39,602 nucleotides of DNA. It comes from SAR324 cluster bacterium (GTDB lineage Bacteria; SAR324; NAC60-12). Within the stretch, counting starts at the first letter, position 1. Each line of letters starts with the position of its first letter. This document shows, piece after piece, positions 1 to 39,602 of the stretch. Both the position numbers and the translations under genes were made by a program. The notes under the pieces are model-generated. The model was given only the letters and a program-made list of their open reading frames with translations, was not told the origin of the DNA and did not search any database. The DNA is taken from assembly GCA_029245725.1 (NCBI GenBank), contig JAQWOT010000219.1, positions 1 to 39,602 of the forward strand, in the 5' to 3' direction.

Positions 1-890
1 GGAAGAGCTTTCTCGATCATATCGGTCATCAGGTTGAGCAAGTGCTCTCCAGCCAGGGAAGATTTGCGGAAATGAGAGCGAAAAACGGCGATCTTCATCG
101 CATACTCTTCTTCCAGTTCACAGAAGGTCAGCCCGGGAATGGTGCTGTCACCGAATTGGTCGAAGGGAAAGATAAGGCTGATACCCGCACCATGTTTGAC
201 AAACTGATAGATATCTCCTGTAGACCGGGTTGAGAGTTTGATCCGGCATTCGACCTGATGCAGCTTGAGCAACTTTTCCACCTCATGGCGGACGTAGCTG
301 CCGATAGGAAATGCGATAAGATCCTCTCCGTGCAAGTCACGCAGATGGACTCTTTTTCGTGTTGCCAGTCGGTGCGTTGATGGCATCACGCAGACCATGC
401 GGACTTCAAAGATCTTCACAATTTCGATTTCTCGGCGATCAATCGGTAAATTGGCCAACCCAATGTCATATTGCCGTGTATGAATCCAGTCAAGCACAAC
501 AGTCCTCGGGTGACTCTCGACTTCAACGTTGATCTGTGGGTAGTGTTCCCAGAAGCGTTGCAAGACCTTTGGGAGCATCAAATGGGCAACCCCAGGCATA
601 GCGATGATGCGTAAATTGCCTTGACGCAGCATTCGGATGGATTCTGCGGTTTTGTCCAGTTCCCGAAGGCCAATGAAGGATTGCTCGACCTCATCGAAGA
701 ACAATTGTCCTTCTGGGGTGGGTTGCAGTCCGTTCTTGTGTCGTTCGAAGAGCTTGAAGCCGATTTCCTGTTCAAGTTCCAGAATCAGCCGGCTGACTGC
801 AGGTTGGGAAACAAAGAGGAGTTTTCCAGCCAGGGTGAAGCTGCCTGCACGAAAGACCGCCTGAAAGGCTTCTAACTGTCGGTAGTTCAT
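1..890 (-). CDS. LysR-type transcriptional regulator (OccR/NocR-like), C-terminus cut by window edge
   Basis: The minus frame is open from an ATG at 890 to the window edge, about 296 residues without a stop. It opens MNYRQLEAFQAVFRAGSFT and continues through a typical LysR winged helix-turn-helix (about residues 3-62, with SQPAVSRLI as recognition helix). A periplasmic-binding-like effector domain follows, containing LRIIAMPGVAHLMLPKVL. The helix-turn-helix and linker, including EVEQSFIGLREL, resemble the opine regulators OccR and NocR; that resemblance is from memory of the family. It lies 48 nt downstream of the dehydrogenase alpha subunit on the same strand, so it is probably the last or near-last gene of the catabolic operon and its likely regulator. 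Only a few C-terminal residues should be missing. Confidence is high for the family and low for the effector. Confidence 0.9.
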   Translation of the reverse strand, partial: MNYRQLEAFQAVFRAGSFTLAGKLLFVSQPAVSRLILELEQEIGFKLFERHKNGLQPTPEGQLFFDEVEQSFIGLRELDKTAESIRMLRQGNLRIIAMPGVAHLMLPKVLQRFWEHYPQINVEVESHPRTVVLDWIHTRQYDIGLANLPIDRREIEIVKIFEVRMVCVMPSTHRLATRKRVHLRDLHGEDLIAFPIGSYVRHEVEKLLKLHQVECRIKLSTRSTGDIYQFVKHGAGISLIFPFDQFGDSTIPGLTFCELEEEYAMKIAVFRSHFRKSSLAGEHLLNLMTDMIEKAL

Positions 891-938
891 GCAGGACAGA
901 AAATGGGATGAAAAGGGAGGATGAATGGAACCATGGGC

Positions 939-2339
939 TTACTCAACACCGGTCAACTGGCCAAGGGTAACCGGTTTGATGGGCGAACGCACCCGAAAAT
1001 AACCAACATCTGCCGGAGAAACCTGACGCTCATCGGCAATGATCTCAGAGACGGTCAACCCACACATCCTCGCCTGGCAGGGACCCATTCCACAACGCAC
1101 CATTGGCTTGACCCGATCAGGGCTCAGGGCACCCAAGCGCACGGCATCTCGGATCTCACGAACACGAACCTCTTCACAGCGACAGACCAGAGTCTCCTCA
1201 TTCTTTGGAACCAACCATGGATGTCTGGGTGGGAAGAGTGTGTCGAGGAAAGGACGAATCGCCAACTCTTGATCCTGTTTCTTCAACAGAGGAGCTGCGA
1301 GAGCAGTCTGTTGTGCCAGATCGATCTTACCTAGGGCTCTTGCGGTTTCTAATGCCGCGAGCCGACCAGTCAGTACTGAATTGGCTGAGCCACAGACACG
1401 ACCTGAATCTCCAGCCACAGCGACATTCTCAATACTGGTGTTACCCCATTGATCGAGTACGGGTTCCCAGTAGCGCTGCTTCTCGTACCAAGTGTGCTCA
1501 CAACCAAGCTGTCGGGTGATCTGAATGTTGGGAACCACACCATGATGCAGAAGCAGGAGGTCTGCAGGTAGCTCCTTCCAAGGAGCAGATCCTTGCTGGA
1601 ATCGTACTTTTTGCAGGTGTCCCTCGCCATCCGCCTCCAGCCCTGTGACTCCAAGGTGAACTTTCGCTCCGGAAGTAAACATTTGCCAGAGCATGGCGAT
1701 TCCCTTGCGGAGATACTCATGCCCTCGTAGAGCCTTGGGTAAGTATGGCAGCGCCTGAAACGGTGCGAGGTGTGGGTTTGTGTCCAGATAGGCCGCAATT
1801 TTGACTCCAGCATCCAGCAAGCGGCAGGCGATCAATAACAACAGGGGCCCGCTGCCCAGCAAGACAATTTCACCACGGGGCAACAAACCAGAACTTTTGT
1901 AGAGGACATCTGCTGCTGTGCAGGCCAATACACCGGGAAGCGTCCAGCCTGGAAAGGGCATCGGTCGCTCCATCGCACCGGTGGCAATCAGGATGCGTTG
2001 CGCGTGGCAGGTTTCTGAAGGTCCTCCATCCTGCCCAATGTGATATAGCGTTAGATCTGGATCAATCTGCCAGATTGATCGGCCAGGCCGATACTCGGCT
2101 CCAGATGCACGGAATCGCTGAGCCAGTTCAAAGGCTTCCTGATAATCAGCACCCAGCTTCTGGAATTCGTCTGGACGCTGTTCCTCCAGATCTTCGATGT
2201 TTCTGTAGATTTGCCCTCCAACAGCTGGTTGTTCATCCAGCACCAGTACATTCAGTCCATGTTGGCGGGCTTCGACAGCCGCAGCCATGCCCGCGGGCCC
2301 AGCTCCAATGATCACGTAATCATATTGTGGCAGGCTCAT
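939..2339 (-). CDS. FAD/NAD(P)-binding dehydrogenase alpha subunit with C-terminal BFD-like [2Fe-2S] domain (HcnB/OoxA/LhpE type)
   Basis: A 466-residue protein of the alpha-subunit family found in D-hydroxyproline dehydrogenase, opine oxidase (OoxA/NoxA) and HcnABC cyanide synthase. An FAD Rossmann motif GAGPAG lies at residues 12-17 and a second dinucleotide motif GSGPL at 162-166; VAVAGDSG is the usual FAD closing motif. The C-terminus carries cysteines C386, C388, C416 and C421 in a C-x-C ... C-x4-C pattern, as in BFD-like [2Fe-2S] domains. An upstream GTG at 2345 is possible. I chose the ATG at 2339 because AAAGGAG sits at good spacing and its ATGA overlaps the stop of the gamma subunit. 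It probably passes electrons between the beta-subunit flavin and the respiratory chain. The substrate cannot be read from this subunit. Confidence 0.9.
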   Translation of the reverse strand: MSLPQYDYVIIGAGPAGMAAAVEARQHGLNVLVLDEQPAVGGQIYRNIEDLEEQRPDEFQKLGADYQEAFELAQRFRASGAEYRPGRSIWQIDPDLTLYHIGQDGGPSETCHAQRILIATGAMERPMPFPGWTLPGVLACTAADVLYKSSGLLPRGEIVLLGSGPLLLLIACRLLDAGVKIAAYLDTNPHLAPFQALPYLPKALRGHEYLRKGIAMLWQMFTSGAKVHLGVTGLEADGEGHLQKVRFQQGSAPWKELPADLLLLHHGVVPNIQITRQLGCEHTWYEKQRYWEPVLDQWGNTSIENVAVAGDSGRVCGSANSVLTGRLAALETARALGKIDLAQQTALAAPLLKKQDQELAIRPFLDTLFPPRHPWLVPKNEETLVCRCEEVRVREIRDAVRLGALSPDRVKPMVRCGMGPCQARMCGLTVSEIIADERQVSPADVGYFRVRSPIKPVTLGQLTGVE

Positions 2340-2626
2340 GCGCACTCTCCTTTCTTCAATTGACGCTGGATGTTCATACCCTCCCGAACTTGGATCATGC
2401 AGGATTGTTGATTGGGCTGGCCGTCGATCTCAAGCAGGCAGTCAAAACAGATCCCCATCATGCAGAAGGCTGCCCTGGTTTCTCCGCTAACCAACGACTT
2501 TCGTAGCATCAGGTGGCCTTCACCCATTAGGGCTGCAGCCACAGTCTGTGCTGGAGCAACCTGGTAAGTCTTTTCTTCAAAGGTGATTTGGATTGTCTTG
2601 GCAACATTAGGCGGCGACTGGAACAT
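2336..2626 (-). CDS. Small [2Fe-2S] ferredoxin-like gamma subunit of the flavin dehydrogenase (HcnA/LhpF type)
   Basis: A 96-residue protein with a plant-type [2Fe-2S] pattern: C55-x4-C60-x2-C63 and C76 (AAFCMMGICFDCLLEIDG, then QQSC). This is the size and motif of the small gamma subunits of heterotrimeric amine and imino acid dehydrogenases, which wire two flavin subunits together. It lies between the beta and alpha subunit genes, overlapping the first by about 20 nt and the second by ATGA. A TTG at 2653 would extend the N-terminus. I prefer the ATG at 2626 because GAGG lies just upstream and the extra residues look non-conserved. Confidence 0.88.
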   Translation of the reverse strand: MFQSPPNVAKTIQITFEEKTYQVAPAQTVAAALMGEGHLMLRKSLVSGETRAAFCMMGICFDCLLEIDGQPNQQSCMIQVREGMNIQRQLKKGECA

Positions 2627-3734
2627 CAAACCTCGCAGAATCAAAAACTTCAAACATCGGTTGGGTTTGACCGGACAGAATCCAGTCGACTAGATAGGAA
2701 CTATGAATCGAAGCCAGACTGACTCCACTGTGACTGGTTACGGCAAATGCTCCGGGGCAACTTTGTGACTCTACATAAACTGGTTTTTGGTCAGGTGTGA
2801 GCACTCGCAGGGAGCCCCAGCTGCGGATCAATTGTAGGTTTTTCAGGGTTGGAAAGACTGCCAGGGCATGGTTGGCAATGTCTTGTAGGACACCGTTGGT
2901 AGTACCGAGGTCATAACCAACTTCTTCGTGGGAAGCTCCGAACATGAAGCTCCCATCGGCATTTTGGCGGATGCGTCCCGTGGCGAAGGGGAAAAGGTGA
3001 TCCGTTTTTTCTGTCACGAGTACCTGACCCCGTTGAGGTCGTACGGGCACCTTGATGCCCACCAGAGCAGACAACTTGGTGGTAGCCAAGCCGCTGGCGA
3101 TCACGAGTTTTCTGGTTGAGAATCTTGTTGTGTTGGTCTGAATCAGGAAACCATCGTTGTTGTACTCAATCGTCTGTACATCTGCACTTGGGAAGAACTG
3201 TCCCTTGAGTTGAGTGAAAGCTTGGTGCAGTGCTCGTAACAAATGGAGAGGATTGGCAAAGCCATCGTGGGGACAGAAGGAAGCTCCAGAAACCATTGGT
3301 CCCAAGGGCAACTTGGGGATCATGCTCTGCAGCTCATCCCGACTGATCATCTCACAGTTATAGGTGCCTGTCAGCGACTGGGTTCGCATCTCTTCGAGGA
3401 ACTTACTTCGCTTGCTGTATTCTTCCTCTCCCACACAAATTTCGAAGCCTCCAGTTCGATGATAGTACTGGGGAATCCCGGTCTGGTCCTCGAGCTTTTC
3501 CGCAAAGGTTGACCACAGTTCTGTGGCTTCCTGGCTCCACTGCGCATAACGTGGCATACCGTGTCCCTTGCCCTGTAACCAGACCAGTCCAAAATTTCCT
3601 CGAGAAGCTGTCAACTGAAAATCCTCACGATCCAGCATGACGACTGAGGCTTTTTGCTCTGCCAGTCCATAGGCTACAGCGGCGCCAATCACACCGCCTC
3701 CGATTACTACAACATCAGCTTTCATCGTATTCAT
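2607..3734 (-). CDS. FAD-dependent oxidoreductase, DAO family, catalytic beta subunit (sarcosine oxidase beta/HcnC/OoxB type)
   Basis: A 375-residue DAO-fold flavoprotein. The N-terminal FAD motif VVVIGGGVIGAAVAYGLA lies at about residues 8-25. The C-terminal part has the family-typical GAFAVTSHSGVSLASIHSS stretch that closes over the flavin. In this family the subunit oxidises the C-N bond of a secondary amine or D-amino acid; HcnC, OoxB and the D-hydroxyproline dehydrogenase beta subunit are relatives. With the gamma and alpha genes that follow, it makes a complete dehydrogenase trimer. Its ATG overlaps the stop of the upstream ATPase gene as ATGA (3731-3734), so it is translationally coupled to the transporter. 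The substrate is unknown. The neighbouring epimerase-like enzyme suggests that the D- or epimerised form of an imported compound is oxidised here. Confidence 0.9.
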   Translation of the reverse strand: MNTMKADVVVIGGGVIGAAVAYGLAEQKASVVMLDREDFQLTASRGNFGLVWLQGKGHGMPRYAQWSQEATELWSTFAEKLEDQTGIPQYYHRTGGFEICVGEEEYSKRSKFLEEMRTQSLTGTYNCEMISRDELQSMIPKLPLGPMVSGASFCPHDGFANPLHLLRALHQAFTQLKGQFFPSADVQTIEYNNDGFLIQTNTTRFSTRKLVIASGLATTKLSALVGIKVPVRPQRGQVLVTEKTDHLFPFATGRIRQNADGSFMFGASHEEVGYDLGTTNGVLQDIANHALAVFPTLKNLQLIRSWGSLRVLTPDQKPVYVESQSCPGAFAVTSHSGVSLASIHSSYLVDWILSGQTQPMFEVFDSARFDVPVAA

Positions 3735-4750
3735 GGGGATGCTTCTGCTAGTTGATTTGACTGATTGAGTTCTTCCAAACGGACACAGGCAGTCTGGTGG
3801 GGATTACTCTCTTCTGATTGTAATTGCAAAAAGGCTTGCTGGCAAACCGTTGTTGCGTGAGGACAACGCGGTGCAAACCGACAACCCGGAGGCGGGTTGA
3901 TCGGTCGTGAGACCTCACCGCGAATCGTTGGAACCGGACGAATGACTCGAGGATCAGGAACCGGCACAGCGTTGATCAAAGCCCGTGTGTAGGGATGCTG
4001 AGGGTTACGGATGACCTTCCACGTTGGCCCCATCTCCACAGCCTGGCCCAAATACATAATCATCAGTCGGTCTGAAATGTGCCCAAGAATGGAGAGATCA
4101 TGCGAGACATAAACGCAGGAAAAATGTCTTTTGCTCGCCAGGTCTTTCAGCAGATCCAGGATTCCAGCACGTATGGAGACATCCAGCATGGATAGGGGCT
4201 CATCTGCGACAACCATCCGAGGTTCCATCACCAGGGCGCTGGCAATACCAACCCGTTGACGCTCCCCACCGCTGAGCTCATGAGGATAGCGTTCAGCATA
4301 CTTGGCTGGAGGCAAGCCAACCGAAGCTAGCATGTCCACACTCCGCTCAAGAATCTCTTTTTCTGGCCAAAGTTTAAGTGCTCGGGGTCCTTCAGCAACG
4401 GTTTCCAGCACCCGAAAGCGAGGATTCAGTGACTCATAGGGATCCTGAAAGATCATCTGAACCTGCCTCCGATACCAGGCTTGTTCACTAGCGAGCAACT
4501 GGTCCACACGTTTCCCAGAGAAGTGAATTTCTCCTGCCGAAGGTTGTAGCATCCCAGCAATCATCAAACACGTTGTGGATTTGCCACAGCCCGATTCCCC
4601 AGCGATACCCAGCACTTCGTTTTCACCCAAGGTCAGGTTGACGGACTGAACCGCCTTGATCAAGCTGACAGGCTGCCTCTGAAGCTTCTGCAACACTCCC
4701 TGGCGCACCTCAAAATGTTTGGTGACGTTATTCAGTTCAAGGAGCGCCAT
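3731..4750 (-). CDS. ABC transporter ATP-binding protein, OppF/DppF type
   Basis: A 339-residue nucleotide-binding subunit of a peptide/opine/nickel-class (Opp/Dpp) importer. Walker A is GESGCGKST, the signature is LSGGERQRVGIA, and Walker B is MVVADEPLSMLDV. The C-terminal oligopeptide domain has the usual cysteine motif GCRFAPRCPHA. The second ATPase gene lies immediately upstream and overlaps by 19 nt. Starting at the ATG at 4750 gives a normal family length, with AAGGAG just upstream. It acts at the cytoplasmic face of the membrane, paired with the OppD-like subunit. Confidence 0.93.
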   Translation of the reverse strand: MALLELNNVTKHFEVRQGVLQKLQRQPVSLIKAVQSVNLTLGENEVLGIAGESGCGKSTTCLMIAGMLQPSAGEIHFSGKRVDQLLASEQAWYRRQVQMIFQDPYESLNPRFRVLETVAEGPRALKLWPEKEILERSVDMLASVGLPPAKYAERYPHELSGGERQRVGIASALVMEPRMVVADEPLSMLDVSIRAGILDLLKDLASKRHFSCVYVSHDLSILGHISDRLMIMYLGQAVEMGPTWKVIRNPQHPYTRALINAVPVPDPRVIRPVPTIRGEVSRPINPPPGCRFAPRCPHATTVCQQAFLQLQSEESNPHQTACVRLEELNQSNQLAEASP

Positions 4751-5754
4751 GTCTCCTTCTCGCTGGCTTTTTCTCGGAGTAGTTGTGCCTCACGATGGCG
4801 GACACAGCGGACTTCGTGCAAGGGTTGGATCGTAATGTTTTCAGGATTTCTCTGGCTACATTGCTGCACACAGAATGGGCAGCGCTCTAGAAAGGGACAA
4901 CTGCTGGGAGCACCCAACAAGGTTGGTGGAGAACCTGGAATGGAGATCAGCTTCTGCTGCAAATTTTGGATCGATGGAAAAGCGTTCTTTAAGCCAAGGG
5001 TGTAAGGGTGACAGGGTGTGTCGAATAGATCATTTGCTGGAGCCTGCTCCATGATTTGCCCACCATACATTACAGCGATGCGATCACTCATCTCCGCAAT
5101 CACCGCGATGTCATGGGTAATCAGGATGATCGAACTAGAAATCTGAGAACGGATTTCTCGAATTCTACGCAGGATGCGCTCCTGAACCAAAACGTCCAGC
5201 CCAGTAGTGGGTTCATCCATTACTACCAGTCCTGGATCCAATGCCAGCGACATCGCAATCATCGCTCTTTGCCGCATTCCTCCGGAAAACTCATGTGGAA
5301 AGTTCTTCATCAGGTCTGGCTGGAGTCCAACGATATCAAAGAGTTCAGTGACCCGCTCACGTGCCTCTGACTTGGAAACATTCTTGTGTGCCTGGATAGC
5401 TTCAACGACTTGGTCCCCCACACGATAGACGGGGTTGAGGGAGTTCATCGCGCTCTGTGGAACCAGGGACATTCGAGCCCAGAGGATCTTCTCACGGAAC
5501 TTTGCCTCGGAGAGTCGAGTTAGCTCTTCTCCTTCATATTCAATCGACTGAGCAGACATCTTCGCATTGTCTGGAAGCAACCTCATCAGCGCCCGGATCA
5601 ATGTAGACTTGCCACAACCCGATTCTCCAGCAATTCCAAAGACCTCGTTCTTGTTGACAAAGAAGGTGACTCCGCTAACGGCATGGATCTCCCCCATTTG
5701 CGTCTGATAGCGGACCGTCAGATCCTGCACTTGAAGGAGTCGTTCTCCAGTCAT
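4732..5754 (-). CDS. ABC transporter ATP-binding protein, OppD/DppD type
   Basis: A 340-residue ATPase. Walker A is GESGCGKSTLIRAL, the Q-loop is LVPQSAMNSLNP, the signature is FSGGMRQRAMIAMSLA and Walker B is LVVMDEPTTGLDV. A C-terminal oligopeptide/dipeptide domain has a CPFLERCPFC cysteine motif, a known feature of DppD/OppD proteins. The start ATG (5754) overlaps the permease stop as ATGA. Together with the OppF-like protein it forms the ATPase heterodimer that powers the two permeases encoded upstream. Confidence 0.93.
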   Translation of the reverse strand: MTGERLLQVQDLTVRYQTQMGEIHAVSGVTFFVNKNEVFGIAGESGCGKSTLIRALMRLLPDNAKMSAQSIEYEGEELTRLSEAKFREKILWARMSLVPQSAMNSLNPVYRVGDQVVEAIQAHKNVSKSEARERVTELFDIVGLQPDLMKNFPHEFSGGMRQRAMIAMSLALDPGLVVMDEPTTGLDVLVQERILRRIREIRSQISSSIILITHDIAVIAEMSDRIAVMYGGQIMEQAPANDLFDTPCHPYTLGLKNAFPSIQNLQQKLISIPGSPPTLLGAPSSCPFLERCPFCVQQCSQRNPENITIQPLHEVRCVRHREAQLLREKASEKETWRSLN

Positions 5755-6647
5755 CGCTTCCTCAGTCTGGGATTGGCGACTTCCTCATAGGCGCGACTGA
5801 CAAAGACGAGTGAGGTGACAAGCAATACAATACAAAGGGACGGAGCAGTGAACCACCACCAGGCTACCCTGGTCTTCCCAGATAGCCAGAGTTCGTAGAG
5901 CATACCTCCCCAGCTAATCGTTTCACCGTCACCGAATCCAAGAAAACTAGCGCTGGCTTCCGTAATGATTGACCAAGCAATGTTGAAGGCTGCGTACAGT
6001 AAAAGTAGTGGCAAGACGTTGGGCAGGATGTGACGATAAATGATGCGGAGGTGACTGCACCCTCGAGCCCGGGCTGCTGCGATGAACTGCCGTTGCTTGA
6101 TTGAAATCGTTTGGGCTCGAATCACTCGGGCAGAGGTTCGCCAGATAATCAATACGATTGCAAGGATAACGAACTCGAGTTCGCGTCCAAATAGGGAAAT
6201 CAGCACAATGATGAATGGCAAAAAAGGCATCCCGTAGAGCACATCAGTGAAGCGCATCAGCACCTCGTCGATCTTTCCGCCATAGTAACCTGCAATCAGG
6301 CCGATGTTAGCACCAATCAGGATTGAGATCCCTCCTGAAATAGCACCAATCAACAGGGTCGTTCGAGTTGCCAGGATCAGTTGAGAGAAGAGATCGTAGC
6401 CCAAATGAGTCGTGCCCATCGGGAATTCCCAGGAAGGTGGGCGAAGCGACGCAAACTCTCCTTCCTGATCATAGAGCATTTCCCAAGGATCGTGGGGGGC
6501 CAACCATGGAGCGAAGATAGCAACCACGAGAAATAGTACGATAAACACAAAGCCCACTGCGCTCAGGCGATTGCCCATGATGATTCGGTAGTGTTCCCCC
6601 AAAATCCGGCGCCAGGCACTGTTCTGTGGTAGTTCAGAGGCTGGCAT
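5751..6647 (-). CDS. ABC transporter permease, OppC/DppC type
   Basis: A permease of 298 residues from the ATG at 6647; a GTG at 6686 would add 13 residues and lengthen the overlap with the preceding gene. It has an N-terminal membrane segment (VGFVFIVLFLVVAIFAPWLA), the family motif MGTTHLGYDLFSQLI, and a cytoplasmic EAA-type loop (AARARGCSHLRIIYRHILPN) that contacts the ATPases. About six membrane segments are visible. It is separated from permease B by the enolase-superfamily gene, which is unusual because the oppB and oppC genes normally touch. The start at 6647 overlaps the upstream gene by 14 nt. Confidence 0.92.
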   Translation of the reverse strand: MPASELPQNSAWRRILGEHYRIIMGNRLSAVGFVFIVLFLVVAIFAPWLAPHDPWEMLYDQEGEFASLRPPSWEFPMGTTHLGYDLFSQLILATRTTLLIGAISGGISILIGANIGLIAGYYGGKIDEVLMRFTDVLYGMPFLPFIIVLISLFGRELEFVILAIVLIIWRTSARVIRAQTISIKQRQFIAAARARGCSHLRIIYRHILPNVLPLLLLYAAFNIAWSIITEASASFLGFGDGETISWGGMLYELWLSGKTRVAWWWFTAPSLCIVLLVTSLVFVSRAYEEVANPRLRKR

Positions 6648-7767
6648 GATATTCGTCTTCAAGATATTGCCGAATTTTCTCTTCACTCACTTTCACTCCT
6701 AGACCTGGGGCCTCAGGAAGACGAACTGTTCCAGATTGAATCCAATCAGAGAAGTCTGTTACATCATCACTCATCCTTAGAGTTGACATATAGGCGTGAC
6801 CAAAAGGCACTAGATTTGGCAAGACTGTCCCTAGATGCAGGGAAGCACTCTGAGTGATACCAAGTTCGATCATGCTGTTCATCATCACTCGTTTGTTATC
6901 TGCTTCGACAGCTTTACCAATCTCCAAGCCACGCAGTAGACCGCCATTCTTTGAGATCTTGATGCTGAAAATATCTGCAGCACCCTTGGCAATAATTTCT
7001 CTGGCATTTTCAGGATTCTGGAGGCTCTCATCCACTGAAATTGGAACGCCATACTGGCGAAGGTCGTTGAGTCCTTCGAGATCATCTGCCACCAATGGTT
7101 GCTCCACCAGCACCAGTGGGAGATCCTGAACATTTTGGAAAAACTCCTTGGCTTCCTCACGAGTCCAGCCCTGATTGGCATCAGTCATCAGATGAGCATC
7201 TTCAGGTAGCGCAGCGAACACCTGTTTCAACCTGTTCAGCTCTTCCAAAATGGGCTTGTGTCCCATTTTCAGCATAAAGGTGCGGAAGCCCCCGGAAAGC
7301 TTAGGCTGAATAACTGCTAAATCGTCACTTGCGGTACCCGAAGATGTGGGCCAGAGCAGTTCTAGCTGTTGGTGGTGACGAGTGCCCAACAATTCCCAAA
7401 CGGGTTTTTGGTGATAGTGCCCGAGAGCATCATGCATTGCCACGTCACAAGCAGCAGCGAGTGATCCTCCTGTAGGAAGCGGCGACTGTGGTCCCTGCCA
7501 ATTGTTCAGTTCCTGGCCAAGAATCGGTTGAAGCACTCCTCGATGAACTTCTTGCATCGTGGACTCAGGAGTGTCACCTGTGAATCTAATTCCACCAGGG
7601 TCTGCTTCTCCCCACCCCACCAGTCCAGTGGACGTCTCTACGCACAGAATCAGAACATCGCTATGGGTCAAAGTGCCGTAGACTTTGGAGAGATGATAGG
7701 GAGTCACCAAGGGAATCCGAACCCGATAGACATCGTAGGCAATCACTTGGGAAGAGGAATGATTCAT
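6634..7767 (-). CDS. Enolase-superfamily enzyme, mandelate racemase/muconate lactonizing (MLE) subgroup, probable epimerase or racemase
   Basis: A 377-residue protein with the full-length MLE fold. Metal ligands are visible as D196 (LMTDANQGW), E222 (LVEQPL) and D246 (SVDES). On one face the acid/base lysine is K270 (IFSIKISKNGG). On the other face the usual KxK reads M165-L-K167, so the first lysine is methionine but the second, which does the proton transfer in dipeptide and hydroxyproline-betaine epimerases, is kept. A lysine pair on opposite faces fits 1,1-proton transfer (epimerisation) of an alpha-amino acid derivative; that is inference. The ATG at 7767 has GGAG at 7-nt spacing. It is embedded between two permease genes, so its substrate is very likely the imported compound. 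Dehydratase or cycloisomerase activity is not excluded. Confidence 0.88.
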   Translation of the reverse strand: MNHSSSQVIAYDVYRVRIPLVTPYHLSKVYGTLTHSDVLILCVETSTGLVGWGEADPGGIRFTGDTPESTMQEVHRGVLQPILGQELNNWQGPQSPLPTGGSLAAACDVAMHDALGHYHQKPVWELLGTRHHQQLELLWPTSSGTASDDLAVIQPKLSGGFRTFMLKMGHKPILEELNRLKQVFAALPEDAHLMTDANQGWTREEAKEFFQNVQDLPLVLVEQPLVADDLEGLNDLRQYGVPISVDESLQNPENAREIIAKGAADIFSIKISKNGGLLRGLEIGKAVEADNKRVMMNSMIELGITQSASLHLGTVLPNLVPFGHAYMSTLRMSDDVTDFSDWIQSGTVRLPEAPGLGVKVSEEKIRQYLEDEYHASL

Positions 7768-7780
7768 CAATATTCTCCAG

Positions 7781-8767
7781 TCATGTCAGGCCTGTGTTGG
7801 AAACCTTGATCCGTGGGTCTAGGTAGCAGTAGAGAATGTCGGTCAGGAAGTTCAGCCCAATGACTAAGATCGCGAGCATCAGAAAGGTTCCCTGTGCGAC
7901 TGGATAATCATGAGCCGCTGCGGACTCTACCATCAGTTGTCCCATTCCTGGCCAGGAGAAAAGTGATTCAACGACAACTTGTCCACCTACTGCAAAGCCG
8001 ACCATGATGGACGCCAGAGTGACGACTCCTAACAGGGCATTTCGAGCTGCGTGTCGGAACATGACGATACGTGGTTTCAGGCCCTTGGCCTTTGCGAGTT
8101 CGATATAATCACTACCCAGCACTTCTAGCATACTGTCTCGCATGACTAGCATGGGTGTCGCAAGATAGTAGGCCCCAACGGTGATGGTTGGCAGCACAAT
8201 CCTTTCCCAGAAAGCTGGCATGATCAGCAACTCCAACAGGCTGTCTGGCCGTTGGCCAGGAGGATACATTCCTCCAGTTGGGAAAAGCCCTAGTCGATAA
8301 CTCAGAACCATTAATAGCAGGAGTCCAGTAATGAAAGGTGGAGCCGCTTGAAAAATTAGCCCAACGATTGTCCCTCCCACATCAAGTGGCCCATTCCTGC
8401 GCCAAGCCATCCAGATTCCACAGCCAATGCCTACGGTTAGCGTGAGGCACAGGCCGGTCAGCATCAGCAACAGGGTATTCCAGAAACGGTAGGCGATAAC
8501 GGATGTGACTTCCTGCGCGGAAACAAAAGAACGCCCCCACTCGAGAGTCACCAAATTTTGAAGATAAATGAAGTACTGTTGCCAGACAGGAAGGTCGAGA
8601 CCGAAGGCAGCTTTCATTCTTTCTTGGACAGCAGGATCCATGGCTGGACTGATCACCTGCATGGTGGCTTCACCCGGAAGCATTCGGAAGAGCACAAATA
8701 GAATCGAGGCGACGGCGAAGAGCGTGATGAGAGTGTAGACCAATCGGCGCAGAATGTAGTCAAACAT
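7781..8767 (-). CDS. ABC transporter permease, OppB/DppB type
   Basis: A 328-residue permease. The N-terminus MFDYILRRLVYTLITLFAV is the classic OppB/DppB opening segment, and FRMLPGEA follows as expected. The cytoplasmic EAA-like loop reads LAKAKGLKPRIVMFRHAARN. Around six transmembrane helices are apparent. It lies 74 nt downstream of the binding protein and 13 nt upstream of the enolase-superfamily gene. It would form the channel with the OppC-like subunit. Confidence 0.93.
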   Translation of the reverse strand: MFDYILRRLVYTLITLFAVASILFVLFRMLPGEATMQVISPAMDPAVQERMKAAFGLDLPVWQQYFIYLQNLVTLEWGRSFVSAQEVTSVIAYRFWNTLLLMLTGLCLTLTVGIGCGIWMAWRRNGPLDVGGTIVGLIFQAAPPFITGLLLLMVLSYRLGLFPTGGMYPPGQRPDSLLELLIMPAFWERIVLPTITVGAYYLATPMLVMRDSMLEVLGSDYIELAKAKGLKPRIVMFRHAARNALLGVVTLASIMVGFAVGGQVVVESLFSWPGMGQLMVESAAAHDYPVAQGTFLMLAILVIGLNFLTDILYCYLDPRIKVSNTGLT

Positions 8768-8841
8768 GACTTTTGCTGCCGCAAATCATGGGAAGGATGA
8801 CCAGTTCAGCATCATGAACAGACACTGAACTGGTGTAAAAA

Positions 8842-10458
8842 TCAGGCTGGGTAATGCAGCCGGTCGCTGCTGTCCCAACTATATCCTGCGGCAGCCAAGA
8901 TCTCACGAGCTTTCTTGGTGCTGGAAGGCCGGGCTTTGAGTGAGGCGTTGTGCCAGAACTCATTGGCTGGCGCAATCACAGAACCACCCTTGTCAGCAAA
9001 ACCAGACATCACGACGGCCTGGATGACATCTCGGGGCACTACGTGATCGATTGCTGCTCGGAAGATCGGATCCTGTAGGGGGCCTCGGAGGTGGTTGAAC
9101 ATGAAACCATACCAGCCATGGCTGGAGTAGCCCTTGCCCACAATACCATTGATCTTGTTCAGATCCTCTACCAAAGCTGGCTTGAGAATGTAACGTGTAC
9201 GGTCACACTCTCCCGTTTCGATCGCAGCAGCCATCGCATCGTGACTACCGTAAGTTACACGGATGATGCCCGCACACTTTGGAGCTCGGAAATGAGACTT
9301 ATTGGCAGAAACCTTCAGTTCCTTACCCCGGTCCCAGTAGTCAAATTTGAAGGGGCCACTACCAATCGGATTTTCATTGGCAAACTTCAACACGTCATCA
9401 ACATTGACCTTCTCGGGAATGTCTTTCCAAATGTGTTGCGGCAGAATGAAAATTTGAGCGAAGAAGTTGATCATCAGCGGAGCGTGTGGAGCCGTTAGCT
9501 TGATGCGCAACGTGTTCTTGCCAGTAATGGTGACCGATTCAAACTTCTCTAACGAAGAAATGAAGAATGGAGCCTTCCACTGTTTGTGATAATCGAAGGT
9601 AAACTTCACATCAGCCGGAGTGACCGGTTTTCCATCATGGAAGGTCATGCCCTCTCGTAAGGTGATATCAACAGTGGTTGAATCAACAGCTGTAATAGAT
9701 GTTGCAGCCCAGGGCTCAATGCTGCCATCCGGACCAACCTGCAATAGTCGGTCATAGATCATTCGCAGTTCTTTGAATTCGTTGGAATCTGTCACAGAGA
9801 CCGGATTCAAATTTTTAAGTGGAGAAGTTTGTCCAGTCCGAATGTAACCATCTCCACCGGTGGTTGTGGCCGCAATGTCTGTCCACAGACTGCCGATTCC
9901 CTCACCGACTTGCGGAACGACTCCTTTGAGGCGATCCTCCCTGTAGGCGTTCGTCATGCTCGGATAAACTATTGGACTGCTGGCTGCGTCATTGTAAATT
10001 GTCTCTTGAATTTGTAGTACCAAATCCCGTCGCTTCTGCGGATCCATCTCCACTTGTTGGGCATCGCTGAGTTCGTTGACCCGAGAATTATTGTAACCCC
10101 ACTTGTTGTAGTTACCATCACGGTGATGCATCATCGCTGTGAAGGTCTCTGGATCAATCCGGTTCGCTCGACCAGTCCAGCGGACAATGAACATATCAAA
10201 GTCTTTCTCGTTGAAAACCTTGCCGATACCCATATTGTAATCTTCAGCGGCCAACTTCACATCCCAACCAATCTTCTTACAAGCCTGGGTGATCAACCGT
10301 CCCATCTCCGGACGAACCGGATCGAATCCAGCATTCGCTGTCAACAATGTCATGCTCTCTACTGGCTTGCCTGCGGCATGAGCCAGACTAGGTAGGCCAG
10401 AAGCAGCAGCTACCCCAGCCAATGCTCCTGTCCTCTTCAAAAATTCTCTTCGTTTCAT
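8842..10458 (-). CDS. Tat-exported ABC solute-binding protein, SBP family 5, with circularly permuted domain order
   Basis: A 538-residue periplasmic binding protein for the Opp/Dpp-type importer. Residues 1-29 are a twin-arginine signal (KRREFLKRT, then a hydrophobic stretch ending AHA). The order after that is odd. Residues about 30-185 (from GKPVESMTLLTANAG through IVYPSMTNAYREDRLKGV) look like the C-terminal segment of family-5 binding proteins. Residues about 203-538 (from YIRTGQTSPLKNLNPVS, MTFHDGKPVTPADVKFTFDY) look like the normal N-terminal and middle parts. The protein ends AAAGYSWDSSDRLHYPA, the point where a normal family member would continue with the residues found here at 30. 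Total length is normal, so this looks like a true circular permutation, not a fusion or duplication. The start ATG follows GGAGGAATC. It is first in the operon, as usual for a highly expressed binding protein. Confidence 0.9.
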   Translation of the reverse strand: MKRREFLKRTGALAGVAAASGLPSLAHAAGKPVESMTLLTANAGFDPVRPEMGRLITQACKKIGWDVKLAAEDYNMGIGKVFNEKDFDMFIVRWTGRANRIDPETFTAMMHHRDGNYNKWGYNNSRVNELSDAQQVEMDPQKRRDLVLQIQETIYNDAASSPIVYPSMTNAYREDRLKGVVPQVGEGIGSLWTDIAATTTGGDGYIRTGQTSPLKNLNPVSVTDSNEFKELRMIYDRLLQVGPDGSIEPWAATSITAVDSTTVDITLREGMTFHDGKPVTPADVKFTFDYHKQWKAPFFISSLEKFESVTITGKNTLRIKLTAPHAPLMINFFAQIFILPQHIWKDIPEKVNVDDVLKFANENPIGSGPFKFDYWDRGKELKVSANKSHFRAPKCAGIIRVTYGSHDAMAAAIETGECDRTRYILKPALVEDLNKINGIVGKGYSSHGWYGFMFNHLRGPLQDPIFRAAIDHVVPRDVIQAVVMSGFADKGGSVIAPANEFWHNASLKARPSSTKKAREILAAAGYSWDSSDRLHYPA

Positions 10459-10509
10459 GATTCCTCCATCGTTTAGATAGCCAGAAACTCCCCTGATTTA
10501 GGGATCGCT

Positions 10510-10538
10510 TTTATCTTTTATGTCATCCATAATGTCAA
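10510..10538 (-). promoter_or_regulatory. Candidate sigma-70-type promoter of the catabolic operon
   Basis: On the minus strand TTGACA (10538-10533) is followed after 17 nt by GATAAA (10515-10510), a perfect -35 and a 4-of-6 -10. It lies about 50 nt before the binding-protein start and precedes the longest operon in the window. Prediction only. Confidence 0.5.
10520..10537. repeat. Direct repeat ATGTCA x2 overlapping the operon promoter
   Basis: ATGTCA occurs at 10520-10525 and 10532-10537, a start-to-start distance of 12 bp and so about one helical turn. The copies lie between and across the candidate -35 and -10. The position suits a regulator site, but the repeat is short and could be chance. 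Confidence 0.3.
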
Positions 10539-10753
10539 ATGAAGTTATTTCATAGAATCATACAATTTTGTTATGCATCGATCTGAGACGTAGGATGTCG
10601 TAGGTTTTTTAAGGAACAACTGAGGATTTTAAAGATTGAGCAGGTGACCAAGAATAAGTTGTTCCTTCATAAAACTCATTCTTAGTACAACATTGAAAAT
10701 GAATAATCTTAATTATTAAAATATCATTAACACATTCTTAACTTGTGGCTTGC

Positions 10754-11137
10754 TCACTCAAAATCTTCCCAAGACCAGTCGTGATTTTCTGAAGGATCAT
10801 AATTCAATGACTCCACAGAGCTTTCTTGGCGCAAAATTTTTCCATCCTGGTAGGTAATGGCAGTGATTACCGAACTGAACTTTGCATCATCTTCCTTGAA
10901 TTTCAGAAACCGGTGAAGACATAGAAAGGTAGGGCCCTCGAAAATCACCCTAGAGGGTCCAACTGTGATCATTCCTTTCACTTGGCTGATTAGCTCTTTG
11001 TCAGCTTCAATGTCAATTCGGTTTCCAGTTCGATGGTCGATCGTGATGTAATCAGAATGATAAAGGGCATCTACCAGAGAAAAATCATCCTGCATTCCCA
11101 TTTCCCACGCCTTGTTGAATTCGTCTGCTTTGCTCAT
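10754..11137 (-). CDS. NTF2/SnoaL-like small protein of unknown function
   Basis: A 127-residue protein from the ATG at 11137, which has AGGA at good spacing; an upstream ATG at 11185 lacks one. The pattern of an N-terminal helix (DEFNKAWEMGMQDDFSLVDA), then YHSDYITIDHRTG and beta strands ending in GKILRQESSVESLNYD suggests the cone-shaped NTF2/SnoaL fold, common in small enzymes and ligand binders. It has no signal peptide and no membrane segment. It stands alone between the operon promoter region and the small lipoprotein gene. Fold assignment is moderate; function unknown. Confidence 0.7.
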   Translation of the reverse strand: MSKADEFNKAWEMGMQDDFSLVDALYHSDYITIDHRTGNRIDIEADKELISQVKGMITVGPSRVIFEGPTFLCLHRFLKFKEDDAKFSSVITAITYQDGKILRQESSVESLNYDPSENHDWSWEDFE

Positions 11138-11302
11138 TTGGAGTCCTGTTTTGATGTTTTCGGAATGGAGGTTAAGGAACACCAAGCATCATCACCAACT
11201 GAATGGTAGAAGCAAGCGAATTTAAGATAGACTCATGCCTGATATTTCTTGAAGTAAATTGGGTAGGAGGAAAAAATTGAGAGGATTTCGAGGGGAAGAG
11301 AG

Positions 11303-11337
11303 CTCCCAAGACTTAGCAGGAAGGTAGTCTCTGGGAG
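11303..11337 (-). terminator. Hairpin downstream of the small lipoprotein gene, possible terminator
   Basis: CTCCCAAGACT (11303-11313) pairs with AGTCTCTGGGAG (11326-11337), an 11-bp stem with one bulge and a 12-nt loop. It begins 17 nt after the lipoprotein stop. On the minus strand the following bases are pyrimidine-rich without a clean T run, so efficiency is uncertain. Confidence 0.4.
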
Positions 11338-11353
11338 AAATAACTTTGTTGTT

Positions 11354-11485
11354 TCAAGAAAGAGTGTTGCGCATTACGCATTCGTTGTAAGTGTCATTGC
11401 CACTCATAACGGAGGTGCAACTAGTACTACAACCGCTGATATTGGAGAGGGTAAGAACTACAACGCTGAAGAGTAGGATTCTCAT
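11354..11485 (-). CDS. Small predicted lipoprotein, 43 residues
   Basis: A short open frame from an ATG at 11485 to a TGA at 11354-11356. The product starts MRILLFSVVVLTLSNISGC: a short basic n-region, a hydrophobic core and a lipobox ISGC with the acceptor cysteine at residue 19. Two further cysteines lie in the 25-residue mature part. The form matches small entericidin-like or other short lipoproteins attached to a membrane, but I recognise no specific family. A weak purine stretch (AAAGAGAA) precedes the start and a hairpin follows the stop. It lies between two genes on the same strand. Moderate confidence because of the short length. Confidence 0.5.
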   Translation of the reverse strand: MRILLFSVVVLTLSNISGCSTSCTSVMSGNDTYNECVMRNTLS

Positions 11486-11571
11486 GATTCTCTTTAGTGG
11501 AAAGAGTCACTGGCGAAGCATCCTGCTTCCAGTCTGAAATTTGATGGAGATTGTTTTATTACATTCAAAAA

Positions 11572-11922
11572 CTAGGCGAGCTTAGCTTTTGGATCCTTCG
11601 CTGCTTCTGTAATGAGTTGCTCTATCCCATTTTCAGGAAGGATGGAACCAATAAATGCCAATCCCACTATTTTGTCCTCATCTGCTTTAAATACTCGAGT
11701 TACTCTGCAGGAGATGGGAAGGGTTGCTTGATGTCCACCTTCTGTTTTGAGAAAAAAGGTTAGGCGAACATGGGCTGAAGGATTGAGCAGCTGTTTGCAG
11801 ACAATTCTGCAACCTGCCAGGCTCAGATCGATTATTTTTACGTGTGAAACCCGCTGTCCCTCTTCCATCTTGGCGAGCAATTGGACACGGTATCTAGGAT
11901 GTACACGATGTTCTTTTTTCAA
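11572..11922 (-). CDS. PilZ domain protein, predicted c-di-GMP binder
   Basis: A 116-residue stand-alone PilZ domain. Both c-di-GMP motifs are visible: R6-x3-R10 (RVHPR) and D32-x-S34-x2-G37 (DLSLAG). No output domain is attached, so it probably acts by binding a partner, as single-domain PilZ proteins do in motility or secretion control. The start appears to be TTG at 11922: a strong AGGAGG lies 5 nt upstream and the motifs begin within six codons, leaving no room for a later start. It has the same orientation as the lipoprotein gene downstream, separated by 86 nt. Confidence 0.88.
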   Translation of the reverse strand: MKKEHRVHPRYRVQLLAKMEEGQRVSHVKIIDLSLAGCRIVCKQLLNPSAHVRLTFFLKTEGGHQATLPISCRVTRVFKADEDKIVGLAFIGSILPENGIEQLITEAAKDPKAKLA

Positions 11923-12309
11923 AGAGGCCTCCTGTCAACAACACGAAGGATTTTGGATTTGGGCGTGTTGAGAAATTTTTGAAATTCTGAAAGCAAGGAT
12001 TTAGGTTACCTCAGTGTGGCCCTTGCGATATAGCGAACAGAAAAATTTGAGCCAATGAAAAAGTAAGTATTCAATTTGTTGCTAAAATTATGCAAGATTT
12101 CTGAATAATTTGGTGAATAAAAATTCACGGTGTTTTGAAACATTCACGGTGTTCCAACCAGCGGGATTTTGTTAGCCAATAGCGGATGTACCTTTGCAAA
12201 AGGTGACTAGTGGGTAACGTAGAGTGATCAAAGGTGTCCTTGGAATCCGACTGTAGGATCAGTGGTCATCGCTAATTATTAAATTCTTATCCAATGAATG
12301 GAGTCCTGC
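11923..12309. other. Divergent intergenic region between PilZ and SDR genes
   Basis: This 387-nt spacer separates divergent genes and must hold both promoters. It is AT-rich in its middle part (about 12040-12130) and contains the 12-bp direct repeat described separately. I see no convincing small reading frame or RNA gene. Confidence 0.6.
12123..12153. repeat. 12-bp direct repeat with an inverted repeat between the copies
   Basis: ATTCACGGTGTT occurs at 12123-12134 and 12142-12153, identical over 12 bp and offset by 19 bp (nearly two helical turns). Overlapping the join, TGTTT-TG-AAACA (12131-12142) is an inverted repeat. The arrangement suits an operator for a dimeric regulator in the divergent spacer. 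Direct observation; function inferred. Confidence 0.5.
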
Positions 12310-13086
12310 ATGGAGCTTAAACTGAAGGGAAACAAGGTAATTGTGTCGGCTGGTGGCTCTGGTATCGGGCTAGCCATTGTCCAGGGATTTCTGGCAGAAG
12401 GTGCGGAGGTGGCGACCTGTGACATTAATCCAGAGTTGGTTTCTGAGTTGAAGAGAAATCATCCCTCAGTTTACGGTGAAGAGGTGGACGTTGCTGATGC
12501 TCAGGCAGTTCAACAATTCACACAGTCTGCCATTGGAAAACTGGGTGGTCTGGATTGTTTAGTCAACAACGCTGGCATTGCAGGGCCAACCTCGCCGATC
12601 GAAGAAATTCCAGAAGCAGACTGGGAACGCTGTCTTTCGGTTTGTCTGAACAGTCAGTATTTTTTCATAAAAGCATCTGTTTTCTCTCTTCGGAAGAGTA
12701 GCAATCCCTCCATCGTCAATATCTCCTCGGCAGCTGGGAAATATGGCTTCGCCTTCCGAACTCCCTACTCTACCGCCAAGTGGGGTGTAATCGGCCTGAC
12801 CAAGTCGCTAGCGATTGAATTGGGACCTGATCAGATTCGTGTCAATGCGATCCTCCCGGGTTTGGTATCGGGAGAACGTCAGAAACGAGTACTGACAGCC
12901 AAAGCTGAAAAAAGAGGCGTCTCCTTTGACGAAATCGAGCAGGAAGCTTTCTCTTACACCTCCATTAAGTCCTATGTCACTCCGCAGGACATTGCTAACC
13001 AAGTACTATACCTGGCGTCAGAGAGAGGAAAACTAATCTCTGGTCAGGCAATCTCGGTAGATGGAGACACTCGTATGCTAGCCTAA
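12310..13086 (+). CDS. Short-chain dehydrogenase/reductase (SDR)
   Basis: A 258-residue classical SDR. The cofactor motif reads SAGGSGIG (residues 13-20), with alanine where the first glycine of TGxxxGIG is usual. NNAG lies at 86-89 and the catalytic residues are S140, Y153 and K157 (YSTAK). The aspartate in CDIN after the second strand suggests NAD(H). It acts in the cytosol on an unknown alcohol or ketone. I chose the ATG at 12310 because GGAG lies 6 nt upstream; the ATG at 12298 has no such site. Its stop overlaps, tail to tail, the stop of the BKACE gene, so the two are convergent and not one operon. A joint role in a beta-keto acid route is possible but unproven. Confidence 0.9.
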   Translation: MELKLKGNKVIVSAGGSGIGLAIVQGFLAEGAEVATCDINPELVSELKRNHPSVYGEEVDVADAQAVQQFTQSAIGKLGGLDCLVNNAGIAGPTSPIEEIPEADWERCLSVCLNSQYFFIKASVFSLRKSSNPSIVNISSAAGKYGFAFRTPYSTAKWGVIGLTKSLAIELGPDQIRVNAILPGLVSGERQKRVLTAKAEKRGVSFDEIEQEAFSYTSIKSYVTPQDIANQVLYLASERGKLISGQAISVDGDTRMLA

Positions 13087-14009
13087 AAATTGACCTGATT
13101 CTCTCCTTTTAGTTGCAGAATTTCTCTCGCTTCATCCGGAGTGGCCACTTCTACGGAGAGTCCTTCCAAGACCTGCCGGGCCTTCTGGACCTGTTGAGCG
13201 TTGCTCTCTGCCAGCACTCCTTTGGACAACCAGAGAGAGTCTTCCAATCCAACTCGTACGGAACCACCCTGGGCCGCCGACATGGCGGCAATTTGCATCT
13301 GCGAACGTCCCGCCCCAAGAACTGACCAGACATACTGATCGCCAAACAACCGGTCAGCCGTTCGTTTCATGTGAGCCACATCTTCTGGGTGAGTGCCAAT
13401 CCCTCCAAGTATGCCAAAGACTGTCTGAACCAACAGCGGTGCTTTGACCAGTCCACGATCCAAAAAATGGGCGAGATTGTAGAGATGACTGGTGTCGTAA
13501 CATTCAAATTCGAAGCGCGTACCGTTGGCGGAACAAGTCGTCAGGATCTCCTCAATATCTTGAAAAGTATTCTTGAACACCAGATCTCGACTATTCTCCA
13601 AGTGCTGGCGTTCCCAGTCATGCTTGAAGCTCGTGTAGCGTTTCAGCATCGGATAGAGCCCAAAGTTCATCGAGCCCATGTTCAGGGAAGCCAACTCAGG
13701 TTGAAGCTCCTTGGCAGGAGACATCCGCTGGGCCAAGGTCATCTGAGGAGCGCCACCAGTAGTGATGTTGATCACTACGTTACAAGCCTGCTTGATTCGA
13801 GGCAGGAACTTCAGAAAGGCTTCTGGAGTTTGCACTGGACGGCCTGTCTCCTCATCCCGTGCGTGTAAGTGAATGATGGACGCACCAGCTTGTACAGCAG
13901 CAATCGCCGCTTCAGCAATTTCGTCTGCCGTGACTGGCAGATATGGAGACATTGAAGGTGTATGGATTGCTCCTGTGGGAGCACAGGTCAGGATGGCTTT
14001 TTGAGTCAT
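13083..14009 (-). CDS. BKACE family enzyme (DUF849), beta-keto acid cleavage enzyme
   Basis: A 308-residue TIM-barrel enzyme of the Kce/BKACE family, which condenses a beta-keto acid with acetyl-CoA and splits it into acetoacetate and a CoA ester. The opening CAPTGAIHTPSMSPYLPVT is diagnostic. The zinc ligands H47 and H49 are visible in HLHARD, and the later VRVGLED carries the family's metal-binding glutamate. The ATG at 14009 has GGAG at 8-nt spacing; an earlier start at 14027 does not. The founding member acts in lysine fermentation, but the family is diverse and also includes carnitine/betaine catabolism members. The substrate here is not predictable by eye. Confidence 0.92.
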   Translation of the reverse strand: MTQKAILTCAPTGAIHTPSMSPYLPVTADEIAEAAIAAVQAGASIIHLHARDEETGRPVQTPEAFLKFLPRIKQACNVVINITTGGAPQMTLAQRMSPAKELQPELASLNMGSMNFGLYPMLKRYTSFKHDWERQHLENSRDLVFKNTFQDIEEILTTCSANGTRFEFECYDTSHLYNLAHFLDRGLVKAPLLVQTVFGILGGIGTHPEDVAHMKRTADRLFGDQYVWSVLGAGRSQMQIAAMSAAQGGSVRVGLEDSLWLSKGVLAESNAQQVQKARQVLEGLSVEVATPDEAREILQLKGENQVNF

Positions 14010-14276
14010 AGGATATTCTCCAGGCAAGAATTATTGGTTTGCCTGCGATCAAACGCTATCAAGGACTTCGATGCAAGAGTTTTATGAAAGTAACGAGTCC
14101 CCAAGGCCGATCAGCATTCCAGATGTTGGTTCCAAGAACAGAATTGAAAATACCTGGCTAACAACATCAGTGATTGAGATTTTATGGGAAATGTCTAGAT
14201 TCTCATGGTTTTCCATGTTGGAGAGATCATAGTTTTTGATCAACAAATTCATTGTCATTTCTGTTGAAGGCTCATC
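14010..14276. other. Divergent intergenic region with two inverted repeats
   Basis: This 267-nt spacer separates the BKACE and serine hydrolase genes. It contains CATGG-TTTT-CCATG (14204-14217) and GATCA-N7-TGATC (14225-14241), both within 75 nt of the hydrolase start. Either could be an operator or a weak RNA hairpin. No gene is apparent. Confidence 0.4.
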
Positions 14277-15527
14277 ATGTCAACTCGCCAAACTGTAGAC
14301 GTCAAAAGGCTTCGTCACCTTGATAACCTGCTGATCAACACCATCGGGAAACCGGGTCAACTACCTGGTGCACAAGTATTGGTCTGGCGTCGAGGAGATC
14401 TATCCTATTTTCGTTGGGCGGGCTACCGAGATCTCGAGCGAGGATTGCCGATTGAGGAGGATACGATCTTTCGGATCTATTCGATGACAAAACCAATTGT
14501 TAGTGTGGCTTTGTTGATGCTGTTGGAAGAGGGACGCTTTCGTTTGGACACACCAGCATCGGAGTTTATTCCGAAGTTTGCTGACTTGGAGGTTTTTGCT
14601 GGAGTAGATGAACAGACAGGTGAAATGCAAACGGAAGAACGCAAGAGGTCCGTAACCATCCACCAGTTGTTGACCCATACCTCTGGCTTGACCTACGAGA
14701 TGCATGCGGAACAGCATCCGGTTGCCAAGCTCTACAAGCAATCTTCTGCTGAAAGGGCCCCTTTGAGTCTTGAGGGGATGGTCGACCATTTGTTGAATTT
14801 TCCATTAGCCTACCAACCGGGAACCCGCTGGCACTACAGTGTGTCCACTGATGTTTGTGCCCGTCTTGTCGAGATCATCTCGGGTCAACCTATCGATCGC
14901 TTCTTGCAAGAGCGTATTTTTGAGCCTCTAGGGATGCGAGATACTGGTTATCACGTGCCTCCTCAGGAACTCTCTCGTTTGGCAGAGCTATATTCTGTTG
15001 CCGATTGGTTTGATCCTAACCTGTCACCGGAGACTCTGGAAAAAGCTTGGCAAAGTGGTGCCAAACTCAAACTGCTGAGCGGATTTGAATCAGAGATTTA
15101 CAAGGCACCACACAACTGCCTGCGTGGTGGACATGGGCTGGTTTCTACAGCTTTGGACTATCTGAAATTTGCCCGTATGTTGCTGCAATATGGTAAGTGG
15201 GAGGGAGAGCGTCTATTGAGTCACAAGACGGTTGAACTGATGCGAGTTAATCATCTCTCGGCAGAGCTATTCCCACTGGAAATTCGCAATAATCCTCTCA
15301 AGGAAGAAGGCTGGGGACTAGGGGTGTCGGTCAATATAGACCCCGCACAAAGTATGTGTTTGGGTAGCCAAGGAAGTTATGGTTGGGCAGGCCTGGCCTC
15401 CACCAAGTTTCTGATTGATTCTCAAGAGGAATTGATCCTGATTCAGATGGGTCAGCTGATTCCTCCTCCAGAGCATTTATTTTTTCAGTATCTTAAGAAT
15501 GTAGTCTATCAAGCACTGACCCCATAA
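14277..15527 (+). CDS. Serine hydrolase of the beta-lactamase/family VIII esterase fold
   Basis: A 416-residue class C beta-lactamase-related hydrolase. The nucleophile motif is S69-M-T-K72, the second motif Y187-S-V (WHYSVSTDV), and a late glycine/histidine motif reads RGGHGL. These are typical of EstB-like family VIII esterases and of D-aminopeptidase-like or polymer-hydrolysing relatives, not true antibiotic beta-lactamases. No clear signal peptide is seen, so it is probably cytosolic. It starts a run of five plus-strand genes but is followed by 118 nt containing a candidate promoter, so it may be transcribed separately. AAGG precedes the ATG. The ester or amide substrate is unknown. Confidence 0.88.
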   Translation: MSTRQTVDVKRLRHLDNLLINTIGKPGQLPGAQVLVWRRGDLSYFRWAGYRDLERGLPIEEDTIFRIYSMTKPIVSVALLMLLEEGRFRLDTPASEFIPKFADLEVFAGVDEQTGEMQTEERKRSVTIHQLLTHTSGLTYEMHAEQHPVAKLYKQSSAERAPLSLEGMVDHLLNFPLAYQPGTRWHYSVSTDVCARLVEIISGQPIDRFLQERIFEPLGMRDTGYHVPPQELSRLAELYSVADWFDPNLSPETLEKAWQSGAKLKLLSGFESEIYKAPHNCLRGGHGLVSTALDYLKFARMLLQYGKWEGERLLSHKTVELMRVNHLSAELFPLEIRNNPLKEEGWGLGVSVNIDPAQSMCLGSQGSYGWAGLASTKFLIDSQEELILIQMGQLIPPPEHLFFQYLKNVVYQALTP

Positions 15528-15574
15528 GGTCTGCCTCAAAAAAGAGAATTGGTTCAAATACTTGTGATTCTCAT

Positions 15575-15603
15575 TTGACATAATCAAAGAGTCTGACTAT
15601 TTT
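15575..15603 (+). promoter_or_regulatory. Candidate promoter of the molybdenum hydroxylase gene
   Basis: TTGACA (15575-15580) is followed after 17 nt by TATTTT (15598-15603), a perfect -35 and a 4-of-6 -10. The gene start lies about 43 nt further on. Prediction from consensus only. Confidence 0.45.
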
Positions 15604-15645
15604 GCGGACAGAATTTGGCACCTTTACAATCTATGGAGTTTCTCA

Positions 15646-17958
15646 ATGACTGAACTCGCCACAACCCCCAATCCTACTAAATCCAAAACTGGAAGTTCCC
15701 TCCGTCGGGTGGAAGATGCGCACCTGATTCTGGGAAAGGGACGCTTCACGGACAACCGTCCAGCAGTAGGCCAGTTACACTTACACTTCATCCGTTCTTA
15801 TCTGGCACATGGACGAATTGCCAGCATAGATAAGGAAGAGGCACTGCAAAGTGAAGGAGTTATCGCAATCTACACAGCTGAAGATTTGTTGGCTGATGGG
15901 GTCAAACCTCTACCGATTGCAGGAGGATATAAGCGACCGGATGGTCAACCGATGGCTCAGCCAGAATGGCATGCACTTGCCAATGGAGTTGTACGCTATG
16001 TAGGAGAAGCAGTCGTAGCTGTTGTCGCGGAATCCCAAGCTCAAGCCGTGGATGCTGCACAGTTGGTTGAAATTGAATATGACGAATTACTTGCCGCAGG
16101 CAATCTTGCGGCTGCTAGTGCACCGGGTGCTCCTCTGGTTTGGGAGGATGCTCCGGATAACATTGTTGCTCAGAAAACGTTTGGAGATGAAGCTACTGTG
16201 GCTGAGGCCTTTGCCAAAGCGCACCATGTCACCAAGTTAGAGCTGACCAACAACAGGTTGGTTGGCAATGCAATGGAGCCTCGTACTGTCATTTGTGAAT
16301 ACGACAAAAATTCTGGTAGAAGAACCATCCGTATTGGGCATCAGCATCCTCACGGACTACTTGGAACCCTTCCTGGGATTTTCGGTGAGAAAGCAGAGAA
16401 TTTCCATGTAATCGTGGAGGATATTGGTGGAGGATTTGGTGTCAAAGCGATGACCTACCCTGAAGATGTCGTGGTCATTTATGCCTCTGGCAAGCTAAAG
16501 AGCAATATCCGTTGGCGGGGGAGCCGCACTGAAGATTTCCAAGCAACTGGGCACGGGCGTGATCAAATCAATCATGCTGAGTTGGCCTGTAGCGCCGATG
16601 GCAAGATCCTCGGAATGCGTCTGTATAATCTTGGAAACCTCGGGGCGTTCCCAACAGGTGCTGGCGCAGCGATTCCTCTGGAAGTAGGCCCAAAAGTTTC
16701 CACCTCGGTTTATCACATTCCTGCCTATTATCTGGTTACCGATGCCTATGCCACTCACACCGCACCACTGGCTGCCTACCGCGGAGCTGGAAGACCAGAA
16801 GCCGTTTACCTGATGGAGCGGTTGATGGAAAAAGCTGCTGATGAGCTTGGAGTAGATCCGATTGAGATGCGTCGCAAGAACTTCATTCCTGTCGATGCGA
16901 TGCCCTACACCAATCCTCTGGGGGAGGTCTATGACAGCGGTGACTTCAATACGGTGCTCGATCTGATCCTTGAGCAGGCAGACTGGAACGGTTTTGCAGG
17001 CCGCAAAGCAGAATCAGCCAAGCAAGGCAAACTGCGAGGTAGGGGTCTTTCCTGCTACATCGAGTGGACCGGAGCAGTCTGGTCTGAAGATGTAACTATG
17101 GAAGCTTCGGGAGCTGGAAAATTCACCTGTTATTCAGGCACCCAGGCTATGGGTCAAGGGATTGAGACTGCTTACTTACAGTTACTTTCTGAAAAGATGG
17201 ACCTACCGCTTGAGCAACTCAACGTGGTGCAAGGTGACACTGACGTGGTCAAGGGCAACGGAAGCTACGGTTCTCGCTCACTCTATATCGGGGGCTCAGC
17301 GATTCATGAGGGAGTATTGAAGTTCATGGAGGCTGCCAAAAAGTTGGCTGCTGAGAACTTGGAAGCTTCTCCAGAAGACCTCGTCTATCAGGAGGGACGC
17401 TTTGAGGTAGTTGGTACCAACGTAGGCATTGGACTCTTCGAGTTGGCACTTCAGCAACCGGAGCAGAAGATTGAGGTTTCTTCCAGCACAACAATCCCTG
17501 TGGCAAGTTGGCCAAACGGTTCCCAAGTAGCGGAAGTAGAGGTTGATCCTGAAACGGGGATGGTTAAGATGGTGAGTCTGACAGCGGTAGATGACGTGGG
17601 TAATGCTGTCAATCCAATGCTTGTCGCAGGACAGGTTCATGGTGGGATGGCCCAGTCCGTTGGACAGGCTTTGTTGGAGCGGACAGTTTATGACGACAGT
17701 GGACAATTCATCAATTCGACTTTCCTTGATTATGCAATGCCTCGAGCTGATGACATGCCGCCTATTCAGACCGACTTGTTCCGTGAGCAACCATGCCGCA
17801 CTAATCCATTAGGCTCCAAGGGTGTTGGTGAGTTAGGGACCGTCGGAGCCACGCCAGCTGTGGTCAATGCGGTACTGGACGCTCTTCGTGAACACGGCAT
17901 CAAACACCTGGAAATGCCTCTGACACCTCAGAGTGTCTGGGCTGCATTGAACAGCTAA
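15646..17958 (+). CDS. Molybdenum hydroxylase large subunit, form II CoxL-like (xanthine dehydrogenase/aldehyde oxidase family)
   Basis: A 770-residue catalytic subunit binding the molybdopterin cofactor. The active-site loop AYRGAGR (residues 377-383) is the form II signature of CoxL-like proteins; true form I CO dehydrogenase has AYRCSFR. The catalytic glutamate is E729 in KGVGELGTVGATPAV, and the cofactor motif GTQAMGQGIETAYLQL is present. Family members hydroxylate aldehydes or N-heterocycles using water. They normally need a FAD subunit (CoxM) and a 2x[2Fe-2S] subunit (CoxS), usually encoded next door. Neither is encoded anywhere in this window. GGAG lies 7 nt before the ATG. CO oxidation is unlikely; the substrate is unknown. 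Confidence 0.92.
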   Translation: MTELATTPNPTKSKTGSSLRRVEDAHLILGKGRFTDNRPAVGQLHLHFIRSYLAHGRIASIDKEEALQSEGVIAIYTAEDLLADGVKPLPIAGGYKRPDGQPMAQPEWHALANGVVRYVGEAVVAVVAESQAQAVDAAQLVEIEYDELLAAGNLAAASAPGAPLVWEDAPDNIVAQKTFGDEATVAEAFAKAHHVTKLELTNNRLVGNAMEPRTVICEYDKNSGRRTIRIGHQHPHGLLGTLPGIFGEKAENFHVIVEDIGGGFGVKAMTYPEDVVVIYASGKLKSNIRWRGSRTEDFQATGHGRDQINHAELACSADGKILGMRLYNLGNLGAFPTGAGAAIPLEVGPKVSTSVYHIPAYYLVTDAYATHTAPLAAYRGAGRPEAVYLMERLMEKAADELGVDPIEMRRKNFIPVDAMPYTNPLGEVYDSGDFNTVLDLILEQADWNGFAGRKAESAKQGKLRGRGLSCYIEWTGAVWSEDVTMEASGAGKFTCYSGTQAMGQGIETAYLQLLSEKMDLPLEQLNVVQGDTDVVKGNGSYGSRSLYIGGSAIHEGVLKFMEAAKKLAAENLEASPEDLVYQEGRFEVVGTNVGIGLFELALQQPEQKIEVSSSTTIPVASWPNGSQVAEVEVDPETGMVKMVSLTAVDDVGNAVNPMLVAGQVHGGMAQSVGQALLERTVYDDSGQFINSTFLDYAMPRADDMPPIQTDLFREQPCRTNPLGSKGVGELGTVGATPAVVNAVLDALREHGIKHLEMPLTPQSVWAALNS

Positions 17959-18179
17959 TTTGCTTAGAAAACTTTGGAGTCTTCCTGTGTTTATGTGGGA
18001 AGGCTTCAACTAAAGCCTGCCGGGTCCGTTCTTAGCATTTTGAAGATTGATTTCTCTCGCCCCACTCGTCCTTCAAAGATAAACAGAATGATTGAATAAA
18101 TTGTTTGAGACGCTCCTAAACTATCTATTGTGGGAAGGTTTAGAGAACGATTGGTTTTCCCAGACTTCAGGATATGGTC

Positions 18180-19166
18180 ATGACAGCGACCACAATTAAA
18201 CAAACAGAAACTCAGGTAGACTGGAAGCCTGCTATCCTTGTTAAAGGTGAGACACTCTACAACTGGCCCTTCCAGCCCAAGGTCGCTCTGAAGTGGTTGA
18301 AAAATTACTTGTTCGGACCAATTGCGCTGATTCACGCTGGCTTGGGGCTATTCACTTGGTTCTTCCTGACTCCTAGCCTGGTTACTATGCAGACCTTAGC
18401 CTGGGATTGGGTCGCTCTGATTTACCTACGTAATGTCGGGTTACTTTTCCTGGTGACAGGTAGCACTCATTTCTGGCTTTATGTGCGTAAGGGGCAAGGA
18501 TCTGATTTCCAATTCAACAAGCAGGGTCTGCGAGAAAATGACCCTCGCTTCTGGTTTAGCAATCAGACCTGGGAAAACATGTTCTTCGGGATTGTCAGTG
18601 GTTGCGGTATCTGGACGTTGTACGAGGTGTTGACCTACTGGATGTTTGCCAATGGTTATGTGTTGTTTCCAGTGGAGTGGCTGGAATCACCGATTTACAT
18701 CGCTTTCCTATTTCTGCTGATTCCTCACATCCGGGCTCATCACTTCTACTTCACTCATCGGCTGACGCATTGGAAGCCTCTTTATAATGCTGCCCACTAT
18801 CTGCATCATAAAAATACCAACACGGGCCCATGGTCAGGTTTGTCGATGCACCCGATCGAGCATCTGCTCTATCTCTCAGGGGTGTTTCTGCATTGGATGA
18901 TTCCCTCACATCCGATTCATGCCTGCTTTCATCTGCTCCATGCTGGCATCAGTCCGAATTGGGGACACACGGGCTTCAACAGGATTCAGGTAAATAAATT
19001 TAGAATAGATACAAACTACTTCCACTACCTGCATCATCGTTATTTTGAATGTAACTACGGCAACCTTGATATGCCTTGGGACCACCTGTTTGGTACTTTC
19101 CATGATGGCTCACAGGAATCCAAGAAACGAATGGGCGCTAGGTTGCGAGAACAACGAAAGCGTTGA
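18180..19166 (+). CDS. Di-iron membrane hydroxylase, fatty acid hydroxylase/sterol desaturase superfamily
   Basis: A 328-residue membrane enzyme with the histidine clusters of the superfamily: HRLTH (193-197), HYLHH (206-210), MHPIEH near 223-228, and HYLHH (282-286). Several hydrophobic helices span about residues 45-100, 135-183 and 230-255. Such enzymes hydroxylate or desaturate sterols, fatty acids, carotenoids or ether lipids using O2. The ATG at 18180 has AGGA at 7-nt spacing; the ATG at 18174 is too close to it. It is followed 14 nt later by the tandem SnoaL gene, then the PhyH gene, suggesting one transcription unit for modifying a lipid-like or terpenoid compound. Confidence 0.9.
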   Translation: MTATTIKQTETQVDWKPAILVKGETLYNWPFQPKVALKWLKNYLFGPIALIHAGLGLFTWFFLTPSLVTMQTLAWDWVALIYLRNVGLLFLVTGSTHFWLYVRKGQGSDFQFNKQGLRENDPRFWFSNQTWENMFFGIVSGCGIWTLYEVLTYWMFANGYVLFPVEWLESPIYIAFLFLLIPHIRAHHFYFTHRLTHWKPLYNAAHYLHHKNTNTGPWSGLSMHPIEHLLYLSGVFLHWMIPSHPIHACFHLLHAGISPNWGHTGFNRIQVNKFRIDTNYFHYLHHRYFECNYGNLDMPWDHLFGTFHDGSQESKKRMGARLREQRKR

Positions 19167-19180
19167 GAGAGAGTCAGTTT

Positions 19181-20329
19181 ATGAAGCAATCCAATTTTCC
19201 AGTGAGGCAGGGACGATCTCATTCCCATGACGCTCTTCCATTGCAACGCTCAGATATGCCAATGGATTATCTTGTTTCATTGGAAAATTACACTTCTGGT
19301 CGCACTATTCGAATACCTGAAAATCTTGGTCCCACCCAGTCATTGCAAGGTTTTGATTCAACATACCGAAACATCATTGACTACATTGTTCGAATCACCT
19401 ATCGAATTTGGGAAACCAATGACCGTGAGGTTGAGTACATTGGTGAATGCTATTCACCAGACAGCCAGGTTTTCGATGACTACGGACTTCAACTTGGTAA
19501 CCAAAAGATCATTGCTGACACTCACCATACAACAGCGGCCTTCCCTGATATTATTCTTGATGCTGAAGAAGTAATTTGGGCAGGAAATGACCAAATTGGG
19601 TTTCACACCTCACACCTTACACGCATCAGTGGTACGAATGCCGGATCAAGCAGATACGGTAACGCCACTGGCAAAACAGTGAATTTTTTCGTGATTGCGA
19701 ACTGCGTTGCTCTCCAGAACGATATTTTTCTGGAACACGTGCTTTACAACACCTCTGCAATGCTACAACAGCTTGGGATCGATCCCTGGGAAGAGGCCAC
19801 CAGATTGGCGAAAAATCCTCCTGCCGGTTGGCCTCGTTCTCAGGAGAATTGGGATCAACTGCGTTCAGCGACTTCTCCAGCAATTCCAATTTCACAAGCA
19901 GAGCCAATTTCGGGATTTGATCCTGACGCCTTTACTCGTGAAATTCACGATAATGTTTGGAATGGGGATCAGTCAGTAATTACAAACTCATATGCCCAGA
20001 ACCTGTTCTTCGAGGGCGCGACTGAGCGTACCTTTTCTGGAAGCACCGCTTATCGAAGTTATGTGAACGAGTTGCGTAGTGTTTTTCCCGACTTACAGTT
20101 GCAAGTTGATGAGGTCTATTGGATGGGCAATGAACTCGATGGGTTTCTGATTTCAACACGTTGGAGCGCAGAGGGTACTCATTTGGGTGAAGGGGTTTAT
20201 CGGAGTCCTACCGGTAAGACTTGTCAGCTTTGGGGAATTACTCAATGGCAGGTCCTAAACGGTGTCATCCAGAAAGAGTGGCAACTGTTCAATGAGCTAG
20301 ATCTGATGATGCAAATCTTAGCAGCCTAG
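19181..20329 (+). CDS. Tandem SnoaL/NTF2-like domain protein
   Basis: A 382-residue protein made of two SnoaL-like domains, roughly residues 50-180 and 225-375. Parallel segments are readable: an early helix; a strand (YSPDSQVFDDYGL / YAQNLFFEGAT); AAFPDIILDAEEVIWAGND in the first and VFPDLQLQVDEVYWMGNE in the second; then TGKTVNFF / TGKTCQLWG. SnoaL-like proteins are polyketide cyclases, hydrolases, isomerases or ligand carriers. The ATG at 19181 is preceded by GAGAG; a TTG at 19163 would overlap the upstream gene. It sits between the hydroxylase and the dioxygenase, so it may act on an intermediate between them. Specific function is unknown. Confidence 0.8.
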   Translation: MKQSNFPVRQGRSHSHDALPLQRSDMPMDYLVSLENYTSGRTIRIPENLGPTQSLQGFDSTYRNIIDYIVRITYRIWETNDREVEYIGECYSPDSQVFDDYGLQLGNQKIIADTHHTTAAFPDIILDAEEVIWAGNDQIGFHTSHLTRISGTNAGSSRYGNATGKTVNFFVIANCVALQNDIFLEHVLYNTSAMLQQLGIDPWEEATRLAKNPPAGWPRSQENWDQLRSATSPAIPISQAEPISGFDPDAFTREIHDNVWNGDQSVITNSYAQNLFFEGATERTFSGSTAYRSYVNELRSVFPDLQLQVDEVYWMGNELDGFLISTRWSAEGTHLGEGVYRSPTGKTCQLWGITQWQVLNGVIQKEWQLFNELDLMMQILAA

Positions 20330-20347
20330 ACCAAATAACGAGAATCC

Positions 20348-21130
20348 ATGATTACTGAAGCTCAACGCTTTAAATTCCAGCAGCAGGGATATGTCGTTCT
20401 AGAGAAAATCCTGAGTACATCTGTCCTCAGTTGGCTGCAGGGTCGATGTGATGAAGCTGTGGACTGGAAAGCCAGTGGGATGCGCTCCTTAGGAATTGAG
20501 GAAGAGGGAATCAATCTGCTCGGCAAACGCTATTTTGTCAGTGGTTACAGGCAACAGAATTCAGAACTCGATCGCTTTCTCTTTGGCGATGTAATGGCTG
20601 AGATTTCAAAGGGATTGCTTGGCGAGACGGTTTATCTTCACAATGAACAATTTGTGGTCAAAGGGCAGGATCAGCGTAGCCGCTTTGCCTGGCATCAGGA
20701 TAGTGGCTACTCGGTCTATCGAGGAGGTGCCGAACGGCATCAGCCCTACCTGACCTGTTGGATTGCTCTGGATGACATGTCTGCGCAAAATGGAACAATT
20801 TCTGTGCTTTCCTTCGATGAATTCGGAGAGGGTAAGCTGGTAGAGCACTGGTGGGATGAGGATGAAGCCGCGATGGTTGGTTACTCTGGAGAAAAATCTG
20901 GCTCGTTGATGGCAGTACCAGCTGGTTCGATTGTTTGCTTCTCCAGTTTTACAATGCACCGCAGCGGAATGAATCAAACAGAGCGGTTACGCCGGAGCTA
21001 CATTGTTCAGTATGCTTCAACAGCCTTTGGTTTCCAAATTGATCCCCAAAGACGCTACGCTCCCTCGGGAGGTGTTGATTTCATCAAAGCCAGTCAGCGG
21101 ATGATTCAACCGGAACCGTTACCCAATTGA
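20348..21130 (+). CDS. Phytanoyl-CoA dioxygenase (PhyH) family Fe(II)/2-oxoglutarate oxygenase
   Basis: A 260-residue dioxygenase. The iron ligands are H116-x-D118 (FAWHQDSGY) and H204 (FTMHRSGMN), with an arginine around 215-216 (TERLRRSY) to bind 2-oxoglutarate. The N-terminus has the PhyH opener FQQQGYVVLEKIL. Bacterial members hydroxylate many small molecules, including ectoine, phosphonates and secondary metabolites, so acyl-CoA specificity is not implied. It begins 18 nt after the tandem SnoaL gene and is very probably cotranscribed. It ends the oxidative run and is followed by a strong hairpin. Confidence 0.9.
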   Translation: MITEAQRFKFQQQGYVVLEKILSTSVLSWLQGRCDEAVDWKASGMRSLGIEEEGINLLGKRYFVSGYRQQNSELDRFLFGDVMAEISKGLLGETVYLHNEQFVVKGQDQRSRFAWHQDSGYSVYRGGAERHQPYLTCWIALDDMSAQNGTISVLSFDEFGEGKLVEHWWDEDEAAMVGYSGEKSGSLMAVPAGSIVCFSSFTMHRSGMNQTERLRRSYIVQYASTAFGFQIDPQRRYAPSGGVDFIKASQRMIQPEPLPN

Positions 21131-21184
21131 TTTGTTGAAGTTCCCCTACAGAAACTGATTTTTCAAAGTCATGATTTTAGGCCC

Positions 21185-21213
21185 GAGGCTTTGAGGAGGA
21201 TCTCCTGAGCCTC
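21185..21213. terminator. Hairpin between convergent PhyH and photolyase genes
   Basis: GAGGCT (21185-21190) pairs with AGCCTC (21208-21213). An inner stem AGGAG-GAT-CTCCT lies inside it, separated by a small asymmetric bulge. It lies between two convergent stop codons and could terminate both genes, though no long T run follows. Confidence 0.5.
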
Positions 21214-21251
21214 AAACTCATATATACGCAAGCCGCAACCTGACCTTCCAA

Positions 21252-22811
21252 TTAAGTCGACAGCCGTCCCATTTCCTGAACCTGCTCAAACTCCTGCTGA
21301 ACCAACTTATCCTTCTCAACCCGAGATTTTCTAGCACGGCTTTGGTGGCGCTTTGAATTGGAAGAACTCACATGTGTTCGGAGAATTTTCTCCCGATGCT
21401 TGTGGACTTCGTTTGATTGTTTGAAGGTCCAGAAAAGCTGTCGAGCTCTCGCTATTCCCGCTTGAGGCAAGACAATAGGTCGTTCATAAATTGTCGACAG
21501 CGTAATGTTCATTGACTTGCGATCAATCCAGCCCAATTCCCAAGGTGCAGCAAGCCAAGGCATTGGAACTTTAGCCAACTCTGGAACCCACTGATGGATG
21601 AACTTTCCCTCAGTGTCATGTTCCAAGGCTTGCTTGATGGGATTGTAGATGCGGATCGTGTTGATCCCGGTGACTCCAGCCTGCATTTGGAACTGGGGAT
21701 AGTGAATTCCAGGTTCGAAATCAAGAAAATACCTGGCCAGATGTTTCACCCCTAACTTCCAGTTCAAGCCCAACAGATGAGTCAAGCAGGAAACTAATAG
21801 AGCCCGCATTCGAAAATTGAGAAAGCCTGTCGCAGCAACACAGCGCATGCAGGCATCCACTAAGGGGATGCCTGTTTGCCCACTTTGCCAGGCTTGCAGA
21901 TGCTGCTCATCATTCTGCCATGGAAAATTGCCGTAGCCCGGATTGAGATCCGTGAACTCGATGTTGGGTTGGGTTTCGAACTTCTGAATGAAGTGACAAT
22001 GCCAATGCAGGCGAGATTCAAATGCACGAAAGGAATTCCGAGGATGCTGGTCCTGCTGAAGTGCCTGCCATACTTGTCGCATCGACAGGCAGCCGTATGC
22101 CAAATACGGACTCAGACGACTAGTGTGTAGAGAAGAAGTCAGTGGTTTGGAAATGTGCCTTGAGTAGCCATGCCCACCTCCTTGGAGAAATTGATGCAGG
22201 GCGAACTGTGCTTGTTTCTCGCCACCCAATTGAAAGCTGGAGTGGCTTTGATTCACTCCAATCGGTAATTCAGGCCCCTTGTGTTCTGCGTACCATGTAG
22301 AATCCAGCTCAACCCCTTGCCACTCAGACCAATCCACTTGATGCTGAGATTGGCTCATTTGAGCTTTCCACTTCTTGTCCCAGCCATCCCGGTTCAAACA
22401 TCGGCGCTGGACTCCATTGCAAGGGAACTCCACCCAACGAATTTCAAGATCAGCGCACCATCGGGTAAACTGACGGTCACGACGATAAGTGATCTCCAAC
22501 CCTGTTTCTTCATAGCTATAAATGGTTTTGATCCGGAATCGCTGGGCTAACAACATCCAGACTTCTTCACACTCGCGATGAAATAGGTAGAGTCTGGCAC
22601 CACGATCCCGAAACTGCCGATAGCAATCCACAACCGATTCATAGAGAAAGCGCCAATGGCGGAGATCTGTATGTGGATCTTTCCAAAGCGAGGGTTCAAA
22701 GACGAAGAGCAGCAAAACGGGCAAATTCTCTTTGGAAGCTTGCTCCAGAGCGGCGTGATCTTCTAAGCGTAGATTGCGTTTGAACCAAACAACGTTGATT
22801 TGGGGCTTCAT
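21252..22811 (-). CDS. Photolyase/cryptochrome family flavoprotein
   Basis: A 519-residue photolyase homologue from the ATG at 22811, where the canonical opening [19 protein letters not shown] begins; a frame start at 22949 adds an unrelated 46 residues. It has the N-terminal alpha/beta antenna domain and a C-terminal FAD domain ([41 protein letters not shown]). Flavin-pocket positions differ from class I CPD photolyase: [12 protein letters not shown] (about 366-377) stands where N378, W382 and W384 occur in E. coli, giving H370, F374 and M376. W351 matches the W359 relay position. The basic tail rich in K/R/S (about 455-500) may bind DNA. Repair and light signalling are both possible. Confidence 0.88.
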
Positions 22812-23033
22812 TCCACTGAGTGAAAAGAGGAAAGGAAAATTGGAATTCAGAATCAATGAAAAAATCCGTTCTGGAACTGTGCCAAGCCTTTCTACCAAAA
22901 GAGAGTTGAAATGTGTTTCCAAGGATGCTCTAAAAAGGCTTGTTCCCATTCTAATTGACGAATTTGAGCCTCAGAAGGCTATTCAAAATGAAATACTCTA
23001 GAAGCTTGACGACCCTTTCCCAATAAGTTCGCA

Positions 23034-24164
23034 ATGAGTGTCCAAGCCCAAAAACTGATGTCTGAAATTCGCAAGGAACTGCGTATCAAGTGGTATCGCT
23101 GTCCAATTGATCCTACCGTTTTGCGAGAACTATCTAAACCAAGTGACCTTCAAGGATTTCAGATGGCTCTTGGACATCTGGGACTCTGGTTGCTCACCGG
23201 TGCACTTAGTTTCTATTTTGCAGTTGAACAGCTTTGGTTAGGCTTCCTGCTGACAATTTTTCTTCATGGAACAGTAGGGACATTCTTCAGTGCTCCTCAC
23301 CATGAGTTGTGTCATGGGACGGTCTTCAAAACCAAGCACTTAAACGAAATCTTTCTGCGGATTTTTTCGACTCTTGGGTTGCAGAATTTCCACATCTACA
23401 AGATGAGTCACAGTTATCATCATCGCTTCACGCTGCATCGTATTGCTGATAAAGAAGTGGTGTTGCCCAAGGCCCCATCGCTGAGGTTTCTGTATTTGCT
23501 TCAGTTGTTTACTTTCAATATCACGGGTGGGTTTGAATCGAGGGGCTTGTTTCCAGCGATGCGTGGGCTTTTTCGAGTTGCTGCTGACCGAATGGAACAA
23601 CCTTACAACGAGTGGGGGACAGAATTATATGCTGAATTTCCGGAAGAACGCTTGAAAGCGGTGCGTTGGGCCAGATACCTGATTGCTATTCATCTGGGCT
23701 TTGCATTGTTTGCAGTGCTACTTGGTTACCCAATTTTGATTCTGATTGTTTCCTTGCATCCCTTCATTGGCAATTGGTTACGCTATTTCGTTGGGGCTCC
23801 GATGCACTGTGGTCTACGCAGTGATGTTCCAGATTTCCGAAAGTGTGTCAGAACCATCACCTTGGATCCGATCTCAGAGTTTCTTTACTGTCACATGAAC
23901 TGGCACTTGGAGCATCACATGTTTGCGGCAGTTCCCTGTTACAACCTGAAAAAATTGTATGAGGCAGTCGCCGAAGACATGCCCAAACCTCGCACCCTGA
24001 TCAGTTCTTGGCAAGAGATGCTAGCGGTCGTCAAACAACAGGAAGCAGATCCTGCTTATGAATTTGACACTCCTGTCCCTCCCCAAAGAACAAGAATAGA
24101 GAAAGAACAGCAACTTGAATTGGAGGCTTCCATCGGTGATTTGGCTCCCACTGCGATTGCTTAA
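23034..24164 (+). CDS. Membrane fatty acid desaturase family protein
   Basis: A 376-residue di-iron membrane desaturase with three histidine boxes: H90-ELC-H94, H126-SY-HH130 and H291-LE-HH295. Hydrophobic pairs at about residues 43-90 and 215-245 fit the usual four-helix layout. The family includes acyl-lipid desaturases, carotene ketolases/hydroxylases and alkane-type hydroxylases; the NWHLEHHMFAAVPCYNL ending favours a fatty acid or lipid desaturase-like enzyme. It is divergent from the photolyase gene across a 222-nt spacer. A T-rich hairpin follows about 60 nt after the stop, so it is probably monocistronic. Confidence 0.88.
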   Translation: MSVQAQKLMSEIRKELRIKWYRCPIDPTVLRELSKPSDLQGFQMALGHLGLWLLTGALSFYFAVEQLWLGFLLTIFLHGTVGTFFSAPHHELCHGTVFKTKHLNEIFLRIFSTLGLQNFHIYKMSHSYHHRFTLHRIADKEVVLPKAPSLRFLYLLQLFTFNITGGFESRGLFPAMRGLFRVAADRMEQPYNEWGTELYAEFPEERLKAVRWARYLIAIHLGFALFAVLLGYPILILIVSLHPFIGNWLRYFVGAPMHCGLRSDVPDFRKCVRTITLDPISEFLYCHMNWHLEHHMFAAVPCYNLKKLYEAVAEDMPKPRTLISSWQEMLAVVKQQEADPAYEFDTPVPPQRTRIEKEQQLELEASIGDLAPTAIA

Positions 24165-24225
24165 TTTTGTTGAACTCAACGGTAAGCAATGATTTCAAAT
24201 CACTAATTTTTATGGATGAATTATC

Positions 24226-24260
24226 TGTGGGAAGAAGCATCTTCCCACACTGTATTTTTC
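24226..24260 (+). terminator. Intrinsic terminator after the desaturase gene
   Basis: TGTGGGAAGA (24226-24235) and TCTTCCCACA (24240-24249) form a perfect 10-bp stem with an AGCA loop, followed by CTGTATTTTTC. This is a good rho-independent terminator for the upstream gene. Confidence 0.8.
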
Positions 24261-24408
24261 TTCGCTCATAACCTGCCACTTTATAACTGAATTGCTGTTT
24301 GCCTTCAGAGTTTCCTGATAAATCAGATTCTAAAGATTTCGATAGACGATCACCGAATCTTCTTGCTCCCCAGAAAGACTTGATATATATGTTCGCAGCA
24401 AAGGTTGC

Positions 24409-24431
24409 GGAGGTTGTTAGCCTCCCCCTTT
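24409..24431 (+). promoter_or_regulatory. Leader hairpin with trailing C/T run before the sugar-binding protein gene
   Basis: GGAGGTT (24409-24415) pairs with AGCCTCC (24419-24425) around a GTT loop, with one G-U pair, followed by CCCTTTTCTT. It lies 35 nt before the binding-protein ATG and after a TATATAT stretch that could hold the promoter. It looks like a short terminator or attenuator inside the leader, or a stabilising 5' structure. Confidence 0.4.
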
Positions 24432-24460
24432 TCTTACAATCAATTTTTGAGGAGGTTTCG

Positions 24461-25411
24461 ATGAAGCTCAACCGAATGTTCTGCAAACTGATACTGACTG
24501 TGGCCTCTATGCTGTACTTGGCGAGTGCAGTATTTGCCAAGGATTTAGTGATCATGACTTCTTTGCCCAGCATGGAGTTCCCCTTCTTTGTGCACATGCA
24601 AAAGCAATTGGATGAGGAAGCTAAACGAATTGGTGGAATCAAGCTCATCGCAGCGGATGGACAGAACAAGGTGCCCAAGCAGACAGCGGATGTGGAATCA
24701 GCAATTATTCAGGGAGTGGACGGAATTCTAATCAGCCCAATTGACGTCAATGCGATGGCTCCTGCGCTGCAGCAAGCGATCGACAATGGGATTCCTGTAG
24801 TTACTGTAGACCGCTACGTTGGTGGTGTACCCAGAATCTATGCCCACGTGGGTGCAGACAACGTCAAGGGAGGTGAGGCTCAAGCTCGGCTAATCATGGA
24901 GCGCTTCCCGAATGGAGCAACCATTGTCAACTTGCAGGGACAGCCGGGAGCATCTCCAGCGATTGACCGTAACCGAGGCTTGCACAACATTCTTGATGGA
25001 AACAGCAAATACAAGATTGTTGCTGAGCAGACTGCTAATTGGTCTAGAGATCAGGGGATGACAGTTACAGAAAACATTCTGACCGGTCTAAGTAGCGCTC
25101 CGGATGTGATCAATGCTGCTAACGACGATATGGCGTTGGGTGCGATGGAAGCTGTCAAGGCACGTGGAATTGATGTTCAGATCCTTGGCTTTGATGCCCT
25201 TCCAGAAGCGATTGCTGCAGTACGTGATGGCTCCTTGATGGCCACAGTGGAGCAATTTCCTGGAGGCCAAAGCAAGACCGCTTTGAACCTACTAGTGAAT
25301 GACCTGCGTAGTGAGATGAAAGCCTACAACCGGGTAATTTCTCTCAACCCTATCACCATCACCTCTAATAACTACCAAAGCAACGCTGAGAGAATTAGCG
25401 AGGTGAAGTAG
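24461..25411 (+). CDS. Periplasmic sugar-binding protein, RbsB/FrcB type
   Basis: A 316-residue binding protein from the ATG at 24461, which has a strong GAGGAGG upstream. Residues 1-26 are a Sec signal ending SAVFA, before KDLVIMTSLP. The mature part has the peripla_BP_4 pattern: DGQNKVPKQTADVESAIIQG, then LISPIDVNAMAPAL, GIPVVTVDRYV, and the hinge region NDDMALGAMEAVKARG. It would capture a pentose, hexose or related polyol and deliver it to the permease encoded next. A longer in-frame start at 24299 lacks a ribosome site and would bury the signal peptide. Confidence 0.92.
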   Translation: MKLNRMFCKLILTVASMLYLASAVFAKDLVIMTSLPSMEFPFFVHMQKQLDEEAKRIGGIKLIAADGQNKVPKQTADVESAIIQGVDGILISPIDVNAMAPALQQAIDNGIPVVTVDRYVGGVPRIYAHVGADNVKGGEAQARLIMERFPNGATIVNLQGQPGASPAIDRNRGLHNILDGNSKYKIVAEQTANWSRDQGMTVTENILTGLSSAPDVINAANDDMALGAMEAVKARGIDVQILGFDALPEAIAAVRDGSLMATVEQFPGGQSKTALNLLVNDLRSEMKAYNRVISLNPITITSNNYQSNAERISEVK

Positions 25412-25471
25412 TTTCCAAACTATCTGAGGGATCTTGATTGAGATCTCTCTTCCCTTCTTTGATTCCCCATC

Positions 25472-26467
25472 ATGCTCAGTAATCGAAAGAACCTTCTCTA
25501 CTACGTAGGGTTGTTTTCTCCTCTCATCTTTCTGATCCTCTTGATTCTTGTATTTTCGCTTCTGCACCCCAGATTTTTGCATCCTTTGAATATTTTCAAT
25601 GTGATGCGGCAGATTTCAATCGGTGGACTAATTGCTCTTGGAATGACTTTCGTGATCATTGTTCGAGGCATTGATTTGTCCGTTGGATCACTGCTTGCCT
25701 TATGCGGTTTGGTAGGAGCAGTGGTTGCCAAGGGAGGCCTGGTAGAGAGGTTCTCTGTGGGAGCTAATGCAGATCTTGTGAATCCTTGGTATTGGGCCTT
25801 GATCGGTTCTGTTGGGATTGGTCTGCTTGCTGGCGCACTGAATGGGCTGTGCATCACCAAGCTGAAAGTACCTGCCTTTGTTGTTACTCTTGGGGGGCTG
25901 TCAGCGTATCGGGGAGCCGCGTTGATTGTTTCAGATGGGGGCCCAATCAGCGGTTTTGATGATGCCTATCGCTGGATTGGTCAAGGAAAAATTGGTGAAG
26001 TACCGATTCCTGTGATCATCTTTCTAGTGTTCATCATCCTCTGCCATATCGTGTTGCGCTACACGGTTTATGGACGTCACATTTACTCAGTAGGTGGCAA
26101 TCCTGAGGCTGCTCGCCTGGCAGGTATCAACACGGACCTGATCATCACCAGTACTTATATCATCACGGGCTTTTTTGTTGGACTCTCGGCCTTCATCTTG
26201 TCAGCTAGGCTTAACTCTGCGGAAGCAGTAGCTGGGATGGGCTATGAGTTGACAGTGATTGCAGCGGTAGTGGTTGGAGGGACGAGTCTGTTCGGTGGTA
26301 CTGGGAATATTCTGGGAACGATCATTGGTGCCATTCTATTCGGAGTCCTGCAAAATGGTCTCGTCCTACTCAATGTCTCTTCCTACATTCAGCAAATCAT
26401 CATTGGCATTATCCTGATTTTAGCAGTGGCCTTTGACCGATTCAGTAAATCAACCAGGCAGGTCTGA
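25472..26467 (+). CDS. Sugar ABC transporter permease, RbsC/FrcC type
   Basis: A 331-residue membrane protein with eight to ten hydrophobic helices. Family marks include IGGLIALGMTFVIIVRGIDL, SVGSLLALCGLVGAVVAKGG, the VPAFVVTLGGLSAYRGAAL loop and the cytoplasmic YSVGGNPEAARLAGINTDL motif. It forms the channel of the importer. It sits 60 nt after the binding-protein gene and 2 nt before the ATPase gene, in the order of the FrcBCA fructose system. Confidence 0.94.
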   Translation: MLSNRKNLLYYVGLFSPLIFLILLILVFSLLHPRFLHPLNIFNVMRQISIGGLIALGMTFVIIVRGIDLSVGSLLALCGLVGAVVAKGGLVERFSVGANADLVNPWYWALIGSVGIGLLAGALNGLCITKLKVPAFVVTLGGLSAYRGAALIVSDGGPISGFDDAYRWIGQGKIGEVPIPVIIFLVFIILCHIVLRYTVYGRHIYSVGGNPEAARLAGINTDLIITSTYIITGFFVGLSAFILSARLNSAEAVAGMGYELTVIAAVVVGGTSLFGGTGNILGTIIGAILFGVLQNGLVLLNVSSYIQQIIIGIILILAVAFDRFSKSTRQV

Positions 26468-26469
26468 AG

Positions 26470-27207
26470 ATGGAACAGGCAGACTACATTGTAGAGATGA
26501 ACAACATCTCTAAGAGTTTCAATGGGGTTCAGGCCCTGAAAGACGTGAGTATCAATCTCAAAAAAAATGAGGTAGTTGGCATTGTTGGACACAACGGTGC
26601 TGGCAAGTCTACTCTGATCAAGATTCTCTCCGGGGCAATTAGAAAGGATTCTGGAACAATCTTGATCAACAAGTCTCCAGTTGACCTTGCAGGGCCCAAA
26701 GTAGCACGGAATCTGGGTATTGAAACGATCTACCAGGATTTGGCGCTTGCGGGGAATCTCGATGTTACGGCTAATTTTTTTCTGGGCAATGAAAAAAGTC
26801 GCTACTTCTTCTTGAGAAACAGTTTGATGCGAGAAGAAGCAAAGCGAGTGCTGCAGGAACTCAAAATCCGGATTGAGTCCTATACTGTTCCTGTAGATTT
26901 CTTATCTGGGGGACAACGTCAGGCGATTGCGATTGGTAGAGCGATTTACAATAAGGCCAATGTTTTGGTAATGGATGAACCTACGGCAGCCTTAGGGATC
27001 GAGGAGACTCGCCGAGTTGGGGAATTGATCAATCAACTGAAAAAGCAAGACGTGGGGATCTTCCTAATCAGTCATGACATTCATGATGTCTTTGATTTCT
27101 GTGATCGTATTGCAATTCTGAAAAATGGTAAAATTGTGGAAATTTGCCGTTCCACTGATGTTACTAAAGACGATGTGATCTCGATGATTATCAAGGGGTC
27201 TCGGTAG
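26470..27207 (+). CDS. Sugar ABC transporter ATPase, single-domain FrcA type
   Basis: A 245-residue ATPase with Walker A GHNGAGKST (40-48), signature LSGGQRQAIAIGRA (from 145) and Walker B VLVMDEPTAAL (from 165). Rbs/Mgl/Ara importers usually have a double-length ATPase of about 500 residues. This one has a single nucleotide-binding domain like FrcA, so it should work as a homodimer. It starts 2 nt after the permease stop. Confidence 0.93.
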   Translation: MEQADYIVEMNNISKSFNGVQALKDVSINLKKNEVVGIVGHNGAGKSTLIKILSGAIRKDSGTILINKSPVDLAGPKVARNLGIETIYQDLALAGNLDVTANFFLGNEKSRYFFLRNSLMREEAKRVLQELKIRIESYTVPVDFLSGGQRQAIAIGRAIYNKANVLVMDEPTAALGIEETRRVGELINQLKKQDVGIFLISHDIHDVFDFCDRIAILKNGKIVEICRSTDVTKDDVISMIIKGSR

Positions 27208-27342
27208 GCTGAGAATCTGAAGCTCTTTTTTCTGGCCCAAGGCCGAGGCCTATCAATTCGCTTCCTCACGAAAATACATCCACCTATATACCCAAACGAA
27301 ATGTAGGCAGAGAATCAGATTCTTTGCTTGAGAGTCTACTCC

Positions 27343-28065
27343 ATGTCTATTGCCCTTTTGTTAACAGCAACGACCAATCCCGGTGAAACGATCAATGTAA
27401 CCGTGAACTCGGTTTCTGACCGCCGCCAGCAGTATCTGGAGGCGCTGGAGTTTTACTTGGGGGTTGGAGCTTTTGAACAGATCATCTTTGCTGAAAATTC
27501 GGGTGATGATCTGGAGTTTTTAGTTTCGGCACAAAAAAAGGCAGCCCAAGCAGGGATTGAATTAGAGCTACTAGAAAAGTGTGGATCTAACGAATGGCCA
27601 AGCTATGGTAAGGGCCGTGGAGAGCTTTCCATCATTCAGCAAGCCTTTTCTCGATCCAAATGGCTACAGGAGGAAGGGACACGAGCACTTAAAATCACAG
27701 GACGATATACAGTCAAAAATGTTGTGGGGCTAGTGGAGAAGATCAACCAAACTGATGCAGAAGTATTTTGTGATCTAAGAGGGAATCTCTCTACAGCTGA
27801 TGCAAGGTTATTTGTTGGAAGTAGAAGATTTGTGGAAGAGGATTTTTATCCAAGATTTGATTCAATCGATGATCGAAAAAAAATATATTTCGAACATGTG
27901 CTTGCTCAGGCAGTTCATTCTAGTATGAGCAAGGGGAGGAAGTGGGAGTTGTTGCCAGAACTGCCACTGATTGAAGGGATTAATGGTACCACTGGTGAAA
28001 AGATTAGAACATCTCTTTCTAAGAAAATAAGATATCAATTAAAGAAAAAGCTAATTAGGTACTAA
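27343..28065 (+). CDS. Uncharacterised protein, possibly GT-A-like glycosyltransferase
   Basis: A 240-residue soluble protein from the ATG at 27343; a TTG at 27328 is an alternative. I do not recognise a named family with certainty. The layout is suggestive of a nucleotide-sugar enzyme: an N-terminal strand SIALLLTATTNPG, a helix with RRQQYLEALEFYL, IIFAENSG, then GKGRGELSIIQQAF and KITGRYTVKN, which recall small glycosyltransferase-like proteins of polysaccharide clusters. There is no signal peptide. The C-terminal tail is strongly basic (KKIRYQLKKKLIRY), suggesting membrane or nucleic acid contact. It lies 135 nt after the sugar ATPase on the same strand and may or may not be cotranscribed. 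Confidence 0.65.
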   Translation: MSIALLLTATTNPGETINVTVNSVSDRRQQYLEALEFYLGVGAFEQIIFAENSGDDLEFLVSAQKKAAQAGIELELLEKCGSNEWPSYGKGRGELSIIQQAFSRSKWLQEEGTRALKITGRYTVKNVVGLVEKINQTDAEVFCDLRGNLSTADARLFVGSRRFVEEDFYPRFDSIDDRKKIYFEHVLAQAVHSSMSKGRKWELLPELPLIEGINGTTGEKIRTSLSKKIRYQLKKKLIRY

Positions 28066-28067
28066 GA

Positions 28068-28095
28068 AATAAGTTATCTACTTAGATAAGTTATT
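28068..28095. terminator. Bidirectional terminator-like palindrome between convergent genes
   Basis: AATAAGTTATCTA (28068-28080) and TAGATAAGTTATT (28083-28095) pair as 5 bp, one G-G mismatch and 7 bp around a 2-nt loop. It begins 2 nt after one stop codon and covers the stop codon of the opposing gene. A-rich bases precede it and T-rich bases fall within it, fitting termination on both strands. Confidence 0.6.
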
Positions 28096-29673
28096 AACGT
28101 AAAGAAGAATATAGTCATATCCACCAACTAGTTCAAAATTTTCTTTCGCTTCTAAACTGTGCACACAACTATCTAAATTTTCAACCATAAATGAATTAGT
28201 TCCCTTCACCAAAAGCCAGTAGTTCCTTTTCAACGCGAGCTGATGAAATTGGTCCGCTTGCTTCTCCCCACATGGATACTGGTCGGAGCCTGCAATGTAA
28301 TTCACTTCTCTTTGCTGAAAATGAACTCCTAGTGAACTTTGGACAGCAACTCCATGGTCAAGTGGATACTGCTTTTTTACCTCGCTCAATTCCTGATGTA
28401 TTTCAGAATGCTTCGCTGTCGGCCAAGCACTTTTGAGCTCCTGACCTATACTGGAAGGCATCAATAAGGATGTTCCAATAATCCAAACTAGCATAAGTAT
28501 TTGTTGTGTCCTATGTGTGATGAATTTCCAATACTTCTGCCAGTCCTGTGTACTCAAAATAACTAGGACAGCAATTAATAGAAGTGTCCCAGCTACATCA
28601 TCATAATGATAAGAGTTGCTTCGCATTGCTTCTCGGGCTGCGATCAGATTCACCCCAATCGCAGGACCAGCCATAATTCCAATTCGGAAATAGAGCAAAG
28701 GTAGGAAAGCCAGAGGAAACAGCAGTTTCCAGCTGTAGGTAACCTTCCCTGGAATATTCCCCAAGAAGTCCAGAGCAGGTACAGACCAACTTGGTTGATT
28801 CCCACGAAAAAATGGCATTACACCATAAATAATCGAGAATAAGGCAGTTAGTCCGAGGACAATCAAAACAAACCCAGTCCAGAACTGCTCTTTTCTTTGC
28901 AAAACCAAGTAACAACCAAATCCGAGTGGCACAATCCCCATGTGCTCTTTTAATCCAAGTAAGAACAGAAGTCCTAGGCTGAATTTGAACCACTCTTTTT
29001 TCTCAAGCCACAGGAAACAGAAAACGATAACCGGAGGTGCCAAACAGGAGGGTTGCCACTCGTACCATAGACTGGCCACTGTTGGTTTGTACCAGAGTAA
29101 CCAGGCTGAACTGACCAACAGGGTTAGAACAATAGCTCTTTCAACTTGTTGGTTCTGATATTTGGCAAGTTGCCAGAATCCCAAAGGTACTAAAGTGTAT
29201 GAGAGGATTTTTGCTAGAACCACCCAGATAAAGTGCGGATAGATCCAGAAAAAAGGAGCCAGGATGCCGATTGAGGGTGTGAAATGATCAGCCCAGGGAT
29301 GGACTTCGTAGTGAGACCACCTCAATTCTCCCTGAGAAATATTATAGATAATGTTGCTGAAAATACCGGAATCCCAGATGCTCCATTGGAAGCTCAGATA
29401 GCGCAGCGTAGCTCGTAAGCAACAAAGCAGAAAAAATATTCCAAGAGCCCACTTCCCATACACGAAGGCCTGATTGATTGGTCTTTCCGATGGCCAGTTG
29501 ATCGTGAAAACGTTCTTATCTTGCCACAAACGCCACCCTGCAAAGGGCAACCAGCAGATCAAAGGGAGTATATAAAGATCTCTCCCCCCAATCCCCAGAA
29601 ACCATATCAGGGCAGTTCCACCAAGCACAAAGATAGTTCCGAGGTGATAGCTGAACTTTAGAGTTGAGTCCAT
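28078..29673 (-). CDS. DUF2079 polytopic membrane protein
   Basis: A 531-residue integral membrane protein with about ten or more hydrophobic helices. The conserved DUF2079 block is visible: FQWSIWDSGIFSNIIYN (about 94-110), followed by a histidine-containing loop HPWADHFTPSIGILAPFFW. The family resembles GT-C type glycosyltransferases in having a large polytopic fold and an acidic first loop; that link is inference. The C-terminal part after about residue 410 is soluble (SEVKKQYPLDHGVAVQSSLG). It is convergent with the possible glycosyltransferase-like gene, so a common role in surface polysaccharide is conceivable but not shown. The ATG at 29673 has no strong ribosome site. Confidence 0.85.
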   Translation of the reverse strand: MDSTLKFSYHLGTIFVLGGTALIWFLGIGGRDLYILPLICWLPFAGWRLWQDKNVFTINWPSERPINQAFVYGKWALGIFFLLCCLRATLRYLSFQWSIWDSGIFSNIIYNISQGELRWSHYEVHPWADHFTPSIGILAPFFWIYPHFIWVVLAKILSYTLVPLGFWQLAKYQNQQVERAIVLTLLVSSAWLLWYKPTVASLWYEWQPSCLAPPVIVFCFLWLEKKEWFKFSLGLLFLLGLKEHMGIVPLGFGCYLVLQRKEQFWTGFVLIVLGLTALFSIIYGVMPFFRGNQPSWSVPALDFLGNIPGKVTYSWKLLFPLAFLPLLYFRIGIMAGPAIGVNLIAAREAMRSNSYHYDDVAGTLLLIAVLVILSTQDWQKYWKFITHRTQQILMLVWIIGTSLLMPSSIGQELKSAWPTAKHSEIHQELSEVKKQYPLDHGVAVQSSLGVHFQQREVNYIAGSDQYPCGEKQADQFHQLALKRNYWLLVKGTNSFMVENLDSCVHSLEAKENFELVGGYDYILLYVNNLSK

Positions 29674-30044
29674 CGCTAGGCTGTTTTTGGTATCTTCTGA
29701 AGGAGATGACTATTAGGAAGAGACAAGGTGGAACAAGCTTTTTCATGAAACATACACTCCGCTAAGAGTGAAAAAACAGAAAATGAAATTACTACGCCAA
29801 GCACAAGTGGATGATTCCAGTTCAGCCCTAGGCTTGATGGCATTCAAATTACAGGAGCACCAAGATCCCTCAGTTTCTGTTTGAATCAATCAAACTCTAA
29901 ACGACCACTGCAGACAAAGCCGTCAAACCTCCAAACCACATAAATATTTTGAAATTCAGGCTAAAGTTCTTCAGCAAGCTGTCGATAACAGGAACATAGA
30001 GCATTTTGGATTGTTCACCGTAACATTCACCCTGGAGTCAGGCC
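29674..30044. other. Intergenic region between DUF2079 gene and flagellin gene
   Basis: This 371-nt divergent spacer holds the flagellin sigma-28 promoter near its right end. A 33-codon frame at 29783-29884 (MKLLRQAQVDDSSSALG...) is open but has no ribosome site and no recognisable feature. Nothing else stands out. Confidence 0.5.
29962..29988 (+). promoter_or_regulatory. Sigma-28 (FliA) promoter of the flagellin gene
   Basis: TAAAGTTC (29962-29969), exactly 11 nt, then GTCGATAA (29981-29988). This differs from the sigma-28 consensus TAAAGTTT-N11-GCCGATAA at two positions. It lies 56 nt before the flagellin ATG, the expected place for a class 3 flagellar promoter. Confidence 0.85.
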
Positions 30045-31646
30045 ATGCGCATCAAGCACAACATTTCCTCACTTAATTCACTGCGCCATGCAGGTAACAC
30101 GATGGATCGTGTTAAGGATTCATTGCAGAAGTTAAGTTCGGGACTCAGTATCAACTCTGGTGCAGACAGCCCCGCGAATTTGATTGCCTCTGAAAGAATG
30201 AGGGGACGAATCATTGGTTTGCAGCAAGCACACGAGAACGCATCACTGTCTGTTTCGATTGTTCAGACCGCTGAAGGTGCTTTGAACGAGATCAGCAGCA
30301 TTTTGCTTCGACTAAAGCAACTAACGGTTCACGCTGCTAACGAAGCCACCAATGACAAGCAGATGCTTGCCGCAGATCAGCAAGAGATTGAACATTTGTT
30401 GAGCTCGCTGGATCGAATTGCGAAAAACACGGTCTGGGGAACGAAAAACCTTTTAGATGGATCAATGGGCGTCAACGGAACAACCGTTGGTGAAAATCTT
30501 CGTTTCATTTCGGCAGAGGCCTACACTAACATGTCTCCTGAAGACGGGTTTGAAATTGACATTACTCAGGTGGCAAATCGAGCTGAAAAGAAGGGGATCA
30601 TTCCGATTGATGTTGAAAATATGGGAGAAGGCTTAGTGCTCTTCCTGAATGAAGGGGGTAAGAATGCTACCATTGACACTCGCTTTGGAGATTTTAAAGT
30701 AGAGATTGAAAAGATTCGCAAAAACGCCATAGAAAATCCCCAGAGATTCCCTCCTGAAGATATGTCACGTGATATTCGAACTATCGTTGTCAATCGGCTT
30801 CAATCTGCAATTGATGAAGCAGGATTGGCACTGCACGCCTTCATGGATCCTAATGGGTTACTGACAGTGCGCCACAACGATTTTGGGGACAAGGCCATTT
30901 TCTCAGTGACAAGTTCTATCGCTGGTATTGGTTCTGAGGAAGCAAATGTGGCTTCTTTCTCCAAAGCTGGTAAAAATGTAGAAGGAACGATTGCTGGTCA
31001 AATTGCGATGGGTGATGGACAGTTCCTGACGGCGATTGATGGTACAAAAGCCAGTGGAGTCACAGTGGCGTATGAGCGAGAGATTGGCTTGAAGGAAGTG
31101 CCAGTATTAGATCAGCGCGGTGTTCAGGTTGGGACTGAGTTTATTGAGGAATCCAACGAGGAAGTCGTTGGTGGCGGCCCAGAAGGATATGTTCACGTAG
31201 CTCAGTTCTCGAATGAGTTTCAGCTTGGGCCTAATGCTGGACAAAGTGAGCGACTATCCTTGAAGAACGTGAAAGCCAACATGCTTGGTCAAGGAATAGA
31301 GAACAATAGTGGGTTTCAAAGCCTTACAGACATTGATGTGACCACCTCACAGGGAGCTCAGGACTCTAATAAGGTTGTGGACGCTGCAATTGATCAAATT
31401 TCAACACTACGAGCTGATCTTGGGGCGTTCCAGAAGAACGCTCTGGAAAGTAATCTGAACAGTCTCCGAATCGCAGAGGAAAATCTGACCAGCGCAGAGT
31501 CAACCATTCGAGATGCCGATGTAGCCCAGCAGATGTCCCAGTTGACTGGTGATCAGATCATGCTCTCAGCGAATACCGCCATGATCGCTCAAGCCAATCA
31601 GGTTCCGCGAACCGTTCTTGGATTGATTGAAAATTCATCTTTCTAA
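30045..31646 (+). CDS. fliC: Flagellin
   Basis: A 533-residue flagellin. The conserved N-terminal D0/D1 part reads MRIKHNISSLNSLRH..., LSSGLSINSGADSPANL and IVQTAEGALNEISSIL. The C-terminal D1/D0 part has NLTSAESTIRDADVAQQMS and AMIAQANQVPRTVLGL. Between about residues 170 and 430 lies a variable surface region with beta-rich segments. It is exported by the flagellar type III apparatus and polymerises into the filament. GGAG lies 8 nt upstream of the ATG and a sigma-28 promoter further up. No other flagellar gene lies in the window, so this is a stand-alone filament gene. Confidence 0.96.
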   Translation: MRIKHNISSLNSLRHAGNTMDRVKDSLQKLSSGLSINSGADSPANLIASERMRGRIIGLQQAHENASLSVSIVQTAEGALNEISSILLRLKQLTVHAANEATNDKQMLAADQQEIEHLLSSLDRIAKNTVWGTKNLLDGSMGVNGTTVGENLRFISAEAYTNMSPEDGFEIDITQVANRAEKKGIIPIDVENMGEGLVLFLNEGGKNATIDTRFGDFKVEIEKIRKNAIENPQRFPPEDMSRDIRTIVVNRLQSAIDEAGLALHAFMDPNGLLTVRHNDFGDKAIFSVTSSIAGIGSEEANVASFSKAGKNVEGTIAGQIAMGDGQFLTAIDGTKASGVTVAYEREIGLKEVPVLDQRGVQVGTEFIEESNEEVVGGGPEGYVHVAQFSNEFQLGPNAGQSERLSLKNVKANMLGQGIENNSGFQSLTDIDVTTSQGAQDSNKVVDAAIDQISTLRADLGAFQKNALESNLNSLRIAEENLTSAESTIRDADVAQQMSQLTGDQIMLSANTAMIAQANQVPRTVLGLIENSSF

Positions 31647-31658
31647 GCTGACCCCACA

Positions 31659-31682
31659 GGAGTCTGATAACCTTCAGGCTCC
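31659..31682 (+). terminator. Hairpin after the flagellin gene
   Basis: GGAGTCTGA (31659-31667) pairs with TCAGGCTCC (31674-31682) around a 6-nt loop, with one T-G pair, 12 nt after the stop codon. The downstream sequence is C/T-rich. A likely terminator. Confidence 0.6.
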
Positions 31683-31874
31683 AGCCTCCTCCCTCATTTC
31701 TCTCTTCCTCTTCGATCTCCGTTTCCCAGCAAAGAAAAACAGTTCCATAGAATAGAAGACGCTATTCTGGCTGCGCTTCAAAATCTCTGAGAGTGTTATT
31801 TGATTCGAACAAAGGTGAGAGCCGTGACTGACCTAGCCAATCTCAGCTCTGTATGGTGATGAAAGCAGAATCCT

Positions 31875-33170
31875 TTAGCAGTAGCGGACTTCGCTGAAAC
31901 GGGAGCGAAGTCGGATTACTTCATTGGTCACAGATTTTTGTTTGGCAATTACTGCAGTCATCAACTCTGCCAACTCCCCCATTTGTTTGGGTCCCATGCC
32001 ACAACGAGTCATCTCTTGTACACCGATTCGTAGACCGGAAGGGTTGCGAGGATCCTGATCTCCAGGGAGCATGTTGTAATTGCTGATGATGTTGCTTTCA
32101 GCAAGTCGTCGAGCAATTTCCTTACCTGGTCCAAACGAAGAAACGTTAATCGCAATCTGGTGGCTCTGCGTAAATCCAAACTCTTTCGCCTCCACTGGAA
32201 CTCCAGCTGTATCTAGCGCACTTCCAAGGGCTTGTGCGTTTCGAATAATATCGGCGGCGTAGTTTTTTCCATGCACCTTCATTTCTCGAATTGTCAGGGC
32301 TAGTCCGGGGATCGTATGCAGGTGGTGGTTACTGGAAGATCCTGGCATCACTCCACGATCCACACTGCTCCACCATTTCAATTCCTCTGGTGAAGTCATG
32401 TTGCCAAGAATGACTCCTCGTTGTGGTCCCGGAAAGGTCTTGTGTGTACTTGCTGTGATCAGATGTGCGCCTTCGGCAAATGGTTGCTGAAACTGTCCTC
32501 CCAGAATCAGTCCTAAAACATGAGCCGCGTCATAAAGTACCAGAATGCCATTGGCTCGACAGACTTCTGCAACCTGACCCACTGGTTCTGGAAAGAGGAA
32601 CATACTCTTGCCAAGAATCACCAACTGTGGCTGCTTTTGCTCTACCAGATCTACACAGGCAGGTCCATCTAAGTGGTATCCATCTGGCGTTGTAGGCCAA
32701 AAAGCCATGTTGATCGAATTTTCTTTCTGTAAAGCCAGCACCTGTCCACGCACTTGAATTCGCCGGCCAAAGACCCCAATCGGATTATGGCTTATGTGGC
32801 CTCCAACATCGATTGAGTTACAGAGAACCGTATCTCCACCTCGTAACAATGCCAGTGCAACAGCTGTGTTGGCCTGGTTACCGCTGATTGGCCGAACATC
32901 TGCCTGCTGGCATCCTGCTAGTTCAACCATTTCCCTGGTTGCCAGAGCCTCTACCTCATCAATGAAACGAGTTCCCTCATAATATCGCTGATCGGCTTCT
33001 GGGGTGTTGGGGTGTCCTTCTGCGTAGCGACACATGAAGTCATTGCCTTCGATTTGTTGAACGGCAGGGGATTGAACATTCTCACTAGCAATGAGATTGA
33101 TACATTCCTGACGACGCCAGCACTGCTGGTTTTGCACAATATCGAGGATGTCTTGTGTTACGACACTCAT
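31875..33170 (-). CDS. Serine hydroxymethyltransferase-like PLP enzyme (divergent)
   Basis: A 431-residue member of the SHMT family. The PLP lysine lies in STHKTFPGPQRG, the cofactor aspartate in LYDAAHVLGL, and the substrate carboxylate arginine in PSGLRIGVQE. Next to the usual catalytic glutamate the loop reads YAEGHPNTPEADQRYYEG, about five residues longer than the canonical YAEGYPGKRYYGG. The C-terminal part matches SHMT in length. It may be the housekeeping GlyA of this organism or a paralogue acting on another beta-hydroxy amino acid or one-carbon donor. It follows EF-G on the same strand with an 87-nt gap. Confidence 0.85.
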   Translation of the reverse strand: MSVVTQDILDIVQNQQCWRRQECINLIASENVQSPAVQQIEGNDFMCRYAEGHPNTPEADQRYYEGTRFIDEVEALATREMVELAGCQQADVRPISGNQANTAVALALLRGGDTVLCNSIDVGGHISHNPIGVFGRRIQVRGQVLALQKENSINMAFWPTTPDGYHLDGPACVDLVEQKQPQLVILGKSMFLFPEPVGQVAEVCRANGILVLYDAAHVLGLILGGQFQQPFAEGAHLITASTHKTFPGPQRGVILGNMTSPEELKWWSSVDRGVMPGSSSNHHLHTIPGLALTIREMKVHGKNYAADIIRNAQALGSALDTAGVPVEAKEFGFTQSHQIAINVSSFGPGKEIARRLAESNIISNYNMLPGDQDPRNPSGLRIGVQEMTRCGMGPKQMGELAELMTAVIAKQKSVTNEVIRLRSRFSEVRYC

Positions 33171-33257
33171 CAGATTTCTCCGCAGGGAATTTGGAAAGAC
33201 CGGCAGGGGGGAGGCAGGAAGTCAGGGTGCTTGCGGAACCAAGCAACCCGCTTAGGA

Positions 33258-35378
33258 TCAATCGTCTTCGTCGCGAAGCTTCTCGGCACGTTCCTTCATT
33301 ACTTTCTCTTGAATGAAGGATGGACAAGCTGTGTACTTCTCAAACTCCATTGAATATTGTGCCTTGCCGGCAGTCATCGAACGAAGTTCTGTCGCATAGC
33401 CGAACATCTCACTCAATGGCACTCCAGCAAGAATGACCGTTTCGTCTCCTTGCACCTCTGAACCATAAATGACGCCGCGTCGAGAACTCAAGTCTCCAAT
33501 CACAGAGCCTTGGTAGTCACTTGGTGTCTCTACTTCGACCTTCATGATTGGCTCGAGAAGAATAGGCTGAGCCTTGTTAACCGCTTGCTTCATCGCTTGT
33601 CGTGAGGCGAGGCGATAGGCCAGGTCACTGGAGTCCACATCATGATATTTACCATCGGTCAGGGTGACTTTAATGTTCACCATCGGGAATGCTGCGAGAG
33701 GCCCCTTGATCATCACATCCTGAAAGCCCTTTTCACATGCGGGGATGTGTTCTGCGGGAATAGCACCGCCGAAGATGCTGTTGATAAATTCGAAGGGATC
33801 TTCACTGTTATCTGGAAGTGGCTCAATCTTTCCGCTAACACCAGCATACTGACCAGAACCACCAGTCTGCTTTTTGTGTAGATAGTCGAAGTTCGCTGCA
33901 GCCGTGATTGCTTCACGGTAGTTAACTTGAGGGGCTCCCACGATAACGTCAGCGTTGTATTCACGCTTCATCCGCTCAATGTAGATATCGAGGTGAAGCT
34001 CACCCATTCCAGAAATGATAGTTTCGCCAGATTCTTCATCTGAGGAAACTCGGAAGGTTGGATCTTCACGCATGAAGCGGGAGAGTGCCTTGCTCATGCG
34101 CATATGCGCATCGTTATCTTTGCCTTTGACAGCCAGTGAAATTACTGGATCAGGGACAAAAATAGACTCACAAGCGACTCGTGTATCTCCTCCACAGAAG
34201 GTGTCTCCAGAGGCACAATCCACACCTACCATCGCAACAATATCTCCAGCCTCGGCAACGTCAATATTCTCACGATCGTTGGAGTGCATACGCACCATCC
34301 GGCCAACTCGGAGTTTTCTTCCTGTACGTGAGTTGACAACCTGATCACCCTTACGCAGACGGCCCTGATAAATGCGGGTGTAAGTCAATTGACCAAACTG
34401 CTCTTCTGTCAGTTTGAATGCCATGGCGACAAGGTCTCTATCTGGATCACATTTCAACTCCACTTTTTCCTGCTCCTCATCACCCCCTTTGACGACGGTG
34501 GCCACATTGGCGGAAGCTTCCAGTGGGGATGGCAAGTAGGTGTTTACTGCGTCCAATAGTTTCTGCACACCTCGATTTTTGAAGGCTGAACCAAGATAGA
34601 CTGGAACAAATTCAAGGCTGTTTACACCCTTCTTGATCGCTGCATGAATTGCCTCTTCCGTAATTTCTTTTTCTTCCAGCAGGTCTTCCATCATTTGCTC
34701 GTCAAACATCGAGACAGCTTCCAGCATTTCCTGGCGCTTCTCTTGAGCGTCATCAACCATGTCTGCAGGGATCTCTTCCTCACGCACAGTCTCGCCATTG
34801 TCTCCATCAAAGAAGCAGGCCTTCATGGTGACAAGGTCCACCACCCCATCATGATTCTCTTCCAGACCGATGGGGAGTTGCATGGCAACCGCGTTCAAGC
34901 CGAGGACATCGCGTATTCCCTGGATTCCTCTCCAAGGATTTGCACCCATCCGGTCCAACTTGTTGATGAAGGCTAATCTGGGTACCTTGTAGCGCTTCAT
35001 CTGTCGGTCTACCGTGATGGACTGCGATTGCACACCAGAGACTCCACACAGCACAAGAATGGCACCATCTAAGACACGTAGCGAACGCTCTACTTCTACG
35101 GTAAAATCCACGTGTCCAGGAGTGTCAATGATGTTTATCTTCTTGTCTTGCCACTGCACTGTAGTGGCTGCAGAAGTGATAGTGATTCCTTTTTCGCGTT
35201 CGAGGTCCATGTGGTCCATCGTTGCGCCGGCACCACCACCGCGGACTTCCTCGATTTTGTGAATTCGCCCAGCATAGAAAAGAACGCGCTCTGTCAGAGT
35301 CGTCTTTCCGCTGTCGATGTGTGCCGAAATACCGATATTACGTGTATTCTGAAGAATTTTCTGAGATGCCGCATCCAT
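33258..35378 (-). CDS. fusA: Translation elongation factor G (spd-type)
   Basis: A 706-residue EF-G from the ATG at 35378 ([16 protein letters not shown]); an earlier in-frame start at 35432 adds 18 unlikely residues. GTP-binding motifs are [23 protein letters not shown] and NKLDRMG. Switch I reads [18 protein letters not shown], with a small glycine-rich insertion relative to common EF-G1 (which has DGAATMDWM). This recalls the spdEFG group of spirochetes, planctomycetes and deltaproteobacteria. Domains II-V follow at normal length. No ribosomal protein or EF-Tu gene lies nearby, so it is not in a str operon. It could be the main translocase or one of two paralogues with split elongation/recycling roles. 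Confidence 0.94.
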
Positions 35379-35631
35379 AACAGTTATACTGGCTCGCGTG
35401 AGGTATGGGATTGGGCCATGACAGTTTTCCAACTTGGTTGGTCAGCAAATCGGGGGAAACACCAAGTATCGGCAGAGGGGAGAGACCGTGGTTGCAGCAG
35501 GTTTCTTCAGCGTCTGGCAGGGTCACTGATGCCCACTATGCTTGAGGGAAATGTCAAGTGGCTTGGAAAAATAACAATCTATCAAAATAACGAAACTCTC
35601 TGCTGCAAGCAAGCTTTTTGTCATCAGGAAG

Positions 35632-36036
35632 TCAAGACCTGAGCTTCTGTCCAAAAACCAATAAAATCGTAATCAGTAAGCTACCCGCTTCAAAACCCAG
35701 CAATTGAAGGGTGAAAGTGTCATCTGGTTGATCAAGCAGAATCCCGGCAATACGCCCTGCAGTGATTCCTCCATAACACGAAAGAAGTAGCCAAAGCCCA
35801 ATTCCTGACCAGTTTGCCCGAAAACTTGTGACTACTAGAAAAATCCCCAAGGCGATTTCCAGGCCCCCGTAAACAGCCCGTAATTCAGCTAATCCAGCTG
35901 GGCTTTCGGGTACCAGACCAATCGCACTAGCCATGGTTGTGGGTTCAATCAGAAACCAAACTCCTAGACCAAAAAATGCGATTCCCTGAAGCAGTAGAAA
36001 TCCTTGAGCCAACTTGGTCAGCATAGGTGAACTCAT
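35632..36036 (-). CDS. DUF4345-like small membrane protein
   Basis: A 134-residue protein with four predicted membrane helices (about 10-30, 45-65, 73-95, 108-128). The segment GLAELRAVYGGLEIALGIFL matches the DUF4345 family pattern, in which an arginine and a tyrosine-glycine-glycine sit at the second helix. Function is unknown. Its ATG overlaps the stop of the coiled-coil gene as ATGA, so the two are coupled. Confidence 0.75.
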   Translation of the reverse strand: MSSPMLTKLAQGFLLLQGIAFFGLGVWFLIEPTTMASAIGLVPESPAGLAELRAVYGGLEIALGIFLVVTSFRANWSGIGLWLLLSCYGGITAGRIAGILLDQPDDTFTLQLLGFEAGSLLITILLVFGQKLRS

Positions 36037-36389
36037 TGAAGGGTGTCGCGCCGTAGATCTTCACTAAGTGATTCCCGCAATTCTGAAGCAGGTAACTTTT
36101 GGAGTTCCTCTTGGAAATCATTTAGAAATCCGGCATAGAGTAGTCCTAGTTGCCCTTCCAAACGCTGCTTCGAGCGTTCATAGGCTCGTTGAAATCTTGG
36201 AAGCACCTTTGTGCGTTGTTGACGAAACTGGTCAGCAATTTCTTCCAATTCCTCAGGATCCAACATACGCTCTTTGGCTTCAGGGACTTGCTGCAAGGAG
36301 TTCCACTCTTCCTGCTCAAGTTCGCGCCGTTGCGCCGCTAGTCGATCTTCCCAGTCCTGTAACTTGCGCACGAGAACTTGTAGTTCCAT
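36033..36389 (-). CDS. Small charged, probably coiled-coil protein, unknown function
   Basis: A 118-residue, highly charged helical protein starting MELQVLVRKLQDWEDRLAAQ. Heptad-like leucines and many E/R/Q residues suggest a coiled coil across most of its length. No signal, membrane segment or known domain is seen. I chose the ATG at 36389; a TTG at 36428 would overlap the CbiB gene. It lies between CbiB and the DUF4345 gene in the same direction and is probably part of their transcript. No function is proposed. Confidence 0.65.
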   Translation of the reverse strand: MELQVLVRKLQDWEDRLAAQRRELEQEEWNSLQQVPEAKERMLDPEELEEIADQFRQQRTKVLPRFQRAYERSKQRLEGQLGLLYAGFLNDFQEELQKLPASELRESLSEDLRRDTLQ

Positions 36390-36411
36390 TGGTTCGATAG
36401 AGTCAATAATT

Positions 36412-37401
36412 TCAATTAAAAACAGCAATCAATAGGCTGATGATTACTAGAAGTAACAGTGTAGTGTATCGATTCAGACGGATTAGTCTTGGAATAGAGT
36501 CAGCACTAACTTGTGTAGTATCATCAGAATGACCCAGCCAGGCGTTGTGTTGAAGCCTGCCATTTTTCCATTTTTCACCCACTAGCCGAACACGCAGTGC
36601 ACCTGCTGACGCAGCTTGTCCCCAACCAGCGTTGGGTCCTGGCATGTATTGGTGCTGAGACAATCCAATCGACCATGCCATACGGCTATCGTAACCCGGC
36701 AGAATCCAAGCCGAAATACTTAAAAGCACCCAGGTCAACCGAGCCGGCAGCCAATTCATGAGATCATCCGCTCTTGCTCCAAACCAGCCAAAGCGCAGGT
36801 AGCGCTCATTACGATAGCCGACCATTGAGTCCATAGTGCTGATTACCTTGAAGGCAAGCATGCCTGGAATGCCTCCCAAAGTCAGCCAGAATAAGGGAGA
36901 AACCACTCCGTCAGACAAGTTTTCGCTAAGACTTTCTAGGGTTGCTCGATTACAACCTGCGAGACCAAGTCGTTCTACATCACGTCCCACTAATTGGGAT
37001 ACTTCCTCCCGGGCTTTCATCAAATTGCCATCGGCAGTAGCTCGCCAAACTCGTAACCCATGTATCTCCAGATCTCGCAAAGCTAGCAGACTGTAACCCA
37101 GAAAGAGATCCAGACTCCAACCGAGGACTGGATGTAAACTGCCGAAAATTTTTTGCAAAAGGAAGTAACAGCCTAATACGATCCCTAAAAGCAGCAGGCC
37201 AAGCAGGATGCCTCCCGTGTAACCATTCCATCTTCTGGCAAACAGCCATCGCTCCAGGTAACCCAGCAAGTGGCCAATCAGCCGAATTGGATGAAACCGA
37301 TAAACGGGATCTCCGAACCAAAGATCCAGAAGGAAGATTGACCAGAGCAACAACAGAGGAGTCACCCAACTGGTAAGGGTGAATTCAGCAAAGCCCGTCA
37401 A
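36412..37401 (-). CDS. cbiB: Adenosylcobinamide-phosphate synthase (CbiB/CobD)
   Basis: An integral membrane protein of about 329 residues that attaches the aminopropanol (or aminopropanol phosphate) arm to adenosylcobyric acid. Family marks are LLDLWFGDPVYRFHPIRLIG, the SENLSDGVVSPLFW loop, STMDSMVGYRNERYLRFGW and GPNAGWGQAASAGAL. There is no ATG near the N-terminus. I favour the TTG at 37401, with GAGGA just upstream and a 17-nt overlap with cobQ; a TTG at 37431 is possible. It is the third gene of the cobalamin run and receives the product of CobQ. Confidence 0.93.
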   Translation of the reverse strand: MTGFAEFTLTSWVTPLLLLWSIFLLDLWFGDPVYRFHPIRLIGHLLGYLERWLFARRWNGYTGGILLGLLLLGIVLGCYFLLQKIFGSLHPVLGWSLDLFLGYSLLALRDLEIHGLRVWRATADGNLMKAREEVSQLVGRDVERLGLAGCNRATLESLSENLSDGVVSPLFWLTLGGIPGMLAFKVISTMDSMVGYRNERYLRFGWFGARADDLMNWLPARLTWVLLSISAWILPGYDSRMAWSIGLSQHQYMPGPNAGWGQAASAGALRVRLVGEKWKNGRLQHNAWLGHSDDTTQVSADSIPRLIRLNRYTTLLLLVIISLLIAVFN

Positions 37402-38830
37402 GAATCCTCGACAAGTTACAGTGGCGCTCAATCAGATCAGCCAATCGATCCAACTCTCGCAAATTTTCCTGTGCATGGTCCGGAATGGGTTGAATTTGCT
37501 TTCCAGTAAGCTGTAGCAGTCGGTTTGCTACCTCACCCTTATCGAAGATGCCGTGCAGATAAGTTCCGAGAATTCTCTGCTTTTCATCCCAGACACACAA
37601 TCCTGACGGCTCGACCAAATCCATCCATTTTGCTTGCTGTAGTTGGGATCTTCCTGCATGAATTTCGTAGCCACTCACTTTACATCCTTTGAGAATTCCC
37701 TGCCCTTCGTATTCAGCAAGCTGCAGGATCTTGGTAGCCACCATCTCAGTGCTTAAGGGCAGAACACCCATACCAGATGCACCATCAATTGTGCCTTCAA
37801 TTCCTTCAGGGTCGGTAATCCACTCTCCCAGTATCTGGAACCCACCACAGATTCCCACCAGCAGGAAGTTTCCCTGATGCTGCCGAATCCAGTTTTCCCA
37901 TCCCCTTTCTCGGAGAATTTGCAAATCAGACAAGGTGTTCTTACTACCTGGTAGGATCAACACGTCTGGCAGTCGGCCATTCGGAGGCTTCTCCAGATAT
38001 TCTAGAGAAATGTCTGGTTGACGTTGTAGGGGAGCAAAGTCGGTAAAATTTGAGAGTTGCGGTAAATGGACAACATGAATTCGCAGGGATGCGTCTTCAC
38101 GCGGAGTTGAGCGAATTTGCTGGGAGTCCTCCTCGTCAAGCTGGAAAGAATCGTAGGGAATGGTACCTAGTACTGGTAGCGGAACCTGTTTCTCAAAGAG
38201 CCGGATACCTGGTTCGAGTAAAGTGTAATCCCCCCTAAACTTGTTAATCAGGCAGCCATAAAGCAAGGGATGATACTCTGTCTGAATGAGATCATAAGTC
38301 CCCTTGAGCCAAGCGAAGACTCCTCCGTGATCAATATCCCCCACTAACAAAACCCGGGCGTTGGCATGGTGAGCCATCCGCATGTTTGAAAGGTCGGTCT
38401 GCTGAAGGTTGATCTCGGCAGGACTGCCTGCTCCTTCAAGTATCAACAACTCGAAATCACGGGACAGGTCATCATAAACCTTCCGGACAATCGTGAAGTT
38501 TTCTTCTGCCAGTTGATAGTAGTCGCGATAGGCGTAGTTCCCAATGGACTTGCCAAGGCGCACGAGCTGGGATTGTCCCTGTCCTTGGGGTTTGAGCAAG
38601 ATCGGATTCATCCGCACATCCGGTTCCAATCCAGCAGCTTGAGCCTGCAGAACCTGGGCTCGCCCCATCTCCTCTCCAGAGCGAGTGACTCCTGAGTTCA
38701 GCGCCATATTCTGCGCTTTGAAGGGGGCCACTCGAATACCACGTCTTGCAAGTAGACGGCAGAGGCCGGCACAGAGAAGACTTTTGCCTACTCCAGAACC
38801 TGTTCCCTGCAGCATTAGTGCTTTGGCCAA
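37385..38830 (-). CDS. cobQ: Cobyric acid synthase (CobQ/CbiP)
   Basis: A 481-residue glutamine-dependent amidotransferase that amidates four carboxyl groups of adenosylcobyrinic a,c-diamide. The N-terminal dethiobiotin-synthase-like domain has the P-loop MLQGTGSGVGKS and PFKAQNMALNSG. The C-terminal class I glutaminase domain has LPGSKNTLSDL, the nucleophile cysteine in LVGICGGFQILG, and the histidine in LGTYLHGIF. The start appears to be TTG at 38830, because MAKALMLQGT matches the usual N-terminus and lies 3 nt after the upstream stop. An ATG at 38815 would cut the first strand. Confidence 0.95.
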   Translation of the reverse strand: MAKALMLQGTGSGVGKSLLCAGLCRLLARRGIRVAPFKAQNMALNSGVTRSGEEMGRAQVLQAQAAGLEPDVRMNPILLKPQGQGQSQLVRLGKSIGNYAYRDYYQLAEENFTIVRKVYDDLSRDFELLILEGAGSPAEINLQQTDLSNMRMAHHANARVLLVGDIDHGGVFAWLKGTYDLIQTEYHPLLYGCLINKFRGDYTLLEPGIRLFEKQVPLPVLGTIPYDSFQLDEEDSQQIRSTPREDASLRIHVVHLPQLSNFTDFAPLQRQPDISLEYLEKPPNGRLPDVLILPGSKNTLSDLQILRERGWENWIRQHQGNFLLVGICGGFQILGEWITDPEGIEGTIDGASGMGVLPLSTEMVATKILQLAEYEGQGILKGCKVSGYEIHAGRSQLQQAKWMDLVEPSGLCVWDEKQRILGTYLHGIFDKGEVANRLLQLTGKQIQPIPDHAQENLRELDRLADLIERHCNLSRILDGLC

Positions 38831-38833
38831 GAC

Positions 38834-39602
38834 TCAGCGCTCCAATTGCTTCAGGATGGAGAGAAATCGCTGAAGGCCCTCACGATGTTGAAGAGAAATC
38901 CGTAGATGGTTGTCAGCTAAACCTGGGTAGTGCTCGCCCCAAAGCATTGTGAGATTTTTTGGAGAGCATTGTTCTCTCAGAGGAGCCAATAACTCTGAGG
39001 TGATCTGAAAGAGATTGTAGGGAGCTTTGCCAGGGACGATCTTGAGGTGGGAGTGACATTGCAATTGAGGCAAGATCTCCTGACGGAGATCAGCCAGTTC
39101 CTCACGCTGGACAGTGGGTTCCTGATGAACCAACTCCAAGCCAATTTGCTGGAGCCATCCAGAAATTGAGGTAGCAGAAAATCTCTTCGAAAGAAAAGCC
39201 AGCAGATCCAGATTACCTGTAACCAAGTAACTTGAACCCAGCCCAGGCCAGCCGTGTGATTCTGTCAATGTTCTCAACACGATCAGATTAGGACGAATCG
39301 TGGGGACCAAGCTGTTCGTTGAATCCAGATCTACCAAAGCAAGATCTGACTCATCAATCATGAAGCAGGTTTGTGGATTATCATCAATGAGTGACAACAA
39401 AGTTTTTCTGGAAAAACACTGACCGGTTGGGTTGTGTGGATTGCCCAACATTATCAAAGCTACAGAAGATAACTCATTTTTGAGTTGGCTTTCATTGAAT
39501 TGAAAATCCTCTTCCTGCCTCAGATCAAAAGAAATTTGACGTAATCGGCATAAGGTGGTTACCCGTTCGTAAGCAGAGGAACAAGGTCGGGGCAACAACA
39601 CA
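38834..39602 (-). CDS. CobD/CobC-like aminotransferase-fold protein (threonine-phosphate decarboxylase family), N-terminus outside window, PLP lysine absent
   Basis: The C-terminal 255 residues of a fold-type I aminotransferase relative. GNPHNPTGQ and the cofactor aspartate in MIDESDLALVD are present, as is a late arginine in NHLRISLQ. Where CobD of Salmonella has SLTKFYAIPGLRLGY, this protein reads TLTESHGWPGLGSSY. The Schiff-base lysine is therefore glutamate (codon GAA at 39260-39262) and the following arginine is glycine. By position, three nt before cobQ, it should supply aminopropanol phosphate for the cobalamin lower arm, but as read it should not form the normal PLP aldimine. The frame is intact, so it is not an obvious pseudogene. 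It runs off the right edge. Confidence 0.85.
   Translation of the reverse strand, partial: VLLPRPCSSAYERVTTLCRLRQISFDLRQEEDFQFNESQLKNELSSVALIMLGNPHNPTGQCFSRKTLLSLIDDNPQTCFMIDESDLALVDLDSTNSLVPTIRPNLIVLRTLTESHGWPGLGSSYLVTGNLDLLAFLSKRFSATSISGWLQQIGLELVHQEPTVQREELADLRQEILPQLQCHSHLKIVPGKAPYNLFQITSELLAPLREQCSPKNLTMLWGEHYPGLADNHLRISLQHREGLQRFLSILKQLER

Follow-up and report, generated by a model that had tools for sequence, protein, structure and literature searches.

A circularly permuted family-5 solute-binding protein of an Opp/Dpp-type importer, and the old clade that one permutation very probably founded

Is the protein encoded at 8842-10458 of the window (the whole stretch of 39,602 nucleotides that we analyzed, from a SAR324 cluster bacterium) a genuine circular permutation of the family-5 solute-binding proteins, or does it only look like one? 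The initial annotation, made from the sequence alone, had proposed that about 155 residues were moved to the N-terminus behind a Tat signal. The open reading frame that it named is present, with 538 codons from an ATG start, although the annotation omitted the strand, which is the minus strand. We consider it very likely that the product (also labelled P0001) is a permuted family-5 binding protein of an Opp/Dpp-type importer and belongs to an old clade that goes back to one circular permutation. The features on which this reading draws are collected in Table 1.

Table 1. Features of the permuted binding protein and its operon (window coordinates)
Feature	Position	Strand	Basis
LysR-type regulator, truncated at window edge	3..890	-	PF00126/PF03466
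FAD / [2Fe-2S] oxidoreductase resembling sarcosine oxidase alpha	939..2345	-	PF07992, PF04324, PF17806; TIGR01372 below cut-off
FAD-dependent amino-acid-oxidase-like enzyme (DAO, ThiO-like)	2607..3734	-	PF01266; TIGR02352 below cut-off
DppF/OppF-type ATPase	3731..4750	-	PF00005 + PF08352
DppD/OppD-type ATPase	4732..5754	-	PF00005 + PF08352
DppC/OppC-type permease, start codon uncertain	5751..6686	-	PF00528 + PF12911
Enolase-superfamily enzyme (MR/MLE, muconate-cycloisomerase/dipeptide-epimerase-like), between permeases	6634..7770	-	PF13378/PF02746
DppB/OppB-type permease	7781..8767	-	PF00528 + PF19300
Permuted SBP_bac_5 substrate-binding protein, 538 aa	8842..10458	-	ORF, Pfam, PDB-chain matches, rotation scan
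Conventional N-terminal part, residues 206-536; new C-terminus ends AAGYSWDSSDRLHYP	8851..9843	-	Pfam, PDB-chain matches, alignment
Joining linker, residues 188-205, old C-terminus to old N-terminus	9844..9897	-	alignments A1, A2
Block relocated to N-terminus, residues 30-187, corresponding to C-terminal part of conventional family-5 proteins	9898..10371	-	Pfam, PDB-chain, rejoined-sequence matches
Tat-type signal peptide, residues 1-28, RREFLK ... AHA-A	10375..10458	-	TIGR01409 match + motif; cleavage site inferred

The only Pfam family found in the protein is SBP_bac_5 (PF00496; 203 bits, E 9.8e-60, against a cut-off of 32.4), and it occurs in two stretches, with profile positions 2-284 on residues 247-532 and positions 292-366 upstream, on a fragment holding residues about 31-108. 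Since the later section of the profile lies N-terminal to the earlier one, the order of the parts is swapped. Alignment of the two parts with solved structures agreed: in phmmer matches to PDB chains (6i3g, 5u4o and 5isu among the alignments printed), query residues 203-531 aligned with the N-terminal part of the chain, residues 47-180 with its C-terminal part. A match of residues 30-185 to the N-terminal part in normal order did not occur in the Pfam, PDB or rotation comparisons. The protein reached none of the NCBIfam cut-offs for the NikA, DppA, OppA and GsiB equivalogs, the best being Opp5A_nikA at 120.5 bits against 600. Judged by its sequence, it is a permuted derivative of SBP_bac_5 and not a standard member. 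The predicted Tat signal was also recovered, in a leader that starts MKRREFLKRTGALAG, ends AHA-A and scores 20.9 bits with TIGR01409 (cut-off 16.7), a match at the new N-terminus that indicates that export has been retained, as had been supposed.

Does the end of the protein join naturally to residue 30? When the C-terminus of the mature protein was fused to that residue, one alignment with 8efz_A replaced two (94.7 bits, query 24-483), and a slightly different cut gave 96.6 bits (query 15-500 on chain 24-489). With small gaps only, the alignment runs through the join, RLHYPA followed by GKPVESMTLLTA, against GIRVKDGKKLEFTLTA in 8efz, as the initial annotation had anticipated. In a rotation scan scored against a profile built from 50 conventional proteins only, the native order gave 243 bits with a match that stopped at profile position 330; the best rotation, at residue 190, gave 331 bits over profile positions 9-479 of 493. 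Together with the swapped Pfam and PDB order, this gain upholds the claim of a genuine permutation. The 50 conventional proteins served as a control, and every one of them scored best unrotated or within 2.9 bits of it. Rotation gained 40-93 bits in 34 of the 39 permuted proteins described below; the other five, all long stop-to-stop frames, probably kept leader or extension sequence between the rejoined pieces. Within the joining linker, W192 is nearly invariant (alignments A1 and A2).

The swapped order is not peculiar to the genome of the window; it is common to an old and widespread clade. A search for homologues with the same order yielded 39 distinct permuted relatives, whose sources are SAR324, Proteobacteria, Desulfacinum and, as complete plasmids, rhizobia and haloarchaea. 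Among the other genomes of the window's class, four matched over the whole query at 79-99% identity and one at 34% (G002, G006, G013 and G047 are among the same-order genomes). The GTDB species set added homologues of 54-99% identity from bins of alpha-, gamma- and deltaproteobacteria and from an isolate, Desulfacinum hydrothermale DSM 13146, and homologues at about 25-34% were found on complete plasmids of Maritalea, Neorhizobium, Nitratireductor, Roseomonas and Ketogulonicigenium and on several of haloarchaea, e.g., Halalkalicoccus jeotgali and Haladaptatus. With the permuted alignment as query, matches were obtained in 6 of the 52 genomes of the window's phylum, 9 of 190 in the class of an alphaproteobacterial locus (one match partial), 1 of 185 in the class of a gammaproteobacterial locus and 4 of 198 in the Desulfacinum phylum, the seed genome being included in each of the last three counts. 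The absence of a permuted match from 101 genomes of one bacterial phylum and from 97 of the phylum of G063 is uninformative alone, and a scan of viral contigs returned four proteins, all of conventional order. The two orders were readily told apart: where both types were listed, the matches of permuted proteins spanned the full profile with 782-823 bits, those of conventional proteins covered part of it and did not exceed 188 bits, and with separate N-part and C-part profiles every locus that had both parts was either permuted or conventional (0 ambiguous).

The leaders of the permuted relatives vary, being of Sec type in some and an RR motif with a lipobox in haloarchaea, so that a Tat leader does not characterize the clade as a whole. 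In three haloarchaeal proteins (L042, L047 and L049) the RR leader carries a lipobox-like cysteine, and the new N-terminus is therefore probably a membrane anchor.

A maximum-likelihood tree of the 39 permuted proteins, rotated in silico, and 50 conventional ones placed all permuted proteins on one side of a single branch (SH-aLRT 99). Trees of the N-part and the C-part separately again gave a single permuted clade, with local support of 96 each. Furthermore, the native-order matches of all permuted proteins end at profile positions 329-340, which defines a common cut. One clade, two halves that agree and one cut are best fitted by a single old event that founded the clade. The conventional proteins were sampled for the most part from three sources, namely the window's genome, a few seed genomes and the best matches to the rotated profile, and a sister of conventional order could thus still exist. 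The permuted genes are scattered patchily over several phyla in two domains and are often plasmid-borne, a distribution suggestive of horizontal transfer.

What event could have produced such a protein? The simplest route is a tandem duplication from which the outer parts were later lost; it would have connected the old termini by a short linker and placed the new ones at AAGY-W-x-x-x-R-L-x-Y-P / GKPVE. No intermediate gene of the permuted lineage, tandem and partly deleted, was found; a candidate in Thermoplasmata (L041, a frame of 1547 aa) proved to be a large multi-domain protein that contains a domain of conventional order. Elsewhere, a same-strand tandem of two conventional family-5 genes occurs (L108 and L114, G009:C15:279007-281971). 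A duplicate of this type is a possible starting point for a permutation; on the tree, it is not sister to the permuted clade.

Several other histories could leave a gene of this appearance. A normal gene can look permuted after an assembly misjoin or a local inversion in a binned metagenome, and the draft genome of the window comprises 407 contigs, but the same order in independent assemblies (G002, G006, G013, G047 and others), on complete plasmids such as those of Halalkalicoccus, Maritalea, Nitratireductor and Ketogulonicigenium, and in the D. hydrothermale isolate effectively rules this out. That the gene is a decaying or non-functional remnant is hardly more credible: its frame is fully open, export signals are retained among the permuted proteins, and the transporter operon is kept from the window's genome to haloarchaea. 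Against its 99%-identical relative (L021), we obtained a dN of 0.003, a dS of 0.26 and a dN/dS of 0.012, which indicates strong purifying selection in both parts of the protein; against relatives of 80-88% identity, dS was saturated.

Fusion of the front block of another family-5 gene to a truncated one would give an order identical to that of a circular permutation. Such a chimera is unlikely in our judgment. Each half alone puts all permuted proteins into one clade, even if the C-part tree has only 151 columns and many weak branches, and the C-terminus and residue 30 rejoin with nothing missing or doubled, as expected from one parent. Did the permutation instead arise several times, always in one natural loop? 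The loop that follows AAGY-W-x-x-x-R-L-x-Y-P could plausibly tolerate new termini, and branching deep within the permuted clade is only moderately supported, but the single change on the tree and the identical cut in every permuted protein make independent events very unlikely. One circular permutation of one parent gene is the reading we retain.

The permuted gene is the first of a complete Opp/Dpp-type operon with two permeases and two oligo_HPY ATPases. In all 20 of the P0001-like loci (L021-L040) the DppB/OppB-type permease follows the binding protein, and the order permease, enolase-superfamily enzyme, permease, ATPase is kept in most of them. The oxidase genes are found in about half of these loci, many of the others ending at a contig edge. 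The product would act as the binding component of this Opp/Dpp-type ABC importer and probably delivers a short peptide or an amino-acid derivative to the permease encoded next to it. Distant permuted relatives retain the transporter and have other neighbors, including M20 and M28 peptidases, creatininases, a hydantoinase/oxoprolinase, a dipeptide epimerase and a D-aminoacylase, and with this company the cargo is likely to consist of amino-acid derivatives, cyclic amides or short peptides. For the window, we would guess, with low confidence, at a compound that is isomerized and then oxidized.

The nearest solved structure to the enzyme between the permeases is 1jpm, an L-Ala-D/L-Glu epimerase. 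The motif of the muconate-cycloisomerase/epimerase subgroup is K-x-K; here it reads M-x-K (MLKMG), with Met in all 17 P0001-like loci compared, and the opposite Lys (SIKISK) is present wherever covered. This combination suggests one-base chemistry rather than that of a classical epimerase. Farther along the window, the product of 13083-14027 (minus strand) strongly matches NF053538 (551 bits, cut-off 430), 3,5-dioxohexanoate:acetyl-CoA acetone transferase, of a keto-acid cleavage enzyme class.

How would the swapped order affect the fold? In family-5 proteins, lobe I is built from both ends of the chain and lobe II is continuous; in NikA, the lobe boundaries lie near 246 and 470. Query residues 216-527 aligned with NikA 16-325, which places the cut near NikA 336, inside lobe II. 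The chain would then start in lobe II, cross to lobe I, traverse the joined linker, complete lobe I, cross back and end in lobe II, so that lobe I becomes continuous and lobe II is assembled from both chain ends. From the known family-5 domain boundaries we infer that the connectivity is altered as to which lobe is split, the hinge crossovers still numbering two. Fold and ligand closure are probably as in DppA or NikA. AlphaFold2 models were poor both with 19 alignment rows that included leaders and with 17 leader-trimmed rows (pLDDT 59.4 and 56.8, pTM about 0.6). With these models as queries, the best Foldseek matches spanned only about 310-360 columns, the best E-value being 8e-13 to NikZ (about 330 columns, TM about 0.4).

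Family-5 binding proteins are among the commonest nutrient receptors of prokaryotes, and the automatic label "ABC transporter substrate-binding protein" conceals permutations of this kind. The permutation described here is natural, selected and widespread, and the permuted proteins coexist, often within one genome, with numerous conventional relatives, which allows effects of connectivity on folding, export, lobe opening and permease coupling to be tested by comparison. The clade also supplies ready-made new termini for biosensors.

We conclude that this is probably the first natural permutation described in family-5 (cluster C): a single ancient event that gave rise to a widespread, previously unreported subfamily in bacteria and haloarchaea, changing the lobe that is split while keeping the transporter partnership. 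In a full-text search of the non-subscription literature, beyond which a report may have gone unseen, none of the titles and abstracts listed concerned a permuted family-5 protein. The one naturally permuted binding protein to emerge from it was Tp0684/MglB-2 of Treponema pallidum, a permuted cluster B glucose binder that retains binding and conformational change (PMC4990184). The two have in common that a binding protein of an ABC transporter was permuted naturally and that the permutation is conserved in a clade, and the haloarchaeal lipobox anchor at the new N-terminus recalls the tethering idea proposed for MglB-2 (PMC4990184). Tp0684/MglB-2, however, is of Type I/cluster B, binds sugar and is cut in its N lobe (PMC4990184), whereas the window protein is of family-5 and contains no Type I/cluster B (MglB-like) sequence, its only Pfam match being SBP_bac_5 and its PDB relatives, among the matches listed, being of family-5 type. 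The permutation of MglB-2 also adds a fourth hinge crossing (PMC4990184), whereas the number of crossings in the window protein would be unchanged. To the conventional SBP_bac_5/cluster C proteins (CcNikZ-II 8efz, AppA 1xoc, NikZ 4oet, DppA 1dpp and NikA 1zlq) it is homologous over approximately its whole length once rotated, and it shares their operon type of two permeases and two oligo_HPY ATPases; it differs from them in that the order of its parts is swapped and its new termini map to the interior of a conventional chain.

Follow-up and report, generated by a model that had tools for sequence, protein, structure and literature searches.

Which partners, if any, take up the electrons of a molybdenum hydroxylase large subunit whose gene stands alone? 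This question is raised by a gene, hereafter SOLO, from a SAR324 cluster bacterium. The window, i.e. the whole stretch of DNA analysed (39,602 nucleotides), is the entire contig C219 of genome G000 (4.4 Mb, 99.3% complete, 407 contigs). A preliminary description had reported that the AYRGAGR loop and catalytic glutamate of SOLO are intact and that the window lacks genes for the FAD subunit (CoxM, M) and the 2x[2Fe-2S] subunit (CoxS, S). It had proposed either subunits borrowed from another locus or a different electron acceptor.

An intact large subunit without local partners

SOLO is an open gene that starts with ATG and encodes 770 amino acids with zero internal stops (Table 1). Three Pfam domains (Ald_Xan_dh_C, MoCoBD_1 and MoCoBD_2) each score far over the cut-off. 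The cofactor-loop and catalytic residues of the xanthine oxidase family are also kept (E729, Q233, GGGFG and MGQG), Gln233 being presumably the counterpart of CoxL Gln240. By these domains and conserved residues, SOLO is a large subunit (L) of the xanthine-oxidase family of molybdenum enzymes. Its loop and glutamate are indeed intact and are unchanged in the 12 SAR324 rows compared, with the sole exception of one Y378F. Fer2 and Fer2_2 domains are absent from the chain (Pfam), hence SOLO is not of the fused Fe-S and Mo (MOP) type. Furthermore, a structure model built from 32 family sequences (mean pLDDT 87.7) has CO dehydrogenase large subunits as its best solved fold matches (TM-score ~0.9), which points to a CoxL fold.

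Within the genus, SOLO has two full-length orthologues at 97% identity and a partial one in G002; the full-length orthologues of genera g3 and g7 are 49-56% identical. Since the identity within the genus is 97% and dN/dS is only ~0.02 against the G004 orthologue of the same genus (0.05 for genus g3), SOLO is not a chance ORF, and it is under strong purifying selection. A non-functional relic left after operon loss would account for the missing local partners, and form II coxL relics do exist (in G013, and with stops in the form II L of G025). However, such a relic is very improbable, being contradicted by these dN/dS values, by the open frame and by the invariant active-site residues.

The reported absence of CoxS and CoxM from the window also holds: genome-wide Fer2_2 and FAD_binding_5 searches matched other contigs only, and a tblastn comparison of the window with four CoxS/CoxM proteins from SAR324 found neither. 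It has to be qualified by a redox cluster upstream of SOLO (939-3734, minus strand), which comprises a Fer2_4 protein, an FAD/BFD-domain protein and a DAO-family FAD enzyme. This cluster belongs to a different family from cox and resembles the HcnABC/opine-dehydrogenase types. A peptide-type ABC transporter adjoins it. The fragmentation of G000 (407 contigs) would leave room for an assembly artefact, with partners lying past the contig end. However, SOLO is 15.6 kb and 21.6 kb away from the contig ends, the G004 orthologue is located on a 118-kb contig without S or M, and complete Bradyrhizobium chromosomes are alike, so that an artefact is barely credible.

The neighbourhoods of SOLO vary by genus in SAR324 and therefore provide no conserved local partner. 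In genus g7, the neighbours of the orthologue are HMG-CoA-lyase-like, SAF and UxaA/galactarate-dehydratase-type proteins (recognized with Pfam in G015 and by similarity in G011). Elsewhere in g7, ORFs of the same size stand at these positions; none of the three neighbours was found beside the proteobacterial relatives. A fused electron carrier or another redox partner beside SOLO was considered and rejected, the g7 neighbours not being electron carriers.

Table 1. Features of the window and decayed coxL of G013
Feature	Position	Strand	Evidence or remark
SOLO, orphan CoxL-like molybdenum hydroxylase large subunit	15646..17958	+	ORF, domains, orthologues, dN/dS, structure model
Gln233 codon	16342..16344	+	Invariant across all rows compared
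AYRGAGR active-site loop, form II signature, residues 377-383	16774..16794	+	Motif in SOLO translation
Glu729 (GVGE) codon, catalytic-type glutamate	17830..17832	+	Invariant across all rows compared
Serine beta-lactamase/esterase-family gene, upstream	14277..15527	+	Pfam; kept in own genus (G004, partly G005)
Fatty-acid-hydroxylase-family membrane protein, downstream	18174..19166	+	Pfam; kept in G004 and G002
SnoaL-domain protein	19163..20329	+	Pfam; kept in G004 and G002
PhyH-family dioxygenase-like protein	20348..21130	+	Pfam; kept in G004 and G002
Fer2_4 [2Fe-2S] protein	2336-2653	-	~12-14.7 kb upstream of SOLO, part of non-cox redox cluster
FAD proteins	939-2345 and 2607-3734	-	Same non-cox redox cluster
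Decayed form II coxL, G013	L182:5850-6046		Between intact coxS and coxM

Partner inventory of the genome and conservation of the orphan state

In G000, MoCoBD_2 matches seven large subunits: SOLO, the form I and form II enzymes of contig C156, and those of C397, C343, C120 and C141. Each of the five Fer2_2 matches is located near a large subunit of its own contig. The three FAD_binding_5 matches are on C156 (form II), on C343 and at the edge of C88; the last one was assigned to the form I set since the end of C88 overlaps the start of C156. As all five CoxS-type domains are already paired with their own L, G000 has no spare dedicated S-M pair, and the Fer2_2 and FAD_binding_5 searches revealed no unpaired S or M in this 99.3%-complete genome. 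Candidate partners of the right class are encoded by the form II coxS (11494) and coxM (14391) of C156, and the form II CoxL of G000 is ~43% identical to SOLO. The form I cox operon and its form II counterpart are arranged in tandem on C156 (L017), separated by a SufS-like gene and two coxD-coxE sets. In addition, C397 encodes a second large subunit (L019:4903-7197; 764 amino acids, loop AYRAPTA) with no S on the contig; its neighbours, named by eye, are alcohol dehydrogenase-like and mandelate-racemase-like genes.

The orphan state, whose conservation in relatives the preliminary description had proposed to examine, is conserved. Fer2_2 and FAD_binding_5 gave no match on the 15 contigs that carry the orphan or its pieces in 13 SAR324 genomes, some of these contigs spanning only 3.5-10 kb. 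The wider family was defined as the best 80 of 539 relatives, 4 from SAR324 and 76 proteobacterial. Adjacent S and M are missing in 61 of the 76 proteobacterial relatives (49 with neither S nor M in fetched flanks of at least 3 kb on both sides, and 12 with shorter flanks); both are adjacent in seven, S lies directly upstream in seven, and S-M is found ~6 kb away in one. Moreover, the orphan state occurs in complete chromosomes (Bradyrhizobium) too. The loop is invariant among the 80 relatives, an invariance partly built in since RGAGRPE was among the search patterns.

The trees group the SAR324 orphans in a single clade (support 99-100) within a fully supported clade that includes the proteobacterial relatives, and separate them with full support from the six operonic form II CoxL rows of SAR324. 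Members with adjacent S/M, nested among members without them, reveal the ordinary partners available to the orphan family. One relative, L086, titled Bordetella parapertussis (metagenome assembly), groups with uncultured betaproteobacterial relatives, so that its name may mislead. Nine more large subunits, L174-L181 (from G058, G064 and G065), fall outside the orphan clade and have no CoxS/CoxM in the fetched stretch, suggesting several orphan lineages per genome. The 12 Fer2_2 matches of Belnapia (G065) are all close to a large-subunit match, and several of its large subunits are without S.

Residue conservation was compared over 165 reference columns, chosen for an identity of 95% or more among 21 S-partnered large subunits; OG_L039 (G006:C80, no CoxS match on the contig) and the distant-S row L090 were left out. 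Retention at 90% or more was found for 130/165 columns in SAR324 orphans (mean 0.90) and 142/165 in proteobacterial orphans (mean 0.94), with a single near-fixed difference between orphans and S-partnered large subunits. The lowest values, 0.84 and 0.91, respectively, were obtained for residues 151-410, which are part of the N-terminal domain reported to embrace the small subunit KdhS in KdhL (PMC8305194). The comparison thus gives no apparent sign of interface loss, a weak test because conservation falls mainly on cofactor and core positions.

Operons for S and M that lack a large subunit

In Bradyrhizobium, Afipia and Tardiphaga, an unpaired coxS is found in a coxG-coxS-coxM-coxD-coxE-coxF arrangement, and the 13 kb fetched contain no large subunit gene. 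The best NCBIfam matches of these L-less S and M in Bradyrhizobium are the gamma and beta models of the glyceraldehyde enzyme. CoxS of this class is present in all 49 orphan-bearing genomes searched; the 28 of Bradyrhizobium type, without exception, have a copy 88-99% identical to the query, flanked by coxG and coxM and lacking an accompanying L. At the two other loci fetched from this search (L230 and L231), S has its own L.

A profile of 75 genomes of the Bradyrhizobium family was obtained with a query joining the CoxS of an L-less operon to a piece of the orphan. Among the matches listed, the orphan occurs in 17 genomes, all with a CoxS of at least 82% identity, while a CoxS of at least 80% occurs without the orphan in 4 and neither occurs in 54 (17/17 versus 4/58). 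The S-M operons of orphan-bearing genomes are all without L (17/17; 16 newly fetched and that of G059), versus 9 of the 24 from orphan-less genomes, the other 15 being S-L-M. The best CoxS was less than 80% identical in 44 profile genomes, 20 of which were fetched. Fisher's test gives p = 2e-13 for the profile and p = 4e-5 for the presence or absence of L in the operon; both values ignore phylogeny, related genomes not being independent. Since 9 of the 24 operons from orphan-less genomes also lack L, the orphan need not be the sole partner of such operons. Loci L253, L256, L261, L262 and L269 are L-less coxS-coxM operons from genomes with no detected orphan of the SOLO clade.

In SAR324, one genome of genus g3 (G013, a draft, 87% complete, that contains ambiguous bases) carries adjacent form II coxS and coxM, both open frames. 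The ~170 bp gap between them aligns to residues 1-23 of the G007 coxL at one end and to residues 762-784 at the other. This coxL remnant contains stops, one of them ten codons in, and its start-side score was matched by 0 of 300 shuffles. Against G007, S and M have dN/dS values of 0.025 and 0.057, part of this substitution record being older than the coxL loss. The large subunits found in G013 at E <= 1e-100 are a form I enzyme and the SOLO orthologue only, the latter being the only form-II-like L. In G025, a form II large subunit (G025:C2:60026-62383) has three in-frame stops (two TGA and one TAA) and is adjoined by coxS and coxM.

Among the 31 genomes of SAR324 family f1, the form II module is present in 13 of 14 with the orphan versus 8 of 17 without it, three genomes being scored as positive from contig edges (G018 from L and M at the end of a contig, G020 and G023 from a form II L where a contig begins). 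The one-sided Fisher value is 0.008 for the 31 genomes, 0.048 for those at least 80% complete (n=24) and 0.15, not significant, for those at least 85% complete (n=20). The sole exception in f1 is G026 (87% complete), in which the orphan is present and form II S or M was not found.

This exception, together with the 61 of 76 proteobacterial rows lacking S/M nearby and the SAR324 contigs devoid of them, would fit an enzyme that passes its electrons straight to another carrier or catalyses a redox-neutral reaction. However, relatives with adjacent S or S and M, L-less S-M operons accompanying the orphan and the G013 remnant point to the use of S/M. Furthermore, the conserved neighbours of SOLO include no alternative redox protein, being of lyase/dehydratase type (g7) or of fatty-acid-hydroxylase, SnoaL and PhyH type (own genus). 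Such a partner-free enzyme is therefore quite unlikely, and the different acceptor proposed initially drew no positive support.

The preliminary description had also considered that a dedicated coxS/coxM pair elsewhere would make this a simple split locus. One dedicated S-M pair per orphan, with no sharing, agrees with the L-less coxSM operons of the Bradyrhizobium-type genomes and with G013, but is contradicted in G000, which has no unpaired S or M unless the ~0.7% of missing sequence hides a second pair. Moreover, B. barranii G058 has at least three large subunits without nearby S for one L-less S-M pair found. A strict split locus is thus unlikely as a general explanation. Since every CoxS of G000 has its own L, the SAR324 case would rather correspond to sharing with the form II operon.

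A catalytic subunit probably served in trans

Altogether, we consider that SOLO is probably (about 0.7) an alternative catalytic subunit that docks on an S-M module of form II encoded at another locus. This trans-partnering is supported, at the level of genome comparison, by the 28/28 L-less operons, the 17/17 versus 4/58 profile and the coxL decay in G013. Of the two initial proposals, borrowing from another locus is the better supported. SOLO would act as an active-site-intact large (molybdenum cytosine dinucleotide) subunit, CoxS and CoxM being supplied by another locus. The likeliest such partners in SAR324 would be those encoded by the form II coxSLM operon of C156, which normally serve the CoxL of that operon. 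SOLO would take the place of this CoxL in the trimer and hydroxylate its own substrate. Electrons would then pass from Mo to the two [2Fe-2S] clusters in turn, to FAD and to quinone, perhaps via CoxG, which is encoded on C156 with the form II operon. According to a 2026 survey, Cox electrons reach the quinone pool, and CoxG was proposed as the deliverer (PMC13240472). The module would have its own operon in Bradyrhizobium-type genomes and would be shared with form II CoxL in most SAR324 genomes, G013, whose form II operon has lost its own L, being the exception. As the form II operon of G000 has an intact L, nothing in this genome forces sharing.

The substrate can be approached from the neighbours of the relatives. 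Of the 32 Nitrobacteraceae-type loci, 28 have a DHDPS-family aldolase/dehydratase-type gene upstream, at a distance of 73 bp to 6.3 kb; it was seen at no other locus among the 80. Together with a glyceraldehyde dehydrogenase alpha model as best NCBIfam match of SOLO, this gene is suggestive of an aldehyde arising in a sugar-acid pathway; the neighbourhood of SOLO in its own genus lends no support to it. For SOLO itself, an aldehyde substrate is a guess.

More tentatively, and with slightly less than even chances in our opinion, SOLO may be one part of a plug-in system in SAR324 and in Alpha- and Betaproteobacteria, in which one (CoxG-)CoxS-CoxM exit module would serve several scattered and interchangeable large subunits, each with its own substrate. 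If so, one added gene could widen the substrate range, coxL counts would not equal enzyme counts, and annotation based on adjacency would miss such enzymes. A 2026 marine survey attributed lone coxL genes (form I set) to incomplete genomes (PMC13240472). In the present analysis, form-II-like large subunits standing alone are conserved and occur in complete chromosomes, alongside L-less S-M operons. Listings and abstracts of the open-access literature searched for orphan, split or shared coxL/coxS/coxM gave no description of shared S-M modules.

Among known systems, Kdh, involved in nicotine degradation, has an L gene located apart from its M and S genes. This enzyme (PDB 7dqx) belongs to the same class as SOLO; its L, M and S are reported to be separate polypeptides with Fe-S clusters buried between subunits (PMC8305194). 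The Sulfolobus glyceraldehyde oxidoreductase (NF041018; PDB 4zoh) is the best NCBIfam match of SOLO, but the score is under the curated cut-off (570 versus 790 bits), and SOLO therefore earns no specific enzyme name. Form I CO dehydrogenases (PDB 1ffu, 8uem and 1n60) provide the closest solved folds, with 30-34% identity. However, SOLO has AYRGAGR in place of the form I loop AYXCSFR, lies outside any coxMSL operon and scores 431.6 bits against a cut-off of 991 with the form I model (TIGR02416, NCBIfam). AYRGAGR marks form II, whose role two 2026 papers describe as unresolved (PMC13203968; PMC13240472). SOLO resembles form II CoxL by this loop, by the catalytic glutamate, by its predicted fold and by its identity to the form II CoxL of G000, but differs by lacking adjoining coxS and coxM, and hence the coxS-coxL-coxM operon, and by forming a separate, fully supported clade.
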